NCBI GenBank assembly: GCA_022828225.1
Contig: JAJEJG010000023.1
Span: 107,001-171,000, forward strand
DNA length: 64,000 nucleotides
DNA from: Nitrospirales bacterium
Lineage (GTDB): Bacteria; Nitrospirota; Nitrospiria; Nitrospirales; UBA8639
Direction of reading: 5' to 3'
The notes below the pieces were generated by a model. The model searched no databases. It worked only from the letters and a program-made list of their open reading frames with translations, and was not told where the DNA came from. Below are positions 1-64,000 of the stretch, piece by piece. The translations under genes were made by a program, and so were the position numbers. How positions within the stretch are numbered: position 1 is the stretch's first letter; the number at the start of each line of letters is the position of its first letter.

Positions 1-1301
1 CAAATCCCCAGCGTCGGTGGAACGGGAGAAACCCCGGCCGCGGTGGCGATGGAGATCACCACGGGAACAAGCATGCTCGTCGACGCAGTATTCGAGACAA
101 TCTCCGTGATCACCAACGCGGTGCCGATGGCAACGGCCGTCAGGGTCCACAAGGTATTGCTCCCGAAGAGCGCTACCAGACTTTCTCCGATGATCGCGGC
201 CAAGTGGGTTTGCACCATCAGATAGCCAAACGTCAAGCCGCCGCCGAATAACAGGATCGTGCCCCAATTAATGTTCGCGGCCTGGCTCCAACTCAACGTG
301 AATTCCCCGGCTTTGAAATTGAGGGGCAGCACGAACAGCAGGCCCGCGGCGAAAATCGGGACCATTTCCTTGGGAAGCCGGGCATTGATGAACGTCACCA
401 ACTCGGAATCTCGTCCCAAGACGATTGCCAACAACCCCGGTCCGACCCAACATCCGATAGCCAGGAGCAACGCGATACAGGTGTTCCGTTGGCCGGGCGT
501 CCAGCCTTTCTGTTGTTGACGAAGCCCTTGTAGATGCTCGCTCAGGTCCGGGAACGTTTTCGGCAAGGGATGAAACCAATAGAGCACACCGGCAATGCCC
601 AACCAGAGCACGCCGGCCAGCGGGAGTCCAATGGCCATCCAATCGAAAAACGAGATGGAAACACCGGCTTGTTGGGAAAGCAGGCCCACGCCGATAATAT
701 TGGGCGGCGTGCCGATCATCGTCGAAATCCCCCCGGCCGCGGAGCCATAGGCTAACAACAGAAGCACGCCGGGCTCATGAGGCCCGGCCTCTTCCCAGGT
801 CCCGCGAATCGTGGCGAGCAAGCCAAGCGCAATCGGCACCATGATCGCCACGGATGCCGTGTTGCTGATCCACATGGACAGGATCGCTGTGGCCAGTCCC
901 ATGGCTGCGAATATCCTCATCGGCCTGGCCGCGATCCATGATCTGGACAACAGCCAGACGGAAAACCGCCGATCCAGCCCGTGCACCACAAAGGCTTCAG
1001 CCAAAAAGAAGCTGCCGATAAAGAGAAAGATGATCGGATGGGCGAACGTCGCCAGGACTTCCTTGGCCGACCCCAAGCCCAAGGCAATACACAACGCCGC
1101 CCCGACCAGTGAAGTCACGGCCAGGGGAATGGCTTCCGTGGCCCAACTGACCACGACCCACACCAAAACGGCCGAGAGGGTATGAGCCGAGGGAGGGAGA
1201 CTGGAAAACGGGTTGAGATACACCAGGAGCGCCAACACGGGCGCCGCATACAGGCCGACTCGTTGCCTCATTCCCCAGGCATGCCGGTTTGCGGTTTTCA
1301 T
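1..1301 (-). CDS. SLC13/DASS-family sodium:anion symporter (partial, 3' end beyond window)
   Basis: This integral membrane protein is predicted to couple Na+ flow to uptake of a divalent anion such as a dicarboxylate or sulfate. I read it on the minus strand; the frame is open from the ATG at 1301 to the left edge. The N-terminal part has alternating hydrophobic helices and the segment ATEAIPLAV, followed by FLAEAFVVHGLDRR, both typical of the family. Near the left edge TEIVSNTAS followed by a PVPP stretch matches the second SNT sodium-binding signature, so nearly the whole protein is present. An alternative in-frame ATG lies at 1271; neither has a strong Shine-Dalgarno. The anion cannot be told from sequence. 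It is divergent from mfd. Confidence 0.85.
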   Translation of the reverse strand, partial: MKTANRHAWGMRQRVGLYAAPVLALLVYLNPFSSLPPSAHTLSAVLVWVVVSWATEAIPLAVTSLVGAALCIALGLGSAKEVLATFAHPIIFLFIGSFFLAEAFVVHGLDRRFSVWLLSRSWIAARPMRIFAAMGLATAILSMWISNTASVAIMVPIALGLLATIRGTWEEAGPHEPGVLLLLAYGSAAGGISTMIGTPPNIIGVGLLSQQAGVSISFFDWMAIGLPLAGVLWLGIAGVLYWFHPLPKTFPDLSEHLQGLRQQQKGWTPGQRNTCIALLLAIGCWVGPGLLAIVLGRDSELVTFINARLPKEMVPIFAAGLLFVLPLNFKAGEFTLSWSQAANINWGTILLFGGGLTFGYLMVQTHLAAIIGESLVALFGSNTLWTLTAVAIGTALVITEIVSNTASTSMLVPVVISIATAAGVSPVPPTLGI

Positions 1302-1600
1302 CCCGATGCGACTGCTCGTGCGACTCCCGGACCCTGTTTCAGGACGAGCCCGGACGGGGTTGATGTGATTGGTTCAAAGCGTGCTTGTGAGAGACAAGCG
1401 TTGGCTGTCGGACAAGATTGAAGCGCACTGTACCATAGCGAGCTGAGGAAAAACTATTTTGTCTATGACGGAAAAATTCACGTGAGAATGTTGAGGGTGA
1501 TCTTGAAGAGCCAAGCAAGGGAGGGCCTGGAGAAGACCCCGCTAGGATTTTCGCAGAGGACGGGGTATCATAGATGGTTTAGGGCACACGAACGGTCTGG

Positions 1601-1788
1601 TTGATTTTGAGTACGCGCATCGTCACCGCCCAAGAACTCATCCCCCTTCTGACTCGGCAGAGCGAGCAAGACGCCCGGGTGGCGGGCCTTGACCAACGAG
1701 AGCTTCGACTTGCTTCACGTCGGACATATCCGGTATCTCCAAGCGGAACGAGCGTTGAGGGGACCTGTTGGTCGTGGGTGCCAACAGC
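1601..1788 (+). pseudogene. Decayed fragment of an HldE/RfaE2-like nucleotidyltransferase
   Basis: Three consecutive frames carry pieces of one cytidylyltransferase N-terminus. The first reads RIVTAQELIPLLTR (about 1613-1655). The second reads LTNESFDLLHVGHIRYLQAE (1689-1748), which contains the nucleotide-binding HVGH motif. The third reads DLLVVGANS (1762-1788). The order matches ADP-heptose synthase-type proteins (consensus FTNGCFDLLHVGH, then LGDLLVVG.NSD). At least two frameshifts and loss of everything after the NS motif make it non-functional. It occupies most of the otherwise empty gap between the transporter and mfd. Confidence 0.75.
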
Positions 1789-1825
1789 TCAGTTTTCAGG
1801 TGACTTAACGCTGACCCGACCGACC

Positions 1826-1866
1826 TCCCTCACCCTGCCCTCTCCCACGGCGGGGAGAGGGTTCAG
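1826..1866. repeat. Dispersed palindromic repeat, family A (GGGAGAGGG type)
   Basis: The core is CCCTCTCCC, a short spacer, then GGGAGAGGG, preceded by a CTCACCCTG tail. The same element occurs twice inside mnmE (about 26089 and 26980). Here it lies directly upstream of mfd and may form a hairpin in the leader. Confidence 0.7.
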
Positions 1867-1884
1867 AAGGTTATTTTGATATCA

Positions 1885-4800
1885 ATGACCCAAGACAACA
1901 ACCCGTTCCAGACATCCTGTGACCGACTTCTCGCGCCCGTGTTTGAGGCCTTGACCGCTCCGGGGGCGAAACCCCTGGTGCTTGGGCCGCATGGCCCCGG
2001 CCTCGCGTTCATCCTGAGTCTGCTGCGGACGACGGGGAACGAGACAGCAGCCGGCCGGCCGAATGACGGAGTCATTCCCCAGCATTGGTTGATTCTGACG
2101 CCGACTCAGGACGAGGCAGAATCGTTATGCCGGGACATGCAGTTTTTCTTTGACTTCTTCAACCTGCCCGCCGAATCGCTGGCGTTCTTCCCTGACCGGG
2201 GCCAAGCCCCGTATGCAGCCGATGCGCCGTCCATCGATCACGTCACGCAACGGATGCGGACCTTGTTTCAGCTACAAACCTATCGTCCCACGGTGGTCAT
2301 CACAACGCCGCCGGCCGCCATGCAATACCTGGTCCCCCAATCCGTCTTTGCGCAATCGTGTTTGACCCTCAATGTGGGCAGCGTGATTGAGCGGGAAACG
2401 CTGCTCCGCCATTTGTTGCGGACCGGGTATCGACGCGTGTCCGTGGTGGACATTCCCGGAGAATTCAGCGTTCGGGGAGGCATCGTCGATATCTTTTCCA
2501 CCGGTGCGACAGCGCCCTACCGGATCGAGTTTTTGGGCGATACCGTCGAATCCACCCGGCAGTTCGATCCGGGCACGCAGGAATCCACCGAATCGGTTCT
2601 CTCCGCGGTACTCCTTCCCGCAAGGGAATTCCTGCTTCCGGCCGACGACTCCGACCACTCGCTTGCCGAGACCCCGCCGGATGCCGAGTGGCGATTGCCG
2701 GACGCCCACCCGTCCATGGCCGCCCTGTTGGACTACTTTCCGGCTTCACCTTTCGTGGTCATGGATCGTCCCATCACCCTGGCGCAACACGCACGGGAGT
2801 GGGAAGAACGCTTGCACGCGGCATGGGAGGAACACGACGCGTCGAACACCGAAGTTCCGTATCCGGGTCCGGCTCAACAGGCCGGCGTCTGGGATGAATT
2901 CCTGCCGTTCCTGTCCGAGGGCCCGCTACTGGCGTTTGACGCGATCGCGCCCGCCGACGGTGCCTGGAACCCGGTCATCGACCTTCCGCTCCAGTCGGCC
3001 AAGAGCGTGGGGCTGGGGCTCCGCGGCACGTCCTTTACCGAGACCCTGACGATCCTGGAACGGCTTCGCCATGACGGGCCGGTGGTCGTCGTGGTTCGAT
3101 CCTCCGGACAAGTCGGGCGTTTATCGGGGTTGTTTGCCGAACACCAGGTTCCTGTGACGGAACAAAATCCCTTGCCTGACGCTTCCGATTCTTCGGAACG
3201 ATTGCCGTTTTATATTCTGCAAGGATTTCTTTCCTCGGGGTTTATGGCGCCGTCGTTGCCGTTCGCAGTGGTGACCGAAGACGATATATTCGCTAAAATT
3301 TCCCGGCATCGCCCCCAACCCAAAAGCAAGACCGCGACCTTCCTCTCTTCATTGGAGGATTTGAACGCCGGCGACTACGTGGTCCACGTGCAACACGGGA
3401 TCAGCCGGTACAAGGGGCTTCGGCGTTTGTCCGTGCAGGACTTTGAGAGCGACTATCTGATTCTGGAATTTGCGGGACGGGACACGCTTTATGTGCCGCT
3501 GGACCGGCTGAACCAAGTCCAGAAATTCCGGGGCAGCGACCACGCGGCTCCGACCCTCGACAAATTGGGAGGCACCGCGTGGGCCAAGACCAAGGCGCGC
3601 GTCAAGAAAGCCATCGAGGACATGACCGACGAACTCGTCGATTTGTACGCCGACCGGGAAGTCGTCAGTCGCCGGCCATACCAGCAGGACAGTTCCTTGG
3701 CCCATGAGTTCGATGCGGCGTTCGATTATGAAGAAACCCCTGACCAGATCAAGGCGATCGACGACATTCAACGGGACCTCCGGCTGCCCAAACCCATGGA
3801 CCGGCTCGTGTGCGGAGACGTCGGGTACGGCAAAACCGAAGTGGCGATGCGCGCGGCGTTCCAGGCCGTCCAGGATAACCGGCAGGTGGCGGTGCTGGTG
3901 CCCACCACCCTGCTGGCGCAACAACATGCGGAAACGTTTACGCGCCGCTTCGCACCGTTTCCCATTCAGGTGTCGACGCTCTCACGGTTTCAAACCCCCA
4001 AAGAGGTCAAGGCGGTGTTATCCGACCTCGCCTCGGGCGTCGTGGATATCGTCATCGGCACCCACCGGCTCCTTCACAAGAACATCCGCTTCAAAAACCT
4101 GGGACTGGTCATTATCGACGAAGAGCAATGGTTCGGCGTCCGTCACAAGGAACGCCTGAAACAACTGCGCACGCAAGTGGACGTGCTGACACTCACGGCG
4201 ACGCCCATCCCGCGCACGCTGCAAATGGCCTTTTCCGGGGTCCGGGACCTGTCGGTGATCGACACGCCTCCGCCCGGCCGTCTCGCCATTCGCACTCAGG
4301 TCGTCCGATTCAATCCCAACCTGATCCGCGAGGCGATCCGCCGGGAACTGGCGAGACAGGGACAAGTCTTCTATGTGCACAACCGGGTCGAAACCATCGA
4401 GCGCACGGCCGAATGGCTTCGCGAACTCGTGCCTGAAGCCCGGCTCGTCATGGCGCACGGGCAGATGAACGAACACGTGCTCGAAGGCGTCATGCTCAAG
4501 TTCTTTCACGGCGAGGCGGATATCCTCGTTGCGACCTCAATCATTCAATCGGGGCTGGACGTGCCGCGTGCCAATACCATCCTGGTGGATCGGGCGGATA
4601 CGTTCGGACTGGCGCAACTCTATCAACTGCGGGGGCGAGTGGGGCGGGCCGGCGACCAGGCCTATGCCTATTTCTTTTTCCCCAATGAAGAGATCCTGGG
4701 CACCGATGCCCAACGACGGCTCCTGGCCATTCAGGAATTTGCGGACTTGGGGTCGGGGTTTCGTATTGCCGCCGCGGACCTGGAAATTCGCGGCGCCGGC

Positions 4801-5385
4801 AACCTGCTCGGCAAACAACAGTCCGGCAACATTGCCGCGGTGGGCTTTGATCTGTATATGCAGATGGTGGAGCAAGCCGTGCAACAGCGCCAAGGCGAAC
4901 CCGTGGAAGAGGAGATCGAACCCACGTTGCACGTGCCCGTCTCAGCCTTTATCCCGGACGACTACGTGGAGGACGGCCACCAACGCTTGTCTTTGTATAA
5001 ACGGCTCTCCGCCAGCCAGACGGTCGGCGACCTCGCGCTGCTGCATGGGGAGACGCAGGACCGGTATGGAACGCCGCCCGCACCGGTAGAACAGTTGTTT
5101 CAGGTCATGCAAATTCGCCTGCTCGCCAAAAAGCTGAAAGTGGAGTCGCTGGACGTCGCGAATGATGCTGTGACCGTGACCTTTGCGCCCCACGCCACGA
5201 TTGCGCAGGAGCGTCTCGATTGGCTCATGCAGTATTCGGAAGGCCGGCTCCAATTCCTCTCGCCGGTCTCCTTTGCCGTACCCGTGGACCTTGATGATTG
5301 GCCCGTGGTGGTATCGGTCCTGACCACATTGTTGAACGGCCTGTTGGAGACTTCCCCGCAACCCATGACTCCTACACTCTCATGA
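1885..5385 (+). CDS. mfd: Transcription-repair coupling factor Mfd
   Basis: An ATP-dependent translocase that removes stalled RNA polymerase from DNA lesions and recruits UvrA. The protein has about 1166 residues, the normal family size. Domains in order are a UvrB-like N-terminal region, an RNA-polymerase-interacting CarD-like domain (GDYVVHVQHGISRYKG near residue 495), the RecG-type motor with Walker A GDVGYGKTE (about 648) and a DEEQ Walker B (about 747), motif VI QLRGRVGR, and a C-terminal TRCF domain. A TTG at 1876 is in frame and 5 nt after AGAAGG, so the true start may be nine bases upstream. The stop overlaps the next start by 4 bases (ATGA), indicating translational coupling. Confidence 0.97.
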   Translation: MTQDNNPFQTSCDRLLAPVFEALTAPGAKPLVLGPHGPGLAFILSLLRTTGNETAAGRPNDGVIPQHWLILTPTQDEAESLCRDMQFFFDFFNLPAESLAFFPDRGQAPYAADAPSIDHVTQRMRTLFQLQTYRPTVVITTPPAAMQYLVPQSVFAQSCLTLNVGSVIERETLLRHLLRTGYRRVSVVDIPGEFSVRGGIVDIFSTGATAPYRIEFLGDTVESTRQFDPGTQESTESVLSAVLLPAREFLLPADDSDHSLAETPPDAEWRLPDAHPSMAALLDYFPASPFVVMDRPITLAQHAREWEERLHAAWEEHDASNTEVPYPGPAQQAGVWDEFLPFLSEGPLLAFDAIAPADGAWNPVIDLPLQSAKSVGLGLRGTSFTETLTILERLRHDGPVVVVVRSSGQVGRLSGLFAEHQVPVTEQNPLPDASDSSERLPFYILQGFLSSGFMAPSLPFAVVTEDDIFAKISRHRPQPKSKTATFLSSLEDLNAGDYVVHVQHGISRYKGLRRLSVQDFESDYLILEFAGRDTLYVPLDRLNQVQKFRGSDHAAPTLDKLGGTAWAKTKARVKKAIEDMTDELVDLYADREVVSRRPYQQDSSLAHEFDAAFDYEETPDQIKAIDDIQRDLRLPKPMDRLVCGDVGYGKTEVAMRAAFQAVQDNRQVAVLVPTTLLAQQHAETFTRRFAPFPIQVSTLSRFQTPKEVKAVLSDLASGVVDIVIGTHRLLHKNIRFKNLGLVIIDEEQWFGVRHKERLKQLRTQVDVLTLTATPIPRTLQMAFSGVRDLSVIDTPPPGRLAIRTQVVRFNPNLIREAIRRELARQGQVFYVHNRVETIERTAEWLRELVPEARLVMAHGQMNEHVLEGVMLKFFHGEADILVATSIIQSGLDVPRANTILVDRADTFGLAQLYQLRGRVGRAGDQAYAYFFFPNEEILGTDAQRRLLAIQEFADLGSGFRIAAADLEIRGAGNLLGKQQSGNIAAVGFDLYMQMVEQAVQQRQGEPVEEEIEPTLHVPVSAFIPDDYVEDGHQRLSLYKRLSASQTVGDLALLHGETQDRYGTPPAPVEQLFQVMQIRLLAKKLKVESLDVANDAVTVTFAPHATIAQERLDWLMQYSEGRLQFLSPVSFAVPVDLDDWPVVVSVLTTLLNGLLETSPQPMTPTLS

Positions 5386-6398
5386 TGCACGCTCATCTCC
5401 AACGTCGTTTGTTATCCCGGAACCGGCGAGGCTCGCGCACGATCAGGACGACGGCCCTCCCGGCCATGGCCCTGTGTGTGATCGCATGTCTTGTTCCCGT
5501 CGTATCCGCCCAATCCCCGGCGCAGGACGGTGAAAATAAAGCGTTAATGGATGGAATCGCCGCCGTCGTCAATACGGAGATTATTACGGTTTCAGAACTT
5601 CAATCGGAAATGGGCGATGAATTCTTTCGCTTGAAAGCTCGCTATGAAGGTGACGAACTCACGGAACGTCTCTCGCGGAAACGCCAGGAGGTCCTGAACC
5701 GGATGATCGAACGGAAACTCCTCGTCCAGGAGGCCAAGGCCAAAAACGTGTCAGTCAGCGATGAAGAAGTGGAACAGGCCTGGGAACAAATGCGCAGAAA
5801 CCCCGCCGGGTTCCCACCGGCGGCCGCTCAATCAAAAGCCGTGCTTCGTGAAGAATTGATGGCCCGTCGAATCAGGGATATCGAGGTTCGCCGAGGGATC
5901 GTCGTCGTGCCGAAAGAGATTCACGCCTACTTTCAAGAGCAACAACAGCGCTTTACGTCTCCCGGCACACACCACATTCGGCAGATTCTCCTGCTCCCGA
6001 AGCTGGATGAAGATCGGGAGACACTGAAAGCGCGAGCGGAAGTCCTCATGGATCAACTTGAGGAGGGCAGGAGTTTCGAGAAATTGGCTGAACTGTTTTC
6101 CGATGGATCAGAGAGCGTGCTGGGGGGCGATCTGGGGTTCGTGACGAAAGACGAACTCTTGGCGCCGTTGGGCGAAGCCCTGGACAAGCTCAACCCGGGG
6201 GAGGTCAGCCCCTTAATTGAAACGGAAATCGGGATCCATATTCTCCTACTTGAAGAGAACCGGCCGGGAATCACGGAACCGTTTGAGAAAGTGAAAGAAG
6301 CGATTGGGAATCGGTTGTTTCAGGAGAAAATCCAGGAATCCCACGACAACTGGATGTCATCGCTGAAAGATAAGGCCTACATCGAAATCCGGTTTTAA
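5382..6398 (+). CDS. SurA-like periplasmic peptidyl-prolyl cis-trans isomerase (parvulin type)
   Basis: Probably a periplasmic chaperone/foldase for outer-membrane proteins. The 338-residue protein begins at an ATG overlapping the mfd stop. An arginine-rich N-terminus precedes a hydrophobic core that ends VPVVSA, a good Sec signal peptide with cleavage near residue 43. Residues about 55-190 form the SurA_N helical region (AAVVNTEIIT, then RQEVLNRMIERKLL). One PPIC domain spans about 197-291 (HHIRQILL to ETEIGIHILLLEE, containing GGDLGFV). SurA of enterobacteria has two PPIC domains; this protein has one, like PrsA/SurA hybrids in other phyla. Co-transcription with mfd is inferred from the overlap. 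Confidence 0.88.
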   Translation: MMHAHLQRRLLSRNRRGSRTIRTTALPAMALCVIACLVPVVSAQSPAQDGENKALMDGIAAVVNTEIITVSELQSEMGDEFFRLKARYEGDELTERLSRKRQEVLNRMIERKLLVQEAKAKNVSVSDEEVEQAWEQMRRNPAGFPPAAAQSKAVLREELMARRIRDIEVRRGIVVVPKEIHAYFQEQQQRFTSPGTHHIRQILLLPKLDEDRETLKARAEVLMDQLEEGRSFEKLAELFSDGSESVLGGDLGFVTKDELLAPLGEALDKLNPGEVSPLIETEIGIHILLLEENRPGITEPFEKVKEAIGNRLFQEKIQESHDNWMSSLKDKAYIEIRF

Positions 6399-6450
6399 AG
6401 TCCTTCCGGCACCGCGCACGATCGAACGAGCATCTGCATTTTCTCTCAGT

Positions 6451-6473
6451 TACCAAAAAGGTGCTTTTTGGTA
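6451..6473. terminator. Perfect hairpin between convergent genes
   Basis: TACCAAAAA and TTTTTGGTA are perfect 9-bp arms around GGTGC. The element lies 50 bp after the surA-like stop and 80 bp before the end of a convergent gene. The arms supply an A-run and a T-run in both directions, so a bidirectional terminator is plausible, though the stem is AT-rich. Confidence 0.5.
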
Positions 6474-6552
6474 TACTTTTGGATCCATTTGGCTGCATTT
6501 TAGAATACTTTTGGATCTATTTGGCATCTTTTTGGCATACTTTTGCATCATT
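6465..6552. repeat. Tandem repeat, three units of 32 bp
   Basis: The word ATACTTTTGGAT or a close variant begins at 6473, 6505 and 6537, a period of exactly 32 bp. Each unit also carries TTTGGC. The array overlaps the right arm of the hairpin and fills the gap up to the stop codon of the convergent gene. It is much richer in T than its surroundings. Confidence 0.7.
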
Positions 6553-6553
6553 T

Positions 6554-7414
6554 TTACTCAGAAATCGCGTCATTCGACATGAGGAGTTTGCAGGCTTCCG
6601 ATAGGCCGGGAGGCGGGGTCACATCATCCTGGAAGGGTGCGAACAGAGCATAGAGTTCATCCCAGGCGGCAAATTTGGCGTTCAGATACGACCCGAGCAA
6701 TCTGAACGACGGCAGAGTGTTGTCCACACGCGTCACACGGATGACCGGATTATCGAAGAAATTCTGAAAGAAGCCGGTTTGAGTCAACTGCACGCTTTCC
6801 AAGGCTCCGGTCCTGGCGGAACGACGGATTCCCCTGATCGCATATTCCTGCTCTTGCCAGAAAATATACTCCTGATTGCGCAGATAAGGGGGGTAATCCC
6901 CGCCTTCTATCTCCTCCCAATCGGGAGGCAAGCGAACGCCTTGAAAGTCCAGCAATAAAATCAGCCCACCCTGCGTATCCCAGACCCTGTATAAGTCATT
7001 GAGCCGGCCCTTTCGTTCGCCGGACCCGGACGCTTCGCAGACCTGGCGGTAAGAGCTAGCCGGGTTGGCGGTGATCTGCTTGATGTAAGTCTCCAGACGC
7101 GGCCTGTCCTCCTCTCTGAAAAGAAGCAAGGCAGCCTGTTGGCCCGCCTCGACCGCGGGTAACGCATCGACCCAGACGACGAACGCGTCTCCGTCCGACG
7201 TTCCGCGATATTCCCCGGCCAGGCGATCAAACGCCCCGACGGTTTGTCGATCGGCCGGCGCCGGCCGCTGATCACCAACGCCACGTTCATCACCGGTTTG
7301 ACCCTGTGCCTGAAAAACCGTGAAGCACACCAACGCAACGGCGATGCCCAGCGTCAAACCACGGCTGCGCCCTCGCCTAACGCCGTCTTCAGCCGGCATC
7401 GTTCCACGATTCAT
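6554..7414 (-). CDS. Secreted protein of unknown function
   Basis: I do not recognise this family with confidence. The 286-residue product has an arginine-rich N-terminus, a hydrophobic stretch (LGIAVALVCFTVFQ) and an AQG/QT boundary near residue 38 that suits signal peptidase, so it is probably exported. The mature part is rich in aromatic and acidic residues (DWEEIEGGDYPPY, YIFWQEQEY) and may be a beta-rich lipocalin- or CpeT-like fold; that is speculation. The start overlaps the end of engB by 26 bp, suggesting one transcript with engB and smpB. A later ATG at 7399 would shorten the overlap to 11 bp. Confidence 0.75.
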   Translation of the reverse strand: MNRGTMPAEDGVRRGRSRGLTLGIAVALVCFTVFQAQGQTGDERGVGDQRPAPADRQTVGAFDRLAGEYRGTSDGDAFVVWVDALPAVEAGQQAALLLFREEDRPRLETYIKQITANPASSYRQVCEASGSGERKGRLNDLYRVWDTQGGLILLLDFQGVRLPPDWEEIEGGDYPPYLRNQEYIFWQEQEYAIRGIRRSARTGALESVQLTQTGFFQNFFDNPVIRVTRVDNTLPSFRLLGSYLNAKFAAWDELYALFAPFQDDVTPPPGLSEACKLLMSNDAISE

Positions 7415-8027
7415 ACCGCGCTCTCAATGCGCTCCAGAGTTCCTGGCGGCCTTCGTTCGTTTTTGAGGAATACCCCACCACCGTTTCATCATGTTCCACG
7501 CCCATGGTTTGGCATACTTGCCCGAGGGCTTGGCGGCGCCGGCCGCGGGACAGTTTGTCGAGCTTCGTCACCACCACGATCGGGCGGTGCCCGAGATGGG
7601 TCAGCCATTCCAGCGTGGTCACGTCATGGGCTTCGACTCCTCGCACGTCGACCAATTGCACGACCGCGCATAATTGAGCCCGGTCTTTCAGATAGCGCTC
7701 GATCATCGGGCCCCATTGTTCACGAACCGACCGGGCGGCTTTGGCGTAGCCGTAGCCGGGCAGATCCACGAAGAAGAGCGGGGGCAACGTCTTGTCACTC
7801 GTAAGAATCCGGAAGAAATTGAGCGTTTGCGTCTTTCCCGGAGTCGTGCTGACCTTGGCGATAGCCTTGCGATTCAACAACGAATTGATCGCCGAAGATT
7901 TGCCCACATTGGAGCGCCCCACGAAGGCCACCTCGGGCAGATGCTCGCGAGGATAGTGCGCCGGCTTCATGCAACTCTTCACAAAATCCGCTGACAGAAT
8001 CTTCATGATCAGACTCGAGACGCCCAC
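7389..8027 (-). CDS. engB: Ribosome biogenesis GTPase EngB (YihA/YsxC)
   Basis: An essential GTPase assisting large-subunit assembly. G1 is GRSNVGKSS (residues 37-45), G2 is TTPGKT (61-66), G3 is DLPGYGYAK (88-96), G4 is TKLDK and G5 is SSKT. The 212-residue length is normal for the TrmE-Era-EngA-EngB-like family. An internal ATG at 8006 (MKILSADFVKS) aligns better with the usual EngB start than the ATG at 8027. It lies 7 bp downstream of smpB and overlaps the secreted unknown, so the three form a minus-strand operon. Confidence 0.96.
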   Translation of the reverse strand: MGVSSLIMKILSADFVKSCMKPAHYPREHLPEVAFVGRSNVGKSSAINSLLNRKAIAKVSTTPGKTQTLNFFRILTSDKTLPPLFFVDLPGYGYAKAARSVREQWGPMIERYLKDRAQLCAVVQLVDVRGVEAHDVTTLEWLTHLGHRPIVVVTKLDKLSRGRRRQALGQVCQTMGVEHDETVVGYSSKTNEGRQELWSALRARYESWNDAG

Positions 8028-8034
8028 GCAGGCG

Positions 8035-8511
8035 TTACGGTTTCCCGGATGCCCGTTTCATGGCCCGTTCCATTTCACGCCCGGCTTCACGTTGTTTCAC
8101 GGCCTCCCGCCGGTCATAGTGTTTTTTCCCGCGCGCGAGCCCCAACTCGACCTTGGCAATCCCGCGTTGATTGAAATACATGCGGAGGGGCACCAATGTG
8201 AGGCCTTTCTGCTGAACTTTACCCGTCAATCTCCGCAACTCTTTCTTGTGCAACAACAGCCCGCGGTCGCGCAAGGGGTCATGATTCATGATGTTCCCAT
8301 GACTGTATTCGCCGATGTGACAGTTATGCAGGATCGCTTTCCCCTCGGTCACGGTGGCATAGGCCTCGCGCAGATTCACCCGGCCTTGCCGTAGCGACTT
8401 CACTTCGGTGCCTTTCAGGATCAGCCCGGCTTCGACCTTTTCTTCAATCGCATAGTCATGAAACGCCTTGCGATTGCTCCCGATCAGTTTCGTCGTCGGA
8501 TCTTGAGACAT
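8035..8511 (-). CDS. smpB: SsrA-binding protein SmpB
   Basis: This small beta-barrel RNA-binding protein delivers tmRNA to stalled ribosomes for trans-translation. The 158-residue sequence contains the family landmarks NRKAFHDY, GLILKGTEVKSLR, EYSHGN, RGLLLHKKE, LVPLRMYF and the basic C-terminal tail beginning GLARGKKHYDRRE. The ATG at 8511 is the first in the open frame. No ssrA gene is seen next to it in this window. It heads the smpB-engB-unknown operon. Confidence 0.97.
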   Translation of the reverse strand: MSQDPTTKLIGSNRKAFHDYAIEEKVEAGLILKGTEVKSLRQGRVNLREAYATVTEGKAILHNCHIGEYSHGNIMNHDPLRDRGLLLHKKELRRLTGKVQQKGLTLVPLRMYFNQRGIAKVELGLARGKKHYDRREAVKQREAGREMERAMKRASGKP

Positions 8512-8572
8512 GCAGTTTAGCCGGGTTTATTGAGAAAGAGGACTGTAAATGTTTGTTCATTCTGTTCCCGGT

Positions 8573-8605
8573 CCCTCCCCTTTGTAAGGGGAGGCCAGGT
8601 GGGGT
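8573..8605. repeat. Dispersed palindromic repeat, family C (CCCCTTTGTAAGGGG type)
   Basis: CTCCCCTT, TGT, AAGGGGAG forms an interrupted palindrome followed by GCCAGGTGGGG, a common bacterial intergenic repeat design. It lies between divergent smpB and the dciA-like gene. A related CCCCC..GGGGG element forms the 3' end of rnpA. Confidence 0.55.
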
Positions 8606-8689
8606 AGAGCCGACCGTGCACGGAGCAATGAGTTCACCGGGCCGGTCATCAATTGACCCTACCCGATTGACGGCCTAGAATACCATCCC

Positions 8690-9154
8690 ATGCATGCCTT
8701 TTCTTCCTCCGGGTCAGTCATCAAGGAAATTTCTCAAAGCCACGGGTTTGCGACGCGCCTCTGGGAGTATCGTCTCCAAAAACAGTGGAACGCACTCGTG
8801 GGCGAGGTCGTGGCGGCCCATACATGGCCGGCCCGGATCAAGTTTCGAAAGCTGCACGTGGCCGTGGACAATTCCGTGTGGCTCCACCAACTCCTCTATC
8901 TCAAGGCCACGTTAATGGAGAACATTCAGGCGCAGATGGAAGAACTCCAGTTAGAGGATATTATTTTCCGGATCGGTGAACTCCCGGAAGCCCGCGAGGA
9001 TGCCGGCGACGCGCCCGCCGAACAGGTTGCCGTTTCCCCAGACGTAGAGAAGGCGGCTCGTGAATACGCGCAAGGCGTCAATGACGACAAACTACGGGAT
9101 TCGCTCAGCAGAGTGATCGCCCGGGCGCTATCGTCTGAGCAACATTCGAAATAA
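8690..9154 (+). CDS. DciA-like DUF721 protein, probable DnaB helicase loader
   Basis: The 154-residue protein has the DUF721 core: W-EYRLQKQWNALVG near residues 25-40, then VVAAHTWPARIKFRKLHVAVDNSVWLHQL as the characteristic KH-like fold with the ALVG and W-Q-L patterns. Members of this family (DciA) load the replicative helicase in bacteria without DnaC or DnaI. Its position about 10 kb from dnaA suits a replication role. The C-terminal third is low-complexity and probably flexible. The ATG at 8690 is the first in frame; Shine-Dalgarno is weak. Confidence 0.82.
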   Translation: MHAFSSSGSVIKEISQSHGFATRLWEYRLQKQWNALVGEVVAAHTWPARIKFRKLHVAVDNSVWLHQLLYLKATLMENIQAQMEELQLEDIIFRIGELPEAREDAGDAPAEQVAVSPDVEKAAREYAQGVNDDKLRDSLSRVIARALSSEQHSK

Positions 9155-9177
9155 CTACCTTCTTCTCACCGTTTAAA

Positions 9178-9645
9178 ATGAGGGGTCCCCACCATCCCAA
9201 CGCAACGTTGGTCAGAGATACGGGTACCGAGCTTTACCTGATCTCGTGCGTGAAGACAAAAAGTCGAAGGCCGGCACCGGCGAAAGACCTTTACACGTCC
9301 GCTTGGTTCCGAAAGGCGCGGGCCTATGTGGAGAAGAAGGGCCGCCCGTGGCGCATTTTGTCCGCGCAATACGGCTTGGTTCACCCGGAACGGATGATCC
9401 GGCCTTACGAACAGACTCTCAAAACCATGCCTGTCGCAGAGCGGCGCGCGTGGGCCGAGACGATCCTTACGGAAATTGGGCCATCTCTTGTTGGTGTCGA
9501 CACCGTTGTCTTTTTGGCGGGCCAAGCCTATCGCGAATTTCTCGCACCCGCGTTGCGCGATCGGGGTTTGACTGTGCGCGTCCCGATGGCCGGTTTGAGC
9601 CAAGGCAGACAACTATCGTGGCTCGGAGCATGCCTAGATGACTGA
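9178..9645 (+). CDS. DUF6884-domain protein
   Basis: The 155-residue product carries the pattern LISCVKTKS (residues about 21-29), APAKDLYTSAWFRKAR (33-48), ILSAQYGLVHP (60-70), PYEQTL and FLAGQAYREFL. I recognise these as DUF6884, a family of unknown activity that resembles a nucleotide- or base-modification fold. Its stop overlaps the next gene by 8 bp, so both are one translational unit. It opens the accessory patch between dciA and gyrA. No catalytic role can be assigned from the sequence alone. Confidence 0.75.
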   Translation: MRGPHHPNATLVRDTGTELYLISCVKTKSRRPAPAKDLYTSAWFRKARAYVEKKGRPWRILSAQYGLVHPERMIRPYEQTLKTMPVAERRAWAETILTEIGPSLVGVDTVVFLAGQAYREFLAPALRDRGLTVRVPMAGLSQGRQLSWLGACLDD

Positions 9646-10357
9646 CCGACTCGCTGATACGGCGCGTTTTTACGAGCTTCTCGCCGATCTGGAAGCTCGT
9701 CTCGGCGGCGCGCGCGTTTTGGCGGACTGCAGCGGCAGGATGAACTGGCCAGAACGTGGGGTGTATTTTTTCTTTGAACCCGGCGAAGCGCGGGCCAGTG
9801 CGGAGGGTCGCCGCCGAGTCGCGCGCGTGGGAACCCATGCGCTGATAGCGAAGTCCCAAAGCACACTGTGGCGCCGGTTATCGCAGCACCGAGGGGTGGC
9901 CAGTACCGGTGGCGGGAACCACCGGGGGTCGATTTTCCGCCTGCTCGTCGGCATCGCGCTGGCGCACCGCGATCGCCTTGCCTTGCCGGCAACCTGAGGC
10001 AAGGGGAATGATCCCAGCGCAGCCGGACGCCCGCACGGCATGAACCGTGCCGACGTCAAGCGGGCCGAGGCCAAGCTTGAGGTGCACGTTAGCCGCTACA
10101 TCGGGGCCATGCCGTTCCTGTGGCTGAATGTCGGCGACGCACCCGGCCGCGATAGCGAGCGTGGCGTTATCGAACGCCACGCTATCGCCCTTCTGAGCGG
10201 TTACCCTGAACCACCGGCCAACTGGCTTGGGAGCCACAGTGACCGGGACCGCGTGCGTCGCTCCGGGCTGTGGAACAATGAGTATGTCGATGAGAGTTGG
10301 AACCCATCCTTTCTCGATCTGATGGAAAAATGGATCGAGAAAACTGAACCGGCGTAG
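9638..10357 (+). pseudogene. GIY-YIG-like protein gene interrupted by an in-frame TGA
   Basis: One frame is open from ATG 9638 to 10357 except for a TGA at 9995-9997. The first part (119 residues) has RGVYFFFE, VARVGTHA, TLWRRLSQH and GGGNHRGSIFRLLVG, a pattern like a GIY-YIG nuclease core (GVYFF = GIY; RVGTH = YIG; R of WRRL). The second part (SRYIGAMPFLWLNV, ERHAIALLS, RRSGLWNNEYVDESW, FLDLMEKWI) continues the same family. A tryptophan (TGG) would fit at the TGA. It could be a recent nonsense mutation, a sequencing error or readthrough. The pairing with the DUF6884 gene suggests a two-gene functional module. Confidence 0.7.
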
Positions 10358-10391
10358 GGCGTTGGCCATTATTTGTCGCCGAGGCGATTCC

Positions 10392-10550
10392 TCAATGGGG
10401 AATCAGAACCGGAATGACGTGACGGCTGTTTTTTCGATAGATGCGAAAATCCTGATCGAGGGTTAATACTTTACTCTTGGCATGTTGTTCCGCCATCCGA
10501 ACCAAACACGCATTGGCCAGGGACATGGGAACATCCGCATTTGGATCAGC
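10392..10550 (-). pseudogene. C-terminal remnant of a PIN-domain toxin
   Basis: Directly after the CopG antitoxin stop codon the same frame reads DPNADVPMSLANACLVRMAE, then KVLTLDQDFRIYRKN and ends IPVLIPH. This is the last third of a VapC-like PIN domain: the acidic D/N-A-x-L motif and the TLDxDF motif are visible. The N-terminal half with the first catalytic aspartate is absent, so no active nuclease can be made. A deletion appears to have joined the antitoxin end to the toxin middle. Confidence 0.75.
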
Positions 10551-10796
10551 CTACCGGCCAAAGCCTTTTAGATGAATTTTCTTGACTGATAGCTCGGTCG
10601 GCCCGGCCACGGTTCCTGCCAGATCATGCGCTAACTCAAACGCCGACCCATTTGAGGAGCCGTTGTCTTTTTCAAAGTAGACGTAAAGCGCCTCCCGGAC
10701 GACTTCCGACCGGGTCGTTTTTCGTCGTTTGGATATGGACAAGACTTTGGCATAGAGGGCTTCATCGAGTCTCAGCAGTATATGGAATGAGGCCAC
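10551..10796 (-). CDS. CopG-type ribbon-helix-helix antitoxin
   Basis: I chose the GTG at 10796, which gives an 81-residue protein starting VASFHILLRLDEALYAKVL, the usual short beta strand of a ribbon-helix-helix DNA-binding protein, followed by the helix-turn-helix pair SISKRRKTTRSEVVREALYVYFE. A longer frame from 10886 lacks similarity to the family. The C-terminal tail (ELSVKKIHLKGFGR) would bind a PIN toxin. The cognate toxin downstream is only a remnant, so the antitoxin may be an orphan repressor. Confidence 0.7.
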   Translation of the reverse strand: MASFHILLRLDEALYAKVLSISKRRKTTRSEVVREALYVYFEKDNGSSNGSAFELAHDLAGTVAGPTELSVKKIHLKGFGR

Positions 10797-10903
10797 GGCT
10801 CGACCCGTCACGCGTCTTCCGGGTGTCAGGAGAGAAAGCGCACGCCTCGGTTGGCGTCCCGGACCATGTTGACTGAAGTAGGCCATTGGCCTATATTCCT
10901 GTC

Positions 10904-11185
10904 ATGGAGTTCGAATATGACGATGTCAAAAGCGACGAATGCTTTGCGCATCGCGGTTTCGACTTCGAATATGCCGCCCGTGCGTTTCTCGATCCGAACC
11001 GGATTGTCGGCCGAGACCAGCGCTGGGATTATGGCGAGGATCGTTATCGGCTGCTTGGCGGGATAGAGGGACGCGTGTTCGTCTTGATTTATACGATGCG
11101 GGATTCCGCCATTCGCCTCATCTCGGCCCGTAAGGCCAACAAGAAGGAGGTCCAGGAGTATGAGCAGAACGCGCGTCAGGATTGA
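10904..11185 (+). CDS. BrnT-family ribonuclease toxin
   Basis: A RelE-fold mRNA interferase. The 93-residue product shows the BrnT pattern: EFEYDDVKSDECFAHRGFDFEYAARAF, a DP turn, RWDYGEDRY, GRVFVLIYTMRD and the C-terminal RLISARKANKKEVQEYE with the catalytic-region SARKA motif. I start at ATG 10904 (MEFEYDD), which matches family starts; an upstream TTG adds six residues. It overlaps the XRE partner gene by 26 bp. It diverges from the CopG locus with only about 100 bp between them. Confidence 0.88.
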   Translation: MEFEYDDVKSDECFAHRGFDFEYAARAFLDPNRIVGRDQRWDYGEDRYRLLGGIEGRVFVLIYTMRDSAIRLISARKANKKEVQEYEQNARQD

Positions 11186-11495
11186 CCCCGACGACCCGCG
11201 GAGCCTGACCATGGGAAGGGTCGATTACAAGGTTCTGGACGGAACGACCGAACGGGACCTTGCCTTGCAGCAGCAGCACGACGACGGTGAAGCGATGAGG
11301 GACATGGCGAGATACGCCCGGCGGGTTCGCAAACGTCTGGGCCTCACGCAACTGGAGTTCGCGCGCCGCATCGATGTGCCGCAAGAGACGATCCGTAACT
11401 GGGAACAGGGAAAACGCTACCCGACCGGCGCTGCCAGAACCTTGCTCAGAGTTCTCGACAAAGCTCCCGAGACGGCTTTACGGGTGTTGACCTGA
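11160..11495 (+). CDS. XRE-type helix-turn-helix antitoxin paired with BrnT
   Basis: The 111-residue product has a C-terminal Cro/XRE domain: RKRLGLTQLEFARRIDVP, then TIRNWEQGKRYPTGAARTLLRVL. The start ATG at 11160 is preceded by a strong AAGGAGG about 10 bases upstream, inside the end of brnT. BrnT toxins are usually paired with a ribbon-helix-helix BrnA; here an XRE protein fills that place, as in many environmental genomes. It likely represses its own promoter as well as neutralising BrnT. Confidence 0.85.
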   Translation: MSRTRVRIDPDDPRSLTMGRVDYKVLDGTTERDLALQQQHDDGEAMRDMARYARRVRKRLGLTQLEFARRIDVPQETIRNWEQGKRYPTGAARTLLRVLDKAPETALRVLT

Positions 11496-11663
11496 GCGGT
11501 TGGGATGAAGGTCGACCGGATACCCTCCCAGGTGAAACCGGCCCGGGCCGCGTTGCCCCGCCAAGAGTGATTACGACCTTCTTTAATCAAATTGCAGCCG
11601 TATATACCGATCAAGGCCCTTGGTTTCATACCTGGATTGCAAGCCGGGCCGGGCCTTAAGCAA

Positions 11664-11683
11664 GGTTCAACGATCGTTGAACC
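11664..11683. other. 20-bp perfect palindrome at the end of vapC
   Basis: GGTTCAACGA joined directly to TCGTTGAACC is a perfect palindrome with no loop, touching the vapC stop codon (11684-11686). No T-run follows in the direction of vapC transcription, so a simple intrinsic terminator is doubtful. A protein-binding site or a scar of an insertion is possible. Confidence 0.55.
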
Positions 11684-12103
11684 CTACAGATCCTCAACCC
11701 AGAGCATTCGCTTTCCATAACGGCTTCCTGCCAACGACTCACACAATTTTCGGTCGGCGGTCACAACCTGTCCGTCGATGGCCTCGGCCAAGGCCAGGTA
11801 CAGACAGTCGTATAGACTTCGCTTGGTTTGAAGGGCCAAGGCAAATGCGGGGTTCAGCAATCGTTCATTCGAATGTTTTTGTAAGGGAACACGTTGCAGT
11901 TCCTTCAGAATTGCATCTCCTTCTTCGGGAGCCAGTTCATGCCGGCGGATTCTTTTGCATAGGACGTTGCCCAGTTCCAAATGAAAAAACGCCGGGACGT
12001 GAAGCGAAGCATTCAACAACGGCAACCGGCCAGCCGCTTCGGAGTGAATTTCAGGAAGAAACCACTTGATCCCGACGTTCGCATCAACCACGTAGCGGGT
12101 CAC
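11684..12103 (-). CDS. vapC: VapC-type PIN-domain toxin ribonuclease
   Basis: This 139-residue Mg2+-dependent endoribonuclease has the PIN acidic constellation: D8 in YVVDANVGIKWF, E43 in FFHLELGNVL, D98 in SLYDCLYLALAE and D116 in VVTADRKL. These are the expected catalytic residues, so the toxin looks intact. Its ATG overlaps the antitoxin stop by 4 bases (ATGA). A 20-bp palindrome abuts its stop codon. Confidence 0.93.
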   Translation of the reverse strand: MTRYVVDANVGIKWFLPEIHSEAAGRLPLLNASLHVPAFFHLELGNVLCKRIRRHELAPEEGDAILKELQRVPLQKHSNERLLNPAFALALQTKRSLYDCLYLALAEAIDGQVVTADRKLCESLAGSRYGKRMLWVEDL

Positions 12104-12333
12104 CGATCCCGCTCCTCGCGAATGAGGGGCGTACTGTCACTGAACGTCCTGCCTGCCTGTTCGAGGGTCTGCTTCAACTTGGCAATCCGTTTCCATGCGC
12201 CTTCATAGTCGGGGACCGCTTCTTCCAGAATGGTCTTCACTTCCGATTGCAACGACCGGCCATGTTCCTTGGCCCGCTTCTTTAATCGCTCTACCAGTTT
12301 GTCATCCAGTTGCCGAACGAGAACTTGTGCCAT
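12100..12333 (-). CDS. vapB: VapB/FitA-type antitoxin
   Basis: The 77-residue antitoxin begins MAQVLVRQLDDKLVERLKKRA, the ribbon-helix-helix of FitA-like antitoxins, followed by HGRSLQSEVKTILEEA. The C-terminal half is the flexible toxin-binding tail. ATG 12333 has a GAGGGAA element just upstream, while the 20-residue upward extension to 12393 shows no family similarity. It precedes and overlaps vapC, the normal order, and probably autoregulates the operon. Confidence 0.88.
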   Translation of the reverse strand: MAQVLVRQLDDKLVERLKKRAKEHGRSLQSEVKTILEEAVPDYEGAWKRIAKLKQTLEQAGRTFSDSTPLIREERDR

Positions 12334-12480
12334 GTTTCCCTCTTCAATTCGTTTGATGACGCCCCATATGATAGCAAAATGATAGTATGACACCCGTGAC
12401 AGGGCAAGTAGAGCCGGGTTCTCCGCTCCGAGGCGATGGCGTAGTGGGGAATCGAGATACGAGACGCCGCAGTTACAAAT

Positions 12481-12561
12481 ACAAAAGGCAAAGACGCTGG
12501 ACCCTCGATTAAAAATAGCCTGTCCTTGACGTTCTTAATCGAGGATCGAGGATGACAGAAG
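12481..12561. repeat. Dispersed palindromic repeat, family B
   Basis: The element contains AAAGACGCTGGA, CTCGATTAAAAAT, GACGTTCTTAATCGAG and GAGGATGACAG, the same modules as at 29293, 45451, 55677 and 60787. It forms an imperfect long hairpin. It fills the gap between vapB and the next minus-strand gene. Confidence 0.7.
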
Positions 12562-12570
12562 GAGAAAAGT

Positions 12571-13134
12571 CTAGGAGGGGACGAGGTCATCGAATAGGAT
12601 CTGAATGTTCTGGCGTTGCTCGGGGGTTGATGGGTCGGGTATGGGGCCGAGCCAGCCTTTTGTGTTGCCTTGGGTGTAGATGAAGCCTCCGCGGGCCGAG
12701 TGTTGGAACTCTTGGCGAAACGCGGCTTCTTCGACGCCAGCCGGTTGCTCCGCTTCCGCGGGGGCGCGCGTCGCCATATAGCGGTGGAGGGTTTCCGGTT
12801 GTGTCCACTGGGGATCGGAAAAGATGTAGAGGACGACTTCCCGATAGAGCGTGGCCGGATCGTCCGGCGTCGTGGGACGCACTTTCATGGACCGGAAATC
12901 ATGGTCGGTCCGGCCGACTTTTCGGAACCGCTGGATGAGGGTTGTAATCTCCGGATCGCTGGTCCACGCCGGAACATGCACGGCCACCACCGTGCCTTCC
13001 TGTCCTCCGATGCTGAAGGGCGGGATGGTGCGGTCGGGTCGGGACAGGAACATGCCTCCCCCAATCAGGGTCAGGCCGCCCAGTAACACCGTGAGTCCTA
13101 TCTTGACGACGGGGTCGAACGGTTTTTTTGGCAT
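12571..13134 (-). CDS. Membrane-anchored protein of unknown function
   Basis: I do not recognise the family. The start at 13134 gives 187 residues (MPKKPFDPVVKIG) with one N-terminal membrane helix, TVLLGGLTLIGGGMFL, and the rest probably periplasmic. The longer open frame upstream reads through the HSERSEESR repeat and is not real. The soluble part contains VVAVHVPAWTSDPEITTLIQRF and RGGFIYTQGN but no motif I can place. It follows gyrA on the same strand after about 75 bp and may be cotranscribed. Confidence 0.65.
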   Translation of the reverse strand: MPKKPFDPVVKIGLTVLLGGLTLIGGGMFLSRPDRTIPPFSIGGQEGTVVAVHVPAWTSDPEITTLIQRFRKVGRTDHDFRSMKVRPTTPDDPATLYREVVLYIFSDPQWTQPETLHRYMATRAPAEAEQPAGVEEAAFRQEFQHSARGGFIYTQGNTKGWLGPIPDPSTPEQRQNIQILFDDLVPS

Positions 13135-13144
13135 GGGAAAGACA

Positions 13145-13182
13145 CAACTGCGAGATTCCTCGCTTCGCTCGGAATGACAGAT
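13145..13182. repeat. Dispersed repeat, family D (HSERSEESR type)
   Basis: The sequence GAGATTCCTCGCTTCGCTCGGAA carries inverted halves and translates on the minus strand to the well-known repeat peptide HSERSEESR. It lies between gyrA and the downstream membrane protein gene. Confidence 0.6.
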
Positions 13183-13210
13183 GGCAAGGAGGGGATGACA
13201 GAGAGATAAA

Positions 13211-15706
13211 TCATGCGAGCCCGGTCGGCTCCGTTGCGTTGCCGGTGCCGTTGCTCCCATCGCTTCCGTCGTCCTCGCTGCTCTCAGCGAGTTTCGCCAC
13301 ATCCACAACCCGGTCGGTCTCTTCCATGTCGATCAGGCGCACTCCTTGCGTCGTGCGCCCGATGTCGCGGAGATCTTCGATTTTCGTCCGGAGGATTTTT
13401 CCTTCGGACGTCATGATCATGATTTCATCGGATTCCTTGACCTGATGGAAGGAGACGGCCGACCCGTTTCTCTCGTTGACTTTGATGCTGATCAGACCGC
13501 GCCCCGCCCGGCCTTTGGTCCGGTATTCGGTGGCCACCGTTCGTTTCCCGAACCCCCGTTCGGTTACGGTCAGGATGGAGGCATCGCTATCGGGCTGAAT
13601 AATGACCATCCCGATCACGTGATTGGTGTCATCCAGGCGAATGCCCCGGACTCCTCGAGCGGTCCGGCCCATCGACCGGACGGCCCGTTCCCCGAACCGG
13701 ATGACTAAGCCTTCCCTGGTGCCCAGCATGATGTCGCTCCGGCCGTCCGTGATTTCCACGCCGATGAGCTTGTCGCCTTCTTCCAGGGTCAGGGCGATGA
13801 TCCCGCCCGGGCGGGGGTTCCCGTAGGCTGATAATTTCGTCTTCTTGATGTAGCCTTTGCGGGTCGCCATGACGACGTACAAGTCATCGGGGAATTCCCG
13901 AACAGGCAGCGTGGTGGTCACCCGTTCGTCCGGACCCAGAGCCAACAGGTTGACCATAGCCTTGCCTTTGCTGGTCCGGCCGGCTTCGGGCAGTTCATGC
14001 AGTTTGAGCCAATACACTCTTCCCGCATTGGTAAAGAACAGGATGTAATCATGCGTTGAGGCCGTAAAGATCTTCTCGACGAAATCTTCTTCCTTGACTC
14101 CCATGCCGATCTTGCCTTTTCCGCCGCGGCGCTGCGCCCGGTATTCGGACACGGGGTGGCGCTTGATGTAGCCTTCGTGGGAAATGCTGACGGCCATTTC
14201 TTCGTCCGCAATCAAGTCCTCAATGTTGATCTCGGCTTCCTGCGGCACGATTTGGGTACGGCGTTCATCCTGATAGGCGTCCTTGAGTTCGATCAGCTCG
14301 TCCTTGATGACCTGTTTGACCAAATCTTCCGAACCCAGGATGGCCTGCAATGATGCTATCCTGGCTTTGATTTCTTCATATTCTTGAGAGAGTTTCTGCT
14401 GTTCGAGTTGTGTCAAGCGTTGGAGCCGCATGTCCAGGATGGCCTGGGCCTGAATCTCAGACAGCGGGAATTGTTGCGTGAGGCCGGTCCTGGCTTCGTC
14501 GGGCGACGCCGCCCCGCGGATTAACGCAATCACTTCATCCAGGTGCGCCAACGCCACGGTGAGGCCTTCCAGAATATGCGCGCGTTCCTGGGCTTTCCGT
14601 AACTCGTAGGCGGTTCGCCGGATGACCACTTCGCGTCGATGTTCGAGAAAGGTCGTCAGGATCCGTTTCAGATTCAAAATCTCCGGCCGGTTGTTCACGA
14701 GCGCAAGCATGATGACGCCGAAGGTGTTCTGCAGTTGGGTGTGCTTGTACAACTGGTTCAGGATGACCGGCGGAAGCTCGCCTTTCTTGAGTTCGATCAC
14801 CACGCGGATGCCGTCCCGGTCCGATTCGTCCCGAATGTCGGAAATGCCTTCCACGCGTTTTTCCTGCACCAACTCGGCAATTTTCTCCAGCAGCTTGGCC
14901 TTGTTCACCTGGTACGGAATTTCGGTCACGATGATGCTCGACCGGTCGCGCTTCTCATCGGTTTCCACGTGCGACCTGGCGCGGATGGTCAACAACCCTC
15001 GCCCGTGTTCATAGGCGTCTTTGATGCCTTGCGTGCCATAGATGAATCCTGCCGTGGGAAAATCCGGACCCGGGATCATGCCCATCAAATCCGCAATCGA
15101 CGCCACGGGATTCTCGAGGAGGTGGATCAGGGCGGTGAGGACTTCGCCGAGATTATGCGTGGGAATGTTGGTGGCGTAGCCGACGGCGATCCCGCCGGCG
15201 CCGTTGATCAACAGGTTGGGGACCTTGGCCGGTAGGACCAGCGGTTCGACGTCCGATTCATCATACGTGGGGCCGAAATCCACCGTTTCCCGATCGATAT
15301 CCGCCAGCATTTCGCCGGCCAACCTCGTGAGCCGCGCTTCGGTGTAGCGCATGGCGGCCGGCGGGTCGCCGTCCACCGACCCGTAATTCCCCTGGCCGTC
15401 CACCAGGGTATAGCGCATGTTGAAATCCTGGGCCATGCGCACCTGCGTATCGTAAATGGCGGAATCGCCATGGGGATGATAGTTCCCCATGATTTCGCCC
15501 ACGATCTTGGCCGACTTGCGATAGGCCCGGTTGTGCGCCAAACCCATTTGGTTCATGCCGTACAGGATGCGCCGGTGCACGGGCTTCAGCCCGTCACGGA
15601 CGTCCGGCAAGGCGCGGCCGACGATGACGCTCATGGCGTAATCCATGTACGACAAGCGCATCTCGTCTTCGATGGCGACTTGAGTGAAACGTTCTTCGGT
15701 GGACAT
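13211..15706 (-). CDS. gyrA: DNA gyrase subunit A
   Basis: The breakage-reunion subunit of gyrase, 831 residues. The catalytic tyrosine is Y121 in AAMRYTEARL. The quinolone-resistance region GNYHPHGDSAIYDT has serine (S82) and aspartate (D86) at the two sensitive positions, the wild-type state. The GyrA box QRRGGKG in the C-terminal beta-pinwheel distinguishes it from ParC. The C-terminal tail after the pinwheel is acidic and Gly/Ser-rich. It is the last of the dnaA-dnaN-gyrB-gyrA group, 32 bp after gyrB. Confidence 0.98.
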   Translation of the reverse strand: MSTEERFTQVAIEDEMRLSYMDYAMSVIVGRALPDVRDGLKPVHRRILYGMNQMGLAHNRAYRKSAKIVGEIMGNYHPHGDSAIYDTQVRMAQDFNMRYTLVDGQGNYGSVDGDPPAAMRYTEARLTRLAGEMLADIDRETVDFGPTYDESDVEPLVLPAKVPNLLINGAGGIAVGYATNIPTHNLGEVLTALIHLLENPVASIADLMGMIPGPDFPTAGFIYGTQGIKDAYEHGRGLLTIRARSHVETDEKRDRSSIIVTEIPYQVNKAKLLEKIAELVQEKRVEGISDIRDESDRDGIRVVIELKKGELPPVILNQLYKHTQLQNTFGVIMLALVNNRPEILNLKRILTTFLEHRREVVIRRTAYELRKAQERAHILEGLTVALAHLDEVIALIRGAASPDEARTGLTQQFPLSEIQAQAILDMRLQRLTQLEQQKLSQEYEEIKARIASLQAILGSEDLVKQVIKDELIELKDAYQDERRTQIVPQEAEINIEDLIADEEMAVSISHEGYIKRHPVSEYRAQRRGGKGKIGMGVKEEDFVEKIFTASTHDYILFFTNAGRVYWLKLHELPEAGRTSKGKAMVNLLALGPDERVTTTLPVREFPDDLYVVMATRKGYIKKTKLSAYGNPRPGGIIALTLEEGDKLIGVEITDGRSDIMLGTREGLVIRFGERAVRSMGRTARGVRGIRLDDTNHVIGMVIIQPDSDASILTVTERGFGKRTVATEYRTKGRAGRGLISIKVNERNGSAVSFHQVKESDEIMIMTSEGKILRTKIEDLRDIGRTTQGVRLIDMEETDRVVDVAKLAESSEDDGSDGSNGTGNATEPTGLA

Positions 15707-15738
15707 CGTGGGTGGGAGGATTTCGGGGTTCCTGGCGA

Positions 15739-19420
<3,682 letters not shown>

Positions 19421-19436
19421 GAGAGGCTCCCTTCTG

Positions 19437-20792
19437 TTACGCCTTACCGATTTCGTCTTTGAGGTTATCCAGCGTCGCCCGCAAGGTGTTGTCTTTCTCC
19501 AGGCCTTTTTCTATCTGGCGACAGGCATGGATGATGGTGGTGTGGTCTTTTCCTCCGAACTCGCGGCCGATTTCCGGGAACGAGGCGTCCGTGAGTTCCC
19601 GACAGAGGTACATGGCAATTTGCCTTGGATGAACGACGGTCTTGGTTCGTCGCTTGGATTTGAGTTCGGCGACTTTCACGTGAAATCTCCTCGCCACCAC
19701 GTCTTGTACGTCTTCCAGGGTGATGACCTTCTTCTTGCTCCCCAACAGATCGCGAAGCACGGTCTTCACCATATCCATGGTAATGGGCTGGCCCGTCAGC
19801 GTGCTGTAGGCTCCCAGACGGATCAACGCGCCTTCCAATTCGCGAATATTGCTCTTTAACCCTTCGGCCAAAAGGTGAATGACGTCGTCGCCGATCGAGA
19901 TACCTTCTTCCTCAGATTTCTTCCGCAGGATCGCGATCCGGGTTTCGACGTCCGGCGGTTGGAGGTCGGCGATCAACCCCCACTCGAACCGTGAGCGCAA
20001 TCGTTCTTCCATGGACGGCATTTCTTTGGGAAAGCGGTCGCTCGACAAAACGATCTGTTTTCTTGCCTCATACAGATCGTTGAAGGTATGGAAAAATTCC
20101 TCCTGGGTCCGCTCTTTCCCCGCGAGGAATTGAATGTCGTCGATCAGGAGCATGTCGATGTTTCGATAGCGCCGTCGCAATTCCATCATTTTGTCGTACC
20201 GAATCGAGTTAATGACTTCATTGGTGAATTGCTCGGTCGTGACGTACGCGATTCGGAGGTCGCCTTTTTGCATGACGAAATTACCGATGGAATTGAGGAG
20301 GTGTGTTTTGCCCAAGCCAACGCCCCCGTAAATAAAGAACGGGTTATAGGAGAGCGCCGGCGATTCGGCGACTTTGAGGCTTGCCGCATGAGCAAACTGG
20401 TTACTGGCCCCCACCACAAAATTCTCAAAGGTATATTTCGGATTCGGCACTTGTCGATGTACGCGGGTCTGCTGGGGAGCGGTCGGCAATTTATCGACTC
20501 CCTCACCAACGACGGGCGACGCCGGCTCCCCGACGATGAACTCGACGTCGACTTTTCCTTCTTGACCGGGCCGAACCGCTTGCAAAGCCTCGCCGATCAT
20601 GTCTCTATAATTTCTTCCCAGCCATTCCCCGAAGAACTTATTGGGCACGACAATAGTTGCTTTCGTTCCATTCAGTTCACCCAACGTTGTCGGCTGGAAC
20701 CAGGTTTCAATGACTTCATCCCCCATTTGGGCTTGGATAAAGCCTAAAGCCTCTTTCCAAATCCCCACTGTCGTTTGTTCACTCTTTTCCAT
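19437..20792 (-). CDS. dnaA: Chromosomal replication initiator DnaA
   Basis: The 451-residue AAA+ initiator. Domain I (IWKEALGFIQ, then WFQPTTL) occupies the first 85 residues and a short linker follows. Walker A is GGVGLGKTH (156-164), Walker B is LLIDDIQFLAG, and the arginine-finger region RLRSRFEWGLIADLQPPD follows. Domain IV has the DnaA-box-binding signature GGKDHTTIIHAC near residue 420. The start codon abuts the AT-rich region with DnaA boxes, the usual autoregulated arrangement. It is transcribed leftward with dnaN and gyrBA. Confidence 0.98.
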   Translation of the reverse strand: MEKSEQTTVGIWKEALGFIQAQMGDEVIETWFQPTTLGELNGTKATIVVPNKFFGEWLGRNYRDMIGEALQAVRPGQEGKVDVEFIVGEPASPVVGEGVDKLPTAPQQTRVHRQVPNPKYTFENFVVGASNQFAHAASLKVAESPALSYNPFFIYGGVGLGKTHLLNSIGNFVMQKGDLRIAYVTTEQFTNEVINSIRYDKMMELRRRYRNIDMLLIDDIQFLAGKERTQEEFFHTFNDLYEARKQIVLSSDRFPKEMPSMEERLRSRFEWGLIADLQPPDVETRIAILRKKSEEEGISIGDDVIHLLAEGLKSNIRELEGALIRLGAYSTLTGQPITMDMVKTVLRDLLGSKKKVITLEDVQDVVARRFHVKVAELKSKRRTKTVVHPRQIAMYLCRELTDASFPEIGREFGGKDHTTIIHACRQIEKGLEKDNTLRATLDNLKDEIGKA

Positions 20793-21063
20793 TGCAATTA
20801 TTCACAGGTTTATTAACACCTGTTAATAACTCTATAACAACTTACTTTTTATTACAAATCTTCTTCTCTTTCATCTATATAATCTGGACAACCAACCCTT
20901 TTCTTCACGTCTTCCCACAAGTCCCGTACCCCTTATCCATCCACTTTTCCATATCTTATATCTTATTATTTCTTCATAAAATCAATAGGATATAAAGAAA
21001 GTACCTTATTCACAGCCCCTACTCCTCTTCCTATCACTACGGCTTTTCTTATTTATGTAATGA
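20793..21063. other. oriC: Probable replication origin oriC
   Basis: A 270-bp AT-rich gap upstream of dnaA, clearly poorer in GC than all flanking genes. Two perfect DnaA boxes TTATTCACA occur at 20798-20806 and 21006-21014. TTATTAACA (20810-20818) and TGTTAATAA on the other orientation (20821-20829) each differ by one base from the consensus. The TATATCTTATTATTTC region near 20950-20985 could be the duplex-unwinding element. No coding frame is credible here. Confidence 0.8.
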
Positions 21064-21315
21064 TTAGGAAATAATCGTATCAGCCTCGAAGACCATTCTT
21101 AGAACGTCAGGATAATCAATGGGCGGATATGAAAATTCTGGAATTTTTTCGTTGGACCCAAGCAAAAAACACGGGAAAGGAAAGCTCTTTTCGGATCCGG
21201 CACTCTTGTTCAAAATGACCGCCTGCGCAGAAAAGTCTGAAAAATCTGACGCTGCAAAGAGTTCTTCCAGAGATATTTCAGACCCAGGGGATAAGAGAAA
21301 GAGAACTTTCCTCAT
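21064..21315 (-). CDS. Small DsrE/TusB-like protein
   Basis: An 83-residue protein starting MRKVLFLLSPGSEISLEELFAAS, a beta-strand then helix start like small DsrE/DsrF/DsrH-fold proteins. A cysteine sits in FPFPCFLLGS. It begins 3 bp after the stop of the previous gene, so the two are translationally linked. Similarity to sulfur-relay DsrE-fold proteins is my inference from pattern only; the usual catalytic cysteine context is not clear. Confidence 0.6.
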   Translation of the reverse strand: MRKVLFLLSPGSEISLEELFAASDFSDFSAQAVILNKSAGSEKSFPFPCFLLGSNEKIPEFSYPPIDYPDVLRMVFEADTIIS

Positions 21316-21318
21316 GAC

Positions 21319-21663
21319 TCAAAACACCAGTACCCGGTCAGATTGGCAAAGCAAGGATGTGATTCCCGAGCTGGATGCTTCTCGAACGGTAAAATCAGGA
21401 TCGATAGAAAAAATCTCACTACTCCCCTCAGGGAGCACAATAGGCAGTTCCAGTTCCTGGATGACAGGAAGATGTCGTTCGAGTATATCCGCCTCGACAA
21501 CGTCACTTGCTTCTTCAGTGAGGAGCATTCTCGCTTGTCCAAGCAAAACAACCGTGAGGGATGCGGAACCGGTTGACAAACCAAGCGCGATACGAAGGCC
21601 CTCGGTCGGACGATGGGTTTCCAGAGGGTTGCTCTGAATCAACACGAGAATCGAAAGGCCCAT
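21319..21663 (-). CDS. DsrE-family-like protein
   Basis: Starting from ATG 21663, the 114-residue product reads MGLSILVLIQSNPLETHRPTEGL then RIALGLSTG and LTVVLLGQARMLL. This resembles the N-terminal half of DsrE/DsrF-like proteins, which act in sulfur relay or as small structural homologues. An open extension upstream to 21747 has no similar character. The expected DsrE cysteine is not in the usual loop, so sulfur transfer is uncertain. It follows hisS on the same strand after about 200 bp. Confidence 0.65.
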   Translation of the reverse strand: MGLSILVLIQSNPLETHRPTEGLRIALGLSTGSASLTVVLLGQARMLLTEEASDVVEADILERHLPVIQELELPIVLPEGSSEIFSIDPDFTVREASSSGITSLLCQSDRVLVF

Positions 21664-21872
21664 GATCGAAAAGACAAACGGATTCTCGCCGTGGAAGGAA
21701 CGATAACCCGTGTTTGGTCGATGAAAAACAGTTGAAGATCGCCTCATTGTGTATGAGGCACGGACTCTGATGATGAAGATAGGAAAGCTTTACAAAGAGA
21801 CGATGTTCTAGGCACCATTACGTATCAAGAAACAAAGAAAAAATCGTATTCGCAACACGCGAAAAAGTCAAT

Positions 21873-23144
21873 TCACGTTTCTACGTGTTTGCGGAATCCG
21901 AGGCGGTTTAGAATAGAAGATGAGGCGGTATCCAGGGCGTGAATATCCTGCTCTTTCGTCGCCATATTTCTGAGAATGACCTGGTTATTCAAGACTTCAT
22001 CGTCTCCTATGATGACGACGTAAGGTGCGTTGAGCCGGTCTGCAGAACGAAGGAGCGTTTTCAGAGTCGAGGCATTGTAATCCGTATCGGCCTTCGCGTG
22101 ATTGGAGCGGAGGGTATCCAAAAGGGTTCGGCCGGCTTCCCTCCCTTTTTCTCCAAAAGACGCGACAAACACCCAAGGCTCCGGTGCGGGAAGGGTTGAA
22201 TCAGGCAGGGCAAGAAGGACCCGCTCGAGGCCGATGGCGAAACCCACTGCCGGGGTGGGAACGCCGCCCAACGTTTCAAACAATCCATCATATCGACCGC
22301 CGGCCCCGATCGCATTTTGAGCCCCGAGCACGGAGCAGGAGACCTCGAAGGTCGTCATGGAATAGTAATCCAGCCCCCTCACGAGCCGGTGATTGAGGGA
22401 ATAGGGAATGGCGACGGCCTGTAGCCCCTGCAAGACCCGCTCAAAATGTTCTTTGGAAGAGGCGGAGAGAAAATCCGTCAGAAAAGGCGCATCGTTCGTG
22501 GCTTCTCGACAGCCGGGGACCTTACAATCCAGGGCTCGCAGAGGATTGGCCTCGAGTCGTCTCCGGCAATTGTCGCAAAGCCTATCCGCTTTGATTTTAA
22601 GAAAGGAAATTAATTCGTCTTTGTAGGCTTGGCGGTCCGCAAGTTGGCCCAGTGAATTGAGTTCCAACGAGAGTCCGGGCAATTGGAGCGCTGAAAAATA
22701 TCTCCAGAGCAGCGTGACGACCTCCACGTCGGCGGATGGATCGGAACTCCCGACGTATTCCACTCCGAACTGGTGAAACTGCCGCAACCGGCCGGCCTGA
22801 GGGCGTTCGTGGCGAAACATGGGTCCGATGTAATACAGTTTTCGGGACGCTTCGTAGGTCTTCAGCCCCCGTTCGATAAACGCGCGAACGACACCCGCGG
22901 TTCCTTCGGGACGAAGCGTTAACGAGGTTCCATCCTTGTCCGGGAACGTATACATTTCCTTTTCCACAATATCGGTGGCGCCACCGATGCTGTGAACGAA
23001 CAGGTCCGTTCTCTCGAAAACCGGGATCCGGATTTCATGGAAGCCGAACGCGTGCGCCAACGCATGCGCGGTTCGTTCCACCACGCTCCACTTGGGCATT
23101 TCGTCCGGGGTAATATCCTTGATGCCTTTAATCCCTCGAATCAC
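21873..23144 (-). CDS. hisS: Histidyl-tRNA synthetase
   Basis: A class II aminoacyl-tRNA synthetase that charges tRNA-His; 423 residues, normal length. Seen are the N-terminal GIKDITPDEMPKW, motif 2 region RHERPQAGRLRQFHQFGVEY, the histidine-specific motifs LVRGLDYYSMTTFEV and GAGGRYDGL, and the motif 3 region GFAIGLERVLL. The C-terminal anticodon-binding domain ends near VIIGDDEV. It is divergent from the rpmH promoter and may be cotranscribed with the two DsrE-like genes. Confidence 0.97.
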   Translation of the reverse strand: MIRGIKGIKDITPDEMPKWSVVERTAHALAHAFGFHEIRIPVFERTDLFVHSIGGATDIVEKEMYTFPDKDGTSLTLRPEGTAGVVRAFIERGLKTYEASRKLYYIGPMFRHERPQAGRLRQFHQFGVEYVGSSDPSADVEVVTLLWRYFSALQLPGLSLELNSLGQLADRQAYKDELISFLKIKADRLCDNCRRRLEANPLRALDCKVPGCREATNDAPFLTDFLSASSKEHFERVLQGLQAVAIPYSLNHRLVRGLDYYSMTTFEVSCSVLGAQNAIGAGGRYDGLFETLGGVPTPAVGFAIGLERVLLALPDSTLPAPEPWVFVASFGEKGREAGRTLLDTLRSNHAKADTDYNASTLKTLLRSADRLNAPYVVIIGDDEVLNNQVILRNMATKEQDIHALDTASSSILNRLGFRKHVET

Positions 23145-23264
23145 CGTGATGGTCCTTTATCAATGAGAAAGATGATGGCCTGCCGACCTCCCGACTATAG
23201 AAGGGGGACTTCAGGGAGTCAACGGAATGAACGACCGCGAAACAGACGGGCGACGAAACCTGAT

Positions 23265-23293
23265 TTGACAGTCAAGACGCGGGAATTTACAAT
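23265..23293 (+). promoter_or_regulatory. Sigma70-type promoter for rpmH operon
   Basis: TTGACA (23265-23270), a 17-bp spacer and TACAAT (23288-23293), nearly consensus. It lies about 40 bp upstream of the rpmH start. No other gene could use it in this orientation. Confidence 0.8.
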
Positions 23294-23331
23294 CCTTTCA
23301 TTATTACCGTTTCGGAAAGAGGGTCTTGACC

Positions 23332-23478
23332 ATGTCCATGACGTATCGACAACCGTCGAATCTCAAGAGAAAGCGTGACCACGGGTTTCGCAAGCGAATG
23401 AGCACGAAAAGCGGCAGAAAAATACTTGCCCGCCGTCGCCGTAAAGGCCGCTACCGCCTGACCGTATCCGATGAGTGA
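23332..23478 (+). CDS. rpmH: Ribosomal protein L34
   Basis: A 48-residue, very basic ribosomal protein, below the usual ORF size cut-off. It reads [19 protein letters not shown], then [20 protein letters not shown] and RYRLTV, which is the L34 signature. AAGAGGG 8 bases before the ATG at 23332 is the ribosome-binding site; a second ATG at 23338 is possible. The stop overlaps the rnpA start by 8 bases, the classic rpmH-rnpA arrangement. Confidence 0.96.
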
Positions 23479-23860
23479 CGTTTCCTCACGGTGCCCGCCG
23501 GTATTCTTGAAAAAAACAGAGGACTTCGAGCGAGTCAAACGGGAAGGGAAGCGCATCACGACGCGATTCTTCAACGTGGTTTCCTGCCGGTCCGGTTTGG
23601 GGAATGCCCGGATCGGAATCGTGGTAGGGCGCCGGCTTGGCAATGCGGTGGTACGGAACAGAGGGAAACGCATTTTTCGCGAATTGGTGAGACACACGTA
23701 CCAATGCCTTGTGAAGGGAAATGACATCGTCATCTTTCCCAAACGGCCGGCACTGGAACTCAACCATCAACGCCTCCACGATGCGTGGCTAACCACCCTG
23801 ACCAGCCAGGGGCTGATGCTTTCCCCCAACCCCCCTGCCCCCCTTGTCAGGGGGGTGTGA
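23471..23860 (+). CDS. rnpA: Ribonuclease P protein component
   Basis: The protein subunit of RNase P, processing tRNA 5' ends. The 129 residues include [44 protein letters not shown] with the RNR motif, and [13 protein letters not shown]. The last dozen residues ([12 protein letters not shown]) come from a palindromic repeat of GC-rich design at 23824-23858 and are not part of the family. The original stop was probably displaced by that element. It overlaps rpmH and lies 5 bp before yidD. Confidence 0.95.
23824..23858. repeat. Palindromic repeat at the 3' end of rnpA (family C)
   Basis: CCCCCAACCCCCCTGCC, then CCCCTTGTCAGGGGGG forms an interrupted palindrome. It encodes the C-terminal [12 protein letters not shown] of RnpA and ends just before the yidD start. 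Confidence 0.65.
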
Positions 23861-23865
23861 GAGAA

Positions 23866-24075
23866 ATGCGCAAAATAGCGTTGTGGCTCATCGGCGTGTA
23901 CCAGAAAATCGTGTCTCCGTATTTGGGACCGCAGTGCCGTTTTGACCCAACCTGCTCACGCTATACCAGCGAAGCGATCACCCGGCACGGCCTGCTGCGC
24001 GGAATATGGTTAGGGGTTTGCCGGCTTCTGAAGTGCCATCCCTTCCATCCGGGCGGGATCGATCCCGTTCCCTGA
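23866..24075 (+). CDS. yidD: Membrane protein insertion efficiency factor YidD
   Basis: A 69-residue membrane-associated protein beginning [21 protein letters not shown], an amphipathic helix, followed by the conserved cysteine region [17 protein letters not shown], then [10 protein letters not shown] and [12 protein letters not shown]. It is thought to help YidC/Sec membrane insertion. The start at 23866 is the first ATG in the correct context; the longer frame runs back into the repeat. It sits between rnpA and yidC as in most bacteria. Confidence 0.95.
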
Positions 24076-24107
24076 TCGAGTACAAGAAGGGCTTCGGTTT
24101 AAGTTAA

Positions 24108-25853
24108 ATGGAAAAACGGATCCTCATCTTTCTGCTCCTGTCGTTCGCCATTATCTTCAGCTTCGACTTTATTCTGAAGGAGCTGGGGCTGATGCCGGAA
24201 CCCCCGCCTATTGAGGAGGGACAAGAGGCCGCGCCCGCCGGGGATGAATCGCTTCCACCCGAACTCCGTGACGCCACAGCCGTGGTTCGCTCGGACGGTG
24301 ATGGAACGGCACTCCCGAGCCCGCTTCAGTCAAGGGAGGAGGAACAGGTAGAAGAAGTCGAGACGCCGCTGTACCGGGCTGCGTTCACGAACAAGGGCGC
24401 GCAGATTCAAAGCTGGAAACTGAAAGAGTATCTGACGCAGGGCGACGACGATCCCCAACCCATCGAGTTCGTGTACCCGGAAGGCCATTTTGCCGGCCCG
24501 GTATCCATGCAGGTTGAAGATCCGGAAGTAAACGCCCTGCTCAACACCGGCCTGTTTGAAGTCAGCCGTGATTTTGAAACGCTCGATGAGTCAAACCCGA
24601 CGGGCCACCTGACCTTTTCCTATCGGAACGAAGAAAAGGGCCTGCTCGTGGAAAAGGAATTCACCTTTTCCCATGACTCCTACCTGGTCGATTCATCCAT
24701 TCGTGTCGAGGGTCTGGACGATACCGTGGCGGTCATGTTGGGCACCAACTTCGGAGTGGTGGAATGGGGGCAAGGCTTCATTGGCGCCTTGGGACCTGCG
24801 TGGATGATCGACGGCGCGTTGGAAAAGGAAAGCCCGGACCCCGAGATCCGGCGGACCGGGGACCTGCGCTGGGCGGCCCTCCAGGATAAATATTTCATCA
24901 GCGTCATGATTCCCCAGGGCGCCCAAGGCGTCTTCGCGAAAACCGAAACCGAACACGTGGTGACCTCCGGCGTGGAATTTCCAGTTGACGCGGAAGGCAG
25001 CCGGATCGCGTTTCAGCTCTATGCCGGGCCCAAGCAATTCGATCTCATGCGCGAGTTGGGTCACGAGCTGGAAGATACGATCGATTTCGGTTGGTTCATT
25101 TACGGGAGTTGGGCAGTGGTGAAGGCGGTGGCCAAGCCGCTGTTCTACGTGCTGCGATTCGTCTATGACTACACCCAGAATTACGGCGTGGCGATCATTC
25201 TTTTAACCTGCGGCATCAAGCTGTTGTTCGTGCCCCTGCAATACAAGAGCTACAAATCCATGCAGGGCATGCAGAAAATTCAGCCCAAGATCCAGGCCGT
25301 GCAGGCCAAGTTCAAAGAGGATAAGGAACGCCTCAACCGGGAGCTGATCAAGCTGTACAAAGAGCACAAGGTCAATCCGGTGGGCGGGTGTGCTCCGATG
25401 CTGTTACAGATGCCCGTCTTCATCTCGCTGTTTAATATTCTGTACATGACCGTGGATCTGCGGCAGGCCCCGTTCATGCTGTGGATTACGGATCTGTCGA
25501 TTCCGGATCCGTATTATGTCTTTCCGATCCTGATGGGCGCGTCGATGGTGCTTCAGCAGAAAATCATGCCGACCACCATGGATCCCACCCAAGCCAAGAT
25601 GATGTTGTTGCTGCCGGTGTTTCTGACGTTTCTCTTTTTGAATTTCCCCGCCGGGCTGGTGATCTATTGGCTGACCAACAACGTGTTGACTATCCTGCAA
25701 CAGGTGATCACGGATCGGTTTATCTTAAAAGCCGCGCCAGCTGGCGCACCGGCACCGGCCGTTGACGATTCCTCGACGAAGTCCAATAACGGAGAGCCTG
25801 CCAAAAAGAAAAAGGGCAAAGCCAAGGAGTCGCAACAAGAAGCGAGCGAATAA
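24108..25853 (+). CDS. yidC: Membrane protein insertase YidC
   Basis: A 581-residue insertase of the long, diderm type. The first helix (ILIFLLLSFAIIFSFDF) is followed by an acidic linker, a large periplasmic beta-sandwich domain (about 85-330) and the conserved membrane core starting YTQNYGVAIILLTCGIKLLFVPL. The cytoplasmic hairpin has MQGMQKIQPKIQ and the following helices carry GGCAPMLLQMPVFISLFN, with the last helix FPAGLVIYWLTNN. The C-terminal tail is basic. The large periplasmic domain supports an outer-membrane-bearing organism. Confidence 0.97.
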   Translation: MEKRILIFLLLSFAIIFSFDFILKELGLMPEPPPIEEGQEAAPAGDESLPPELRDATAVVRSDGDGTALPSPLQSREEEQVEEVETPLYRAAFTNKGAQIQSWKLKEYLTQGDDDPQPIEFVYPEGHFAGPVSMQVEDPEVNALLNTGLFEVSRDFETLDESNPTGHLTFSYRNEEKGLLVEKEFTFSHDSYLVDSSIRVEGLDDTVAVMLGTNFGVVEWGQGFIGALGPAWMIDGALEKESPDPEIRRTGDLRWAALQDKYFISVMIPQGAQGVFAKTETEHVVTSGVEFPVDAEGSRIAFQLYAGPKQFDLMRELGHELEDTIDFGWFIYGSWAVVKAVAKPLFYVLRFVYDYTQNYGVAIILLTCGIKLLFVPLQYKSYKSMQGMQKIQPKIQAVQAKFKEDKERLNRELIKLYKEHKVNPVGGCAPMLLQMPVFISLFNILYMTVDLRQAPFMLWITDLSIPDPYYVFPILMGASMVLQQKIMPTTMDPTQAKMMLLLPVFLTFLFLNFPAGLVIYWLTNNVLTILQQVITDRFILKAAPAGAPAPAVDDSSTKSNNGEPAKKKKGKAKESQQEASE

Positions 25854-25857
25854 GCCC

Positions 25858-25888
25858 ACGACCCTTCGACTGCGCTCAGGGCAGGGGT
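25858..25888. repeat. Small dispersed repeat between yidC and mnmE
   Basis: CCTTCGACTGCGCTCAGGGC is a widespread bacterial intergenic repeat motif (it reads ALSAVEG or LRSGQ in translation). It fills the 42-bp gap between yidC and mnmE. Confidence 0.5.
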
Positions 25889-25895
25889 TTCTTCC

Positions 25896-27359
25896 ATGGA
25901 AAACTCGGTTGATGATACCATTTGTGCGATCGCCACTCCCGTGGGAGAAGGCGGAATCGGTATCGTCCGGATCAGCGGCGCCCGCGCCGTTGACATCGCC
26001 GCGCACGTCGTACGCCCCCGCAACCAACAGCCCCTGCAACAACTGGAAAGTCATCGTCTGTATCTGAGCGACGTCCTGTATGCGCGATCCCCTCTCCCCC
26101 TGGGAGAGGGCCAGGGTGAGGGTCCCATAGACGAAGCCCTGGTCGTCGTCATGCGCAAGCCCCGTTCGTATACGGGCGAGGACGTGGTGGAAATCCAGAC
26201 GCATGGCGGGGCCTGGATCCTGCAGGCCACCTGTCACGGCCTGATCCGGCACGGGGCCAGAATGGCGCAACCCGGAGAGTTTACCAAGCGGGCGTTTCTC
26301 AACGGCCGGTTGGATCTCACCCAGGCGGAGGCGGTGCTCGATACGATTCAAGCCACGACCTCGCGTAGCCTGCAAGCGGCGCAATCCTTGCTGCGCGGAT
26401 CCCTTTCAAAAGAAGTCGATGCTCTGCGCGAAAGATTGATTCGAGTCCTGGCGCACGTGGAAGCCGGGATGGATTTCGCCGAGGAGGATATTACCTTTAT
26501 CCAGGCGGCCGAGGTGCAGCAGGCCTTGACGGACACGCAAAGAGCCGTGGAGCAATTGATCTCGTCCTATGAGGAAGGCCGCCTGATCCGTGAAGGCATC
26601 AAGGTCGCCATCATCGGCCGGCCAAACGTGGGCAAGTCGAGTCTCCTCAACGCGCTGCTGAAACTGGATCGCGCGATCGTGTCGGATCAGCCCGGAACGA
26701 CCCGCGATGTGATCGACGAATCCATGAACGTCCGAGGCATCCCCCTGCGCCTGCTGGATACGGCAGGCCTGCGAAGGACCCAGGACATGATCGAAGGCGA
26801 AGGCATCCGTAGAACCGAAGACGCAATAGCCGAAGCCGATGTGTTGTTGCTCGTGGTAGACGGCGCTGCGGGCGTGACGGACGAAGACCGTGCCGTGTTC
26901 GAAACATACGGCTCCCGACGACACCTGCTCGTGATGAATAAAATGGACCTCCCCCAATCCCAGTCGTTCGACGCGCGCTCCCTCCCTCTCCCCCCCGTGG
27001 GAGAGGGCCAGGGTGAGGGGGAAAAGGGTGAGGGTGAAGGGCTGGAGTTCGTCAAAGTCTCCGCGAAAACAGGCGAAGGCCTTGATCATTTGACGTCGGT
27101 CATTCAAAGTGTCTGCCTCAAAGAAGGGCTTGAAGCGGCTCCGTCCGTGCTCGTGACGCGGCTGCGCCACAAGGCCAGCCTGGAGCAGGCGCACCGCTCC
27201 CTTGAAGAGGCCATGCGTTCGCTAGAGCGAAAAGAATCCGGAGAATGTGTCGCCCTGGATATCCGAGCCGCGCTCGATGCACTGGGAGAAATCACCGGCG
27301 CAGTCAGTACCGAGGACATTCTGGACCGGATATTTCAGGATTTCTGCATAGGGAAGTAA
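25896..27359 (+). CDS. mnmE: tRNA modification GTPase MnmE (TrmE)
   Basis: With MnmG it installs carboxymethylaminomethyl on U34 of certain tRNAs. The protein has 487 residues. The N-terminal tetrahydrofolate-binding domain includes SYTGEDVVEIQTHGG; the GTPase has G1 GRPNVGKSS, G3 DTAGLR, G4 NKMD and G5 SAKTGEG; the C-terminus ends CIGK, with the conserved cysteine. Two in-frame insertions derived from repeat family A are present: about residues 64-77 (SPLPLGEGQGEG) and about 360-383 (LPPVGEGQGEGEKGEGEG, between G4 and G5). Both fall in loops and keep the frame, so the enzyme is probably functional. Confidence 0.97.
   Translation: MENSVDDTICAIATPVGEGGIGIVRISGARAVDIAAHVVRPRNQQPLQQLESHRLYLSDVLYARSPLPLGEGQGEGPIDEALVVVMRKPRSYTGEDVVEIQTHGGAWILQATCHGLIRHGARMAQPGEFTKRAFLNGRLDLTQAEAVLDTIQATTSRSLQAAQSLLRGSLSKEVDALRERLIRVLAHVEAGMDFAEEDITFIQAAEVQQALTDTQRAVEQLISSYEEGRLIREGIKVAIIGRPNVGKSSLLNALLKLDRAIVSDQPGTTRDVIDESMNVRGIPLRLLDTAGLRRTQDMIEGEGIRRTEDAIAEADVLLLVVDGAAGVTDEDRAVFETYGSRRHLLVMNKMDLPQSQSFDARSLPLPPVGEGQGEGEKGEGEGLEFVKVSAKTGEGLDHLTSVIQSVCLKEGLEAAPSVLVTRLRHKASLEQAHRSLEEAMRSLERKESGECVALDIRAALDALGEITGAVSTEDILDRIFQDFCIGK
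26089..26122. repeat. Family A palindromic repeat inserted in frame in mnmE (copy 1)
   Basis: CCCCTCTCCCC, then GGGAGAGGGCCAGGGTGAGGG. It encodes SPLPLGEGQGEG in MnmE, a stretch absent from normal MnmE between the N-terminal strands and the ALVVVMRKPRSYTG segment. Confidence 0.85.
26980..27040. repeat. Family A palindromic repeat inserted in frame in mnmE (copy 2)
   Basis: CCCTCTCCCCCCCGTGGGA, then GAGGGCCAGGGTGAGGGGGA and two further AGGGTGA units. It encodes the Gly/Glu-rich insert between the G4 and G5 motifs of the GTPase domain. Confidence 0.85.
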
Positions 27360-27378
27360 TAAGTAGGTAAATATACCC

Positions 27379-29256
27379 ATGTCCATTCAACGCGACATCA
27401 TCGTCATCGGCGGCGGGCATGCCGGGTGCGAGGCGGCGCTGGCTGCGGCCAGGATGGGCTGCCGGGTGCTCCTGCTGACCATCGATCAGGACAAGATCGC
27501 GCACATGCCGTGTAATCCCGCGGTGGGCGGGATCGGCAAGGGGCATCTGGTCAAGGAGATCGATGCGCTGGGCGGGGAGATCGGCCGCAATACGGATAAA
27601 GCCGGCATTCAATTCCGCATGCTGAATACGCGAAAAGGGCCGGCGGTGCGGGCCACGCGCGTCCAGTGCGACAAGGCCTTGTATCGAAAGGCCATGCAGG
27701 AGACGCTGGCGGACCAAGCCGACCTTGAGATCGTGTCGGGGACGGCCGATCGCCTGTTGACGAGAGGCGGCGAGATTCGCGGGGTGGTGACGGATGCCGG
27801 GGAAACCGTCCACGCGAAGGCGGTCATCATTACATCGGGCACATTTTTGAAGGGGTTAATCCATATCGGCATGAGTCATATGCCCGGCGGACGTGCCGGA
27901 GAGGCGCCGGCGGAACACCTGTCGGATTGCATGCGGGATTTCGGGTTTGAAGTCGGGCGCTTGAAAACCGGCACGCCTCCGCGATTGGATCGGGATACGA
28001 TTGCTTTCAGCGTCATGGGCGAGCAGCCCGGCGACAAGCCGCCCCGGCCGTTTTCCGTCCGGACGTCGCGCATCACAAACCCGCAAATTTCCTGTCATCT
28101 CACGTATACCACTGAACGGACGCATGACATCATCAGGAACAACCTGGACCGGTCGCCAATGTACATGGGGATGATCGATTCTACGGGGCCGCGCTATTGC
28201 CCCTCGATCGAGGATAAGGTCGTCCGGTTTCAGGATAAAACCCAGCACCAGATCTTCGTGGAGCCCGAGGAACTGGACTCCCCGTCTTTTTACCCGAATG
28301 GCATTTCGACCAGCCTGCCGGTGGACGTGCAGGCGGCCATGTTGAAAACCATCCCAGGGCTCGAACGCGCCACCATGCTGAAGCCTGGGTATGCGATCGA
28401 ATACGACTACTTTCCGCCGTACCAGCTCCACCAGACCCTGGAAACCAAAAACGTGAAGGGTCTGTATCATGCGGGCCAGATCAACGGGACTTCGGGCTAT
28501 GAAGAGGCCGCGGCCCAGGGACTCATGGCCGGGATCAATGCGGCCCTGCAGGTCAAAGGGGAACCGCCGCTGATCCTGGATCGGTCCCAGGCCTATATCG
28601 GCGTGCTGATCGACGATCTCATCACGAAGGACGCCCGGGAACCGTACCGGATGTTTACCTCGCGGGCGGAGTACCGTCTCCTGTTGCGCGAGGACAATGC
28701 GGATCAGCGGCTCATGCAAACCGGGCACCGGTTGGGCTTGGTGTCTGGCGATCTGTATGAAAAATTTCAGGAAAAACAACGAGTTGTGGACGATGAAACT
28801 CGTCGCCTGTCGAAGACGCGACTCCCATGGACGCCGGAACAGGGAGAGCGGTGGACCCGAATAGAGCCCAAATTGCCTGATCCCGGCGCCACGCTGGCGC
28901 AATTGCTCAAGCGGCCGGAACTGACCTACGACAGGTTGATGGACATTGCCGGGGAAGCTGACCGGGTATCCACGGAAATCGGCGAAGCCATTGAAATCTC
29001 AATAAAATACGATGGTTACATCAAACGGCAGCTCGAACAGATCGAAAGATTTCAGAAACTGGAAGGGAAAAGCATTCCCCAGAACTTCCGGTATGACCAG
29101 GTGACGGGATTTTCGAACGAGGTCGCCGAAAAGCTGTCGAAAGTCAGGCCAGCCACCGTGGGGCAGGCTTCGAGAATTTCCGGCATTACCCCCGCGGCCA
29201 TTTCGTTACTGCTTGTATCCTTGGAACGGTTCCAGCGGTCGGCAAACGTCGCCTAG
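27379..29256 (+). CDS. mnmG: tRNA uridine-5-carboxymethylaminomethyl modification enzyme MnmG (GidA)
   Basis: The FAD-dependent partner of MnmE; 625 residues, normal length. The dinucleotide-binding motif [17 protein letters not shown] lies at about 11-27. Further landmarks are [53 protein letters not shown], the active-site [18 protein letters not shown] and [14 protein letters not shown]. The C-terminal helical region contains [15 protein letters not shown]. It starts 19 bp after mnmE and is probably cotranscribed. Confidence 0.98.
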
Positions 29257-29292
29257 ATATTTCTTTCGTTTCCAGAAAGTCCCATTTTAATC

Positions 29293-29402
29293 CGTCATTC
29301 TCGACATCTTTTATCGGGAATCCAGTGTCTTTAGTCTCCACGGACGATGGAAAAAGCAAAGACTCTGGATCCCCGATGAAGAACGTCGGGGATGACAGAA
29401 GT
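29293..29402. repeat. Dispersed palindromic repeat, family B
   Basis: GTCATTCTCGACATCTTTTA, ATCGGGAATCCAGTGTCTTT, then AAGACTCTGGATCCCCGAT and GTCGGGGATGACAGAAG form a full-length, about 105-bp imperfect hairpin. It separates mnmG from rsmG and sits next to the parS site. Confidence 0.8.
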
Positions 29403-29415
29403 GGGGGTATTGGGA

Positions 29416-29431
29416 TGTTCCACGTGGAACA
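29416..29431. promoter_or_regulatory. parS centromere site 1
   Basis: TGTTCCACGTGGAACA is a perfect 16-bp palindrome matching the chromosomal ParB-binding consensus TGTTNCACGTGNAACA. It lies 4 bp before the rsmG start codon. ParB bound here would nucleate the origin-segregation complex. Confidence 0.92.
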
Positions 29432-29434
29432 ATC

Positions 29435-30079
29435 ATGAACACAGACCAACTCGAAGGACTTTTCCGGACTGGGTTTGCGACCATCGGTATGGCCGACGAC
29501 CACGCCGCGATCGACAAATTTGTTTTTTATTTACAAGAGGTTATGAAGTGGAATGAGAAAACGAACCTCACCGGCCATAAGAGTGAAGAGGAGGTGGTCG
29601 GGAACCTGTTTATCGACTCCCTGGCGTGCACAAGGGTATTCTTGACGGACAAGGGCTCTTCGATTCTGGATATCGGAACCGGTGCCGGGTTCCCGGGGAT
29701 TCCCATGGGCATCGTTTGCCCTCGACAGGATATCACCCTTGTCGAACCGAATCTGAAAAAAGTGGCTTTTCTTCACCACATTATCGGTTCCCTGGGCTTG
29801 CCGAACGTTCGCGTGGAACCGTGCCGGATCGAACAGTTTTCAGAAAAACCGGAATTTCAAGAAAAATTCGATTGGGTGTTCATGAAAGCATTGAGATTCG
29901 ACCTTGGTTTGGCCTATGTTACCCCTTTACTGTCCGAATGCGGGAAATGTGTGTTTTGCCGGGCCGAACCCCTGCGCCCGGACCTTGTGCCGAAAGGGTT
30001 TTCCGTGCTCGATGAACTGCCATACGAATTGCCGTTCGGGTTGGGAAACAGGCTTCTCTGTATTGTAGGCCCTGTATAG
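29435..30079 (+). CDS. rsmG: 16S rRNA (guanine527-N7)-methyltransferase RsmG
   Basis: A class I SAM-dependent methyltransferase, 214 residues. Landmarks are KWNEKTNLTG, the SAM-binding motif ILDIGTGAGFPGIPMGI, the acidic loop LVEPNLKKVAFL and the motif KFDWVFMKALR where other RsmGs have a V.ARA pattern. The parS site occupies the place of a ribosome-binding site, so no clear Shine-Dalgarno is seen before the ATG at 29435. It is flanked by two parS sites and followed by parA. Confidence 0.93.
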   Translation: MNTDQLEGLFRTGFATIGMADDHAAIDKFVFYLQEVMKWNEKTNLTGHKSEEEVVGNLFIDSLACTRVFLTDKGSSILDIGTGAGFPGIPMGIVCPRQDITLVEPNLKKVAFLHHIIGSLGLPNVRVEPCRIEQFSEKPEFQEKFDWVFMKALRFDLGLAYVTPLLSECGKCVFCRAEPLRPDLVPKGFSVLDELPYELPFGLGNRLLCIVGPV

Positions 30080-30095
30080 GCTGTGTCCGGGAAAT

Positions 30096-30111
30096 TGTTC
30101 CACGTGGAACA
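30096..30111. promoter_or_regulatory. parS centromere site 2
   Basis: A second perfect TGTTCCACGTGGAACA, 680 bp from the first and 33 bp upstream of parA. It may serve both for ParB spreading and for autoregulation of parAB. Confidence 0.92.
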
Positions 30112-30143
30112 TTGTGAGGGAAAAACACCGCCAATGAATAACA

Positions 30144-30914
30144 ATGAATAAAATTGTCGCCGTAGCGAATCAGAAAGGCGGAGTCGGAAAAACAACGACT
30201 TCCGTCAATTTGGCGGCCGCACTGGCCCTGTGCGAACGTAAAGTCCTGCTGGTCGATATTGACCCGCAGGCCAATGCCACCAGCGGGGTCGGCGTCGAAC
30301 AGCCGGACCGCACGCTGTATGATTGTCTCTTCAAAGGCATTCCGGCGGCCGATTCGATTGTGGCCACGGCCGTTTCGCAATTGGACCTTCTACCCTCCGG
30401 GCCTGATCTCGCCGGGGCGGAGGTCGAATTGGCCGAGGTTGCGCAGCGGGAGGAACGCCTGAAGCGCCTCTTCTCGACCATTCCCCATCAGTACGATTTC
30501 ATCATTCTGGATTGTCCGCCGGCCCTGGGGCTCCTGACGGTCAATGCGCTGACTGCGGTAAACTCGGTCCTGATCCCGGTTCAATGTGAGTATTATGCCA
30601 TGGAGGGTTTGGGAAGGCTGATGGCGACAATTGAGCGTGTGCGGAGCAGCCTCAACCAGGCCCTGTCCATCGAGGGGATCCTCTTGACAATGTGTGACGC
30701 CAGGCTCACTCTTTCCAGGCAGGTTTCGGAGGAAGTCAGAAAATTCTTCCCGGATAAAGTGTATCAATCGGTCATCCCCAGAAACGTGGCATTGGCCGAG
30801 GCCCCGAGTTACGGGCGTCCCGGATTGCTCTACAATTCGGCGTCGATCGGCGCCAAGGCCTATATGGACTTTGCAAAGGAGTTTTTGGCGAATGGAAAAG
30901 AAAGCGCTGGGTAA
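30144..30914 (+). CDS. parA: Chromosome-partitioning ATPase ParA (Soj)
   Basis: A deviant Walker A ATPase, 256 residues. The motif KGGVGKTTTSVNLA has the signature lysine at K11. Walker A' is VDIDPQANATSG and Walker B IILDCPPALGLLT. It lacks an N-terminal DNA-binding extension, as chromosomal ParA/Soj proteins do. With ParB and parS it segregates the origin region. It overlaps parB by 23 bases. Confidence 0.96.
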   Translation: MNKIVAVANQKGGVGKTTTSVNLAAALALCERKVLLVDIDPQANATSGVGVEQPDRTLYDCLFKGIPAADSIVATAVSQLDLLPSGPDLAGAEVELAEVAQREERLKRLFSTIPHQYDFIILDCPPALGLLTVNALTAVNSVLIPVQCEYYAMEGLGRLMATIERVRSSLNQALSIEGILLTMCDARLTLSRQVSEEVRKFFPDKVYQSVIPRNVALAEAPSYGRPGLLYNSASIGAKAYMDFAKEFLANGKESAG

Positions 30915-31731
30915 AGGCCTGGCGGCCCTTTTGCCGGAAAGCGAGGCGAAAGAGACCGGGCAGACGATTCACATGATTCCCGTGGCGCAAATCGTGCCGA
31001 ACCGGTATCAGCCCAGAAAAACGTTTGTCGAAGAGGAGCTCCGGGAATTGGTGGAATCCGTCAAGCAGCACGGGATTCTTCAGCCTGTCCTTGTGCGGCG
31101 AAAGGGTGAAGATCGTTTTGAACTCATTGCGGGGGAGCGGCGGTTCCGCGCGGCCAAATCGGCGCAACTGCCGGCAGTCCCCGCGGTGATCCGAAAATCG
31201 AGCGACGATGAATCTACGGTATTATCCCTAATTGAAAATATCCAAAGAAGCAATCTGAACCCTATGGAAGAAGCCAAGGCCTATCGCCAACTGATCGATG
31301 AATTGGGGATGACTCAGGAGGCCGTGGCCGAACGGGTAGGCCGCGACCGGGCGTCGGTCGCCAACCTCTGTCGACTGCTCTCCTTGCCCCAGGAAGTTCA
31401 GGGCATGGTGGCGTCCGGTCAATTGACATTGGGTCACGCAAAGGTCATTCTTGGCATCAAAAGTTCGGGAGACCGATTGACCCTGGCGAAACGGATCCTT
31501 CGCGACCAGCTTTCCGTGAGACAGGTTGAACAATTGGTCAAGAAATGGTCGGGGAAGGCGACATCTCGCCCAACGGCCGGGAGTCCCGTCCATGCCGACG
31601 TGGAAGAGCGCCTCCGCAAACATTTGGGAACGAAGGTGGTGATTCGCTCAAAACGGTCAGGAGGTGAATTGGTTCTCACCTATTATTCCCGGGATGATTT
31701 GACGCGAATTGTCGACGTGATTTTATCATAA
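30892..31731 (+). CDS. parB: Chromosome-partitioning protein ParB (Spo0J)
   Basis: The 279-residue CTPase and parS-binding protein starts MEKKALGKGLAALLPE. The CTP-binding ParB domain has IVPNRYQPRK and AGERRFRAAKSAQLPAVPAVI; the arm motif ENIQRSNLNPMEEAKAY follows. The helix-turn-helix that reads parS is MTQEAVAERVGRDRASVANLCRLL. A linker and a C-terminal dimerisation domain (KRSGGELVLTYYS) complete it. The start lies inside the parA end, with coupling likely. Confidence 0.96.
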   Translation: MEKKALGKGLAALLPESEAKETGQTIHMIPVAQIVPNRYQPRKTFVEEELRELVESVKQHGILQPVLVRRKGEDRFELIAGERRFRAAKSAQLPAVPAVIRKSSDDESTVLSLIENIQRSNLNPMEEAKAYRQLIDELGMTQEAVAERVGRDRASVANLCRLLSLPQEVQGMVASGQLTLGHAKVILGIKSSGDRLTLAKRILRDQLSVRQVEQLVKKWSGKATSRPTAGSPVHADVEERLRKHLGTKVVIRSKRSGGELVLTYYSRDDLTRIVDVILS

Positions 31732-31791
31732 CAATTGAACAGGGCCGTTGAGGTCATCGAACCGTGGCCTTGCTACAGAGAGGGTAGTCCC

Positions 31792-32247
31792 ATGTGGGGT
31801 ACAACATCAGAACAAAAAGACAAAAAATGGGAATCGATGTTTGAAGATGGATCCTACACGTTTCTCGGAAAGGGTGTTGACTTCAAAGGAAAAGCCAAAT
31901 TCGACAGTAGCGTCCGGATCGACGGGCATTTTGACGGGCAAATTGTTTCCCTGGATACCCTCATTGTTGGCGAGAGTGGGGTGGTGAAGGGCGAAATCAC
32001 CTGTGAAACCATGATCAGCAGCGGCAAGATCGAGGGAAATATTGTTGCCTCCCAAAGAGTCCAATTGCTGAAACCGGCCGTGTTGATCGGCAGTGTTCGT
32101 GCCCCCTCTTTTTCCGTGGAAGAAGGAGTCGTGTTCCATGGCACGTGCGATATGGGGGTGAGTGGGCTTGAGGATGTTACCTCGGAGGCCGGGCAGCCGG
32201 CAGCCAAGTCCATAGGTTCAACGCAAGATCTCGGATTGCAGAGCTGA
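31792..32247 (+). CDS. Bactofilin (polymer-forming cytoskeletal protein)
   Basis: A 151-residue protein with a right-handed beta-helical core: GVDFKGKAKFDSSVRIDGHF, GQIVSLDTLIVGESGVVKG, MISSGKIEGNIVASQRVQL and KPAVLIGSV. These are the repeated hydrophobic rungs of bactofilins, which polymerise without nucleotides. The start at 31792 (MWGTTSEQ) is preceded by AGAGAGGG; a longer frame is open from 31735. Bactofilins act with ParABS in Myxococcus, and this gene lies 60 bp after parB, which suggests a chromosome-positioning role. Confidence 0.92.
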   Translation: MWGTTSEQKDKKWESMFEDGSYTFLGKGVDFKGKAKFDSSVRIDGHFDGQIVSLDTLIVGESGVVKGEITCETMISSGKIEGNIVASQRVQLLKPAVLIGSVRAPSFSVEEGVVFHGTCDMGVSGLEDVTSEAGQPAAKSIGSTQDLGLQS

Positions 32248-32266
32248 ACGTAAGAAATTGAACAGT

Positions 32267-33409
32267 ATGTCCAAACCAACAGTCCTTCTCGGGATGAGCG
32301 GCGGCGTCGATAGCTCGATCGCAGCGTTACTGCTGACGGAACAGGGCTACGACGTGAAAGGAGTGACGCTGCAAGTCTGGGAACCTGAAGATGAAAACAC
32401 GGCGGTGACGAAAAAGTGGGAAGAACGCGGCTGTTGCAAAGTCGGCCTGGCCAGGCACGTCGCCAAGCGTTTGGGCATTCCCCATGAAGTAGTCGATACC
32501 CGGGAGACCTTTCGCACAAACGTCATGGATGATTTTATCGCCGGATATTTGAGCGGGACCACACCCAATCCGTGCGTGCGATGCAATGAACGGGTGAAGT
32601 TCGGGCAGTTATATCAACTGGCGCAAGACCGGGGGATCGACTTCGTGGCGACCGGGCATTACGCCCGGGTCTTACCGGTCGATGACGGGGTTGGCCTGTT
32701 TCGAGGGGCTGATGCCAAGAAAGAGCAATCCTATTTTTTGTACCGGCTCCCGGCCGCCTGGCTTCCCCACATCCTGTTTCCCGTGGGCCATCTTCAAAAA
32801 CCGGAGGTGTGGAAACGCGCGGAAGAACTGGACCTGCCGGCCGATGAAATGAAGGAAAGCCAGGAAATCTGTTTTGTGACTCAAGGGGACTATCGCACGT
32901 TCTTGACCGAGGAAGCGCCACAGGCGCTACGGCCGGGCCCGTTCCTCGATCCGGAAGGCCGGAAAATCGGAGAGCACCGCGGCATTGCCTTTTATACACC
33001 CGGACAACGAAAAGGGTTAGGCATTGCACTGGGCGAACGCCTCTACGTCAAGGAAGTGAACCCGGAAACCAACGCGGTCGTCCTGGGACGCGCGGAAGAC
33101 CTGTCCCGGCAAACGTGCACGGTGCATGATCTGAATTGGTTGACCGATGCCTTGCCCGCCATGGAGCAGGTAGACATCAAATACCGGTATGCCTCGCCGG
33201 CAGTCTCCGGCCGCGTCCAACTGCACGCCACGGGAACCCTCACCATCGAATTCCGTGAACCGCAACAAGCCCTGAGCCCCGGCCAATCGCTGGTCCTCTA
33301 TCAAGGCGACCGCGTCCTCGGCGGCGGAATCATCCAACCCTTCAAGCATCAACAATTTTCGACGGGATTAAGCGAAACAACAAAACATTCCAACCCTACC
33401 TGTGCTTGA
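32267..33409 (+). CDS. mnmA: tRNA-specific 2-thiouridylase MnmA
   Basis: It transfers sulfur to U34 of tRNA-Glu, -Gln and -Lys. The 380-residue protein has the PP-loop GMSGGVDSS (9-17), the catalytic cysteine in TTPNPCVRCNERVKFG and the second in ESQEICFV, plus DFVATGHYAR, FTPGQRKGL-like YTPGQRKGLGIA and the C-terminal beta-barrel. A TTG at 32258 is in frame three codons earlier. It is probably in the same transcription unit as the bactofilin gene, 19 bp apart. Confidence 0.97.
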   Translation: MSKPTVLLGMSGGVDSSIAALLLTEQGYDVKGVTLQVWEPEDENTAVTKKWEERGCCKVGLARHVAKRLGIPHEVVDTRETFRTNVMDDFIAGYLSGTTPNPCVRCNERVKFGQLYQLAQDRGIDFVATGHYARVLPVDDGVGLFRGADAKKEQSYFLYRLPAAWLPHILFPVGHLQKPEVWKRAEELDLPADEMKESQEICFVTQGDYRTFLTEEAPQALRPGPFLDPEGRKIGEHRGIAFYTPGQRKGLGIALGERLYVKEVNPETNAVVLGRAEDLSRQTCTVHDLNWLTDALPAMEQVDIKYRYASPAVSGRVQLHATGTLTIEFREPQQALSPGQSLVLYQGDRVLGGGIIQPFKHQQFSTGLSETTKHSNPTCA

Positions 33410-33449
33410 AAGCCTTTTCTCCCGAAGAGGTCCCAATCTTGATACGGTC

Positions 33450-36400
33450 CTAAAGATCGAATGCCAACTCCGGCACCACCACCTCCCAGGCATCGCATTG
33501 CACGCTGTCCTGGTACTGCGGCGCCGATGCTTCGCGGCTCCAAACCACGATGGCGAGGACAATGGCAGAGTTGCAACGCGTTCCATGTGGGGGCCGGAAG
33601 TTGTTGGCAAGCCTCCCAACCACCGTTCCCGATTGGTTGAACAACTCCCACCGTCCCCGTTCGTTCCCTCGCGCCTCTAGCGGATCACCGGGCGACAGGA
33701 CTGCAATGGCGCGATGCACCGGATGGTCGGGGCCGTGACGCCCCGCGAAGCCCAGATCAATCTCGTTCAGGCTAGGTCGTCGATATTGGCGGGCCAATTC
33801 CGGTGTTCCAGGTGGAAATGTGACGGGCTGGCGACGCAGTACGGCAGAGGTGTCCCGCAAGGCATCGTGGAGCGAGTGGGACCCTGGAAAGCTTGCGAGA
33901 GTGAGGGTTTGCCGTGCGCGGGTCATGGCGACGTAGTAGAGCCGTCGCGGGGAGTCCGGGTCCTCCTCCCTGCCAACTCTGTCCCAGCCTCCGTCGAGCA
34001 CGACTACGTGGTCGAACTCCAACCCCTTGGCGCGGTGCGCGGTCAACAGCAGCAGTCCGCGCTGGCGGCGGCGAACGTCTCGCCCCCACTCGGCCAGCCA
34101 CTCGATGAAGTGATCCACGGGTATTTCCGCACCGCCGGTTTCCAATGCGTGTTCGTCCAACGCTTCCCGCAGTAATTCGATCCAAGGCCCCGTTGAACGT
34201 GCATTTACCCAAGCGCGGAGATCCGCACCGTCTACCAATCGGGTTTCGCGTCTGCGCAGCCATTCAACAAGCGCCCGGGTTTCCCGCAGGCGCCAGAACC
34301 TCGGAATTTCTTCGTTCCCCATTTGCGCCGGGATGTGGTGGACTTCGCAGAACGCACGCACCGGGTCCAGGTACTTCCACTCGCGGGCGATGACCGCGCA
34401 CCTGGACCAGTTCCAGTCTGATGAAAGGGCAGCAAGGCGTCGCAATTCCGTCATCGCAACCTGAGCTTGCGAGATCGGCGACCGCTGGGCCGGCAAAATC
34501 TGCACACGGCCTTGGCCGACCGGGTCCAGCGCCCGCCAAGCGCCGCCGGGTGAATCTTTCGCGCGCGTCCGGTCGATGCGGATGGGATGTCCGGTCTTCA
34601 TCCGTTCCCGCGCCGGTTCGATCAACGCATTAGCCGCCGAAATGATGTGGCCGGTGGAACGATAGTTGTCGGTCAGGAAGGCGAGGTTCGGCCCGTAGTC
34701 TGCTTCGAACCGTCGGATGAATTCCACCGACGCGCCGTTGAAGGCGTAGATGTTCTGGTCGTCATCGCCTACCGCAAAGAGCGTGAGCTTGCGGTCTTCA
34801 TCCTCCAGGGTCCGTCCGGCCAGAGCTGCTATCAACTCGTACTGGTCTGCGTCGATGTCCTGGTACTCGTCCACCAGGATCCAGCGGAAACCGGCGAGGA
34901 GCCGGTCGCGTTGTGCGTCGGCTTCCTCCGGCGGCAGGCCTTCTCCACGAAGCAGAGCTACTGCCTGCCGCATCACTTCCTGAAAGCCTTCATTGTCCGG
35001 ACGGTCGGCTCTTCCGCTGAAGCTGGCGCCGGCCAGCCGCATGGCGAGACCGTGACAGGTAAGCACGGTCACCCCACGGGCGTCGTCGCTGATCAAGTCC
35101 CTGAGGCGACGCCGGATCTCGACGGCCGCGTGCCGGTTGTAGGCCAGAGCCAGGATGCCGCGGGGGTTCTCACGTCTTGCACGCACCAGGTAGGCGATGC
35201 GATGCACCAGCACCCGGGTCTTGCCGGAACCGGGACCGGCAAGCACCAGCACGTTCGTCTGCTCACGATCATCCGCCACGATGCGCTGTTGGGTGGAATT
35301 TTTCAGGCTTTCGACGATTGTCCGCCATGATTCGGGTGTGGTCTCCCGCGCGATCTCCTTGTCCCGATCCGGCAGCCAGCGGTGAAGAAAATTCTCCTCC
35401 TTCAGATTGAAGTAGTCCAAGGCCAGACGCAGGGCGTCGGCCATGGCGTCGAGGCCCCGTCGTGCGAATTCCACCATCACGTGGATCTGCCGTACCTGTC
35501 CCTGATAGTGGAGCTTGAGCGGCTCGAAGTCGGCGGCGGCGAACCCGCGTCCCGGTGTCTCCTGCACGAGACGGATGGTCATGGCCGGGCGAAATACCGC
35601 CAGCCCCTTGTGGAGGCGAATAACCTCCTGATCGTGCAGCCATAGGAGGGCGTAGTTCAGCAGTTTCTCCGGATTCCGGACGCTGCTCCTCAGAATGATG
35701 TCGGACGTGAGCGCGTCCAAGAGCTTGCCCAGGGTGGTCTCGGCCAGCAGATCCGTGCCCCGTGTCCTGGGTGGCAGGCAGGCGAGTAAGTGATCCAGCA
35801 GGAGCTTCGCTCCATCACGGCGGCGTGACGCGATCTCCTCCAACTCCGACCATTCGCGCCGGAGCGTCACCCGCACCGTTTCCACATCCTGCTGTCGCAC
35901 CTCAAAGCTACCGAGACCGCCCCCTTCGCCGCGGCCATCGCGGGCAATGCTACGGAGAATGCGCCGGAGCTTTTCCTGCAGCGGATCGGGCACCCCCGAA
36001 TCTCGCAGGGTTTGCGTGGCGACCCGCAAATGCAGAATGGACATATCTCCTCTGCTCATGTCAGGCGCTGCTTGGCGAAGGTGCTCGATCAGGGCGATCT
36101 CCAACTCTACCGCCTCTTTAAAGCGTTTCTGCGAACTGCGCGCTACTCCCTCGTGGACAAAGGCGGTCAACACAGTATCATTGCTGGCGATACCCAGTTG
36201 CTCCAAGTCATGGAGGGCGCCGCGCACCTCTTCGGGGCTCAGGCCCGAGACCCCCATCAACTCGTCGGTGGAGATGCCTTCGTCCGGGTCCGCGTCGATC
36301 AGGGTCTCGGCAATGGTCAGCAACTTGCCGCGATAGACGCCTGTCATGTCTCTTCTTTCCAGCTTGGCGCGTGCCTCCTCTACGGAGTTCACCTTCAAGG

Positions 36401-38585
36401 ACGAAGGAAACACCTGCACCCGGTTCTCGTGCCTGGTTAGCAGTACCGCTTCCTCCAGCCAAGCGATGGCGGTTCGCACACGAGTATCGTCGGTGGCCGT
36501 GTCCCGCTCGAATACTTTCTCCTCGTCCTCTTCGAGGATCTCACCCGCGGTGGCCACGACCTCACCGTCCAGACGCTTCTTCCGGTCCAGGTTGCGCAGC
36601 GCTTTGAGCACACCTTGGATCTCCCGCCGCGTCAGCCGTGACCGCGCCGACATGCCGAACTGTCTTTCCACGTCGTCTATCGCATAGAGCAGCACACAGC
36701 GCGCCATTTGCCGGTCCCGCCCGGCGCGGCCCGCCTCCTGCAGGTAGTTCTCCAGCGACCCCGGGATGTCGGCGTGGAGCACTAGCCGCACGTCCGGCTT
36801 GTCGATGCCCATGCCGAAGGCATTGGTGGCCGCGATCACCCGAAGCCCACCGTCGATGAAGCGTTGCTGGACGCTCTTCTTGGTTTCGGGCGGCAGCTTG
36901 GCGTGGAAGTAGTCAGCCGCGACTTCCTTCATCTGTAGGAATTCCGCCACCTCTTCGGTCTGTCGGCGGCTCGCGCAGTAGACGATGGCGCCTCCTGACG
37001 TATCCACCGGCAGATTCGCCATCAGGATCTGGTGGATGTGCGGTAACTTCTCGCCGCTAGAGGTCGGCACTACCACGAACTCGAGGTTGGTGCGTTGAGC
37101 GCCGCCGTCGAAGACCTTCAGTTCGATACCAAGTTCATCCCGAAAGTGCCGCTTGATGTCCTCCTTGACATCGGGCTTGGCGGTCGCGGTGAGGCACAGT
37201 ACCGGCGGGATCGGCCCCGATCCCGCGTTTTCGCGGATAAAGCGTCCCACATAGCGGTAGTCGGGTCGGAAGTCATGTCCCCACTTCGAGAGGCAGTGGG
37301 CCTCGTCGAGCGCCCAAGCGCCGATCTCGCGCTGATTGAGCACCCGCCCCAGCGACCGGCTACGGAGTTGCTCCGGCGAGATGATGAGAATACCGGCGTC
37401 TCCGAGTCGGACCCGGTCCAGCGCATCGGCCCGCTCGGGCATTGACAGCAGTCCGTTGATGGCGACGCACGAACCGATGCCATGTGCTTCCAGACCCGCT
37501 ACTTGGTCCGCCATAAGTGCGACCAGGGGCGAGAGCACCACCGTCAAGGCGCCGGTCTTGTCGTAGCGTGACAGGGCCGGGATCTGGTAGCAGAGCGACT
37601 TGCCGGTGCCGGTGGGCAGAATCCCCAATACGTGTTCCCCGGTCATTGCCGCCTCGACGATAGCTTGCTGCATGGGCCGGCCGTCTTCGTCCGCCGGCTC
37701 AGGGCGGAAGCCGGCAAAGCCGAACCACCGTGTAAGCTCCTTGCAGGCGTTGTGTCTCTCTTGGCACCAATCGCATGAGGAATCGCCGCAGGCGGTGTCC
37801 CGCAGCCGGTGAACCAGTTGTCCCGCCTCAGGGAACTGGTGGCGTACCCAGGGCGGCATGACCGAGTTGCCCCCGGATACCGACAGCCACGCCAGCGCAT
37901 AGGCCAGGGCCCAACCATGGCAGGCCGTATCTTCCAGGATATTGCGGCCGTGTGTCAGACAGGCGTGACCTTTCAGTCGGCTCCTTATCGCCGTGTGCGC
38001 TTCGGCATCAGATGGTCGTTGTGACTGCCGGAGAGCAGAAAAAAAGGCGCTGAAGCCAGCTTTTTCATTCTCTGAGAAAGCGTTATTTTCACTCTCTACT
38101 GTGGTAAGCCAGTGCCAAGCTAGGAGCAAATCCGGTGCGTCCCGCTTGACGTCTTGCATGGCGCGCCACTGGTCATGGAAGAGATCCAGCGTGAGCCGGG
38201 CATCGAGTTCCGGATCGTTCAATCGTCCTCGTTTGAGTTGCCCGTCCTGGTAGTGCTTGACGAGATGGTGATAGGGATTACGGGGAAAGGCGAGGGGATT
38301 CAGTTGCAACGTATCCACCGCCGGGAGTTCTAACAGCCGGAGGGTTGATTTCGCCGCGGTCAGATGGGGAAGATCAAAAGCAATCAGGTTGTGGCCGAGC
38401 AGGAAGTCCGCTCCCTCAGCGAGGGAGTCGAGTTCCGCCAACGCCGCGGCCAAGTTTCCACCGCGGAAGACCAAAGGTTGACCGCGATCCGGTCGCACTG
38501 CGGCGAAGGCGTGGATGCGGCGGTTCCGTTTGCCGACTTCGAGGTCCAGTGAGAGGCAGCGAGAAGAAAAACTTTCAATTTTCAT
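33450..38585 (-). CDS. Exonuclease-RecQ-UvrD fusion helicase (1711 aa)
   Basis: An unusually large two-motor DNA helicase. Residues 1-135 resemble a DEDD 3'-5' exonuclease: D14 and E16 in LSLDLEVG, GHNLIAFD (D71) and NDPELDA (D128). A Cys4 cluster (C266, C271, C274, C281) precedes a complete RecQ motor with TGTGKS (325-330), LDEAH (426-430), a T-A-T motif III and QEAGRAGRD (616-624). Residues 650-1090 are helical linkers with no assigned fold. A full SF1A/UvrD motor follows: AGPGSGKTR (1116-1124), VDEYQDID (1238-1245), GDDDQNIY, DNYRS, HRAKGLEFD and VAMTRARQ (1552-1559). No RQC zinc domain sits after the RecQ motor. It is probably a DNA-repair or phage-defence factor. It lies convergent to mnmA and divergent from the atp region. 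Confidence 0.9.
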   Translation of the reverse strand: MKIESFSSRCLSLDLEVGKRNRRIHAFAAVRPDRGQPLVFRGGNLAAALAELDSLAEGADFLLGHNLIAFDLPHLTAAKSTLRLLELPAVDTLQLNPLAFPRNPYHHLVKHYQDGQLKRGRLNDPELDARLTLDLFHDQWRAMQDVKRDAPDLLLAWHWLTTVESENNAFSENEKAGFSAFFSALRQSQRPSDAEAHTAIRSRLKGHACLTHGRNILEDTACHGWALAYALAWLSVSGGNSVMPPWVRHQFPEAGQLVHRLRDTACGDSSCDWCQERHNACKELTRWFGFAGFRPEPADEDGRPMQQAIVEAAMTGEHVLGILPTGTGKSLCYQIPALSRYDKTGALTVVLSPLVALMADQVAGLEAHGIGSCVAINGLLSMPERADALDRVRLGDAGILIISPEQLRSRSLGRVLNQREIGAWALDEAHCLSKWGHDFRPDYRYVGRFIRENAGSGPIPPVLCLTATAKPDVKEDIKRHFRDELGIELKVFDGGAQRTNLEFVVVPTSSGEKLPHIHQILMANLPVDTSGGAIVYCASRRQTEEVAEFLQMKEVAADYFHAKLPPETKKSVQQRFIDGGLRVIAATNAFGMGIDKPDVRLVLHADIPGSLENYLQEAGRAGRDRQMARCVLLYAIDDVERQFGMSARSRLTRREIQGVLKALRNLDRKKRLDGEVVATAGEILEEDEEKVFERDTATDDTRVRTAIAWLEEAVLLTRHENRVQVFPSSLKVNSVEEARAKLERRDMTGVYRGKLLTIAETLIDADPDEGISTDELMGVSGLSPEEVRGALHDLEQLGIASNDTVLTAFVHEGVARSSQKRFKEAVELEIALIEHLRQAAPDMSRGDMSILHLRVATQTLRDSGVPDPLQEKLRRILRSIARDGRGEGGGLGSFEVRQQDVETVRVTLRREWSELEEIASRRRDGAKLLLDHLLACLPPRTRGTDLLAETTLGKLLDALTSDIILRSSVRNPEKLLNYALLWLHDQEVIRLHKGLAVFRPAMTIRLVQETPGRGFAAADFEPLKLHYQGQVRQIHVMVEFARRGLDAMADALRLALDYFNLKEENFLHRWLPDRDKEIARETTPESWRTIVESLKNSTQQRIVADDREQTNVLVLAGPGSGKTRVLVHRIAYLVRARRENPRGILALAYNRHAAVEIRRRLRDLISDDARGVTVLTCHGLAMRLAGASFSGRADRPDNEGFQEVMRQAVALLRGEGLPPEEADAQRDRLLAGFRWILVDEYQDIDADQYELIAALAGRTLEDEDRKLTLFAVGDDDQNIYAFNGASVEFIRRFEADYGPNLAFLTDNYRSTGHIISAANALIEPARERMKTGHPIRIDRTRAKDSPGGAWRALDPVGQGRVQILPAQRSPISQAQVAMTELRRLAALSSDWNWSRCAVIAREWKYLDPVRAFCEVHHIPAQMGNEEIPRFWRLRETRALVEWLRRRETRLVDGADLRAWVNARSTGPWIELLREALDEHALETGGAEIPVDHFIEWLAEWGRDVRRRQRGLLLLTAHRAKGLEFDHVVVLDGGWDRVGREEDPDSPRRLYYVAMTRARQTLTLASFPGSHSLHDALRDTSAVLRRQPVTFPPGTPELARQYRRPSLNEIDLGFAGRHGPDHPVHRAIAVLSPGDPLEARGNERGRWELFNQSGTVVGRLANNFRPPHGTRCNSAIVLAIVVWSREASAPQYQDSVQCDAWEVVVPELAFDL

Positions 38586-38713
38586 TTGCCCTCAGGGTCA
38601 CGCTACCCTATACTTCAGTTACTCCTTGTATCAGGCGGAGATCATTGCTGCGGAAGTAGAAGTATTCTTGATAAAATAGGCGAGAGAGACTTAGCTTAAA
38701 AGGCTGTCATCTT

Positions 38714-38917
38714 ATGAGTGCCATTGTCAAAGAAGTGTACGATGCCTTCAGAGAAGCTGGCGTGAGTGAGGAAAAATCCGCCGAGGCGGCCAAAGCGGTT
38801 GCTGATTTTGACACACGCTTCTCTAAAATCGAGGCCGATCTCTTGGTTTTGAAATGGATGGTTGGACTGGTTATCGCCGCTGAGGTATTGCCCCTTCTGA
38901 AAACGCTTTTCACGTAG
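38714..38917 (+). CDS. Small coiled-coil membrane-anchored protein (DUF1640-like)
   Basis: A 67-residue protein: an N-terminal amphipathic helix (VKEVYDAFREAGVSEEKSAEAAKAVADFDTRF), then KIEADLLVLKW and a C-terminal membrane helix MVGLVIAAEVLPLLKTLF. The layout (predicted coiled coil, charged linker with KxEADL, terminal TM) is that of DUF1640/CCDC90-like small proteins. Its role is unknown; some relatives sit beside other membrane complexes. It lies between the giant helicase gene and atpH. Confidence 0.65.
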   Translation: MSAIVKEVYDAFREAGVSEEKSAEAAKAVADFDTRFSKIEADLLVLKWMVGLVIAAEVLPLLKTLFT

Positions 38918-39017
38918 TCGCTGTTCATCACTCGCCTAGGCTGCCTAAGTCGTCTCAAATGGCCTGAACTCCCGTCGGTTGACACTCGGATTTTGCACGT
39001 GATAGCGTGACTCGTTT

Positions 39018-39036
39018 TTTGCGCGAGCAGCGCAAA
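39018..39036. other. Inverted repeat upstream of atpH
   Basis: TTTGCGC, GAGCA, GCGCAAA forms perfect 7-bp arms, about 40 bp before the atpH start. It is preceded by a T-run on the plus strand but not followed by one, so an intrinsic terminator is unlikely. It may be an operator or a leader hairpin. Confidence 0.4.
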
Positions 39037-39074
39037 CACCGGGATTTTGCCTTTTTCTTCACAACTGATTCGTC

Positions 39075-39611
39075 ATGAAAAATGCCATAGCACGGCGGTA
39101 TGCCCAGGCGTTTTTTCGCTTGGTGCGCCAAGAGGATCTGACGGCTGCCCAGGACGGGTTACAGGCTCTGTCTTCCGCGGTGAAGGATTCCCCGGCGTTC
39201 AAGCACGTGCTGGCCTCGCCGGTGTTTACCCTTGACGAAAAACTCCAGGTCCTCACGTCATTGTGTGAACGAACGAACTGCCCACCGATCATGGGCCGGT
39301 TCTGCGAACAGTTGCTGAAGAAAAACCGGATCGGGTTCCTGCCGGAAATTGCCGAGGCCTTCAAAGCGTTGATGATCCGGCAGAGCGGGAAGCAACAGAT
39401 CGTCGTGGTCTCGGCGAGACCGGTCGACGCCACCGTGAAACAGGATATTCTTGCTCAGTTAGGCGCCACGGCCAAAGGGGAGGTGGACGTCGATTTTCAA
39501 TCCGACCCATCCTTGCTCGCGGGCGTTCAAATAAAAATCGGGAGTAAAGTCTATGACGGGACGGTCAGGGGCCGGCTCCACAAGATGCGGGCTCAATTGG
39601 TAAAGGGGTAA
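39075..39611 (+). CDS. atpH: ATP synthase F1 delta subunit
   Basis: The 178-residue stalk subunit linking F1 to the b subunits. Landmarks are AIARRYAQAFF at the N-terminus, VLASPVFTLDEKLQVL, FCEQLLKKNRIGFLPEI and the C-terminal VDFQSDPSLLAGVQIKIGSKVYDGTVRGRL. It is followed 3 bp later by atpA. The F0 genes normally found just upstream (atpB, atpE, atpF) are not here. Confidence 0.95.
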   Translation: MKNAIARRYAQAFFRLVRQEDLTAAQDGLQALSSAVKDSPAFKHVLASPVFTLDEKLQVLTSLCERTNCPPIMGRFCEQLLKKNRIGFLPEIAEAFKALMIRQSGKQQIVVVSARPVDATVKQDILAQLGATAKGEVDVDFQSDPSLLAGVQIKIGSKVYDGTVRGRLHKMRAQLVKG

Positions 39612-39614
39612 GGC

Positions 39615-41123
39615 ATGCAGATCAAGGCGGAAGAAATCAGTTCAATTATTCAGGATAAAATCAAGGGCTTCGATCAGCGTGTCGATGTGACGGAGACCGG
39701 CTACGTGATTCAGGTGGGCGACGGCATTGCGAAAGTCTATGGTCTCGAAGGCGCCATGGCCGGGGAATTGCTGGAGTTTCCCGGGGACGTGTTCGGGGTG
39801 GCGCTGAATCTGGAAGAAGACAGCGTCGGCGCCGTGTTGATGGGATCGGACACCGGCATCAAAGAAGGCGACTCGGTCAAACGCACGGGGCGTATTGCCG
39901 AAGTTCCGGTGGGCGACGCACTCGTCGGGCGCGTCGTCGATGCGATGGGGCAACCCATTGACGGGAAAGGCCCGGTGCAAACCTCGGAGACCCGGTTGAT
40001 TGAAGTGCGGGCCCCTGGCGTGGTGGAACGTCAATCCGTCAGCGAACCCTTGCAAACGGGGTTGAAGGCGATTGACGCCATGATTCCCATCGGCCGCGGG
40101 CAGCGGGAGCTGATCATCGGCGACCGGCAAACCGGCAAGACGGCGATTGCCGTTGATACGATCATCAACCAGAAAGGGCTCGACGTCTTTTGCATCTACG
40201 TCGCGATTGGCCAGAAGCGGTCAACGGTGGCCCGCGTCGTGAAGACGCTGGAGGACCATGGGGCCATGGCCTACACCACCGTGGTCTCGGCCACGGCCAG
40301 TGACGCGGCGCCGCTCCAGTTCTTTTCGCCCTATGCCGGGGTGGCGATGGGTGAGTATTTCCGCGACAACGGGAAGCATGCGCTCATCATCTATGACGAC
40401 CTGTCCAAACACGCGGTGGCCTATCGACAATTGTCATTGTTGCTCCGCCGGCCGCCGGGCCGCGAGGCGTTTCCCGGTGACGTGTTCTTCCTGCACTCCC
40501 GGTTGTTGGAACGAGCCGCCAAATTGAGTGATGAGAATGGAGCTGGGAGTCTGACGGCCCTGCCCATTATCGAAACGCAAGCCGGTGACGTGTCGGCCTA
40601 TATTCCCACCAACGTGATTTCCATTACCGACGGGCAGATTTATCTGGCGAGTGACCTGTTCTATTCGGGCATTCGTCCGGCCATCAACGTGGGACTGTCG
40701 GTGTCCCGCGTGGGTGGGGCGGCCCAGATCAAAACCATGAAACAGGTCGCCGGCACGCTTCGACTCGATTTGGCCCAATATCGGGAAATGGCCGCGTTTG
40801 CGCAATTCGGCAGCGAGTTGGACAAGGCGACGCAGGCTCAGTTGGCTCGAGGCGCACGCATGGTGGAGCTGCTCAAACAGGAACAGTACAAACCCATGCC
40901 GGTGGCGGATCAGGTGTTGTCGATCTTTGCCGGGGTCAACGGGTTTGTCGATGACGTGCCCGTCAACAAGGTGCGCGAATTTGAAGAAGGCCTGTTGGCG
41001 TTCATCAAGGAAAAACATCCTCAGCTACGGGAAGGCGTCGTAACCAAAAAGAAAATCGACGACGAGTTGGGCGGGCAGCTCAAGCAGGCCATTTCCGAAT
41101 ACAAACAGACGAAACAATTCTGA
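39615..41123 (+). CDS. atpA: ATP synthase F1 alpha subunit
   Basis: A 502-residue regulatory nucleotide-binding subunit. Walker A is [14 protein letters not shown] (about 170-183), and the family motifs [63 protein letters not shown] and [18 protein letters not shown] are all present. The catalytic-interface arginine is in the last motif region. The N-terminal helix ([17 protein letters not shown]) contacts the delta subunit. It is 15 bp upstream of atpG. Confidence 0.98.
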
Positions 41124-41138
41124 TCGAATCCACGGTCC

Positions 41139-43481
<2,343 letters not shown>

Positions 43482-43482
<1 letters not shown>

Positions 43483-43982
43483 TGGCGGAACCGCGCAAAA
43501 CCGTCTCTGTCAAAGTCAATGTCACTGCAGGTACGCCGGAAGTTCATGTGACGGCTTCGGTAGAGAACACACTGCTGTTGGAAGTGGTGACACCGGACAA
43601 GCTCTTGGTGAGTGAATACGTGGACCAGGTTTCCGCGCCCGGCGAGGAAGGCGACTTTGGCGTGTTGCCGGGCCATTGTCATTTTCTGACGACGCTTCGG
43701 ATCGGCGAACTGCACTACCGGATCGGCGAAGCCGAGCATTACATGTCGGTGTTGTGGGGATTCGTGGACGTGACGCCGAAGAAAGTCACCGTCTTGGCGG
43801 AAATCGCCGAGAAAGCCGAAGATATCGACGTTGATCGAGCCCACGCTGCCGTGGCCAAGGCCGAAGAGCGGCTCGAGCGCGGCAGGTTGCCGTCGGAAGT
43901 CGAAGAGGCCCGGGTGAGTCTGGAAAAAGCGCGCCTTCGACAAAAAGTGGCCGAGCGCCGCAAGAAGCAAGGGCACGCGTAA
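43482..43982 (+). CDS. atpC: ATP synthase F1 epsilon subunit
   Basis: A 166-residue rotor subunit and ATPase inhibitor. The usual beta-sandwich begins at about residue 30 (LLLEVVTPDKLLVSEYVDQV) with APGEEGDFGVLPGHCHFLT. A two-helix C-terminal domain follows (EDIDVDRAHAAVAKAEERL to LEKARLRQKVAERR). Before the sandwich lies an atypical 25-30 residue Val/Thr-rich extension absent from most epsilon subunits. It shares one base with the atpD stop, TAATG, so coupling is near certain. Confidence 0.93.
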
Positions 43983-44003
43983 CCGGTTCGTCCGGATACG
44001 GGC

Positions 44004-44999
44004 ATGCCGTACGTTGACACGCGGACGGAGATTGTCGTTTCGCCTGGCGAAGGCCCGAAGCGCCTCGACCATTTTCTGGCCAACCGCGATCCGGATTTCT
44101 CTCGAACGATCCTTCAACGCTTGATCCTCGACGGACACGTCACCGTCGGCGGGCAGCCCACTAAACCCAGTCATAAAATCAAACCCGGCGACGTCATCGT
44201 GCTCAGGGTCCCCAGGGCGGAACCGCTCGACATGCAGCCCGAGCCCATTCCCCTTGAAATCCTCTATGAAGATGACGCACTGTTGGTCCTGAATAAACAG
44301 GCCGGCCTGGTGGTCCATCCGGCGCCCGGCAATTGGTCGGGAACCCTGGTCAATGCATTGTTGCATCATTTCAAAACCGGGGCCGGGTCGTTTTCCACCA
44401 TCGGCGGCAAGGAACGGCCGGGGATGGTGCACCGGTTGGACAAGAACACGACGGGCATCATGGTCGTGGCCAAACAGGATCGAGCCCATGCGGGATTGGT
44501 CAACCAGTTCAAGCGGCATACCATAGACCGGGTCTACGAGGCCTTGATCTGGGGAGTCCCGAAGAAAGGCCGGGGGATGATCGACGTCGCCATCGGGCGG
44601 GATACCCAGGACCGGAAAAAATTTTCAGCGCGCACGACCCGGCCCAAGGCGTCGACCACGCAATACCGGGTGACGGAACGGTTTGAAAAACTCGCGGCTC
44701 ACGTGGAGCTGTTCCCGCAAACCGGCCGGACCCATCAACTGCGCGTGCATTTGTCGGCCATCGGGTGTCCGATTCTGGGCGATCCGACGTATGGGGGAAA
44801 GAAGGTGGGCGCAATCCGCGACGTGGTCATTCCCCGAGTCATGTTGCATGCAAAGGTGCTCGGCTTCGTCCATCCGATCTCGCAAGAGGCCATGCACTTT
44901 GTCGCTCCCCTGCCGGCTGACATAGCGGACGTGGTGAATCAATTACGAGGCAAGTACGTGCGCGACACCATGGACGTGGAAGAGGGACAAGGGCAATGA
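44004..44999 (+). CDS. RluD-type 23S rRNA pseudouridine synthase
   Basis: A 331-residue enzyme with an N-terminal S4 RNA-binding domain (KRLDHFLANRDPDFSRTILQRLILDGHVTVGG, read in two parts) and an RluA/RluD catalytic domain. The catalytic aspartate is D146 in MVHRLDKNTTG. GLVVHPAP, PKASTTQYRVTERF and QTGRTHQLRVHLSAIG are RluD-family landmarks. It probably modifies helix 69 of 23S rRNA. It overlaps the next gene by 4 bases. Confidence 0.93.
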   Translation: MPYVDTRTEIVVSPGEGPKRLDHFLANRDPDFSRTILQRLILDGHVTVGGQPTKPSHKIKPGDVIVLRVPRAEPLDMQPEPIPLEILYEDDALLVLNKQAGLVVHPAPGNWSGTLVNALLHHFKTGAGSFSTIGGKERPGMVHRLDKNTTGIMVVAKQDRAHAGLVNQFKRHTIDRVYEALIWGVPKKGRGMIDVAIGRDTQDRKKFSARTTRPKASTTQYRVTERFEKLAAHVELFPQTGRTHQLRVHLSAIGCPILGDPTYGGKKVGAIRDVVIPRVMLHAKVLGFVHPISQEAMHFVAPLPADIADVVNQLRGKYVRDTMDVEEGQGQ

Positions 45000-45436
45000 A
45001 TTCCAAAAAAGAAATGGACTCAGTACAAGTGCTGGATACCTTCGGTGAATTGATCGCGTCGGTGGCCGCGTTGGCCGCACAGGTCCCGGCCACGTCGTTC
45101 AGCGCGATTCCCGGAGGGATCCGTCCCACCGAAGAAGCCATAGAGAAATATGAAACGGTCGTCTACCGGTTCCGGGATCAGGCGGGACTGCCGTATCGGA
45201 TCCTCTACGCCTTTTTCGTGGATTCGCTCGAGGCCTTCGAAGCCGGCCGGATCTTCGATGCCGTACCGCCCCTGCTCCAGGCGATCGAGCGGTTGGTGGA
45301 TCTGCACAAAGAAGAAAAAGTCAGTTTCAATTCCGCGGAACAAAACCGCATTCGCGAGTTTCAACAACGCCTGGAAAAGATTCTCCCGGAAGCCAGCAAG
45401 CCCGAAGTGGATCTTCCCACACCCGAGAGCTACTAA
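44996..45436 (+). CDS. Conserved-looking protein of unknown function
   Basis: I do not recognise the family. It has 146 residues, no signal peptide and no membrane helix, and is predicted largely helical (ILYAFFVDSLEAFEAGRIFDA, then PPLLQAIERLVDLHKEEKV). The start overlaps the rluD stop (ATGA), so it is translationally coupled. Its position after atpC and rluD says little about its role. Confidence 0.75.
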   Translation: MNSKKEMDSVQVLDTFGELIASVAALAAQVPATSFSAIPGGIRPTEEAIEKYETVVYRFRDQAGLPYRILYAFFVDSLEAFEAGRIFDAVPPLLQAIERLVDLHKEEKVSFNSAEQNRIREFQQRLEKILPEASKPEVDLPTPESY

Positions 45437-45450
45437 CCCGCTCTGAAGCC

Positions 45451-45515
45451 GTCATTCCCGACGCTTGTCCCCGACTTGATCGGGGATCCAGTGCCTCTAT
45501 GAATCCAGCGTCTTA
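45451..45515. repeat. Dispersed palindromic repeat, family B (partial)
   Basis: GTCATTCCCGACGCTTGTCC, then GACTTGATCGGGGATCCAGT and GAATCCAGCGTCTTA. This copy keeps one arm and part of the loop. It lies between two convergent genes and could also act as a terminator hairpin. Confidence 0.7.
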
Positions 45516-45525
45516 CTCTTTCTTC

Positions 45526-46443
45526 TCATTCTTTCGTGTGCAGACTGCAGGCCTGCATGAGGGCTTCACGCGACGGCGCAAACCAATACGAACTCGTAAC
45601 CGGTTGGGAATAACGGATGAGGTGGTCGGACACCCCGTCTCCCGATACGCCGAACATGCGTTCCAGCAAAACCTGAAACCGATACAACTCGCAGGAGAAG
45701 GCCAGGAAATACAGGCCGTGCTCTCCGACCGTTCCATAAGGAGCGCTCCGCCGGACGATCTTCATCGCTTTTCCGTTTTCCTTGTAATCGGTCCGGCTCA
45801 CGTGTGAAGTCGGGGGCATGGCCTCGCCTTCGAGCTCGATGCTGTCAGGCTTGGTCCGGCCCACGACCCGTTCCTGTTCGGATTGGGAAAGGCTGTTGAA
45901 CGCGGGGAGGTTGTGCACCCACTGCTGGGACAACACAAAACTTCCGCCAGCACCCGTCTGCCCTTCGGGAATCAGCGCCGCCTCACTAGCCTTGTCCTCT
46001 TTGGGATTGGCCGTCCCGTCAATGAAGCCGATGAGGTCCCGGGAATCCAGGTACTGAAACCCGGCCAGGTCGAGCGAGAGCGTTCCCACCGTTCGCATGA
46101 ACGAATGGATAGCCAGCGCTACCTGCATGTTCACGTCCCGGCGATGGCTCTGAATCCAAACCAGCAGATCCCGCTGCGTCGAAGGAACGGAACAGCCATC
46201 GACTCCTGCAAGAGCCGAAAAGGGCCGCAACCCTTCAGGGTGCCACGCGGGGTTCACCCGGTCCCAGGCATCCTTGCCGAGTGCGATCACCGTCTCGGCA
46301 GTTTTCTCTCCTTGGATAGCCAATGCTGACGCGATCGCCCGTCGTACATCATCCGTCGTAGCGTCAGGCTGAAGCTGATATTCGAGGTAATAAAAATGTG
46401 TGTTGCCTTCAGTAAAAATCCCTGCCTGTGGAGATGACGACAT
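45526..46443 (-). CDS. Dyp-type heme peroxidase
   Basis: A 305-residue Dye-decolorising peroxidase. The distal motif GFIDGTANP carries the catalytic aspartate (D142), and H214 in PPTSHVSRTD is the expected proximal heme ligand. Further family segments are AGVDGCSVPSTQRDLLVWIQSH, FQYLDSRDLIGF, GGSFVLSQQW and YGTVGEHGLYFLAFSCELYRFQVLLERMFG. It has no Tat or Sec signal. No encapsulin gene adjoins it, although short Dyp proteins are often encapsulin cargo. Its own C-terminus (SLHTKE) lacks an obvious cargo-targeting tag. Confidence 0.93.
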   Translation of the reverse strand: MSSSPQAGIFTEGNTHFYYLEYQLQPDATTDDVRRAIASALAIQGEKTAETVIALGKDAWDRVNPAWHPEGLRPFSALAGVDGCSVPSTQRDLLVWIQSHRRDVNMQVALAIHSFMRTVGTLSLDLAGFQYLDSRDLIGFIDGTANPKEDKASEAALIPEGQTGAGGSFVLSQQWVHNLPAFNSLSQSEQERVVGRTKPDSIELEGEAMPPTSHVSRTDYKENGKAMKIVRRSAPYGTVGEHGLYFLAFSCELYRFQVLLERMFGVSGDGVSDHLIRYSQPVTSSYWFAPSREALMQACSLHTKE

Positions 46444-46557
46444 CGTGGCTTCCTTTCTCTCTATCCCCTATTCATTCTACCAGTTTCCTCGGCAAACTTC
46501 GTTGAAGACATCACGGGTTGACAGACCATTGAAAATAAGTGAAAAGGACGGTCGGAC

Positions 46558-46633
46558 GCGCCCGTAGCTCAATGGATAGAGCATCAGACTTCGGATCTGA
46601 GGGTTGGGGGTTCGACTCCCTCCGGGCGCGCCA
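46558..46633 (+). tRNA. tRNA-Arg (anticodon UCG)
   Basis: A 76-nt gene with encoded CCA. Acceptor GCGCCCG pairs with CGGGCGC; D-arm GCTCAATGGATAGAGC; anticodon stem TCAGA/TCTGA with the loop CTTCGGA giving anticodon TCG; T-arm with GGTTCGACTCC region; 3' end GCCA. It reads CGA codons, likely after U34 modification. TTGACA at 46518-46523 upstream could be its -35 element; no good -10 was found. Confidence 0.95.
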
Positions 46634-46812
46634 TGTTGTTTGGTGGACAGTAGCGGTTTGTCAGTCGCATTCATTCAAAATGGTCTTTATGTCCTTCCAA
46701 TGCGTTTCGACAAACCGAATGCTCGCATCGCTCCCTTCGAGGAAGGATCGGATTTCAGGTACACGATTTGACCAGGAAAAAACGTCGTGGCAGACATTTG
46801 CCCCCGTGCGTA

Positions 46813-48006
46813 TTAGCGCAGAAACGAAAGGGTTTTTGCCTTCGGGTATTGCTTCATTTTTGCAAAGAAGTCGGTCTCGGTGAGCTGTGTCGGCCACCCC
46901 GGATTGACGGCAATTTCATATCGACCTTCCCCGATTTTCTTTGTTGCGATTGCATTCAACTCTGCCAGGTTAAGTAGATCCCGAATCAAGCCTCCCACGG
47001 GGTCTTTCAACGTGCTGTAAGCACCTTCGGTCACTTGTATTAACCGATCAAGTCCCATGGAATCGACGTCCAGTAAGATCTCGAGAATCTTTAACTGGCG
47101 CTGTGCAATGACCCGTTTCCGCTTTGATTTCAGCCTGCCAAAGAGTTCGTACATCAGATCACGATAGAGCACCTTGGAGATGTGACGCTGAATTTGGGCA
47201 AGGACTCGCTTGCTTTGAAGGGCAATGCCCTTAAGACCGAAAATGAGGAAAGGCGTCAGATCGTGGCCGGACTGGCGGACTTCTGCCAAGGCGGCAAGAT
47301 ACGCATTTTTCTCGTCGTAATAATAATTGGACATCGCAATGAAGCAGGTATCGCGAAGCCCCGCCCGTTGGAGCATCAAGGCTTCCAAGGCCCGGGCGGT
47401 CCGGCCGTTTCCATCAAGAAAGGGGTGCATGGCTGCCAGATGATAGTGGGCCGCTAACGCCTGAATAATCGGATCGTGGTCCTGATACTCTCTTTGAATT
47501 GCCTCGCTAAATTGTCGAAAGGCTGAAACGCACTCTGCGCCTCCTTCGGCGCCTCGATGCTTGGGCATCCCAAAGTTCACGTTCTGATTGTCTTTCCTTA
47601 ACTGTCCGGGTGGGCAATGATCATCGTCCGCGCCCGTCACAATTGTCCGGTGAATATGAAAAATCAGATCTGCCGTGATAGGTCTGTCTTGGGGAAGCGC
47701 GGCAAGCCAGCGATAGGTCTGGACAACGGCATGGGCCTGTCTCTGAGAACGCGTGATTAATTGGTCTGGGGTTTCCTGGAAGGCCAGCTCGAATTCCTGC
47801 TCTGTAAATTCAGCTCCCTCAATCCGTGAAGTCCCGGCGACTTCGCGCTTGAGTTCAATGTCTTGCAACGCTTCAACCCAACGACGTTGATAAGGGACCG
47901 TTTGCAGGGAAAGGATTGCAGCCTTCGCTTCTGCATAAGCGCTGGTCAGATCCCTGCTACCACTATCAAATTGAATCCAGTTTTTTGGCATTTCATACTT
48001 GATCAT
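46813..48006 (-). CDS. Fic-domain AMP-transferase, class II (self-inhibited)
   Basis: A 397-residue Fido protein. The catalytic motif HPFLDGNGRTAR occupies 194-205. An N-terminal inhibitory helix motif TSRIEG (59-64, S/T-x-x-x-E) precedes the core, which makes it a class II Fic. The flap (NQNVNFGMP) and a C-terminal winged-helix-like region (IAQRQLKILEILLDVDS) are visible; this architecture is common in chromosomal and mobile Fic proteins. It is the only gene between tRNA-Arg and a tRNA-like remnant, a typical island position. Confidence 0.92.
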   Translation of the reverse strand: MIKYEMPKNWIQFDSGSRDLTSAYAEAKAAILSLQTVPYQRRWVEALQDIELKREVAGTSRIEGAEFTEQEFELAFQETPDQLITRSQRQAHAVVQTYRWLAALPQDRPITADLIFHIHRTIVTGADDDHCPPGQLRKDNQNVNFGMPKHRGAEGGAECVSAFRQFSEAIQREYQDHDPIIQALAAHYHLAAMHPFLDGNGRTARALEALMLQRAGLRDTCFIAMSNYYYDEKNAYLAALAEVRQSGHDLTPFLIFGLKGIALQSKRVLAQIQRHISKVLYRDLMYELFGRLKSKRKRVIAQRQLKILEILLDVDSMGLDRLIQVTEGAYSTLKDPVGGLIRDLLNLAELNAIATKKIGEGRYEIAVNPGWPTQLTETDFFAKMKQYPKAKTLSFLR

Positions 48007-48195
48007 AAATCCATTATATGCTCATATTATTTCCATTTCAATTTCAACATAGATTATCGTAACTTATTGTTTTTAAATATTTATATAACATTAAATATTC
48101 AATAATATATAATTCGTTTTAAACTTATTTCCTTTACATTCCAGAAAAAAGATAGGTTAATTATTCTGATGAACCTCTGAAGAAGGCGGTTGGAA

Positions 48196-48257
48196 GCACC
48201 CGTTGGATAGAATATCGGGCTTCGGATCTGAGGCTTGGGCCCCTGCAGGGCACGGCA
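48196..48257 (+). pseudogene. Decayed tRNA-Arg-like sequence
   Basis: GCACCCG, then TGGATAGAA, CTTCGGATCTGAGG and GGGCA follow the order of the intact tRNA-Arg 1.6 kb to the left, including the whole anticodon arm. The D-arm is shortened and the T-arm is lost, so it cannot fold as a tRNA. The 390-bp gap 48007-48398 holds this and a very AT-rich stretch (48010-48130); nothing else is seen. Confidence 0.7.
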
Positions 48258-48398
48258 TGAAGTTAAGAAGAGCATTCTAGGCTTCTAAAGGAGATTACTG
48301 CTAACATGACAGGGGAAGAGCAAGTTTCCTTGCCAAGAAACATCCTATCGAACCGGTGCGTGGGGGATTCATAAATTGACAATTGAAAAGGAGCGCAG

Positions 48399-49098
48399 AT
48401 GAACCCAATAGAGAAATCCTTGGACATCAACATTTATCCTCCCGAAGTCCAAGGGACCGGCGCGTTCGATGGCGGAAGGATTACCGAAACCAAGCCTCTT
48501 GGGTTTCCAGGGGACGGTCCCGAAGTTCCCCATACGGGTCCCCTGTTTTACTGGGCCTGGGCCACGGCCATGGGCTACGGGAAGATCGGCCTTCATCCTC
48601 ATCAGGCCTTCGAAATCATGAGTTATGCCCTCAAAGGCGAAATCGGCCATTACGATACCATGGGCAATCGCAGCCGGGTGAAAGCCGGAGGCGCGCAGGT
48701 GATGCAGACGGGGTCGGGCGTCTCTCATGAAGAGGAAACGGTCAGCGATCACAATGAATTTTTTCAGATCTGGTTCGAGCCGGACCTGAACAAAGCCGTT
48801 CGCCGGACGCCGACGTATGCGGAATTTCGCCATGAGGATTTTCCCGTCGCGGTTCAAAACGGGGTGACTATCAAGCACGTCATCGGGAACGGCGCGCCGG
48901 TATCGATCCAGGTGGAGGCGGCCATGCAGGATATTCTCATTCCGTCGGGTCATCGGTACCGGCGGGAACTTTCCGCGAACCGCACCGTGGCCGTGGTGGT
49001 CATTGTTCCACGGGGAGCACAGCGTTCCGCTTCGTCTCGCGATGATCGAGGTTCCCTCAGAGGTGGATTACCCATTGTACAAGGAACAACGGCGTTGA
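48399..49098 (+). pseudogene. Pirin-family protein, frameshifted near the C-terminus
   Basis: A cupin-fold pirin of about 230 residues. ATG 48399 follows AAAGGAGCG. The pirin core is clear: IGLHPHQAFEIMSYALKGEIGHYD, GGAQVMQTGSGVSHEE and EFFQIWFEPDL, with the metal-binding His/Glu set. In frame, the protein continues past 49008 into non-family sequence up to 49139. One base less at 49008 restores the frame HGEHSVPLRLAMIEVPSEVD with stop at 49096-49098, the expected pirin ending. So a one-base insertion truncates or garbles the last 30 residues; the cupin core may still fold. Confidence 0.8.
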
Positions 49099-49246
49099 GA
49101 GATCCCGTAGCCGGCACGAGGCCCCCGTCGGCGCAATAAACGCATGTGGTCAGGCGACATTCCATCAATCTCATACAAAAGCAGTTCGAACAATATGTCC
49201 GTTTTCATCACCTGTTTCTGAATTTCTCAACGAAAGGAGAATAACG

Positions 49247-49483
49247 ATGGCAGATCCAATCATTGCGCAACGCGCGCCCTATGTGATGGAGGTTGAACCC
49301 GGGAAATACTATTGGTGCCGGTGCGGCCGGTCCAAGAATCAACCGTTCTGTGACGGCTCGCACGAGGGAACCGAGTTCACGCCCGTGGAGGTGGACATCC
49401 CTGAAAAAAAACAGGTCGCGTTTTGCGGATGCAAGCGCACGGGCACTCCACCATTTTGTGATGGTACGCATTCGACTCTCTGA
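49247..49483 (+). CDS. CDGSH iron-sulfur protein with two CDGSH motifs
   Basis: A 78-residue redox protein. Two [2Fe-2S]-binding motifs are seen: CRCGRSKNQPFCDGSH (about 24-39) and CGCKRTGTPPFCDGTH (about 60-75), each with the C-x-C, C and H ligands. This tandem form is typical of small bacterial CDGSH proteins. AAAGGAG stands 9 bases before the ATG. It lies between pirin and amt, without clear operon evidence. Confidence 0.94.
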   Translation: MADPIIAQRAPYVMEVEPGKYYWCRCGRSKNQPFCDGSHEGTEFTPVEVDIPEKKQVAFCGCKRTGTPPFCDGTHSTL

Positions 49484-49586
49484 TAGTGGTCTGAGCACGA
49501 GAAGGTGTACTCACCCAATTCCTCCTTATTGACAACAGTGTCCCGTCTGCTATGATTCGGGGCATCACGCACAAAGGGGAGGAAGT

Positions 49587-50864
49587 ATGAGTTTCGTCCT
49601 CAACACCTTTTCGTTCTTGGTTTGGGGCGCGCTGGTGATGTGGATGTGCGCCGGCTTCACCATGCTGGAGTCCGGGTCCGTCCGCACGAAGAACGCCTCC
49701 GTCATCTGTCTGAAGAACATCGGCCTCTACGCGATCGCGGGGCTCGCCTACTTCGTAATCGGCTACAACCTGATGTACGTGGACGTCGGGTCCTGGATCG
49801 GCTCCTTCAAATTTCTCTACGGTCCTTCCGCTGAAGAAATCGCCCTGCTCAAGGGCGATGCCTCCATGGAAAAAGCGGTCGTCGAGAACGGCTACTCCGT
49901 CATGTCTGACTGGTTTTTCCAGATGGTGTTCGTGGCGACCACGGCCTCCATCGTCTCGGGAACGTTGGCCGAACGGGTCAAACTCTGGTCGTTCTTCCTG
50001 TTTACGTTGGTCCTCACCGCGTTCATCTATCCGGTGGTCGGCGCGTGGACGTGGGGCGGCGGCTGGCTCAACCAGATGGGGTTTCAGGATTTCGCCGGAT
50101 CCACCATCGTGCATTCCACCGGCGGCTGGGCGGCGTTGGCCGGGGCGATCGTGGTGGGACCCAGACTCAGGAAGTTCCGGCCGGATGGTACGGTCAAGTC
50201 CACACCGCCCTCGAACGTGCCCGCGGTCACGCTGGGCGTGTTCATTCTCTGGCTGGGCTGGTTCGGGTTCAATGGAGGTTCGCAACTGGCACTGGCAGGG
50301 GTCGGCGATGCCGTGGCTATCAGCATTATCCTCGTGAATACGAATCTGGCCGCAGCGGCGGGGGTGATGGCGGCGATTTCCGTGTCCAGACCAATTTTGG
50401 GCCGGTATGACCTGTTTGCGGGTCTCAACGGGGCGATTGCCGGGCTGGTATCGATTACCGCCGGTCCCGATATTGTCGAGCATCACTGGGCGATCATCAT
50501 TGGGGCGGCCGGCGGGGTGCTGTGTACGGCGGGGATCAGGCTCCTGGAAACCCTGAAGATTGACGATGTCGTCGGCGCCGTGCCGGCCCATCTCGTGGCC
50601 GGGATGTGGGGCACGCTGGCCGTGTGTATTGCTGCCGGCGGCAACGTGGGAGTGCAACTTCTGGGGATCGTCGCGATCGGGGCTTTTGTGTTCGGCACCT
50701 CATGGATCCTGTGGTTGATTATCGATAAGACGATCAAGGCCCGGGTTTCGCAGCACGTGGAGGAACTCGGTCAGGACGTGGCGGAGTTGGGCATTGAGGC
50801 CTATCCCGAATTTCTGGTTATCCCGGATGCCGATGACGTCGCTGAACTCAAACAGAATAAGTAA
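49587..50864 (+). CDS. amt: Ammonium transporter (Amt family)
   Basis: A 425-residue channel for NH4+/NH3 uptake. The twin-histidine pore is marked by H176 in GSTIVHSTGGWAALAGA and by the histidine of VVGAVPAHLVAGMWGTL near residue 331. MLESGSVRTKNA on the N-terminal side and GWFGFNGGSQLALA are Amt family signatures. About 11 membrane helices fit. No glnK gene is seen next to it. AGGGGAGGAAGT precedes the ATG. An ammonium transporter is expected in a nitrogen-cycling organism but is also widespread elsewhere. Confidence 0.95.
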   Translation: MSFVLNTFSFLVWGALVMWMCAGFTMLESGSVRTKNASVICLKNIGLYAIAGLAYFVIGYNLMYVDVGSWIGSFKFLYGPSAEEIALLKGDASMEKAVVENGYSVMSDWFFQMVFVATTASIVSGTLAERVKLWSFFLFTLVLTAFIYPVVGAWTWGGGWLNQMGFQDFAGSTIVHSTGGWAALAGAIVVGPRLRKFRPDGTVKSTPPSNVPAVTLGVFILWLGWFGFNGGSQLALAGVGDAVAISIILVNTNLAAAAGVMAAISVSRPILGRYDLFAGLNGAIAGLVSITAGPDIVEHHWAIIIGAAGGVLCTAGIRLLETLKIDDVVGAVPAHLVAGMWGTLAVCIAAGGNVGVQLLGIVAIGAFVFGTSWILWLIIDKTIKARVSQHVEELGQDVAELGIEAYPEFLVIPDADDVAELKQNK

Positions 50865-50907
50865 GGTCGTCCTGAAAGAAAATCATAAGAGGTTCTCTCC
50901 AGCGACG

Positions 50908-51693
50908 ATGTTACACCGACTCGCAGCATTCATACTGGTTCTGTTTATCCCCTCACTCTGTCTTGCCGAAATCCAATCCAAGGTGATCTCCTATCAACAC
51001 GGCGACGTGCAACTCGAAGGGTTTTTGGCATGGGATGACGCCCGAACGGGCAAACGACCCGGCATCCTGGTGGTGCACGAGTGGTGGGGCTTGAACGAGT
51101 ATGCCCGCGACCGGGCCCGGCAACTGGCGGCTCTCGGGTACGCGGCCTTTGCCGTGGACATGTATGGAAAAGGCCAGGTCACGACCCATCCGGACCAGGC
51201 CGCAACCTGGATGAAGCAGGTGCAGGCCGACGTAAAGCAATGGCAAGGTCGAGCCCGTACCGGGCTGGCCGTGTTGCAAAGCCAGGAGATGGTCGATCCG
51301 CAACGCCTTGCGGCGATTGGCTATTGCTTCGGCGGCGCCACGGTACTTCAGTTGGCCTACAGCGGGGCCGACGTGAAGGGCGTGGTGAGCTTTCACGGGG
51401 CATTGCCGATGCCAACCGGGCAGCAAGCCCAAGGCGCCGACACGAAAATCCTCATTGCCCACGGCAATGCCGATCCGTTTCTCACCGAAGAGCACGTGCG
51501 CAAATTCCGACAGGCTTTGGATGCCGCAAATCTGGATTGGCAGATGGTGGTCTACGCCGGGGCCCGACACAGTTTCACCAATCCCGGTGCGGATGCTCAC
51601 GGCATAGATGCCTTGAAGTACAACCGGCAAGCCGATGTGCGATCCTGGAAACACATGCAGCTCTTTTTTGAAGAACTGTTCCAGGGTTCCTGA
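50908..51693 (+). CDS. Secreted dienelactone hydrolase-family protein
   Basis: A 261-residue alpha/beta hydrolase. The start at 50908 gives a clean signal peptide, MLHRLAAFILVLFIPSLCLA. The catalytic triad is C140 in AAIGYCFGGATV, D189 in GNADPF and H221 in GARHSF, the arrangement of dienelactone hydrolases. HEWWGLNEYARDRARQLAALGYAAFAVDMYG is a further family block. The substrate is unknown; periplasmic homologues act on esters or cyclic lactones. It follows amt by 43 bp. Confidence 0.92.
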   Translation: MLHRLAAFILVLFIPSLCLAEIQSKVISYQHGDVQLEGFLAWDDARTGKRPGILVVHEWWGLNEYARDRARQLAALGYAAFAVDMYGKGQVTTHPDQAATWMKQVQADVKQWQGRARTGLAVLQSQEMVDPQRLAAIGYCFGGATVLQLAYSGADVKGVVSFHGALPMPTGQQAQGADTKILIAHGNADPFLTEEHVRKFRQALDAANLDWQMVVYAGARHSFTNPGADAHGIDALKYNRQADVRSWKHMQLFFEELFQGS

Positions 51694-51763
51694 CCCGAGC
51701 CGTACCCGTCCCTGACGACCGGCCTATTGTGACAAACCGGCTTAACCCGATCTGTCTCCCCCT

Positions 51764-53017
51764 ATGGATCTGTCTCCTCCCATGGATCTATTCGACATCC
51801 TTGCCATCGTCCTCACGCTGACGGCCGGATTCTCGTATCTCAACTACCGGTTCATTCGATTACCCGTGACCATCGGCGTGATGGTCATCGCCCTGGCCTG
51901 GTCGCTCCTGCTGCACGGCATCGATCTCCTCGGGTATCACGTGGAGGCCCTGGCCGCCGGGTGGCTCGAATCCATCGACTTCAACAAGACCCTGCTGCAC
52001 GGCATGTTGAGTTTTTTGCTCTTCGCCGGGGCCTTGCACGTCAATCTCAACGACCTGTTCAACCAGAAATGGACGATCGGGTCGTTGGCCACGATAGGCA
52101 TCCTGCTGTCCACCGTATTGGTGGGCACCTTCACCTATGGGGTGTTGAACCTGATCGGTATTCCGCTCTCCTGGCTCACTTGTCTGGTGTTCGGGGCCCT
52201 GATTTCCCCGACCGATCCCATCGCGGTCCTGAGCATCCTGAAAAATGCCAACGCCCCCAAAAGCCTGGAAGTGAAGATTACAGGCGAGTCGCTCTTTAAC
52301 GACGGCGTGGGGGTCGTGGTCTTTCTGGTTCTGGCTGAAGTGGCGGCCGGGACGCATGAGCCGACGGCCGGCTACGTGGCCGGGCTGTTCGCACAGGAAG
52401 CCGTAGGCGGGATCGTCTTCGGACTGGGGCTGGGGTACCTGGCGTATTGGCTTCTGAAAAGTATCGACCAGTATCAGGTCGAAGTGCTGATCACCCTGGC
52501 GCTGGTCACCGGCGGCTATGCGCTGGCGGGCGCCTTGCACCTCTCCGGTCCCATCGCCGTCGTAGTGGCAGGCTTGATGGTGGGCAATCAGGGTCGCGTG
52601 CTGGCGATGTCGGAGAAGACCCGCGAACATCTGGACACGTTCTGGGAATTGATCGACGAGATCCTGAATGCGGTCCTGTTCGTGTTGATCGGCTTGGAAG
52701 TACTCGTGCTCACGTTCACCGGGGACTATCTTCTCGCAAGCGTGGCGCTGATTCCGCTCATCCTTCTGTCACGCCTCATGGCGATCGGGGTGCCGCTTGC
52801 GCTGCTAAGCCGCGTGCGCTCATTCACGCCGGGGGCGGTGTGGCTGATGACGTGGGGCGGGTTGCGGGGCGGCATTAGCGTGGCCCTGGCCCTGTCATTG
52901 CCGGCCGGCCCTGACCGCGACGTCATCCTCGCCATGACCTACGTCGTGGTCGTGTTTTCCATCGTGGTCCAAGGTCTGACCATGGAGAAACTGGTGAAGT
53001 ACCTGATCCCGCGTTGA
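51764..53017 (+). CDS. Sodium/proton antiporter, CPA1 (NhaP-like)
   Basis: A 417-residue membrane protein with about 12 helices. The ion-binding region includes [14 protein letters not shown] (ISPTDP motif), [14 protein letters not shown] (ND motif of CPA1) and [13 protein letters not shown]. The C-terminal helices hold [18 protein letters not shown] start at 51782 ([10 protein letters not shown]) is an alternative. It probably maintains Na+ and pH homeostasis. Confidence 0.93.
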
Positions 53018-53125
53018 GTGAAAGAAACCAAGTCTCTCACAAAGATCGACCTGCAAGGAGGCAGTCGTTGAAGCTGCCGGCTCTGCATGTTGTAAGGTGA
53101 CAGGCGACACGTTATACTCTCGTCC

Positions 53126-53407
53126 ATGCACAATCCCCCTCATCCGGGAGGCATCGTCAGACGACAGTGCCTCGAACCGCTCGGCTTATCCGTGACTCGG
53201 GCTGCAGAAGGACTCGGCGTCACGCGTCAAACCCTCTCAGACCTCGTCAATGAGAACGCCGGAGTGTCCATCGACATGGCCATTCGTCTGTCCAAGGCGT
53301 TCGGTTCCACCCCGGAAACTTGGCTTGGCATGCAGATGGCCTATGATCTCTGGCAGGCCCGCGACCGTGTCGATCAGATCTCGGTCAGGCAGTTCGAGGT
53401 GGCTTGA
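53126..53407 (+). CDS. higA: HigA-type antitoxin, apparently orphan
   Basis: A 93-residue protein with an XRE helix-turn-helix: PGGIVRRQCLEPLGLSVTRAAEGLGVTRQTLSDLVNENAGVS (read in overlapping parts) and the HigA-specific ending TPETWLGMQMAYDLWQA. No intact higB precedes it. A promoter-like TTGTAA-17 bp-TATACT (53090-53118) puts the predicted transcript start at or next to the ATG, so the mRNA may be leaderless. A few residues upstream (LKLPALHVV, then GDRRH in another frame, 53070-53110) resemble a HigB end, which I regard as weak. Confidence 0.85.
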   Translation: MHNPPHPGGIVRRQCLEPLGLSVTRAAEGLGVTRQTLSDLVNENAGVSIDMAIRLSKAFGSTPETWLGMQMAYDLWQARDRVDQISVRQFEVA

Positions 53408-53421
53408 TAATGGCCTTGGAA

Positions 53422-53670
53422 TCATTGACGCGCTGGCGGATTGTGAGAGGCTGATTGCTCAAGACGCTCGGCCAGCCAGACTTTGATAATGGATTGGCGG
53501 GTTACGCCGAGTCGCCCGGCTTCCTTATCCAGAGAATCGATCATCCAAACGGGAAAATCGACGTTGACTCTTTTCTGTTCTTGCAGGGGTCTGCGGGCTT
53601 TTGATACATCCAACACGTGAGACACATCTTTGCCTGCCTCAAAGTCCGAATCAAATTTCTTGGCTTTCAT
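53422..53670 (-). CDS. Ribbon-helix-helix (BrnA/CopG-like) antitoxin, orphan
   Basis: An 82-residue protein. The N-terminal half is charged; QKRVNVDFPVWMIDSLDKEA, then GRLGVTRQSIIKVWLAERL is the ribbon-helix-helix, typical of BrnA- and RelB-like antitoxins. AGAGGAGGT 8 bases before the ATG is a strong ribosome-binding site. No BrnT toxin is adjacent. The palindrome 34 bp upstream is its probable operator. Confidence 0.75.
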   Translation of the reverse strand: MKAKKFDSDFEAGKDVSHVLDVSKARRPLQEQKRVNVDFPVWMIDSLDKEAGRLGVTRQSIIKVWLAERLEQSASHNPPARQ

Positions 53671-53703
53671 AGATCAATACCTCCTCTGAACGAAAAACCA
53701 AAT

Positions 53704-53724
53704 ATGGTATAGAAAATATACCAT
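53704..53724. promoter_or_regulatory. Palindromic operator candidate upstream of the RHH antitoxin
   Basis: ATGGTATA, GAAAA, TATACCAT: perfect 8-bp inverted arms with a 5-bp spacer, about 34 bp before the antitoxin start codon. Position and symmetry suit binding of a ribbon-helix-helix dimer pair for autoregulation. It also lies 75 bp before the glycosyltransferase start. Confidence 0.65.
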
Positions 53725-53798
53725 TATAGGAATTCGTGCAAGGATTGGCGTTTGAGGCTTTCAACCACTCGGAAGGAACTTTTTCGGTAACGGGAAAC

Positions 53799-54959
53799 AT
53801 GGACGCGTACACCGTTCATCTCAGTCTGGCGACGTTGGCTGTTGGGTTCTGGGTGCCGGCCGGGGTCTGGCTCATGAGTAAACGGCACGCGTTCGCGGTG
53901 CTGGCGTCCGTCCCGGTCGATGACGAACACCCGCTCCCCGCGGTGTCCGTTGTGATCCCGGCCCGCAATGAAGAACGAAACCTGGAGCAGGCGCTGGAAT
54001 CGGTCCTGGCATTGGACTATCCGGACCTGGAGATCATCGTGGTCAATGACCGGTCGACCGACGACACGGGAGTGATTCTTGAAAAAATGGCGGAACGGGA
54101 TGCTCACTTGGTCGTAGTGACGATTGACGATTTGCCGGCGGGCTGGATCGGGAAGCCGTACGCGTTGCACGTTGGAGCGCAACAGGCGCGAGGCGAATTC
54201 ATCCTGTTCACCGACGCGGATATCGTGTTTCATCCGTCCGCGCTCAGAAAAGCCATGGTGCACGTGCAGGCGAACGGGTTCGATCACGTCACCGTGATCC
54301 CGCAAGGCACCATGCCCGGGAGTTTCCTGACAGCGGTGTCCGCTACCTTCGGGATGTTCATGTTCATCATCTTCAAACCGTGGCAAGCCCGGAATCCGCA
54401 GAGCCGGCGCTACATGGGCATTGGGGCGTTCAACCTGATCCGGACATCGGTCTACCGCGCCCTGGGCGGCCATGAGCCTTTGGCCCTGCGGCCGGACGAT
54501 GATCTCAGATTCGGCATGATGGTGAAGGACCACGGCTACAGGCAGGACGTGCTGAACGGGAGGGGCATGGTCACGGTGGAATGGTACCGGTCGGTCACGG
54601 AACTCATCGACGGCCTCATGAAGAACATGTTTGCGGGAATGGGGTACCGCGTCTCTTTGGTGATGGCGGCGACACTGGCCGCCCTGGTTATGCACATCTG
54701 GCCATGGATCGGGGTCTGGGTGACCGGGGGATGGCCCCGGGCCGGGTATGCCGTGACGATCGTCATGATGATCGTCAGCTTCGGGAGCGTCATGGCGCCG
54801 TTCGGGGTGAAATTTTGGCAGGGCCTGTTACTTCCCATCACGATCGGCCTGTTGGTCTATATCCAATGCCGTTCGGCGGCATTGGCGCTCTGGCGGGGAG
54901 GTATCGTCTGGCGGGGCACCTTTTATGAATTGCGTCAACTGAAAACGGGCAAAGGCTAA
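53799..54959 (+). CDS. Membrane glycosyltransferase, family 2
   Basis: A 386-residue GT-A enzyme. SVVIPARNEERNLEQALESVLAL (nucleotide-binding start), VVNDRSTDDT and the metal motif FTDADIVF (D139, D141) are clear; a D-D-D-R region (LRPDDDLRFG) and the QNFW-like EWYR follow in the acceptor domain. The N-terminal helix and three to four C-terminal membrane helices anchor it. I start at ATG 53799; the frame is open from 53736. Substrate unknown; relatives make glycolipids or carotenoid glycosides. Confidence 0.88.
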   Translation: MDAYTVHLSLATLAVGFWVPAGVWLMSKRHAFAVLASVPVDDEHPLPAVSVVIPARNEERNLEQALESVLALDYPDLEIIVVNDRSTDDTGVILEKMAERDAHLVVVTIDDLPAGWIGKPYALHVGAQQARGEFILFTDADIVFHPSALRKAMVHVQANGFDHVTVIPQGTMPGSFLTAVSATFGMFMFIIFKPWQARNPQSRRYMGIGAFNLIRTSVYRALGGHEPLALRPDDDLRFGMMVKDHGYRQDVLNGRGMVTVEWYRSVTELIDGLMKNMFAGMGYRVSLVMAATLAALVMHIWPWIGVWVTGGWPRAGYAVTIVMMIVSFGSVMAPFGVKFWQGLLLPITIGLLVYIQCRSAALALWRGGIVWRGTFYELRQLKTGKG

Positions 54960-55123
54960 TTAAAGGTTTTCGTAACCCTCGTATTTCATTCTTCTTGAAA
55001 ACCAGCAAGTTGTGAAATTTGGAGTCCGTCAGGGCCGGGGTGTATACTATCTATGTGCCTGTTCGTCTTGGCCACGTGACCTCGAAAAGCGAAAAACATG
55101 GAATGCAGAAAGGAAGTGAAGTC

Positions 55124-55492
55124 GTGAAACGATCCGTACCGGGTGTGCTGGTAGTGGCGTTGATTCTAGCCGCCTCCTGGGTCGGTGCCGTGTCGGTACC
55201 GTTCAGGATTCAAATGGAATCCTGGTCTCCATATTTCGCGCCGGTCACCGCCACGGTGACGGCCGGCAATCCGATTCGGTGGGAGAATCCCACCGGCTCG
55301 CATCACACCATTACGCATGACGGATGCCGGGGAACCGGCACCTGCGCCTTCGATTCCGGGTCCATTGGGCCGGATGGCGTGTTTGAAATAGCGGAGTTGC
55401 CGCCCGGGCTGTATCCCTACCATTGTGCGCTGCATCCGATCATGCGTGGGACGGTCGTCATTGTGGATGCGGAACGTCCCTCGGAAATCTAA
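55124..55492 (+). CDS. Secreted cupredoxin (plastocyanin-like) electron carrier
   Basis: A 122-residue type I copper protein. GTG 55124 has AAAGGAAG 8 bases upstream and gives the signal peptide VPGVLVVALILAASWVGA. The copper ligands fit H in TGSHHTITHD and C, H, M in YPYHCALHPIMRG, the plastocyanin/amicyanin order. It would move electrons in the periplasm. An upstream ATG at 55103 is possible. No obvious partner oxidase is adjacent. Confidence 0.9.
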   Translation: MKRSVPGVLVVALILAASWVGAVSVPFRIQMESWSPYFAPVTATVTAGNPIRWENPTGSHHTITHDGCRGTGTCAFDSGSIGPDGVFEIAELPPGLYPYHCALHPIMRGTVVIVDAERPSEI

Positions 55493-55574
55493 CCCGCCGA
55501 CGTGCTCAAAATCCGTCAATGCCACGTAAAGAGAACCTGCAAATCGGGTACGGGAAATATCCGGCACATGCCCC

Positions 55575-55602
55575 TTGACTCCGGCGCACGTGGTTATATT
55601 AT
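55575..55602 (+). promoter_or_regulatory. Promoter candidate between cupredoxin and ABC operon
   Basis: TTGACT (55575), 16 bp, TATTAT (55597-55602). It reads toward the ABC operon about 270 bp away. ATGCAGGC-TTGCC-GCCTGCAT, a perfect hairpin at 55619-55639, lies just downstream. Between 55493 and 55870 no gene is seen. Confidence 0.5.
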
Positions 55603-55676
55603 GAAACAGGAATTCTTTATGCAGGCTTGCCGCCTGCATACCAAGGGATGAAAATGGGGGCCTCTCTCTCCAATCT

Positions 55677-55785
55677 GTCATCCTCGACATTTTTAATCGA
55701 GGATCCAGCGTCTTTGCTTTGTTCTGCGTCCGTGAAGACAAAAGACACTGGATTCCCGATTACGAACGTCGGGAATGACAAAAGT
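55677..55785. repeat. Dispersed palindromic repeat, family B (full-length)
   Basis: TGTCATCCTCGACATTTTTA, then GAGGATCCAGCGTCTTTG and, on the other side, AAGACACTGGATTCCCGAT and GTCGGGAATGACA. It is the best-preserved complete copy, about 108 bp. The frame of the ABC gene is open across its end but the gene probably starts after it. Confidence 0.85.
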
Positions 55786-55870
55786 AGCTATTTTCATACC
55801 AATGACAGATTCGGGCTATTTTCATACCATGAGAAAACCGGAAGCGGGAACGGAGAAAACAGTGGACGTG

Positions 55871-56812
55871 ATGGTTGAACTGCGACAACTTCGTAAGACA
55901 TTCGGGCCGATCGTGGCCGTGGACGAGGTGTCGTTCACGGTCGGCCGGGGCGAAGTGCTGGGCTTTTTGGGGCCCAACGGTGCGGGGAAATCCACGACCA
56001 TGAAAATGATCACGGGGTTTCTGACTCCCACCAAAGGCACCGTGACGGTCAACGGCTTCGACATTTGGAAGCAGCCGCTCGAAGCGAAAAAGAGCCTGGG
56101 GTATTTGCCGGAAGGAGCCCCGGCCTATGCGGAGATGACGCCGCTGAGCTTTCTGATGTTCATCGGTGAAATGCGCGGGTTTCGTGGAACGGAATTGTAT
56201 CGCCGGGTCTCCGAGACCATGGAAAAGGTGAATCTCGAAGGGGTGGCGCACCAGCCCATCGACACTCTCTCCAAGGGATTCAAGCGCCGGGTCGGCCTGG
56301 CCCAAGCCATCCTGCATGATCCGTCCGTGTTGATTCTCGACGAACCCACCGACGGGCTCGATCCCAACCAAAAACATGAAGTGCGCGGGCTGATCAAAAC
56401 CATGGCGCGGGACAAGGCCATTATTCTGTCTACGCACGTGCTGGAAGAAGTCCATGCGGTCTGCACGCGCGCCATGATCATCGCCAAGGGCAAAGTGATC
56501 ACCGACGGCACGCCCGCGGAGTTGGAAGCCCGGTCCCGCTATCACAATACGGTGATCCTGCGATTGCGGGGGCCGTCCACCGATGGCGTGCAGGCGACAC
56601 TGGAAGGGCTGCCCGGCGTCAGGCGGGCCGAAGCCCTCGACGGGGCTGAGCCGGAATACCGGATCATTCCGAAGGACGGGCAAGCCATCATCGGAGCCGT
56701 CAGCCAGTGCGTCCATCGGCAGAACTGGGACGTGGTGGAGTTGTCCGTGGAACACGGGCATTTGGATGAAGTATTCCGCTCCTTGACCATGCCCGCCCAG
56801 GCCCTCACGTAG
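55871..56812 (+). CDS. ABC transporter ATPase (GldA-like)
   Basis: A 313-residue ATPase. Walker A GPNGAGKST (34-42), signature SKGFKRRVGLAQA, Walker B LILDEPTDGLDPNQ and the H-loop STHVLEEV are all intact. The C-terminal 80 residues form the extra domain of ABC-2 exporters. I take ATG 55871 (MVELRQLRKTFGP) as start; 55829 is possible. It opens the four-gene operon ATPase, permease, GldG-like, DUF4340. The Gld name reflects family membership only; no gliding motility is implied. Confidence 0.9.
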   Translation: MVELRQLRKTFGPIVAVDEVSFTVGRGEVLGFLGPNGAGKSTTMKMITGFLTPTKGTVTVNGFDIWKQPLEAKKSLGYLPEGAPAYAEMTPLSFLMFIGEMRGFRGTELYRRVSETMEKVNLEGVAHQPIDTLSKGFKRRVGLAQAILHDPSVLILDEPTDGLDPNQKHEVRGLIKTMARDKAIILSTHVLEEVHAVCTRAMIIAKGKVITDGTPAELEARSRYHNTVILRLRGPSTDGVQATLEGLPGVRRAEALDGAEPEYRIIPKDGQAIIGAVSQCVHRQNWDVVELSVEHGHLDEVFRSLTMPAQALT

Positions 56813-56863
56813 GGACAGCCCGGCAGGAACGAACAGCGGAAAGGACCGGCAAGATAACAGGCC

Positions 56864-57598
56864 ATGGGCAGGATCGGCGTCATTTTCAAACGGGAACTGG
56901 TCGGGTACTTTGCCACGCCGATCGCCGCGGTATTCATCATCATTTTCCTGATGCTGGCCGGAGCCTTTACTTTTTACCTTGGTGACTTTTTTGCTCGTGG
57001 TCAGGCTGACCTCATCCCCTTTTTCGACTTTCACCCGTGGCTCTATCTGGTCCTGATCCCGGCCCTGGCCATGCGGCTCTGGGCCGAGGAGCGGCGTGGG
57101 GGGACCATCGAATTGCTGTTCACGCTGCCCGTGACCTTATGGGAAGCCGTAGTCGGCAAGTTCCTGGCGGCGTGGTGCTTTACAGGCATCGCGTTGGCGC
57201 TCACCTTTCCGATGTGGGTGACCGTGAATGTCCTGGGTGAGCCGGACAACGGGGTGATCCTGGCAAGCTACCTCGGCAGCTTTCTGATGGCGGGCGGCTT
57301 TATGGCGATCGGCTCATGCATGTCGGCCCTCACCAAGAACCAGGTCATTGCTTTCGTGATCAGCGTGGTGGTCGGGTTGGGATTCGTTCTCAGCGGCTTT
57401 TCCATGGTGCTGGATCTGTTCAGCGGGTGGGCCCCGCAATTCTTCGTGGAACTGATCAGCTCGTTCAGTTTCCTGACACACTTCAATGCCCTGAGTCGCG
57501 GGGTCGTCGATCTGCGGGACTTGGTGTATTTCCTCTCGCTCATCAGCTTTTGGTTGTTTGCCACGGCGCTTATGCTGGAATGGAAGAAAGCGGAATAA
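56864..57598 (+). CDS. ABC-2 type permease (GldF-like)
   Basis: A 244-residue membrane protein with six helices: FIIIFLMLAGAFTFYLG, LVLIPALAMRLWAEERRGGTIELLF (the ABC-2 membrane domain signature EERRGGTIE), GIALALTFPMWVTV, FLMAGGFMAIG, IAFVISVVVGLGFVLS and FWLFATALML. It pairs with the ATPase upstream and starts 52 bp after it. What the complex exports or positions is not known. Confidence 0.9.
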   Translation: MGRIGVIFKRELVGYFATPIAAVFIIIFLMLAGAFTFYLGDFFARGQADLIPFFDFHPWLYLVLIPALAMRLWAEERRGGTIELLFTLPVTLWEAVVGKFLAAWCFTGIALALTFPMWVTVNVLGEPDNGVILASYLGSFLMAGGFMAIGSCMSALTKNQVIAFVISVVVGLGFVLSGFSMVLDLFSGWAPQFFVELISSFSFLTHFNALSRGVVDLRDLVYFLSLISFWLFATALMLEWKKAE

Positions 57599-57605
57599 AG
57601 GACCC

Positions 57606-59528
57606 ATGAACGCGCGACTTCTGACAGGAGGCGGACTGGCCATCGCGGTGGTCCTGTTTTTTACGGTGAACGTCCTGAGTCACGTGGCGTTCCGGTCGGC
57701 CCGCATCGATCTCACGGAACAACGCCTCTATACCCTGTCCGAGGGCAGCCGAAACATTCTGCAGGGGCTCGACGAGCCGGTGACCCTGCGGTTCTACCTG
57801 TCGAAGAAGCTGGCCGTGGAACTGGCCGGCATTCGGGGCTATACCAACCGGGTGCTGGAACTCTTGCAGGAATATGAACAGGCCGCCGGCGGGAACCTGA
57901 TCCTGCACGTCATCGACCCCGAGCCCTTTTCGGAGGAGGAAGATCGCGCCGTCGGATACGGCCTCCGGGGCGTGCCGATCGATCAGGGCAACGCGCAGTT
58001 CTATTTCGGACTCGTGGGTACCAATGCCACGGACGCCCGGGAACTCATCCCGTTCTTTCAGCAGAGCCGTGAGGAATTTCTCGAATACGATCTCACCAAA
58101 CTGGTGTACCGGCTGGCCAACCCCAAACAGAAGGTCGTGGGCCTGTTGAGCACCCTGCCTCTGGACGGCGGCCCGCAAATGCCGTTTCCACAGGCCGCGG
58201 GCGGAGGGCCGCCTTGGATGATCATGGACAGCATCCGGGAGGTCATGGAGGTCAAGGTCCTGGACAAGGCCGTAACGGACATCCCCGAAGACGTGGACGT
58301 GCTCATGGTCGTGCATCCCAAGCGACTGGGCGATCCGACCCTCTATGCCATCGACCAGTTCGTGTTGCGCGGCGGTCGCGCCGTAGTCTTCGTGGATCCC
58401 CATGCTGAAGCCGACCGCGTGCCGCCCAATCCCCGAAACCCCACGGGCATGCAGGGGCCGCGCAAATCCGATCTGGGTCCGGTCTTCGACGCCTGGGGCA
58501 TCGAGCTGATTGACGGAAAAGTGGTGGGCGATCTCCCCTTGGCCAAACGGGTCAACTTTCAAAAGGAAGACCGCATGATGGTCGCGGACTACCCCGTGTG
58601 GATCGACCTGACGCCCCGGCAACTCAATGCCGAGGATGTCGTGACCGCCAAGCTCCCGAACCTCACCATGGCCTCGGCCGGGGTCCTGCGCAAAAAAGAA
58701 GACAGCACGTTCGAGTGGACGCCCTTGGTGGAAACCGACGACCAGGCCATGCAGATCGAGGCCGCCCGCTTGCAGTTCATGCCCGATGTCGAAGGCATCC
58801 TGCGGGACTACCGGCCGGGAGACGAAACCCTCGTGTTGGCCGCCCGCCTGACCGGCAAGGTGAAAACCGCCTTCCCCGACGGCAGGCCGCCCGCCGAAGA
58901 AGCGGACAAACCGGAGACCGCGAGCGCCGGCAAAGAAACCGAACAACGCCCGCACGTGGCTGAATCCGCGGAGCCCATCAACGTCATCGTGGTGGCGGAT
59001 ACCGACATGCTGCAGGACCGGTTTTGGGTCCAATCCCAAAACTTTCTGGGACAGCGGATCGGAATCCCTACCGCTGCGAACAACGATTTTGTGACGAATG
59101 CCTTGGACAACCTGACCGGCAGTCACGACCTGATCAGCGTCAGAAACCGGGGGAGCTTCTCGCGCCCCTTCACCCTGGTCAGGGCCATCCAACAGGAAGC
59201 CGAAGCCCGGTACCGGCAAAAGGAACAAGCCCTGCAACAACGCCTGAAGGACACCGAACGCAAAATTCAGGATTTGCAGAAGCGCAAAGAAGACCAAACC
59301 ACCATCATTCTGAGTGCCGAACAACAAGCCGCGCTGGAGGGCTTCCGGCAGGATCTGGTGGCGACCAGAAAAGCACTGCGCAACGTCCAGCACGAACTAC
59401 AGAAAAACATCGATGGCCTCGAGAACGTTGTGAAGTTTCTGAATATCGGTCTCATACCGTTGGTGATCGCCGTAGGCGGTGTCGTACTCGGCGCTTGGAA
59501 CATGCGCCGCCGCCAGCGCGGCAACTGA
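57606..59528 (+). CDS. GldG-family ABC-2 auxiliary protein
   Basis: A 640-residue membrane-anchored protein. A first helix (LTGGGLAIAVVLFFTVNVL) precedes the periplasmic domain: FRSARIDLTEQRLYTLSEGS, EPVTLRFYLSKKL, the ABC_transp_aux region with LDGGPQMPF, VLMVVHPKRLGDP and GGRAVVFVDPHAE. A long coiled coil (about 535-610) leads to the last helix IGLIPLVIAVGGVVLGAW. These match the GldG/IFT52-like proteins that pair with GldA and GldF. Starts 8 bp after the permease. Confidence 0.9.
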   Translation: MNARLLTGGGLAIAVVLFFTVNVLSHVAFRSARIDLTEQRLYTLSEGSRNILQGLDEPVTLRFYLSKKLAVELAGIRGYTNRVLELLQEYEQAAGGNLILHVIDPEPFSEEEDRAVGYGLRGVPIDQGNAQFYFGLVGTNATDARELIPFFQQSREEFLEYDLTKLVYRLANPKQKVVGLLSTLPLDGGPQMPFPQAAGGGPPWMIMDSIREVMEVKVLDKAVTDIPEDVDVLMVVHPKRLGDPTLYAIDQFVLRGGRAVVFVDPHAEADRVPPNPRNPTGMQGPRKSDLGPVFDAWGIELIDGKVVGDLPLAKRVNFQKEDRMMVADYPVWIDLTPRQLNAEDVVTAKLPNLTMASAGVLRKKEDSTFEWTPLVETDDQAMQIEAARLQFMPDVEGILRDYRPGDETLVLAARLTGKVKTAFPDGRPPAEEADKPETASAGKETEQRPHVAESAEPINVIVVADTDMLQDRFWVQSQNFLGQRIGIPTAANNDFVTNALDNLTGSHDLISVRNRGSFSRPFTLVRAIQQEAEARYRQKEQALQQRLKDTERKIQDLQKRKEDQTTIILSAEQQAALEGFRQDLVATRKALRNVQHELQKNIDGLENVVKFLNIGLIPLVIAVGGVVLGAWNMRRRQRGN

Positions 59529-59548
59529 CCGAAACCGAGAGCCATCCC

Positions 59549-60721
59549 ATGACGAAGATGCTCAAGACACTGAGTACATTGGCCGTGATCGCCGCCGTCC
59601 TGATCATCGTGGCGGTGTTCACGGTGGAACAACAAGAACCCGGCGCCCCGCCGACGGGCCAACCTGTCTTCCCTGAACTCAAGACCGTCATCAACGACGT
59701 CACGGAGCTTAACGTGGCCACGCAAAGCGGTACCATCACGCTGCACCGGCAGGAAAATATATGGCGGGTCAAGGAAAAATATGATTACCCGGCCGACCTT
59801 GGAACCGTGCGGGAAACGCTCATTGGCCTCGCGGAGCTCACAACTCTCGAACGCAAAACCCGGAAACCGGAACTCTACGAAAAACTGGGGTTGCAGGACG
59901 TGGAAGCCGAAGGCTCGTTATCCACGGGCATCACCCTCAAAGATGCTACGGACAACACCGTGGCTGCGGCCGTCATCGGCAATGATCGACCGGCGCAGGG
60001 GAAGAGCGGGTACAAGGAACTGTTCATCCGTAAAGTCAGAGACCCGCAGACGTGGCTGGTCGAGGGGCGGCTCACGGTCGACAAGAATCCAGGCCAATGG
60101 CTGGACAAGGAACTCACGCAGATTGAAACGAAACGGGTCAGGCGCCTGACCGTGACCCACCCGGACAGGACCCGGCTGGTCGTGGAGAAGGCCAAGCCCT
60201 CGGACCTCAACTATCAAGTAGCGAACCTGCCGGAAGGCCTGGAGATTGAGTCGCAATTTACCGTGAACAACATCGTGTCCACGGTCACCTCGCTCTCGTT
60301 GGATGATGTCAAACCGGTGAGCGAAATCCCGTTCGACGGGCAACCGGTCGTGACCGCCGTGTTCGAAACCTTCGACGGCCTCCAAGGAACCGTGCAACTC
60401 CTCCCGAAAGACGACAAAAACTACGTGACGATCTCCGCGACATTCAACCCCGACCTGGTCTGGAAACCTGAACCTGAAAACGAAGCGGAACCGGAAAAAG
60501 AATCAGATCCCCAAGCCGACGAGCAACCCGATACGGACGCGCAAGACAAGGAAGCCGACACCAACTCCGAGCAACCCAAAATCAAGCCCGAAGCCGAAGT
60601 CAAAGCCGAAATCGAAGCCCTGAACAAGCGGGTCGCCGGCTGGGTCTACGTCATCCCCAAATTCCGCGCCGACACCCTCCTCAAAAAACCCCAAGACCTC
60701 CTCAAGACCTCCAACGGGTAA
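59549..60721 (+). CDS. DUF4340 protein of the Gld-type ABC operon
   Basis: A 390-residue protein with an N-terminal helix (TLAVIAAVLIIVAVFTV) and a periplasmic beta-rich domain. INDVTELNVATQSGTITLHR is the start of the DUF4340 core; ELFIRKVRDPQTWLVEGRL follows. Near residues 310-345 is an unusual run dominated by Glu, Pro, Asp and Gln, likely a flexible spacer, before a final helical segment. DUF4340 genes regularly follow gldG-like genes. It is 20 bp after that gene and completes the operon. Confidence 0.88.
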   Translation: MTKMLKTLSTLAVIAAVLIIVAVFTVEQQEPGAPPTGQPVFPELKTVINDVTELNVATQSGTITLHRQENIWRVKEKYDYPADLGTVRETLIGLAELTTLERKTRKPELYEKLGLQDVEAEGSLSTGITLKDATDNTVAAAVIGNDRPAQGKSGYKELFIRKVRDPQTWLVEGRLTVDKNPGQWLDKELTQIETKRVRRLTVTHPDRTRLVVEKAKPSDLNYQVANLPEGLEIESQFTVNNIVSTVTSLSLDDVKPVSEIPFDGQPVVTAVFETFDGLQGTVQLLPKDDKNYVTISATFNPDLVWKPEPENEAEPEKESDPQADEQPDTDAQDKEADTNSEQPKIKPEAEVKAEIEALNKRVAGWVYVIPKFRADTLLKKPQDLLKTSNG

Positions 60722-60786
60722 CGACCACTCTTGCCCCTCTCTTCTAAGTGGTCATCCTCAGCAACGCGAAGGATCTGCTTTTTCCG

Positions 60787-60836
60787 TGCTGTCATTCCCG
60801 ACGTCTGTAATCGGGAATCCAGTGTCGTTATCTTTC
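60787..60836. repeat. Dispersed palindromic repeat, family B (partial)
   Basis: CTGTCATTCCCGACGTCTG, then TAATCGGGAATCCAGTGTC. It lies in the 397-bp gap 60722-61118, which is otherwise low in GC and shows no gene; a possible TTGACT-17-TATTGA promoter near 60991 could serve the DUF262 gene. Confidence 0.7.
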
Positions 60837-61118
60837 ATCGCGAAAATCTAGCATTTCTATACGCTCGTAATACCCATTTATTGATCCATAAATGTCTCTT
60901 CCAGTTTCATTTAGCATCAAGCATACCGCTACTAAAACCGTTCCCTCCACGCTGACAAAGTTGCTCCTACGGCTATGTTGCCAATGTAAGTATTATTGAC
61001 TTGGCTAATTGATGATGCTATTGACGGGTAACTGCTGGTTGGCAATACGACCGGAAGCCTCTTCCTGCCTAGGCCCGGCACTTTTGGGGACGAAAAAACA
61101 CAGAGCAAGGGATTGGAT

Positions 61119-62987
61119 ATGACTGTGTCGAGGTTTGACAGTACAAAAACACTGCTGCGGGATTTGTTGAAAATGTCGAAAGAAGGAAAAATCCAGCTTC
61201 CTGACTTCCAGCGCGGCTGGGTATGGGGAGACGAAGATATTCGGGGACTGATCGCGTCTATTTCACAGTCATTCCCCGTCGGCGCATTGATGATGCTCAA
61301 AACCGGAGGAGAGATCAATTTTAAGCCGCGTCCAGTAGAGGGGGCACCGATTGCGGCCGGACAGGTGATGCCGGAGGCACTTCTTCTAGACGGGCAGCAA
61401 CGCATCACGTCGCTGTTTCAAACCACGATGCGCCCGGATGTGGTGAAGACATTCAACGAAAAGAAGAAGGCGATTAATCGCTGGTACTACATCGACATAG
61501 AGAAGGCTCTCAATTCCGAGACAAACCGTGAAAAAGCGATTATCGGTCTTCCTGAAAACAAACGACTGACCAGCACCTTCGGTCGGAATGTGCTGCTCGA
61601 TCTGTCGACAGCCGAACTGGAATACGAACATCTGATGTTTCCGGTTAATCGGATTTTCAGCGATCGAGACTGGCAATATGGGTTCGAGGATTTCTGGCGA
61701 GAGCGCGGCGACAATGACAAACGAGACCTCTATCGAAAATTCTATGACAGCGTAGTAAGTGCTTTTGATCACTACCAACTTCCCGTGATCACTCTCAACG
61801 CGGAGACGCCGAGGGAAGCCGTGTGCTTGGTCTTCGAGAAGGTGAATACAGGAGGCAAGAAACTCGACGCTTTTGAACTTCTCACGGCAATCTATGCTGC
61901 CGATGAATTTGAGTTGCGCAAGGACTGGTATGGCGATCCAAAAGCCGGTATCGAGGGTCGCCTGACGCGTCTTTGCAAGAACCCTGTCTTGGCGGAGGTT
62001 GCGAGCACAGACTTTCTGCAGGCGCTGTCCCTACTCAGCACTCGAGATCAGCGGCGTCGTGCCGAAAAGAAAGGGAAAACTGGGCGCGATCTGCCGCCGG
62101 TTTCCTGCACGCGTGCTTCCATTCTCGACCTGCCTCTTGGTGACTACAAGCGATATGCGGAACGGGTCGAAGAGGGTTTCATTCTTGCCGCCCGTTTTCT
62201 GAGAACCCAGAAAATCTATAGAGCCAAAGACGTACCCTACAAGACGCAGATCGTTCCTCTTGCCGCTCTTCTCTCCGAGCTTGGAGACCTATGGAACCAG
62301 GAAACCATCAAAGCCAAGATTCGGCGATGGTTTTGGTGCGGGATCTTTGGTGAGCTCTACGGATCCGCGATTGAAACCCGGTTCGCCAACGATTTCGTGG
62401 ATGTCCGATCGTGGATTGAGGGCGGTGGTGAGCCAGAGACAGTAAGAGAAGCAAATTTTCAGGCTGGCCGCCTCGACACGATGCGCTCACGCCTTTCGGC
62501 AGCGTACAAGGGGATTCACGCGCTTCTGATGAGCAAGGGTGCACGGGATCTACGTTCTGGAGACGCCATCGACGACACCATATTTTGGGACGAAAATGTC
62601 GATATCCATCACATCTTTCCGCAGGACTGGTGCAAGAAGTCCGGGATTGATCCGAAGGTGTACGATGCTGTGGTCAACAAGACACCGCTCACGCGGAGGA
62701 CGAATCAGATCATTGGAAAGGTGGCACCGTCGGTGTATCTTGGGAAGTTGGTTGCAAAGGGTTCGACGGACGCAAAGAAACTTGACGAACATCTAAGGTT
62801 TCATCTGATAGATCCCGTTCTCTTGCGCAATGATGATTTCGAAGAATTTTACCGCTCGCGAAAATCGGCGCTTCTCGAACTGGTCTGCGCGGCAATGGGC
62901 AAGTCCCCAGATGAAGGCGGTGGTGTCGACGAAGAAGAAGGGGAAGAGGTCCTGGAACCCGAAGACGCGATCGTACTCGCGACCTGA
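61119..62987 (+). CDS. DUF262/DUF1524 protein (GmrSD-like nuclease), likely phage defence
   Basis: A 622-residue protein. The DUF262 domain at the N-terminus has LPDFQRGWVW (27-36) and the nucleotide-handling DGQQRITSLF (91-100). The C-terminal DUF1524 domain holds the His-Me finger VDIHHIFPQDW (about 494-504) and NKTPLTRRTNQIIG. The pair of domains in one chain resembles single-chain GmrSD, a type IV restriction system that cleaves modified phage DNA. AAGGGA precedes the chosen ATG 61119. The C-terminus is strongly acidic. No partner gene is present, which fits the fused form. Confidence 0.88.
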   Translation: MTVSRFDSTKTLLRDLLKMSKEGKIQLPDFQRGWVWGDEDIRGLIASISQSFPVGALMMLKTGGEINFKPRPVEGAPIAAGQVMPEALLLDGQQRITSLFQTTMRPDVVKTFNEKKKAINRWYYIDIEKALNSETNREKAIIGLPENKRLTSTFGRNVLLDLSTAELEYEHLMFPVNRIFSDRDWQYGFEDFWRERGDNDKRDLYRKFYDSVVSAFDHYQLPVITLNAETPREAVCLVFEKVNTGGKKLDAFELLTAIYAADEFELRKDWYGDPKAGIEGRLTRLCKNPVLAEVASTDFLQALSLLSTRDQRRRAEKKGKTGRDLPPVSCTRASILDLPLGDYKRYAERVEEGFILAARFLRTQKIYRAKDVPYKTQIVPLAALLSELGDLWNQETIKAKIRRWFWCGIFGELYGSAIETRFANDFVDVRSWIEGGGEPETVREANFQAGRLDTMRSRLSAAYKGIHALLMSKGARDLRSGDAIDDTIFWDENVDIHHIFPQDWCKKSGIDPKVYDAVVNKTPLTRRTNQIIGKVAPSVYLGKLVAKGSTDAKKLDEHLRFHLIDPVLLRNDDFEEFYRSRKSALLELVCAAMGKSPDEGGGVDEEEGEEVLEPEDAIVLAT

Positions 62988-63037
62988 GAGTGCCCCGGTT
63001 TTGGGTCACGGCGGCCCTACTGACCACGGCATTGCCT

Positions 63038-63691
63038 CTATTCAGGGGACGTTGCGACTTGGGATGCATCGGCAGAAGGCTGCTGGTGGTTGAGCCATGC
63101 ATCCTGGAGTTCCCCATAGACCTGCATCAACCGGGAATCCTCAAGCCGGTAGGCCAGGGAGATCAGGATCAACCCGAAGAGCAGGACCAAGGCGCCGAGT
63201 CCCGCTATGCCCAGAGCCAGGAACCAGCCGCTTGCCGAATTGAACCCACCGTCGATCCCGAACGTGACCAGAAAGATCAGAGTGCCGATAGCGACGAGTC
63301 CCAACCAGATCAGGGTGAGCAGACCTGAGGACCAAGGTACGCGTTTGATGAGGTGCAGTTCCACGCCCGTCCCGGTGGACCGGACCGTGAGGGTGCCTTT
63401 CAATGGCCATGCCGTGCGGAACCGCATGGAGAATAATTGGTACGAGGGCCGGAGCGAAATGACTTCCTGTGTGCCGAACCAGCGAGCTACGCCGTGGGGT
63501 AGGGCAATCGTATCGAGCTTTCCGAATCGTTCGAGCAGGGATTGACGGGAGAGAGTGTCGAGGCGGTCGCGCCGTCGGGCTATTCCGAACCCGTATTGCG
63601 CGGCGAAAGGACGAAGGCTGGTGAACTGATACCAATCCCCGATAATCAGCAGTACAAACAGGATGCCTCCGAAGATTCCGGCTAGGAGCAT
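63038..63691 (-). CDS. Small multi-pass membrane protein of unknown function
   Basis: A 217-residue protein starting at ATG 63691 (MLLAGIFGGILFVLLIIGDW). Besides this helix two more are seen (LIWLGLVAIGTLIFLVTFG and FLALGIAGLGALVLLFGLI). Between them lies a soluble domain with RRRDRLDTLSRQSLLERFG and ISLRPSYQLFSMRFR. I do not recognise the family. The longer open frame to 63928 lies over the initiator-tRNA locus and is not used. It is convergent with the DUF262 gene. Confidence 0.75.
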   Translation of the reverse strand: MLLAGIFGGILFVLLIIGDWYQFTSLRPFAAQYGFGIARRRDRLDTLSRQSLLERFGKLDTIALPHGVARWFGTQEVISLRPSYQLFSMRFRTAWPLKGTLTVRSTGTGVELHLIKRVPWSSGLLTLIWLGLVAIGTLIFLVTFGIDGGFNSASGWFLALGIAGLGALVLLFGLILISLAYRLEDSRLMQVYGELQDAWLNHQQPSADASQVATSPE

Positions 63692-63756
63692 GGTGCCCGC
63701 ACCATAGCACAACTGCCCCCGATCCTGTGAAGCCATGCGTACGCAAGGGAGGTGAT

Positions 63757-63786
63757 TTGACTTTGTTCGCGGCGCTTCGCTACGAT
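63757..63786 (+). promoter_or_regulatory. Promoter of the interrupted initiator tRNA
   Basis: TTGACT (63757-63762), 18 bp, TACGAT (63781-63786). The predicted start site falls right at the first base of the tRNA (63792), as in stable RNA genes. It supports a transcribed locus. Confidence 0.75.
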
Positions 63787-63791
63787 GCTTC

Positions 63792-63829
63792 TGCGGGGTG
63801 GAGCAGTCTGGTAGCTCGTTGGGCTCAAT
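63792..63829 (+). tRNA. 5' exon of tRNA-fMet, interrupted in the anticodon loop
   Basis: TGCGGGGTGGAGCAGTCTGG and TAGCTCGTTGGGCTCA follow the initiator tRNA exactly: acceptor GCGGGG, D-arm with GTAGCTC, and the GGG of the anticodon stem unique to initiator tRNA, then the loop start CUCA. The sequence then departs from any tRNA. The 3' half is not within the remaining 170 bases. An extra A (CTCAAT instead of CTCAT) is seen at the junction, so the exact exon end is uncertain. Confidence 0.8.
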
Positions 63830-64000
63830 ACCGTGAGGAGCGATCCGCTGGTTGCTCGAAACAGAAGCAACCCCTCCCAACAATGAATGGGCTGTGCAGA
63901 AGGAAACTTCTGTACGATCACCTGTCAAATTCGGGGAAGCCGGTAGCGGGGTAACCCCGAGCCAAGCTGGCGGAGCCGTCGCGCTCCGGCAGAAGGTGTA
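63830..64000 (+). ncRNA. Group I self-splicing intron, tRNA type (IC3-like), 5' part
   Basis: GTCAAATTCGG followed by GGAAGCC matches the P3/P4 region of the Azoarcus tRNA-Ile group I ribozyme, CCCCGAGCCAAGCT matches its P5-J5/4-P4' segment and AGAAGGTGTA its J6/7 side before P7. A hairpin CAGAAG-GAAA-CTTCTG with a GNRA loop can be P2, and CGGGG-TAA-CCCCG is P5. Just after the exon CTCA (63824-63827) can pair with TGAG (63834-63837) as P1. P7, P3', P8, P9 and the 3' splice site lie beyond the window. No homing endonuclease is seen in the visible part. Confidence 0.8.

Follow-up and report, generated by a model that had tools for sequence, protein, structure and literature searches.

The conserved tRNA modification GTPase gene mnmE of a Nitrospirales bacterium carries, within its reading frame, two copies of a short dispersed repeat whose sequence pattern assigns it to the BoxC/PIT/TM_ECO family of intrastrand-triplex motifs. 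BoxC repeats came to notice in the 1990s and, to our knowledge, have no assigned function to date. It is probable that both copies entered mnmE early in the history of the genus, that they are read as exposed flexible loops and that their arms have been kept at the level of DNA or RNA. Judged from sequence comparisons, the mnmE repeat behaves like an insertion of a Rickettsia palindromic element (RPE) while belonging to another family, and something appears to act on its DNA or RNA.

The window analysed here is a stretch of 64,000 nt from this genome (G000, 2.36 Mb). The host gene (25896-27359, + strand, 487 aa) matches NCBIfam NF003661 (E 9.7e-124) and contains the Pfam domains TrmE_N (residues 8-138), MnmE_helical and MMR_HSR1. 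The first copy (site 1; 26090-26122, + strand, 33 nt) has the sequence CCCTCTCCC-CCT-GGGAGAGGG-CCA-GGGTGAGGG, is read in frame as SPLPLGEGQGEG and occupies residues ~65-76, in a loop of the N-terminal folate-binding domain (TrmE_N). The second (site 2; 26984-27019, + strand, 36 nt) has the sequence CCCTCTCCC-CCCCGT-GGGAGAGGG-CCA-GGGTGAGGG, is read in frame as LPLPPVGEGQGEG and occupies residues ~363-375, between G4 (NKMD, 348-351) and G5 (SAK). The peptide PLP-GEGQGEG is common to both, and 100 dinucleotide shuffles of the window gave a chance expectation of 0.00 for the repeat. Copy 2 is followed by a GGTGAG-rich tail (27020-27047, + strand; repeat D4); dimer and tail occur together in relatives, and the tail is possibly what remains of a dimer that collapsed. 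Another dispersed repeat, CCTTCGACTGCGCTCAGGGCAGG, lies between yidC and mnmE (25863-25885), where the frame is open ahead of the start codon (ATG) of mnmE, and has 48 genome copies with at most one mismatch (control, 0). Among relatives (L033-L043), mnmE and mnmG are separated by anything from ~20 nt to 2.7 kb.

The third copy in the window (1827-1861, - strand) has a second loop of only 2 nt. It is intergenic and immediately precedes mfd, an ORF with the Pfam domains TRCF, UvrB_inter and CarD_TRCF_RID whose likely ATG follows after ~25 nt. At the same spot the copy is intact in the relative G006 and decayed in G003; an empty-site comparison of G006, G003 and G010 gave no clean insertion boundary upstream of mfd, the G010 region not being alignable. 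An earlier, sequence-only reading of this DNA had proposed two in-frame palindromic repeats in mnmE, in the folate-binding domain and between G4 and G5, translated as Gly/Glu-rich loops, together with a third, intergenic copy upstream of mfd. All of this agrees with our results, save that 'palindromic' describes the hairpin of C-arm and G-arm but not the third, G-rich arm of the unit, GGGTGAGGG.

The TM_ECO triplex motif, earlier named BoxC or PIT, is CCCTCNCCC-N3-6-GGGNGAGGG-N3-GGGNGAGGG (Holder et al. 2015, PMC4666352). This full pattern fits both mnmE copies exactly, as it does 34 of the 59 copies in G000, the others deviating in an arm base or in loop length. TM_ECO occurs 3610 times in 262 proteobacterial genomes, always intergenically in E. 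coli MG1655, and has been associated with local instability or size change; BoxC is able to form a three-stranded structure in vitro, with no stable triplex in vivo (PMC4666352). Folding as a duplex (plain hairpin) gave z near 0 against shuffles, the composition being so extreme that this value is uninformative. A G-quadruplex (GGG-AGA-GGG-CCA-GGG-TGA-GGG) is conceivable on paper and was rejected: the A and T of the would-be loops are also fixed, which fits triplex arms better, and NMR of E. coli oligonucleotides speaks against a quadruplex (Holder et al., PMC4666352).

A genome-wide count found the 59 copies in G000 on both strands, and none of a reversed control pattern. The 14 genomes of the genus that we compared hold ~1,100 copies in total, from 0 (G007) to 254 (G004) per genome, and genomes from the family's other genera have few; the closest MnmE relatives come from MAGs labelled Nitrospirales or Nitrospira sp. 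Only three of the 59 copies are within genes, flanked at either end by recognisable coding sequence (mnmE twice and a Slam-like gene once), the rest being mostly intergenic; long, antisense-looking ORFs over intergenic copies had no match in a Pfam search and were treated as non-coding. In the Slam-like outer-membrane protein (Pfam SlipAM) the element sits in the linker after the signal peptide, where paralogues of relatives (L216, L217, L227, L220, L222) carry BoxC-derived peptides in several frames. The 41 copies read in G001 include one in an unclassified ORF and two in a single N6_N4_Mtase-domain gene; in this DNA methylase gene (L242, L243, G001:C32) the two BoxC copies are in frame, as in mnmE. 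The mnmE, Slam-like and DNA methylase copies therefore depart from the intergenic location seen in E. coli, an observation rather than a formal definition of the family. Five of the six reading frames through the element are open, so that an in-frame reading requires only the correct length.

When were the two mnmE loops occupied? We compared them in the 12 genomes of the genus with an intact mnmE and in several other genera, identifying copies by their peptide, so that decayed copies are under-counted. Site 1 holds the element in ten of the 12 genomes (decayed in G010 and G012) and site 2 in nine (G013 and eight of the ten others described below), with GEGQGEG retained at both sites in most genomes. 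G001 and G003 have the element at site 1 and none at site 2, G013 has it at site 2 only, and G007, with no copy anywhere in its genome, has Ala-rich loops. In trees, G007 and G013 fall outside a group of the other ten genomes; the protein tree was too shallow to order these ten and a DNA tree was used, their inner branching being weakly supported. The simplest order is therefore a gain at site 2, followed by one at site 1 and later by the loss of two site-2 copies, and the element probably reached site 2 before site 1, although the absences in G001 and G003 could reflect allele exchange or a retained empty state rather than loss. In other genera both loops are of unrelated sequence, site 1 spanning 27-33 aa and site 2 28-47 aa, anchors counted. 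The sequence-only reading had named equal-length, unrelated loops in close relatives lacking the element as the finding that would refute it; taken literally, site 1 shows just this in other genera (27-33 against 31 aa, anchors counted), which suggests that a loop variable from the start was replaced or rebuilt and not simply lengthened, and leaves the DNA match to 57 other genome copies standing.

In six relatives the element forms a tandem dimer, at site 1, at site 2 or at both. The first monomer of the dimer reads PLPLGEGQGEG and the second, two bases out of phase, ERARVRG, so that the frame would be lost if the monomers recombined with each other. The GGTGAG repeats of the tail are in phase, collapses between them keep the frame, and we infer that several single-monomer loops, which resemble such products, arose in this way. 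Loop lengths in mnmE are all multiples of three, every change of size preserving the frame. Across the genus, seven of ten matches to the dimer pattern and nine of 11 to the tail motif, the latter at both sites, fall in mnmE, and the two sites of G005 have 57 of 61 nt in common across the dimer. Since spacer and tail are hardly found outside mnmE, one site was probably seeded by the other.

An AlphaFold2 model of MnmE (mean pLDDT 81.5), which matches solved MnmE structures, places both elements in its lowest-confidence loops, with pLDDT < 50 at residues 67-73 (copy 1) and 367-381 (copy 2). This prediction fits loops that are exposed, flexible and tolerated.

In-gene copies of BoxC permit a test that is impossible in spacers, as synonymous sites separate constraint on the peptide from constraint on DNA or RNA, and its first outcome suggests that it is the arms that are constrained. 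At site 2, seven codons with their third base in an arm are identical (100%) across nine genomes, compared with 71% for core codons matched for amino acid and genome (0 of 20,000 draws reached 100%); two Gly codons with their third base outside the arms agree at just 46%. At site 1, where there were fewer genomes and the decayed copies of G010 and G012 were left out, the figures are 100% and 76% (0.4% of draws). The second monomers contain 30 Arg codons, every one of them AGG, against 12 of 451 (2.7%) in the mnmE core. Such an arm-specific pattern is not what peptide selection would be expected to leave. The simplest reading of the conserved arms is a constraint at the level of structure, with the proviso that recognising copies by their peptide could hide decayed ones. 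Whether the arms are selected, or maintained by a template, as nucleic acid, so that this part of mnmE is doubly coded for a peptide loop and a BoxC structure, we regard as a tentative proposal, with the odds rather against it. If it is true, the stretch might act as a signal in replication, transcription or mRNA, and would offer a natural test bed for the role of BoxC, because the coding frame gives an internal neutral ruler.

Uniform arms could also result if intergenic copies converted or re-seeded those in mnmE, and each genome has many potential donors. Yet the second loop of the mnmE copies is CCA or TCA, not the common CTG, their spacer and tail are private, and conversion tracts would have brought in features such as CTG unless they were very short. 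The CCA loop is rare elsewhere (three of the 59 genome copies, among which CTG is the prevailing loop). This argues against continual re-seeding, and we consider conversion or re-seeding an unlikely explanation.

Less likely still is mobilisation by a RAYT transposase, with the repeat as a REP/BIME-type element. The five genomes of the genus with a RAYT-like gene do have the most copies (110-254 against 0-85; Mann-Whitney p 0.001), but G000 and seven more genomes in the genus that carry the element gave no match to PF01797, and the RAYT genes found in relatives are not flanked by the element. RAYT was thus rejected as the driver, the copy-number correlation being seen and the flanking association absent. 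RAYT-like genes are L155, L157-L160 and L156, in G004, G011, G009, G006 and G013.

Selection for the peptide, with a Gly/Glu-rich loop useful to MnmE and the DNA similarity a by-product or convergence, could account for the retention of GEGQGEG at both sites; nevertheless we find it very improbable, given third positions that are fixed only within the triplex arms and free outside them, the invariable use of the rare AGG, identical DNA in intergenic copies, and the absence of the element at site 2 in G001 and G003 and at site 1 in G013 and G007. That the repeat is an RPE or a close relative, a mobile palindrome repeatedly entering genes, is scarcely credible: its in-frame residence in conserved genes in several frames (mnmE, Slam-like, DNA methylase) is as described for RPEs, whose unit however measures 105-146 bp and ends in inverted repeats of 12 bp (PMC2229807), whereas ours is a three-arm BoxC/TM_ECO sequence of 33-36 nt, not one long palindrome with ~12-bp inverted ends, and the comparison upstream of mfd found no empty/filled site pair with a target duplication. 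The resemblance to RPEs suggested by the sequence-only reading accordingly holds for dispersed repeats that entered conserved genes in frame and are tolerated in loops, and not for the identity of the element.

We therefore favour an early entry of BoxC copies with maintenance of their arms. The element would first have reached the G4-G5 loop, before the G013 branch, and intragenic copying from there would have filled the folate-domain loop. Tandem dimers would then have arisen and later shrunk as short GGTGAG repeats slipped or recombined, products that broke the frame being lost. MnmE may tolerate the element because its two loops are places where length and sequence differ anyway among other genera, and the DNA arms would be kept by a force at the DNA or RNA level (structure or templated copying) and not by the peptide alone. 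If so, mnmE illustrates frame-filtered growth and shrinkage of loops in a conserved GTPase, and protein-coding repeats extend beyond Rickettsia-like bacteria.

Compared with known systems, the repeat is like the BoxC/TM_ECO of Holder et al. in its sequence pattern, three arms and loop sizes, in its tens to hundreds of dispersed copies, in numbers that differ strongly between relatives, and in local size change. Unlike BoxC of E. coli MG1655, which is always intergenic, Nitrospirales copies also reside in frame within conserved genes, and unlike those described in proteobacteria they occur partly as tandem direct dimers. With REP/BIME it shares the form of short dispersed extragenic hairpins, though the window's genome is without RAYT and the RAYT genes of relatives are without a flanking element. 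As with RPEs and the protein-coding palindromes of Wolbachia (PMC2229807), in-frame repeats are tolerated in conserved protein genes, but RPEs are long palindromes of unrelated sequence. Cod-2 (Cozzuto et al. 2008, PMC2267715) is likewise a very small repeat found in various coding sequences and in several frames; it is a different family, and the parts of that report considered here describe no triplex motif for it. The repeat family is thus already known, while its role within genes and its Nitrospirales lineage are new relative to the literature compared.
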